Below, piece by piece: positions 1-11,973 of a DNA stretch of 11,973 bases. The notes under the pieces are model-generated. The model saw only the letters and a list, made by a program, of their open reading frames with translations. It did no database searches and was not told the origin of the DNA. How positions within the stretch are numbered: the first letter of the stretch is position 1; the number at the start of each line of letters is the position of its first letter. Source of the stretch: Marinilabiliales bacterium (lineage in GTDB: Bacteria; Bacteroidota; Bacteroidia; Bacteroidales; BM523). Location: assembly GCA_002869425.1 (NCBI GenBank), contig PKSZ01000195.1, forward strand, positions 1-11,973. The letters are read 5' to 3'. Made by a program: the position numbers and the translations under genes.

Positions 1-102
1 AATGGCATTAAAAAAAAACGAATCGCCATCATCCTGATTATTCTAAGTATTGGACTGGCCATGATATTTCGAAAAGACATAAAAAAGTGGATTAATCAAT
101 GA
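1..102 (+). CDS. Partial CDS, C-terminal end of a small membrane peptide
   Basis: The reading frame is open from the first base and ends at TGA 100-102, giving 33 visible residues; the start lies outside the window. The visible part is one hydrophobic helix (about residues 8-22, rich in Ile and Leu) between Lys/Arg-rich ends, as in a single-pass inner-membrane peptide. Its stop overlaps the next start in an ATGA (99-102), so translation is probably coupled to the next gene. I do not recognise a family. Next to a spanin-like gene further down, a holin or accessory lysis role is possible, but nothing in the sequence proves it. Confidence 0.5.
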   Translation, partial: NGIKKKRIAIILIILSIGLAMIFRKDIKKWINQ

Positions 103-188
103 AGACATTAATAAAAGCCATAGTAATCTGTGTTGTTGTATTTGCAATATTGCTGTTTTTTGATCTCAAGGCAGGAGGTAAAATATGA
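99..188 (+). CDS. Tiny 29-residue single-pass membrane peptide
   Basis: ATG at 99 overlaps the previous stop, and its own TGA at 186-188 overlaps the ATG of the RadC-like gene at 185, so both junctions are ATGA. The peptide is a short basic N-terminus (MKTLIKA), a hydrophobic helix of about 17 residues and a short polar tail. The strong Shine-Dalgarno of the next gene lies inside its 3' end. It could be only a leader that couples translation, or a small holin-like or membrane-partner peptide. The double overlap and membrane-helix composition favour a real gene; the function is unknown. Confidence 0.5.
   Translation: MKTLIKAIVICVVVFAILLFFDLKAGGKI
173..178 (+). promoter_or_regulatory. Strong Shine-Dalgarno site of the RadC-like gene
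   Basis: AGGAGG lies exactly 6 nt before the ATG at 185. Such strong sites are uncommon in Bacteroidota, and this one fixes the start so that the N-terminal membrane helix belongs to the protein. Confidence 0.7.
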
Positions 189-736
189 AAAGAGCCATTA
201 ATATCATATTGATTGTGCTTGCCATTGCTGCAGGAGTAATTATTATCAGGAAGAGAAAAAAAAAGCAAGTGGAAGGCTTGGGGAAAGCTGTTAATGAAGG
301 AAGGCCTCCTAAGGTTCGCATTGTTTACAGCAGGAAGCAAGATCCGAAATTGATGAAGAAAATAACCAATTCACAGGATGCTTATGGGATTTTAACAGAG
401 ATATGGAGCAAGCAGATTGATGCCCGTGAAGAAATGATTGTGCTGCTACTGGATCGGTCAAACAAAGTTCTCGGATACGATGTGCTGAGTATGGGAGGTA
501 TTACCGGAACTGTAGCAGATCTACGTTTACTCTTTTCCGTTGCCTTAAATTCATTAGCCGTAGGATTTATTTTATGCCACAATCATCCATCAGCCAATCT
601 GAATCCCAGCCAAAGCGATATAAGCTTGACAAAAAAAATTAAAGAAGCAGGCTTAGTGATGGAAATTAGTCTGTTGGATCATCTGATAATAAGCAAAAAC
701 GGTTACTATTCATTTGCAGACGAAGGAACCCTTTAA
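185..736 (+). CDS. RadC-family JAB (MPN+) domain protein with N-terminal membrane anchor
   Basis: The protein has 183 residues. Residues 4-21 form a hydrophobic helix followed by a basic cluster (IRKRKKKQ), which suggests a membrane anchor with the rest in the cytoplasm. Residues 60-180 form a RadC/JAB domain: acidic E82/E83 before a beta strand, the metal motif H132-N-H134-P-S with D145, and the terminal LLDHLIIS...GYYSFADEG signature. The helix-hairpin-helix part of full-length RadC is absent, as in the short RadC copies on Bacteroidota mobile elements. RadC's biochemical role is unsettled; the name comes from an early repair assignment, and JAB folds include isopeptidases and possible nucleases. 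The gene follows two tiny membrane peptides with ATGA coupling and precedes the spanin-like gene by 11 nt. The membrane anchor is the unusual part. Confidence 0.88.
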   Translation: MKRAINIILIVLAIAAGVIIIRKRKKKQVEGLGKAVNEGRPPKVRIVYSRKQDPKLMKKITNSQDAYGILTEIWSKQIDAREEMIVLLLDRSNKVLGYDVLSMGGITGTVADLRLLFSVALNSLAVGFILCHNHPSANLNPSQSDISLTKKIKEAGLVMEISLLDHLIISKNGYYSFADEGTL

Positions 737-747
737 ACAAAGCAGAT

Positions 748-1194
748 ATGCGTATAATAAAAACCTTTAGTTTAATATTGTTCTCCATTTTTATTTTATC
801 AGGATGCTCTGCAGAAAGAAGGTTACACAGGTTAATTGCACTTCATCCGGAATTGGTAAAAAACGACACAATTCACATCCAGGACACTGCCTTTATCCCG
901 GAAACAAAAGTTGATACAATCGTCCATTATAGTACCCTCCGTGATACCATCACCATAACCAAAGAAAAGCTCCATGTAAAAATCCATCAGGTTAGGGACA
1001 CTGTTTACATCGCAGCCCATCAGGATCCCGACACCATCATCATCACCAAAGAAATCCCCGTTGAAAAAGTCATCCACATACAGCCGGAAAGCATAACCGA
1101 TAAGATTTGGGGGACATTTAAGTATAATTTTTTGTTGTCTATTTTATGTGTTGTGGTTCTGATTGCTTTTATTTTCGGCAGAACTCGTAGATAA
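748..1194 (+). CDS. Lipoprotein with C-terminal membrane helix, u-spanin-like
   Basis: The 148-residue protein opens with a lipoprotein signal (MRIIKTFSLILFSIFI, then lipobox L17-S-G-C20), so Cys20 should be lipidated. The middle (about 40-115) is made of alternating hydrophobic/polar strands carrying a repeated Asp-Thr-Ile/Val motif at residues 40, 56, 66, 84 and 95 (D46-T47 is a partial copy). Residues 127-143 form a hydrophobic helix followed by a basic tail (GRTRR). A lipid anchor at one end and a membrane helix at the other is the topology of phage unimolecular spanins, which span the periplasm and fuse inner and outer membranes at lysis. DT-rich lipoproteins of this size also seem to occur in Bacteroidota phages and elements (from memory). 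The lipoprotein call is solid; the spanin role is an inference. Confidence 0.72.
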   Translation: MRIIKTFSLILFSIFILSGCSAERRLHRLIALHPELVKNDTIHIQDTAFIPETKVDTIVHYSTLRDTITITKEKLHVKIHQVRDTVYIAAHQDPDTIIITKEIPVEKVIHIQPESITDKIWGTFKYNFLLSILCVVVLIAFIFGRTRR

Positions 1195-1243
1195 ATCCTT
1201 TTGTTTTAAGAATCATTGTACTTCACTCAAGTACTGAAATAAA

Positions 1244-1275
1244 TTAGTGCAAATGGTTGGTGTTTTGTATTTTTG
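1244..1275 (+). promoter_or_regulatory. Candidate Bacteroidota promoter of the STAND NTPase gene
   Basis: TATTTTTG at 1268-1275 matches the -7 consensus TAnnTTTG exactly. TTAG at 1244-1247 is a weak -33 element (consensus TTTG) at a 20-bp spacing. Transcription would start near 1282, leaving a leader of about 87 nt. The region is AT-rich, so chance matches are likely. Confidence 0.35.
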
Positions 1276-1368
1276 AAATTAAATACATTTAAGGAATTAT
1301 TCCTTGGATTTTCATTTTTTTATGAGTGTCATTTGAATCAGTAATGAGAACAAATAAATGAAAGAATT

Positions 1369-4300
1369 ATGGTAAAAAAACTATTAATACGAATTTGGCT
1401 GCTAATTGAATTGGGAATAAAATCTTGGTTTAAATACACATTTAGGAAAAGAAATATGTTTATGGCTCCACTGATATTAGTTACAACACAATTAATGTCA
1501 GAATTGGGTGAACTCGCAAGTAGTGACTATTTAGATCCTTTATATAAGTTCATTACTGAAGAATATGGGAAATTGACAGGTGTAATTGTTGAAGTTTTAG
1601 GCGACTTTATTACTGGTAATTATTTAACAGGTTTTTCATATTTAAGTATTATTATAAAGTTCTGTCTGATAATATTATTCAGCTTTTTTGCTTTTCATAA
1701 AGAAAAAGGTATAAAAATAACATGGATATGGTTTTGGGGCTGGAAATGGAACTGGCATTTTTTCTCAAATAACAAAGTAGCTCTGATTAATAAAGGGGCT
1801 GAGTTTAAAGTTACTGATGATTGGTTTAAAGAGATTAATAGTACTTATCGTTTAAATAAAAACAAATTCATTAAAGATCTTCATATTGAAAGTAATCTTG
1901 AAAAGAAACTCTTTGATCTAATTGTTAATGAAAAAACTTTGGTTGATGAATATATGGAATCGGTTAATAGTTGTAGGAATGCATCTATTAGGTTAAAGAC
2001 CGAATTAAACGAATTAAATTTATTGATTGAGGATAATAGAAATCCGTTAATAATTAGTGATAAATCAAGTTTGTATGATGATTATATAAATATTGCAAAA
2101 ACAATATCAGAATTAAATGAAGAACTTAGTAAAATATCTGATTTAGGAAAAGTTAGATCGAATAGACAAGTAGAAATTGAACGCATATATTTTCCTATTT
2201 CAATGTCAGAGCTTAGTGATTATATTAACTCTTATTCTTTTGATCTAATAAAAGTAAAAACAAAACTAAGGATTAAGGATAAATTTAGTATAAGAAGAAG
2301 AATATTTAATGCATTTTTACCTGTTCTAATAGCTGTAAGAAATCTTAATGAAATTGTTGATGAATTAAATAAGAGAAAGGCAAATATTCTCAGGAATCAC
2401 TATATAATACATGCTTCTGCAGGAATTGGTAAAACATATTTCGCTGCCCATATTTATAACTCACTAAAAGTAGAAGAACATTATCCATTATTTATCCCGG
2501 GATCTGCTTTCAGCGGAAATCATTCAAACCTTCAGCTTGCATTTCAAAAGGTCTTTAAATATTCTGATGGAACTAGCTTAAGCAAGTTTTTTCTTAAACT
2601 GAATGAATTTGCAAAAAAGAAAGACAAAAGAATTATTCTAATCATCGATGGACTAAATGAAACCACATATGATTTGAGTGGCTTTAGTTCCATATGGGAA
2701 GAAGGGATTGAAAATTTGACTGATGACATTTCTAAATATGAATATTTAACATTTTTAGCTACTTGTAGAACATCATATTTAGAAAACAATATTGACCCTA
2801 CTTTTTCATTGGAGGGTTCATACAAATTGAAAGGATTTGAGGATTTTGAGATAAGAAAAAACGCTATTGAACAATATTTCAATTATTATAGGATCGGATG
2901 TAGTAATATAAATAACAGAAATAGCCGATTGTTTATAACTCCATTAATATTAAAAATATATTGCATGGGTAAGAATGGAGATAGATTACGCGACTTAAAT
3001 GTAGAATTAAACCATAATTCATACGAAGAAACATTATTTAGATTTGTGGATGCAGAATGTATTGATATTGCTAAAAAATTAGACAGACCATCATCTCAAG
3101 CAATTTATAATGGGATTAATAGAAGTTCTGAGAAGTTTATTTATGAGATATCTGGCTCATTGGATTATGATAAATTTTTGGAATCGGTACAAGGAAAAAA
3201 TATTTATGAAATATTTAAATCGACATCGATTGGTTGTAAATTTTTAGATAGTGAATTAATTTTTATGAAGGATATTCAACCATATTTTGAAGGAGAAAAA
3301 GTCGTTCATACATTTCAAAATGTTGGTGGGTACTTATTAGCCCAATTTATTTATTTTAATAATAGTGATCCTAGCAACTTTGTCAAATCAGAAGAATTCA
3401 CAAAATCATTTTCTGGAGCTAAGAAGGATAGAATGTATGGTAAATTAAACGAAAACTGCCATCAGTTAGCACTTGATATAATGTTGTTTATGGTGTATAA
3501 ATACTCCAAAAACGATTCTCAAGAATACTCGAATGATTTGATTGATTATACAAATGACCCTTTAGTATTTGAGTATTCATGGCGTTTTGTTCAAGATTAT
3601 TGGGGTTCTAATGCAAGTGCTAGGTTAGAAAAAAAATTAAGGGCATTATGTGAGAATTTTAATTTATGGGACGGGCTATTTGAAATTAGTTTTGATGAAT
3701 ACATTGATGTTGATAATCCACTCAATTTTGAATACATAAAAACTTTTTTATTACAAATTCAACCTTTATATATTGATTTGATTTGGGGGAAAAACATTTA
3801 TGAAAATATAGGTCGTTTTAGAGATTTTTTAGGCATTGATTATTCTGAATATAGTGAGGATAAAATGAAGATTGCAATTGACATAACTATTTGGTTGTTG
3901 GAATCTACGTCCCATAATTTGAGAGATTTGGCAACTAAAAAGCTTCTTGAGTATGGTTCAAATAATCCAAATTTTATTATTTCAAAAATAGAGGAATATG
4001 CAAAAAGTGGTAGATTGTATATATATGAAAGATTAGCTGGGATTGCATATGGTATTTGTTTAAGGAATCAAAACAATCAAACGTTTATTAAAAATGAATT
4101 GAGAAAATATGCAGAAATAGTATATAAAATGCAGTTTAGTGATAATCCTACAGCGTTTTCATACCATTATATTATTATTGACTGTTTCAAACACATTATT
4201 GATTTGGCAGTGTATCTGGAAGTATTTGAAATCCCAGAAAAGGATAGAGTTCGATTAAGAGAATATAAGTTTTTTTATAGTGAAGATTGGCAAAATATTA

Positions 4301-5589
4301 CAGAAGAAGATAAAAATAGAGTGTCTTTGCAATGGAAAGGATATCCAGATCCAGATCCATTATCTGGGGATTTCGTAACTTATACAATACCAAGATTGCT
4401 AAAAAATAATAAGAATGGTCATGTTGATGCTGTAGCTCACATTTACAAGAGATTATTAATAAACGGATACAAACCTGTTGAAGATTTAGATTTCCTTTCA
4501 GGAGTTGAAAAAGATTTTTACACTGGTGTTAGGAGGTATGGAATTGGCGGGAAGATAGATAGAGTAGGAAAAAAGTATTCTTGGACAGCTTTTTTTGAAT
4601 ATGCTGGATATCTATTGAACATTGGAGAATTAGGGGTTTTTTATGATGGTGATTCAAGCGTTACAAGTTTTTATGATAGATTAAGCGATGTTGAGTTAGA
4701 AGTAAGTAATCCTTCAAAAAGTGTTGAAAGAGCTAAGTTATATTCAACACAATTATTGGCAGAAAAAATAGATTCCCCGAAGTGGACGTATATAGAAAAG
4801 TTTGACTCTCTTAATGAAGTTTTCAGTCAGCAGTTCGAATCAAAGAAATTTACACTCCTTTATGGTTATTATGTAGAAAGTGAAAAGAGTGAGCACTCTT
4901 TTAGTGTTCGCTCTTTTCTACTTATTGAGCCATTTTTAGTTAAAAGGGAGGATGTTTATGGAAAAGAAGATCAAATTATGAATAGGACTATCGGGTGGGA
5001 ATATGATCTTCATTCCGGGGGGGCTATTAATAAAACATATTTTGGTGAATTATATTGGGCTGATACAATTCCAGACATGAAGCAAGAATGGGAATCTGTA
5101 CCCTCTAATGAAATGCAAGAAGTAGACAATAGTATTATGGCTGAAGATTTATCGCTAATTGAAATGTTTCATGCAAAGAAAATGAAAAAAAAAGGGAAAG
5201 AAATTATTCCTGTTCAAATTCCATTGACAGTTGAACCAGCAATTGTTGACTATTCATGGGAGTCAAATTCTGAAATATATAATTCTTTAAGGTGTAATAT
5301 ACCTTCTCCAAATATTGGCAAACATCTCAAATTAAAGGCAGATCCAATAAGTTTTCAAATATTAGATGAAAATAATAAAAGAGCCTTTTTGTCGGTTGAA
5401 TATGGAGATAATGAAACACTTAAGCAGGAGTCTGATTATATTCGAACAGATTTATTACAGAAATATTTACAAGATAAGGGATTAGTTTTAATGTACCAGA
5501 TAAAACAGCACACTTTTGATCGGAATGCTGGAGATGGAAGTGGAGATTTCAGAGGTATGCAATTTAAACTTCAAGATGTAAAAATATAG
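1369..5589 (+). CDS. Large STAND/NACHT-like NTPase with N-terminal membrane segment, probable anti-phage defence protein
   Basis: The protein has 1406 residues. Residues about 91-109 form a clear membrane helix, with a weaker hydrophobic stretch at 31-48, followed by six alternating tryptophans (119-129). Residues 165-340 are helical and probably partly coiled coil. The NTPase core has a Walker A-like motif at 349-356 (ASAGIGKT, first Gly replaced by Ala), a Walker B at 421-431 (RIILIIDGLNE), a sensor-1-like TCR (465-467), a proline-centred helix at TPLILKIY (524-531) and a winged-helix-like segment, VHTFQNVGGYLLA (646-658). The remaining 750 residues have no motif I recognise and would be the sensor region. 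This layout fits the STAND class, which includes Avs proteins that bind phage proteins, oligomerise and fire an N-terminal effector; here the effector would be a membrane module. It stands alone with its own promoter and is much more AT-rich than the ardC block. A specific Avs type cannot be assigned. Confidence 0.8.
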   Translation: MVKKLLIRIWLLIELGIKSWFKYTFRKRNMFMAPLILVTTQLMSELGELASSDYLDPLYKFITEEYGKLTGVIVEVLGDFITGNYLTGFSYLSIIIKFCLIILFSFFAFHKEKGIKITWIWFWGWKWNWHFFSNNKVALINKGAEFKVTDDWFKEINSTYRLNKNKFIKDLHIESNLEKKLFDLIVNEKTLVDEYMESVNSCRNASIRLKTELNELNLLIEDNRNPLIISDKSSLYDDYINIAKTISELNEELSKISDLGKVRSNRQVEIERIYFPISMSELSDYINSYSFDLIKVKTKLRIKDKFSIRRRIFNAFLPVLIAVRNLNEIVDELNKRKANILRNHYIIHASAGIGKTYFAAHIYNSLKVEEHYPLFIPGSAFSGNHSNLQLAFQKVFKYSDGTSLSKFFLKLNEFAKKKDKRIILIIDGLNETTYDLSGFSSIWEEGIENLTDDISKYEYLTFLATCRTSYLENNIDPTFSLEGSYKLKGFEDFEIRKNAIEQYFNYYRIGCSNINNRNSRLFITPLILKIYCMGKNGDRLRDLNVELNHNSYEETLFRFVDAECIDIAKKLDRPSSQAIYNGINRSSEKFIYEISGSLDYDKFLESVQGKNIYEIFKSTSIGCKFLDSELIFMKDIQPYFEGEKVVHTFQNVGGYLLAQFIYFNNSDPSNFVKSEEFTKSFSGAKKDRMYGKLNENCHQLALDIMLFMVYKYSKNDSQEYSNDLIDYTNDPLVFEYSWRFVQDYWGSNASARLEKKLRALCENFNLWDGLFEISFDEYIDVDNPLNFEYIKTFLLQIQPLYIDLIWGKNIYENIGRFRDFLGIDYSEYSEDKMKIAIDITIWLLESTSHNLRDLATKKLLEYGSNNPNFIISKIEEYAKSGRLYIYERLAGIAYGICLRNQNNQTFIKNELRKYAEIVYKMQFSDNPTAFSYHYIIIDCFKHIIDLAVYLEVFEIPEKDRVRLREYKFFYSEDWQNITEEDKNRVSLQWKGYPDPDPLSGDFVTYTIPRLLKNNKNGHVDAVAHIYKRLLINGYKPVEDLDFLSGVEKDFYTGVRRYGIGGKIDRVGKKYSWTAFFEYAGYLLNIGELGVFYDGDSSVTSFYDRLSDVELEVSNPSKSVERAKLYSTQLLAEKIDSPKWTYIEKFDSLNEVFSQQFESKKFTLLYGYYVESEKSEHSFSVRSFLLIEPFLVKREDVYGKEDQIMNRTIGWEYDLHSGGAINKTYFGELYWADTIPDMKQEWESVPSNEMQEVDNSIMAEDLSLIEMFHAKKMKKKGKEIIPVQIPLTVEPAIVDYSWESNSEIYNSLRCNIPSPNIGKHLKLKADPISFQILDENNKRAFLSVEYGDNETLKQESDYIRTDLLQKYLQDKGLVLMYQIKQHTFDRNAGDGSGDFRGMQFKLQDVKI
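4878..4923 (+). repeat. Long hairpin inside the NTPase coding sequence
   Basis: Arms 4882-4897 and 4903-4918 form a 16-bp RNA stem with two G-U pairs and a 5-nt loop (CTTTT). A further 4 bp (4878-4881 with 4920-4923) follow after a single bulge. It lies in the sensor part of the reading frame and does not interrupt it. Confidence 0.6.
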
Positions 5590-5617
5590 GCTAAAGTGTT
5601 GGAAAAAATCACAAAAC

Positions 5618-5676
5618 TCAATATTAGTAATTAGAAAAATTTAGAGTGTTATTAATTTAAAACTCACTAATATTGA
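5618..5676. repeat. 11-bp inverted repeat between convergent genes
   Basis: TCAATATTAGT (5618-5628) and its perfect reverse complement (5666-5676) enclose 37 bases. It lies between the NTPase stop and the end of the minus-strand cysteine-motif copy, overlapping the latter. On the minus strand the second arm is followed by T-rich sequence, so it may act as a weak AT-rich terminator. The low GC makes this uncertain. Confidence 0.4.
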
Positions 5677-5922
5677 TAATCTTATTAGTAGTTTTACACT
5701 TAGTCAAAATTTCCATCCTCGTTAGAGGCTCATATCTCAACTTCATAGCATAGGTCAGGTTATTCGAGCACCTGGGAGAACAGGCATGCGAATTTGATTT
5801 GAAATTCTCATAAGGAGATTCACACAACCAACAAATATACAGGTGCCGGTCCTTCCGATAGGTTTCGTCATATTTCCCTCCAAGGCTGTTTATATGTATT
5901 GGTTTGATAATACCTCTTTCAC
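5657..5922 (-). pseudogene. Degenerate tandem copy of the Cys-motif gene
   Basis: This is a second copy of the neighbouring gene at 5890-6207. The shared part runs in one frame from LGG through C-W-x-C, SPYE, NS-x-A-C-S-x-R-C-S and the ending LTRMEILTK. All four putative zinc-ligand cysteines are kept. The ancestral start is recognisable: GTG at 5922 with AAGGAG 6 nt before it, followed by VKEVLSNQ, which matches the start of the intact copy. After that point about 52 nt (net) are missing relative to the intact copy, which shifts the frame, and the start frame stops at 5890 after 10 codons. The downstream frame is open back to an ATG at 6004, but that start lies inside the other gene, has no good ribosome site and its first 33 or so residues do not match the paralogue. 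A shortened protein from 6004 cannot be excluded. Confidence 0.65.
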
Positions 5923-6207
5923 ATTCTTCTCCTTCGTTAAAACATCCATTCTGGCCGGCGGATTTAAGCCGGCTTTTCTTTGCCTGGTGATATTCTGGGA
6001 GCATCTTTTGCTACAGGCGAAAGAATTCATCTTATGGCTCTCATACGGGCTCCCACTGAACCAGCAAAGCTTCAGGTAAACAGTACGGTTAATTTCTTTG
6101 GTATGGGATCCTCCCAGGGTCTGGTTGTATTTCCGTTGCTGTTTGATCACCTTCACCCCGATGATGTTCTGTGCATAGAGCTCGTTGTTTGATAATACCT
6201 TTTTCAT
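5890..6207 (-). CDS. Small Cys-motif (zinc-finger-like) protein, intact copy
   Basis: I choose the ATG at 6207 (105 residues) because MKKVLSNN aligns with the recognisable start of the degenerate copy; an upstream ATG at 6264 would add 19 residues. The core (48-72) is C48-W-F-S51, SPYES, then C65-S-x-x-C69. This resembles a four-cysteine treble-clef or TRASH-like finger, but the second cysteine is Ser51, so metal binding may be weakened. The other copy has Cys there (CWLC). The rest is basic, with RQRKAG and NPPARMDVLTK, which fits nucleic-acid binding. The C-terminal residues VKEVLSNQYI are encoded by the relic start of the second copy, so the ending was acquired by the duplication. Family not recognised; upstream lies the 11-bp repeat array, a possible target. 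Confidence 0.55.
   Translation of the reverse strand: MKKVLSNNELYAQNIIGVKVIKQQRKYNQTLGGSHTKEINRTVYLKLCWFSGSPYESHKMNSFACSKRCSQNITRQRKAGLNPPARMDVLTKEKNVKEVLSNQYI
5929..5934 (-). promoter_or_regulatory. Relic Shine-Dalgarno of the degenerate copy
   Basis: Reads AAGGAG on the minus strand, 6 nt before the GTG at 5922. It marks the original start of the second copy and is now inside the 3' end of the intact gene. Confidence 0.5.
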
Positions 6208-6249
6208 ATCGTTTTTTCCGGAAAGATACAATGCCGGGCCCGGTGCGTT

Positions 6250-6307
6250 TTCCGGTATCGGCATTATCTGTTTTTAAAACCCTGTAATTTCCGGTATTTT
6301 CCGGTAT
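6250..6307. repeat. Three TTCCGGTAT direct repeats
   Basis: Exact copies at 6250-6258, 6289-6297 and 6299-6307; the last two start 10 bp apart. They lie just upstream of the minus-strand Cys-motif gene, where operator sites would be expected. No bound protein can be named. Confidence 0.5.
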
Positions 6308-6365
6308 TTGAACTCCATGCAAACATTTCCCTGCTATCATTCCGGCTTAATTTCGGGTTCAATAC

Positions 6366-6453
6366 AACATCCATACAACTCCAATAAAACTCCACTCTCA
6401 GTTGATGATAACTCCACTAAAACTCCAAGTAAACTCCAACTGAACTTCATTTG
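6366..6453. repeat. Array of 11-bp iteron-like repeats
   Basis: Eight consecutive 11-bp units follow the pattern AACTCCANNNN. Units starting at 6377, 6388, 6410, 6421 and 6432 carry AACTCCA exactly; 6443 has AACTTCA, 6366 has AACATCCA, and 6399 is degenerate. A further AACTCCA at 6311 is in the same register, 66 bp before 6377. The period is not a multiple of three, so this is not coding repetition. It is close to one helical turn, so all copies face the same side of DNA. Such arrays serve as protein-loading sites, for example replication iterons or the 11-bp iterons of plasmid R1 parC. No partner is visible nearby except the Cys-motif gene. Confidence 0.8.
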
Positions 6454-6604
6454 ACAAAGCTGAAAGTCAGGTTTTATCCGCTATTACAGTTGTATTTTTA
6501 TTGAAGATTTTTTATAATATAAATTTATAGGCAAGTCACCGCATTACCCACCTTACCTGTTTTATGAGTATTTACGCTATTTTGAGGGGATTGGGCTTGT
6601 GTGT

Positions 6605-6644
6605 GGATAGCCGGGAGGAGAGAAAATATGCTTTTGCACTATCC
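6605..6644 (+). repeat. Short stem next to the long inverted repeat
   Basis: GGATAG (6605-6610) pairs with CTATCC (6639-6644). Its loop contains CGGGAGGA (6612-6619), which also occurs at 6650-6657 in the left arm of the long inverted repeat. The two segments could therefore compete for the same right arm. Confidence 0.4.
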
Positions 6645-6645
6645 G

Positions 6646-6722
6646 GGAACGGGAGGAAAAAACTGCAAGGTTCGGGTGAAGCAGTTGCGGGTCTGGGTGT
6701 TCGCGAATTTTCCTCCCGTTCC
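6646..6722 (+). repeat. Perfect 15-bp inverted repeat with nested hairpin
   Basis: GGAACGGGAGGAAAA (6646-6660) is the exact reverse complement of 6708-6722. Inside, AACTGC (6661-6666) pairs with GCAGTT (6681-6686), continuing the outer stem as a branch. The right arm is followed by TTTTTAT on the plus strand, so a plus-strand transcript could terminate here. The GC-rich stem, branch and T-run also fit a small structured RNA. No family recognised. Confidence 0.6.
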
Positions 6723-6737
6723 TTTTTATCGGCTTCA

Positions 6738-6759
6738 GGAAGAAAACTCAAAAGAGTTT
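6738..6759 (-). terminator. Candidate intrinsic terminator of the ardC-like gene
   Basis: On the minus strand, AAACTC-TTTT-GAGTTT is a 6-bp stem with a 4-nt loop (6744-6759), directly followed by a short T-rich run. It starts within the ardC-like stop codon. The stem is short and low in GC. Confidence 0.4.
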
Positions 6760-7696
6760 ATGCTATGGCAGCTTCAACTTCTGCGGTCTGTAAAATATAA
6801 TCGGCTGCTGCCTGTGCTTGGGAAGATGCCTGGACAACAAATTTCTTGTCGTTCTCCATCACAGAAAGCCAGTTATTGATATAATCCACATTGTCAGTGA
6901 TCCGGCTCTCATAACCCAAATAAGCCATGATATAGGCAGATGACAACTCACTTACAAGCTCCTCAAATCCGTACTCAGATGAAGCGTACCTGTTGTTTAA
7001 TGGGCGGTTCAATCGGCTCTCATGTCCTACGCTATGCGATAGCTCATGAAATAAGCAAGAATAGAATGCTTCCTTTGAAACGAATTGCTTCGGCAGGGGC
7101 ATATATATTCTATCCTTTGATGGGCTGTAATATGCCTCGTTTTGTGCCTCATAACTGATATTTATTCCGGTATTGTTCACAATCATATCAGCCAGTTCAT
7201 CCCTTTCAATTTCGCTGAGTTTATCCAGTTCCGGAATTTCATAAAATTCTTCCGGCAGTCCTTCCACACAATCCACCGAAAACACATTGTAATTTTTCAA
7301 ATATCCGACTCTTTTTACGTTCAGGTGTTCAATGCTTTGTCCTCTCTGTAAAAGGGCTTCAACGGTTCTGGTCAGGTTTGCCCCGGTCTCTTCATCAATA
7401 TACAGGGCAGATGTATAAACAACCATAGCGGCTTTACTGCCTTTCTTAATCCGGGCGTTGTATTTCTCAAGCTGTTTGAAAGTCAGCCAGCGGTTATACT
7501 TGTACTTCCGTTTGTGTTTTATGTAGCTTAACAAAAGCTGGTTTATACCGTTGTACGTGTGATCAGATACAATATTTCGGGCAAAAATATCACCCGACAA
7601 ACTGTACCATGACTGCGTAAAATTGCTTTGTTTGTGTTCCTCCAGCATTTCCATAATGGTGGCGGTTATCCTTTCGTAAATGGCGTTTGTATTCAT
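6758..7696 (-). CDS. ArdC-like antirestriction protein (N-terminal ssDNA-binding domain plus zincin-like domain)
   Basis: The protein has 312 residues, near the usual size for the family. The N-terminal part (about 5-140) shows the ArdC single-stranded-DNA-binding pattern: Y49-N-G-I-N near 50, R69-W-L-T-F-K-Q-L around 69-76, and K84-K-G near 85. The C-terminal part has the zinc-protease-like motif H217-E-L-S-H221, then GHESRLNR, with EELVSE at 245-250 offering the third ligand. ArdC of plasmid pSa binds ssDNA and protects incoming DNA from restriction; related proteins are common on conjugative and mobilisable elements. The start ATG overlaps the stop of the 53-residue gene (ATGA), so the two are probably translated together. 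The gene is more GC-rich than the flanking NTPase and protease genes and marks the transferable backbone. No key residue appears to be missing. Confidence 0.88.
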   Translation of the reverse strand: MNTNAIYERITATIMEMLEEHKQSNFTQSWYSLSGDIFARNIVSDHTYNGINQLLLSYIKHKRKYKYNRWLTFKQLEKYNARIKKGSKAAMVVYTSALYIDEETGANLTRTVEALLQRGQSIEHLNVKRVGYLKNYNVFSVDCVEGLPEEFYEIPELDKLSEIERDELADMIVNNTGINISYEAQNEAYYSPSKDRIYMPLPKQFVSKEAFYSCLFHELSHSVGHESRLNRPLNNRYASSEYGFEELVSELSSAYIMAYLGYESRITDNVDYINNWLSVMENDKKFVVQASSQAQAAADYILQTAEVEAAIA

Positions 7697-7854
7697 AATT
7701 CAGACGTTTTAATGATTACTAAATCAAGTTTATCAATTAGGGTTTGCAGCTGCGGATTTTTCGCAATCAGTTTATTAACTGTTTCCTGCTCCTGTGTTGG
7801 TTTGGGGCGTTTTACCTTTGCCTTTTTCTTTGATAGGGTCTTTACTTCATTCAT
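7693..7854 (-). CDS. Small basic 53-residue protein, coupled to ardC-like gene
   Basis: The reading frame runs from ATG at 7854 to a TGA at 7695-7693 that overlaps the ardC-like start. The N-terminal 18 residues are very basic (KKKAKVKRPKP) and the rest forms one or two helices ending in LIDKLDLVIIKTSEL. No cysteine, signal or membrane segment is present. The overlap with a solid gene and the clean frame make it likely to be real. The nearby ATG at 7850 is in another frame and stops at once. The basic tail suggests nucleic-acid contact, perhaps helping the ArdC-like protein on ssDNA, but that is a guess. No Shine-Dalgarno is visible; the terminator's T-tract sits just before the start. Confidence 0.7.
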   Translation of the reverse strand: MNEVKTLSKKKAKVKRPKPTQEQETVNKLIAKNPQLQTLIDKLDLVIIKTSEL

Positions 7855-7857
7855 AAC

Positions 7858-7896
7858 AGAAAAAAATTAAGGGCAGCCCATTATAACAGACTGCCC
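7858..7896 (-). terminator. Intrinsic terminator or attenuator ahead of the 53-residue/ardC operon
   Basis: On the minus strand GGGCAG (7896-7891) pairs with CTGCCC (7876-7871), followed by TTAATTTTTTTC. It ends the gene at 8400-7903. It stops only a few bases before the ATG at 7854, so any upstream transcript must read through it to express the ardC-like gene. Confidence 0.65.
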
Positions 7897-7902
7897 AAAG
7901 GT

Positions 7903-8400
7903 TTAAAATTCAATTTGCTGCTCAATCTCGCTGATTTTCTCAACCAGTGTGCTGTTGATGGCTTCAACCACCTTTGCAAAAACTTCCGAATTTGAGGTTT
8001 TAAAGGTGTTGCCATGTTCATCGGTCAGCACAATGTTTTCATTGAACTGATTGGTTCCCACTACAAACGAGGTCAGTTTTTTACGGCTTGCTTCCAGTTT
8101 CTCCCTCTTTTCGATCAGGGTTTTGAGGTTTTCAATTTTCTCAATCTTCTGTTCAAGGCTTAATTGTGGCTTGGGAGGTTCAACCGGCTTAACTGGTTCA
8201 ACGGTTTGAACTGGTTTTTCAGGGGTTTCAACTGGTTTAACTTCGGCTTTGCTCGGTGCAAGAACTTCCGGCTTTTCCTCTCCGTTGGGTTTAACCTTTT
8301 CTTTTCCTGCAAGCTGTTTTGTTGCACTTGTGGCGGTTCTGATGCTTGCTGCATCCTTACGGGTTGCTTTTCCGTTTTTCTTAGCTGTTAAAGTTTCCAT
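7903..8400 (-). CDS. Lys/Pro/Glu-rich disordered and coiled-coil protein
   Basis: The protein has 165 residues. Residues 1-50 are rich in Lys, Ala and Thr, and 50-78 are a low-complexity Pro-Glu-Val-Lys stretch (PVETPEKPVQTVEPVKPVEPP). A charged helix at 81-108 is likely coiled coil. The folded end (109-165) contains TSFVVGTNQFNENIVLTDEHG and ends in another helix, VEKISEIEQQIEF. There is no signal peptide or membrane segment. The distinctive FVVGTNQFNENIVL...TFKTSNSEVF section looks like a conserved Bacteroidota element protein, but I cannot name a family or function. The basic, flexible N-terminus would suit DNA binding, with the coiled coil giving dimers. It is transcribed towards the ardC operon and closed by the terminator at 7858-7896. 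Confidence 0.72.
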   Translation of the reverse strand: METLTAKKNGKATRKDAASIRTATSATKQLAGKEKVKPNGEEKPEVLAPSKAEVKPVETPEKPVQTVEPVKPVEPPKPQLSLEQKIEKIENLKTLIEKREKLEASRKKLTSFVVGTNQFNENIVLTDEHGNTFKTSNSEVFAKVVEAINSTLVEKISEIEQQIEF

Positions 8401-9040
8401 AATACATAAAATTTAAGTTTATAAATGAGTGAACTGTAAATTCTCGCAAGGGTAAAAACCCATATATGCAGATCATAGATTTTGAGAGGAGTTCAAAACC
8501 TGCCTGGCTGCTTATTTCCTGTTTTTTGCACATAACTTTATATTTTTTAAAATCTACCATAATGCATCTTCATTAGTTTTTCGAGTATGTTCTGCTGGTA
8601 AAAGGAAAGCCGATAATACCGGCCATCAACAGTGATAGTCCTTGGTGGTCAGAGCCACAATTAATTATGGATTATTGAGGGGAGGCAGTAAACTGTAAGG
8701 GGATGCCAACCGACGAAGGAGGGCGGTATTTCCTTTCGGTTTACAGGAGGAAAGCAGTTAAGAAAGCGGTTTGACCGGAGAGCAGCGGAGGAAAAACGGC
8801 TTTTATGCTTTGCGGTGGGGCTAAAACAAAATATGTATTATTGGTTCTGAACGCTTAGGAATATCTATTTATCTTCTGTTGTGGCAGGGATTTCGGCTTT
8901 CCACCTTTGCAGACACATACCGGGAACTAATGAAGCAGCAAACACTGATTTAAAAAAACAGCTTATGGTGCAAAAACAGAAAGAAATGAGCAGGCAGGCA
9001 GGATGGATAAATAAGAAATACCGATTTGAAAACTATCTTA
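8401..9040. other. Intergenic region of 640 bases without a convincing gene
   Basis: It separates the backbone block from the protease operon. A short GGGT-AAAA-ACCC stem lies at 8448-8461 and a longer hairpin at 8688-8744. Purine-rich GGAGG runs occur between 8675 and 8800. An open frame at 8881-9066 on the plus strand overlaps the end of the protease gene and resembles no protein I know. A structured RNA or a transfer origin could sit here, but neither can be shown. Confidence 0.4.
8688..8744. repeat. Long imperfect hairpin in intergenic region
   Basis: GTAAACTG (8688-8695) pairs with CGGTTTAC (8737-8744) with one wobble. After a T-T mismatch the stem continues for about six pairs (8697-8702 with 8730-8735). 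The loop is GC-rich and could pair further. It could belong to a small RNA, but it could equally be a DNA site. Confidence 0.45.
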
Positions 9041-9868
9041 CTAAATTAGTGAATATGCCTTATTAATAAATGTTTTATCTGTTGAGGATAAAACTGTATT
9101 CCATGATACAGAGTAACCATTGGTAGTAAAATATGCAGGGATGGGGTATATCATAATTGAATCAGGGTCAAATCTCGAATTAGTAATATCTGAGTTGTAT
9201 TTATTAAATATATTATGTTGTACCATTTGAGGAGTCCATCGTTCAAGTGCACATGCACGAATCACAGCTGGTTTGTCCCACTGAATCCCTGAAGTAGGAG
9301 CTTGATGTTCATGAATGCATCCTAATGCATGCCCGAATTCATGCAAAACAGCTCTTTGTATTTTTATATCGGTTGCATTACCAACTCCAAGGTGCATAGA
9401 GGGTGTTTTACCTAAAGATTCAATTCCAATTAAAGAAGAGTTTACTCCATTAGCATTTATTTGAATTGTGATCTCCGCTGGTAATTTATTACTGAAATTG
9501 AACTTGATTCCGCAATGTGGAGTCCACATATTAGCAAAGGTTTTAATTTTCTCATTGAGAAGAGAACCAAACGCATGGGGGATAATAAAAACATCTAACT
9601 TGTCATATGATTTCCACATTTTTGTTTTAATAAGAGCAAGTTCCCATAATTTTTGTTTGTTTATGGGATTCATCATAAATAACCGAGTAAGGTCTTTATC
9701 ATTAATTGATGTTTTTATGACTTCATACATTTCTGGAGAAATAAATTCTGAACCAATAGTTGATTCATTTAATAGATCTAAATTCTTCAGACTTTTAAAA
9801 TCATGTGAACTTAATTCACTTATTAACTGTTCTTTTGTGTAATCAATAGAAAAACAGAAACCAGGCAT
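9041..9868 (-). CDS. Astacin-like (M12A-type) zinc metallopeptidase without signal peptide
   Basis: The protein has 275 residues. The extended zinc motif is H176-E177-F-G-H180-A-L-G-C-I-H186-E-H188 followed by QAP, the HExxHxxGxxHEH form of bacterial astacin relatives. The Met-turn is S237-I-M239-I-Y241, and the closing pattern WNTVLSSTDKTFINKAYS is typical of the family. Residues 1-80 precede the catalytic domain and contain no signal peptide, lipobox or membrane helix, so the enzyme should stay in the cytoplasm. This is odd, since astacins are usually secreted and activated by propeptide removal. The start codon is clear, and a tiny HTH gene lies 31 nt upstream, so the pair is probably one operon. 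The gene is AT-rich like the NTPase gene, suggesting acquired cargo. A toxin or defence effector role is possible but unproven. Confidence 0.87.
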   Translation of the reverse strand: MPGFCFSIDYTKEQLISELSSHDFKSLKNLDLLNESTIGSEFISPEMYEVIKTSINDKDLTRLFMMNPINKQKLWELALIKTKMWKSYDKLDVFIIPHAFGSLLNEKIKTFANMWTPHCGIKFNFSNKLPAEITIQINANGVNSSLIGIESLGKTPSMHLGVGNATDIKIQRAVLHEFGHALGCIHEHQAPTSGIQWDKPAVIRACALERWTPQMVQHNIFNKYNSDITNSRFDPDSIMIYPIPAYFTTNGYSVSWNTVLSSTDKTFINKAYSLI

Positions 9869-9899
9869 AATTTTACTTTTTTGTTCTCGTCAAAAGTAA

Positions 9900-10073
9900 T
9901 CAATTTTCTTTATCTAAAAATTCATAAATTTTGTTTAGTTGCCAAGGTAAGAGCAGTTTCCGGTTTTGTAATTTCAACTCATTCCGAATAGGTTTGATCC
10001 ACCTACGCAGGGTATTTACATGAATGCCATATTCATCTGCAATTTGAGCCAATGTTTTAACGATATTTGCCAT
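9900..10073 (-). CDS. Tiny helix-turn-helix DNA-binding protein (57 residues)
   Basis: The frame runs from ATG 10073 to TGA at 9902-9900. Residues 7-29 read LAQIADEYGIHVNTLRRWIKPIR: a helix, a turn around Gly16, and a recognition helix with T21-L-R-R-W, as in MerR-like or terminase-like HTH motifs. The basic tail ends in LLLPWQLNKIYEFLD, a second short helix. Stand-alone HTH proteins of this size are common in Bacteroidota accessory regions. It lies 31 nt before the astacin-like protease on the same strand and has a good promoter match just upstream, so it may repress its own operon. It might instead be an excisionase-like element protein. Confidence 0.8.
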   Translation of the reverse strand: MANIVKTLAQIADEYGIHVNTLRRWIKPIRNELKLQNRKLLLPWQLNKIYEFLDKEN

Positions 10074-10092
10074 GAAAATCGAAAATGAAATA

Positions 10093-10128
10093 CAAAATTA
10101 TGGCAATCTAAAAACTTATAAAACCAAA
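10093..10128 (-). promoter_or_regulatory. Candidate promoter of the HTH/protease operon
   Basis: On the minus strand TAATTTTG (10100-10093) matches TAnnTTTG exactly. TTTG (10128-10125) lies upstream, at a slightly long spacing of 24 bp. Transcription would begin around 10086, giving a leader of about 13 nt. Confidence 0.45.
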
Positions 10129-10229
10129 GTCAAAACTATTATGCCAGAGAGCTTAAATTTTCATAACTTTACCTCTTATGTCTGTCTATGATTATTTAGA
10201 ACGGGTATAAATTTCAAGAAAATTAATTT

Positions 10230-10251
10230 GTTGTACCTATGTTGTACCAAT
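10230..10251. repeat. Two tandem 11-bp repeats (GTTGTACC)
   Basis: GTTGTACCTAT (10230-10240) is followed at once by GTTGTACCAAT (10241-10251), one difference in 11. The sequence continues with GGTAT, which makes TACCAATGGTA a small palindrome. It could be an operator or a recombinase binding site. Confidence 0.5.
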
Positions 10252-10323
10252 GGTATAGAATGTGTTTGTAATAAACTGTATGTCAGGCATTAAGAAAATC
10301 TTATAAAATTACAATGTATAAAA

Positions 10324-10411
10324 ATAATAGCCGGTTCAGTAGTAATTTCAAGGGTTGTAGCCCGCTCGAACTTTCTTGTAACTTGAAAGGAAAGTGCCAC
10401 GCAGCCGGCTA
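10324..10411. repeat. Branched hairpin-forming block, possible attC-like site
   Basis: TAGCCGG (10328-10334) pairs with CCGGCTA (10405-10411). Inside, TTTCAAG (10346-10352) pairs with CTTGAAA (10382-10388). It is followed by CACCGTTGTG (10426-10435), so its layout recalls the paired inner boxes and GTT crossover of an integron attC site. No other evidence of an integron is present. Confidence 0.4.
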
Positions 10412-10428
10412 CTATTCTTATACTCACC

Positions 10429-10443
10429 GTTGTGTTTAAGTGT
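10429..10443 (+). repeat. Left border repeat of cassette-like unit
   Basis: GTTGTGTTTAAGTGT matches the reverse complement of 11742-11756 at 14 of 15 positions. The pair brackets the membrane gene closely on both sides, 17 nt before its ATG and directly after its stop. Confidence 0.6.
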
Positions 10444-10460
10444 AGAAAGAAACAAGCAAA

Positions 10461-11741
10461 ATGATTAAAAAATGGAATAGAACTGGGAAAATTAAAGCTA
10501 TTATTCTTGGCTTATTAGCTTTCCCAAATTTATTTTTCCCAATAGAAGGATATGAACATATAGGATTGACAAAGACATTTATTCCGTTTATTTTTGCTTG
10601 TCTAGGAATTCCTTTAATTGTGTTTTTTAATAAGGCTGTTCTTGGACGAGAAATAAAAAATCCAACATGGAATGACAATCCATTGACATTAAAATACCCA
10701 TTGAGCTTTTTTCATTTTGGAGCTTTCTTTTTTATAGTGATAGGTTTTAGTATATTGATTGGTACAGGAATAAAATTCCAAACTGTTAACAACATAGGAT
10801 TATCATCTTTATCATTCGGTTTGGGAATAATAACTGGAAATTTAATTACGTTGAGTTGGAAAAAGGTAAAAACATACTATTTCATAATCGGTGGTATAGG
10901 GTTAATGATTTTTATAATTTACTCATTTTTGTTTCTTATCCGAAGCTATACAAAAGACGAAGATATCATAAAATACTTTTCAGAGAACTTTGATAAGCAT
11001 ACAGTAACTGCGAATAAAATAATAGTTGATCTTGACAGTATTAATTTATCTGAAAATATAAAATATTCAATTAATAAATACGACAAAAATATTGATTATA
11101 CTATTTTGAAATATTATATATACAGAGAAAAAACTATTCAAATTCCAGAAGAAGATAAATTGATAATAGCTGCATTATTTGATACTATTAATTGTTCACA
11201 TATGCATTTTATGAAAAATAATTATTATCGATTTAAAACTGATTTAAGAAATTGGCACTTGAATCATATTTACCTTGTAAAAATAATAAATGATAGAGTG
11301 TTTATTGACCATTATGAAGACTGGGAAATCATAGAAAAAGGAGGTTTACCTACTAAGAATAAAAATTGGTTGTATCATTTAAGTGGAAGTTGGTATTTTG
11401 AATCTAAAATAAAAAAAACAACAAGTAAAAAAGAAGACTATCCTCATGAAGGTGATTTATCTGAACAACATTCATATTATAAAAATAAAAAATTAAAATC
11501 AATAGGTAGACATTATAGTATTAATGAAAACGGTGAATATCATTATCTAAAACATGGTAAGTGGGTCTATCTCGATTCAAATGAATATATTATGAAAGAA
11601 GAGATATACTGTTTTGATTCATTAATCTTTGAAAAAGAATATGACATTGACGAGAGAAGTAAGATAGAAGTTGATTCTATAAGTACAAAAACTTTAGTAA
11701 ATGGAAAATGGGTTCCCAAGAAAATATATATTTTTGATTAA
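10461..11741 (+). CDS. Multi-spanning membrane protein with MORN/YwqK-like C-terminal part
   Basis: The protein has 426 residues. About five membrane helices occupy 11-28, 39-57, 82-102, 113-131 and 139-161. Residues 162-426 are soluble and charged. Within them, 325-420 show repeating pieces such as L-S-G-S-W-Y, K-N-K-K-L-K-S-I-G, K-H-G-K-W-V-Y and N-G-K-W-V-P, resembling MORN or YwqK-type repeats. No catalytic motif is visible. The start has no Shine-Dalgarno but sits 17 nt after a border repeat, and the stop is at once followed by the complementary border repeat. That makes the gene look like a single exchangeable cassette. It is the most AT-rich gene of the window. The function is unknown; immunity or a membrane toxin would fit cassette cargo, without proof. 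Confidence 0.8.
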   Translation: MIKKWNRTGKIKAIILGLLAFPNLFFPIEGYEHIGLTKTFIPFIFACLGIPLIVFFNKAVLGREIKNPTWNDNPLTLKYPLSFFHFGAFFFIVIGFSILIGTGIKFQTVNNIGLSSLSFGLGIITGNLITLSWKKVKTYYFIIGGIGLMIFIIYSFLFLIRSYTKDEDIIKYFSENFDKHTVTANKIIVDLDSINLSENIKYSINKYDKNIDYTILKYYIYREKTIQIPEEDKLIIAALFDTINCSHMHFMKNNYYRFKTDLRNWHLNHIYLVKIINDRVFIDHYEDWEIIEKGGLPTKNKNWLYHLSGSWYFESKIKKTTSKKEDYPHEGDLSEQHSYYKNKKLKSIGRHYSINENGEYHYLKHGKWVYLDSNEYIMKEEIYCFDSLIFEKEYDIDERSKIEVDSISTKTLVNGKWVPKKIYIFD

Positions 11742-11756
11742 ACACCTAAACACAAC
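11742..11756 (+). repeat. Right border repeat of cassette-like unit
   Basis: ACACCTAAACACAAC begins directly after the stop codon and is complementary to 10429-10443 with one mismatch. It ends in ACACAAC, one base away from the integron R'' consensus RYYYAAC. Confidence 0.6.
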
Positions 11757-11758
11757 AA

Positions 11759-11893
11759 ACGCTAAAGTCAAAGCCCTGTTTAGTAGTGGTATGATGACGA
11801 ATGAAGAAGATTTTTGAATTTATGGATGATTTATTAACTTTACGGATAGACGATACGGGCTCAGCCTTTAGCGTCGAACGTTATAGGGTAATG
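11759..11893. repeat. attC-like hairpin following the membrane gene
   Basis: ACGCTAAAG (11759-11767) pairs perfectly with CTTTAGCG plus T (11866-11874). Further in, AGCCC (11772-11776) pairs with GGGCT (11857-11861). After a short spacer comes AACGTTATAGG (11878-11888), a GTT-type crossover candidate partly complementary to CCTA...AAC at 11746-11756. The size and order of boxes resemble a long attC site. The outer boxes fit the consensus only partly. Confidence 0.45.
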
Positions 11894-11963
11894 CCTAAAG
11901 TTCTCTGTCTACCAATTACAAAACCATTCCTGATGCTAGCGCAAGCTTCGGTTCTGCATTACG
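11889..11963. repeat. 7-bp inverted repeat near the window end
   Basis: GTAATGC (11889-11895) recurs as GCATTAC near 11957-11963. It may begin another hairpin site belonging to the next unit, but the window ends too soon to tell. No coding sequence is seen after 11741. Confidence 0.3.
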
Positions 11964-11973
11964 CAAAATGCTA

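Follow-up and report, generated by a model that had tools for sequence, protein, structure and literature searches.

A phased 11-bp repeat array upstream of a small Cys-motif gene family in virus-like elements of Bacteroidales and its possible role as a nucleoprotein site

What does an array of short repeats, one per helical turn, do upstream of a small gene with a cysteine motif, and which protein reads it? We addressed this question in a stretch of 11,973 nt (the window), in which such an array stands between an ArdC-type anti-restriction gene and the Cys-motif gene (Table 1). The initial annotation of this DNA described eight exact 11-bp units, which overstates the array: read in register from 6366 to 6453, it comprises six good units in two blocks, five of them exact and one (AACTTCATTTG, at 6443) with a single change, together with one degenerate unit (AACATCCATAC, at 6366) and one non-copy (CAGTTGATGAT, at 6399) that leaves a gap of one unit length. 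Other parts of that description stand. Five units are indeed identical in AACTCCA, spaced by exact multiples of 11 bp, and a further copy lies in register 66 bp before the first exact one, an in-register position that has a 1-in-11 chance and so counts as weak evidence. On the strand of the Cys gene, the core of the array reads TGGAGTT.

The array is not expected by chance. AACTCCA occurs eight times in the window, and a count of at least eight was reached in none of 200 shuffles. Scored over the 350 bp that precede the Cys gene, lag 11 gave 35 of 55, compared with 28 for the next-best lag among 7-16, and none of 500 dinucleotide shuffles of this region reached 35. Tandem Repeats Finder called both blocks separately, each with period 11. 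In the source genome (G000, a 3.9-Mb draft of 751 contigs, 83% complete), two-unit matches with at most one mismatch fell solely at the window array, three-unit matches with at most two mismatches fell there and at one other, chance-like place, and no second AACTCCA-type array was found. An RNA structure was considered for the array and rejected (fold z -0.63); a search of positions 5580-6800 against Rfam gave three matches, all sub-threshold.

Table 1. Coordinates of the array and surrounding features in the window.
Feature	Positions	Strand	Remarks
RadC-type JAB protein	185..736	+	L132 homologue comes after endolysin-type gene
Small lipoprotein-like protein, lipobox-like start, C-terminal hydrophobic segment	748..1194	+	Beside RadC; no family matched
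Avs2-like STAND protein (NACHT), 1406 aa	1369..5589	+	NCBIfam Avs2 E 2e-37, far below curated cut-off
Second Cys gene copy, 5'-truncated	5660..5887	-	Homology from about codon 49 of long reading
Cys-motif gene, 105 aa	5890..6207	-	ATG at 6207; start moved from 6264 (ORF 5890-6264)
-7 box, Bacteroidetes type, of Cys gene	6221..6228	-	TATCTTTC; 5/6 fixed letters of TAnnTTTG; at -21
Lone AACTCCA unit	6311..6321	.	In register with 6377, 66 bp away; on promoter side of array
11-bp phased array	6366..6453	.	Exact AACTCCA units 6377, 6388, 6410, 6421, 6432; AACTTCA 6443
Spacer between array and conserved motif	6454..6531	.	75% AT vs window 67%
Conserved 24-bp motif	6532..6555	-	TAAGGYGGGTNATGCNGNGANTTG; within ~50-bp conserved stretch
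Long inverted repeat, CACCCRRACC-like repeats in loop	6645..6721	.	After ArdC stop; z -2.8 (231-nt region)
ArdC-type anti-restriction protein (ArdcN + MPTase-PolyVal)	6758..7696	-	Precedes array in relatives
P-rich protein, 165 aa	7903..8400	-	Conserved ArdC neighbour in module

The initial annotation had proposed that array and Cys gene be sought together in related elements, and had named homologous Cys genes without an array as the outcome that would speak against a link. That outcome did not arise. Genome searches with the Cys protein or its alignment gave matches, the source genome included, in 10 of 295, 16 of 393, 4 of 395 (class), 2 of 2, 2 of 3 and 3 of 10 genomes, some of these being distant zinc-ribbon proteins only. 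Thirteen Cys genes have an intact start and readable upstream DNA (the window, L132, L134-L140, L142, L170, L173 and L185); L142 was included despite its gene being cut short after about codon 71, and copies with a missing start were left out (the second copy in the window, two L133 fragments, one in G147 at 60035-60148, L141, L143 and L171). When 350 bp upstream of each gene were scored (less for L139 and L142), a period-11 array with a lag-11 score of at least 31 of 55 was present at 12 of the 13, of which at most 11 are independent, L135 and L170 belonging to one genus and sharing sequence. The best array stretch begins 106-254 bp before the Cys ATG. Lag 11 was the sole best among lags 7-16 in 11 loci and tied in two (L138 and L140), and in the 12 positive loci the score was reached by 0-6 of 500 shuffles. 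The miss, L140, falls below the threshold; its score is reached by 24 of 500 shuffles and its upstream region has masked bases.

We also scored 309 genes of at least 100 aa in the same loci. Eighteen reached 31, nine of them Cys genes, and two of the nine others (in L134 and L170) view the same intergenic region as the Cys gene there. Scanning 311 kb of loci, mostly picked for their Cys genes, gave 11 lag-11 peaks of at least 38 of 66, eight of them immediately ahead of a Cys-family gene; each of the other lags from 7 to 16 gave 0-8 peaks. L185 holds one further lag-11 peak (52 of 66). The array is present in the two distant short-Cys relatives, L173 and L185, in whose fetched loci neither ArdC, the P-rich gene nor the conserved motif was found. 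Around the distant zinc-ribbon proteins of seven genomes (L186-L192) there was no array, with whole-locus lag-11 maxima of 30-36 of 66.

The unit itself differs at nearly every Cys locus, and what is conserved is the period and the position. Read by eye on the gene strand, the unit cores are ATATGAA (L132), TCGAT (L135 and L170), TCATA (L136), TGGAATTAAT (L137), TTAC (L138), ATAAA (L139), GTCATGC (L142), TGAATGATT (L173) and TTTCAGATTAC (L185), with those of L134 and L140 poorly defined. The scored array segments have degenerate edges and, in 11 of the 13 loci, measure 9-12 unit lengths. In all four genomes with two arrays (G000, G167, G147 and G053) the units are unlike, as unrelated pairs mostly are anyway, and one of these arrays, L134, is weak. 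Array similarity correlated weakly with Cys-protein identity (r 0.29, as high in 363 of 5000 permutations) over nine of the 13 loci, L140, L142, L173 and L185 being omitted. An 11-bp spacing that stays constant under changing letters points to a binding site that would be read from one face of the helix.

AACTCCA was rejected as a conserved signal in its own right, since the units differ at other Cys loci and AACTCCA arrays elsewhere lack these neighbours. Arrays of three AACTCCA units were seen in a further 58 genome stretches and in 11 viral-contig stretches, and none of the 69 fetched stretches contains a relative of the Cys, ArdC or P-rich protein (E up to 0.01). One Bacteroidales genome (G006, CALCQV01; L003-L015) has 13 three-unit places on nine contigs, several followed in register by an inverted array TACTGGAGTTG; another, MAG59 (JABUUG01), has 13 stretches, mostly of AACTCCACTTT/ATT units (L029, L037, L043, L047, L048, L052-L055, L060, L068, L069 and L071). 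These dispersed Bacteroidales arrays share core and 11-bp period with the window array, but have many copies per genome, in G006 often as inverted pairs, whereas one array was found in the draft genome of the window. We have taken them as a different thing.

These observations bear on two readings that need no protein partner. A drifting minisatellite, or plain chance, would make the array a functionless product of tandem duplication by slippage; the units are alike within an array, as slippage would yield, and the dispersed three-unit AACTCCA arrays could be seen in the same light. We nevertheless find it hardly credible, because the 11-bp period recurs, with different letters, at a matching position ahead of one gene family, and because none of the 69 dispersed stretches fetched carries a Cys, ArdC or P-rich relative. 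An intrinsic curvature or supercoil signal, in which the phase bends the DNA and the letters are irrelevant, would agree with a period that is constant while letters change and with the T runs in the units of one array (L174). It is very improbable all the same: by eye, many arrays, that of the window included, have no A-tract per unit, and the unit core is conserved within each well-formed array.

The candidate partner is the product of the Cys gene. Its likely start is the ATG at 6207 rather than 6264, since 13 of 17 homologues begin at this place (the other four are extended) and a -7 box lies just upstream. A search of 5.8 billion proteins found 18 members of the family, counting that of the window, and the family is marked by the motif CWxCG...ACSxRC. 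The window protein has three of the four motif cysteines, with CWFSG in place of CWxCG; the serine replaces the second cysteine of the first CxxC, which is kept in all 14 other rows of alignment A3, the window protein alone lacking it. An AlphaFold2 model (mean pLDDT 80) consists of a helix, two long strands, a knuckle with a short strand, and two helices. Neither by sequence nor by structure did the protein give a convincing match to solved structures (PDB), no Pfam family matched, NCBIfam and PHROG families were matched at sub-threshold level only, and there was no match in the plasmids, phages or viral contigs searched.

Copies of the Cys gene truncated at the 5' end occur in the window (5660-5887) and in L133, L134, L143 and L171, several of them sharing one contig with cargo between (G147:C11). 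These copies and their differing breakpoints suggest repeated recombination at the Cys gene. An attachment site inside the gene was also considered as a possible source of the truncated copies, whose breakpoints differ between loci.

A promoter box also recurs ahead of the Cys gene across loci. The Bacteroidetes -7 box has the consensus TAnnTTTG. Boxes with five or six of the six fixed letters lie at -31 to -21 in 12 of the 13 Cys loci, where 1.8 would be expected, and none of 1000 shuffle rounds reached 12; chance alone often yields a five-of-six box somewhere in 70 bp (8.8 of 13), and the weight rests on the position and on six perfect boxes. A gap of 60-108 bp separates the array from the -7 box in eight of the 13 loci, and in the short-Cys loci L173 and L185 the array extends up to the promoter.

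On its other side, the array is followed by a spacer of 77-130 bp across loci, with 69-84% AT compared with 66-70% for the loci, a modest excess, and then by the conserved motif (TAAGGYGGGTNATGC), found upstream of the array in eight of the 13 Cys loci with 0-3 mismatches. In L134, L140, L142, L173 and L185 no match was better than five mismatches, the place being partly masked in L140 and the contig ending there in L142. A scan of 393 genomes gave 15 places for the motif: all five with at most one mismatch are Cys loci, and the ten with two mismatches include at least one Cys locus (G147); a reversed control pattern gave six matches. Beyond the motif, the region of CACCCRRACC repeats and inverted repeat is conserved by alignment in L135, L136, L137, L138 and L170, and in the window it matched no Rfam family at threshold. 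It is possibly an origin, a single-stranded DNA promoter or a terminator.

What kind of DNA carries the pair? Judged by gene content, the carriers look like integrated temperate-virus-like elements of Bacteroidales, because between them they carry integrase, ArdC and endolysin-type genes; no single locus shows all three, and no capsid gene was recognised. A tyrosine integrase lies on the Cys/array side in L137, L173 and L185, where Pfam identifies it, and in L138 and L174, where it is recognised by its similarity to that of L137; none was found in the window. The integrase sits at tRNA-Ser in L138 and at tRNA-Asp in L174, and the Cys remnant L143 is at a tmRNA gene. Endolysin-type genes occupy the opposite side, namely a glucosaminidase in L132, an M15 peptidase with a holin in L174 and CHAP proteins in L173 and L185, and the Cys gene is convergent to these lysis-side genes. 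We take the lipoprotein-like protein of the window to be u-spanin-like, by eye. Cargo adjoins the Cys gene in the window (the Avs2-like protein) and in L138 (a Card1-like protein); the former is probably defence cargo placed between the lysis side and the Cys gene. Integrase arm sites were thought an unlikely identity for the array: the distance between array and integrase is about 3 kb in both L137 and L138 and about 4 kb in L173, although it is less than 1 kb in L185 and the two are adjacent in L174.

ArdC and the P-rich protein precede the inverted-repeat region in L136, L137, L138 and L140, and L170 has ArdC; neither gene was found in the fetched stretches of L134, L142, L173 and L185. In one NCBI assembly the P-rich protein (ABIJ97_18260) and the Cys protein (ABIJ97_18280) are each on an 11,402-bp contig. 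The P-rich family is far larger than the Cys family (184 proteins vs 18), and many P-rich genes may therefore stand without a Cys gene beside them. The P-rich protein had no match in the viral contigs searched, and ArdC was matched in phages by distant proteins only (56 of 56 records below 60% identity). Spread in phages or plasmids was accordingly discarded, the Cys protein being unmatched there and ArdC matching only those distant phage proteins. Two further genes were seen in passing: an astacin-like metallopeptidase gene beyond the P-rich gene (window 9041-9868) and, in the element region of G147, a gene for a reverse transcriptase (RVT_1; L168:1488-3038).

One locus departs from this arrangement. 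The strongest array of all (51 of 55, unit TTTTTAGTCGT) lies at L174:8157-8290 in a second, neighbouring element of G053, between the integrase and a toxin-antitoxin pair, Phd-PIN, of which Phd was assigned by Pfam and PIN by eye; a promoter box can be made out ahead of phd, again by eye, and there is no Cys gene at this place. The partner of the array is uncertain because this array stands beside Phd-PIN without a Cys gene; either the array is an element-level site with a swappable neighbour, or another small DNA-binding protein took over. G053 also encodes an SSB and a Rep_1-like protein, which scores below the Pfam cut-off and in which an HUH-like motif is visible by eye. Near L137:5089, 13 nt of the tRNA-Asp end recur exactly; this would agree with an element of about 14.5 kb that holds both the Rep_1-like protein and the Cys-less array, but is no more than suggestive.

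The L174 locus bears on the reading of the array as replication iterons, that is, as the initiator-binding part of an origin read by a Rep, with the Cys gene a neighbour or a copy-number regulator. The motif, AT-rich spacer and phased repeats resemble an origin layout, the three 11-bp direct repeats to which RepB of pMV158 binds lie 84 bp from the nick site, and the Rep_1-like protein and SSB of G053 are perhaps in the same element as the Cys-less array. In addition, the small antitoxin PrpA binds origin iterons and limits copy number (PMC7848731), and such an activity would suit the Phd gene at the L174 array, although PrpA is of a different antitoxin family and its iterons are of 6 bp. The Cys-less array, the Rep_1-like protein in the same putative element and the known iteron-binding antitoxin together lend the iteron reading some weight. 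Still, we regard it as rather doubtful: a relative of the G053 Rep was found in one of 12 genomes searched, G053 itself, whereas the array is in eight of the 12; no other Rep family appeared in the selection of neighbour proteins scanned; and the array accompanies the Cys gene even in the two short-Cys loci. That the array reaches the promoter in those two loci would suit a plain operator regulating only Cys transcription or a lysis/lysogeny switch, with no part in replication or partition. The promoter box that 12 of the 13 loci have between array and Cys start codon and the convergence with lysis-side genes agree with such a role, which we nevertheless consider unlikely, as the array stops well short of the -7 box in eight loci and, with 9-12 unit lengths in 11 of the 13, exceeds what a simple repressor would need.

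We favor, with confidence just short of an even call, a phased nucleoprotein site that is read by the Cys protein and serves maintenance or replication control of the element as well as the Cys gene's own promoter. The array would be a cis-acting recognition site of an integrated temperate-virus-like element. We infer that the element encodes a small DNA-binding protein, most likely the product of the Cys-motif gene, and that this protein binds one unit per helical turn, so that the bound copies would line up side by side on one face of the DNA. The resulting complex might control the element through positioning or copy control of its excised form, or through the onset of replication, and the same complex may regulate the Cys promoter. 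Drift of the unit letters between elements at a fixed 11-bp phase would give each element a specificity of its own, so that two elements sharing a cell would not have to cross-react. It is possible, though we hold it with less confidence, that the zinc-knuckle-like Cys family reading phased 11-bp arrays amounts to a one-protein segregation, copy-control or immunity system whose changeable specificity keeps co-resident elements distinct.

If this is true, the array offers a handle on an unstudied group of integrated Bacteroidales virus-like elements, some with defence-gene cargo. It would also provide about a dozen natural protein-array pairs with constant spacing and variable letters, suited to asking how a small protein family shifts its DNA specificity. 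No such pair is described in the open-access literature searched, as judged from titles and the beginnings of abstracts, a body of text that mostly leaves out subscription journals; that the Cys family and the phased array form a so far undescribed protein-array pair is a tentative proposal.

How does this site compare with known systems? The array shares the 11-bp repeat period with the bind locus of pMV158, to which RepB binds, but no initiator gene of the RepB kind was matched in the window. Set against the pMV158 origin as a whole, the repeats and an upstream inverted repeat are present and no nick site was identified, a Rep_1-like protein occurring in G053 only, one of 12 genomes. The initial annotation drew its parallel with parC of plasmid R1, which is fair as an analogy: in R1, 11-bp direct repeats are bound by a small adaptor, and here phased direct repeats stand beside the gene of a candidate binding protein and would be a putative centromere. 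The parallel does not extend to the proteins. As the annotation had stated, ParM and ParR were not found: none of the ten window ORFs scanned matched either family, and the actin-like ParM was likewise unmatched in a selection of the relatives' proteins; the predicted fold of the Cys protein seems unlike the ribbon-helix-helix of ParR. The specificity of ParR for parC sets the compatibility of ParMRC plasmids in Clostridium perfringens (PMC9426499). We claim no membership of the Cys/array pair in the ParMRC, StbA or pMV158 families, as the proteins scanned gave neither ParM nor StbB/C nor a shared Rep.

Closer than parC is the StbA/stbDRs system of plasmid R388. The stbDRs are two sets of five 9-bp repeats, set 2 bp apart and placed around the StbA operon's promoter, and StbA acts on stability through them, the ATPase StbB being dispensable for this (PMC3098194). 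Unlike in R388, neither StbB/StbC nor an adjacent oriT came to light here, and profile comparison of the Cys protein and the other window ORFs scanned gave no Pfam or NCBIfam match to the StbA, StbB or StbC families. As in R388, repeats with an 11-bp period stand near the promoter of the gene for the candidate binding protein, at 12 of 13 loci, mostly further upstream. By analogy, therefore, StbA/stbDRs would be the closest working analogue of the Cys protein and its phased array.
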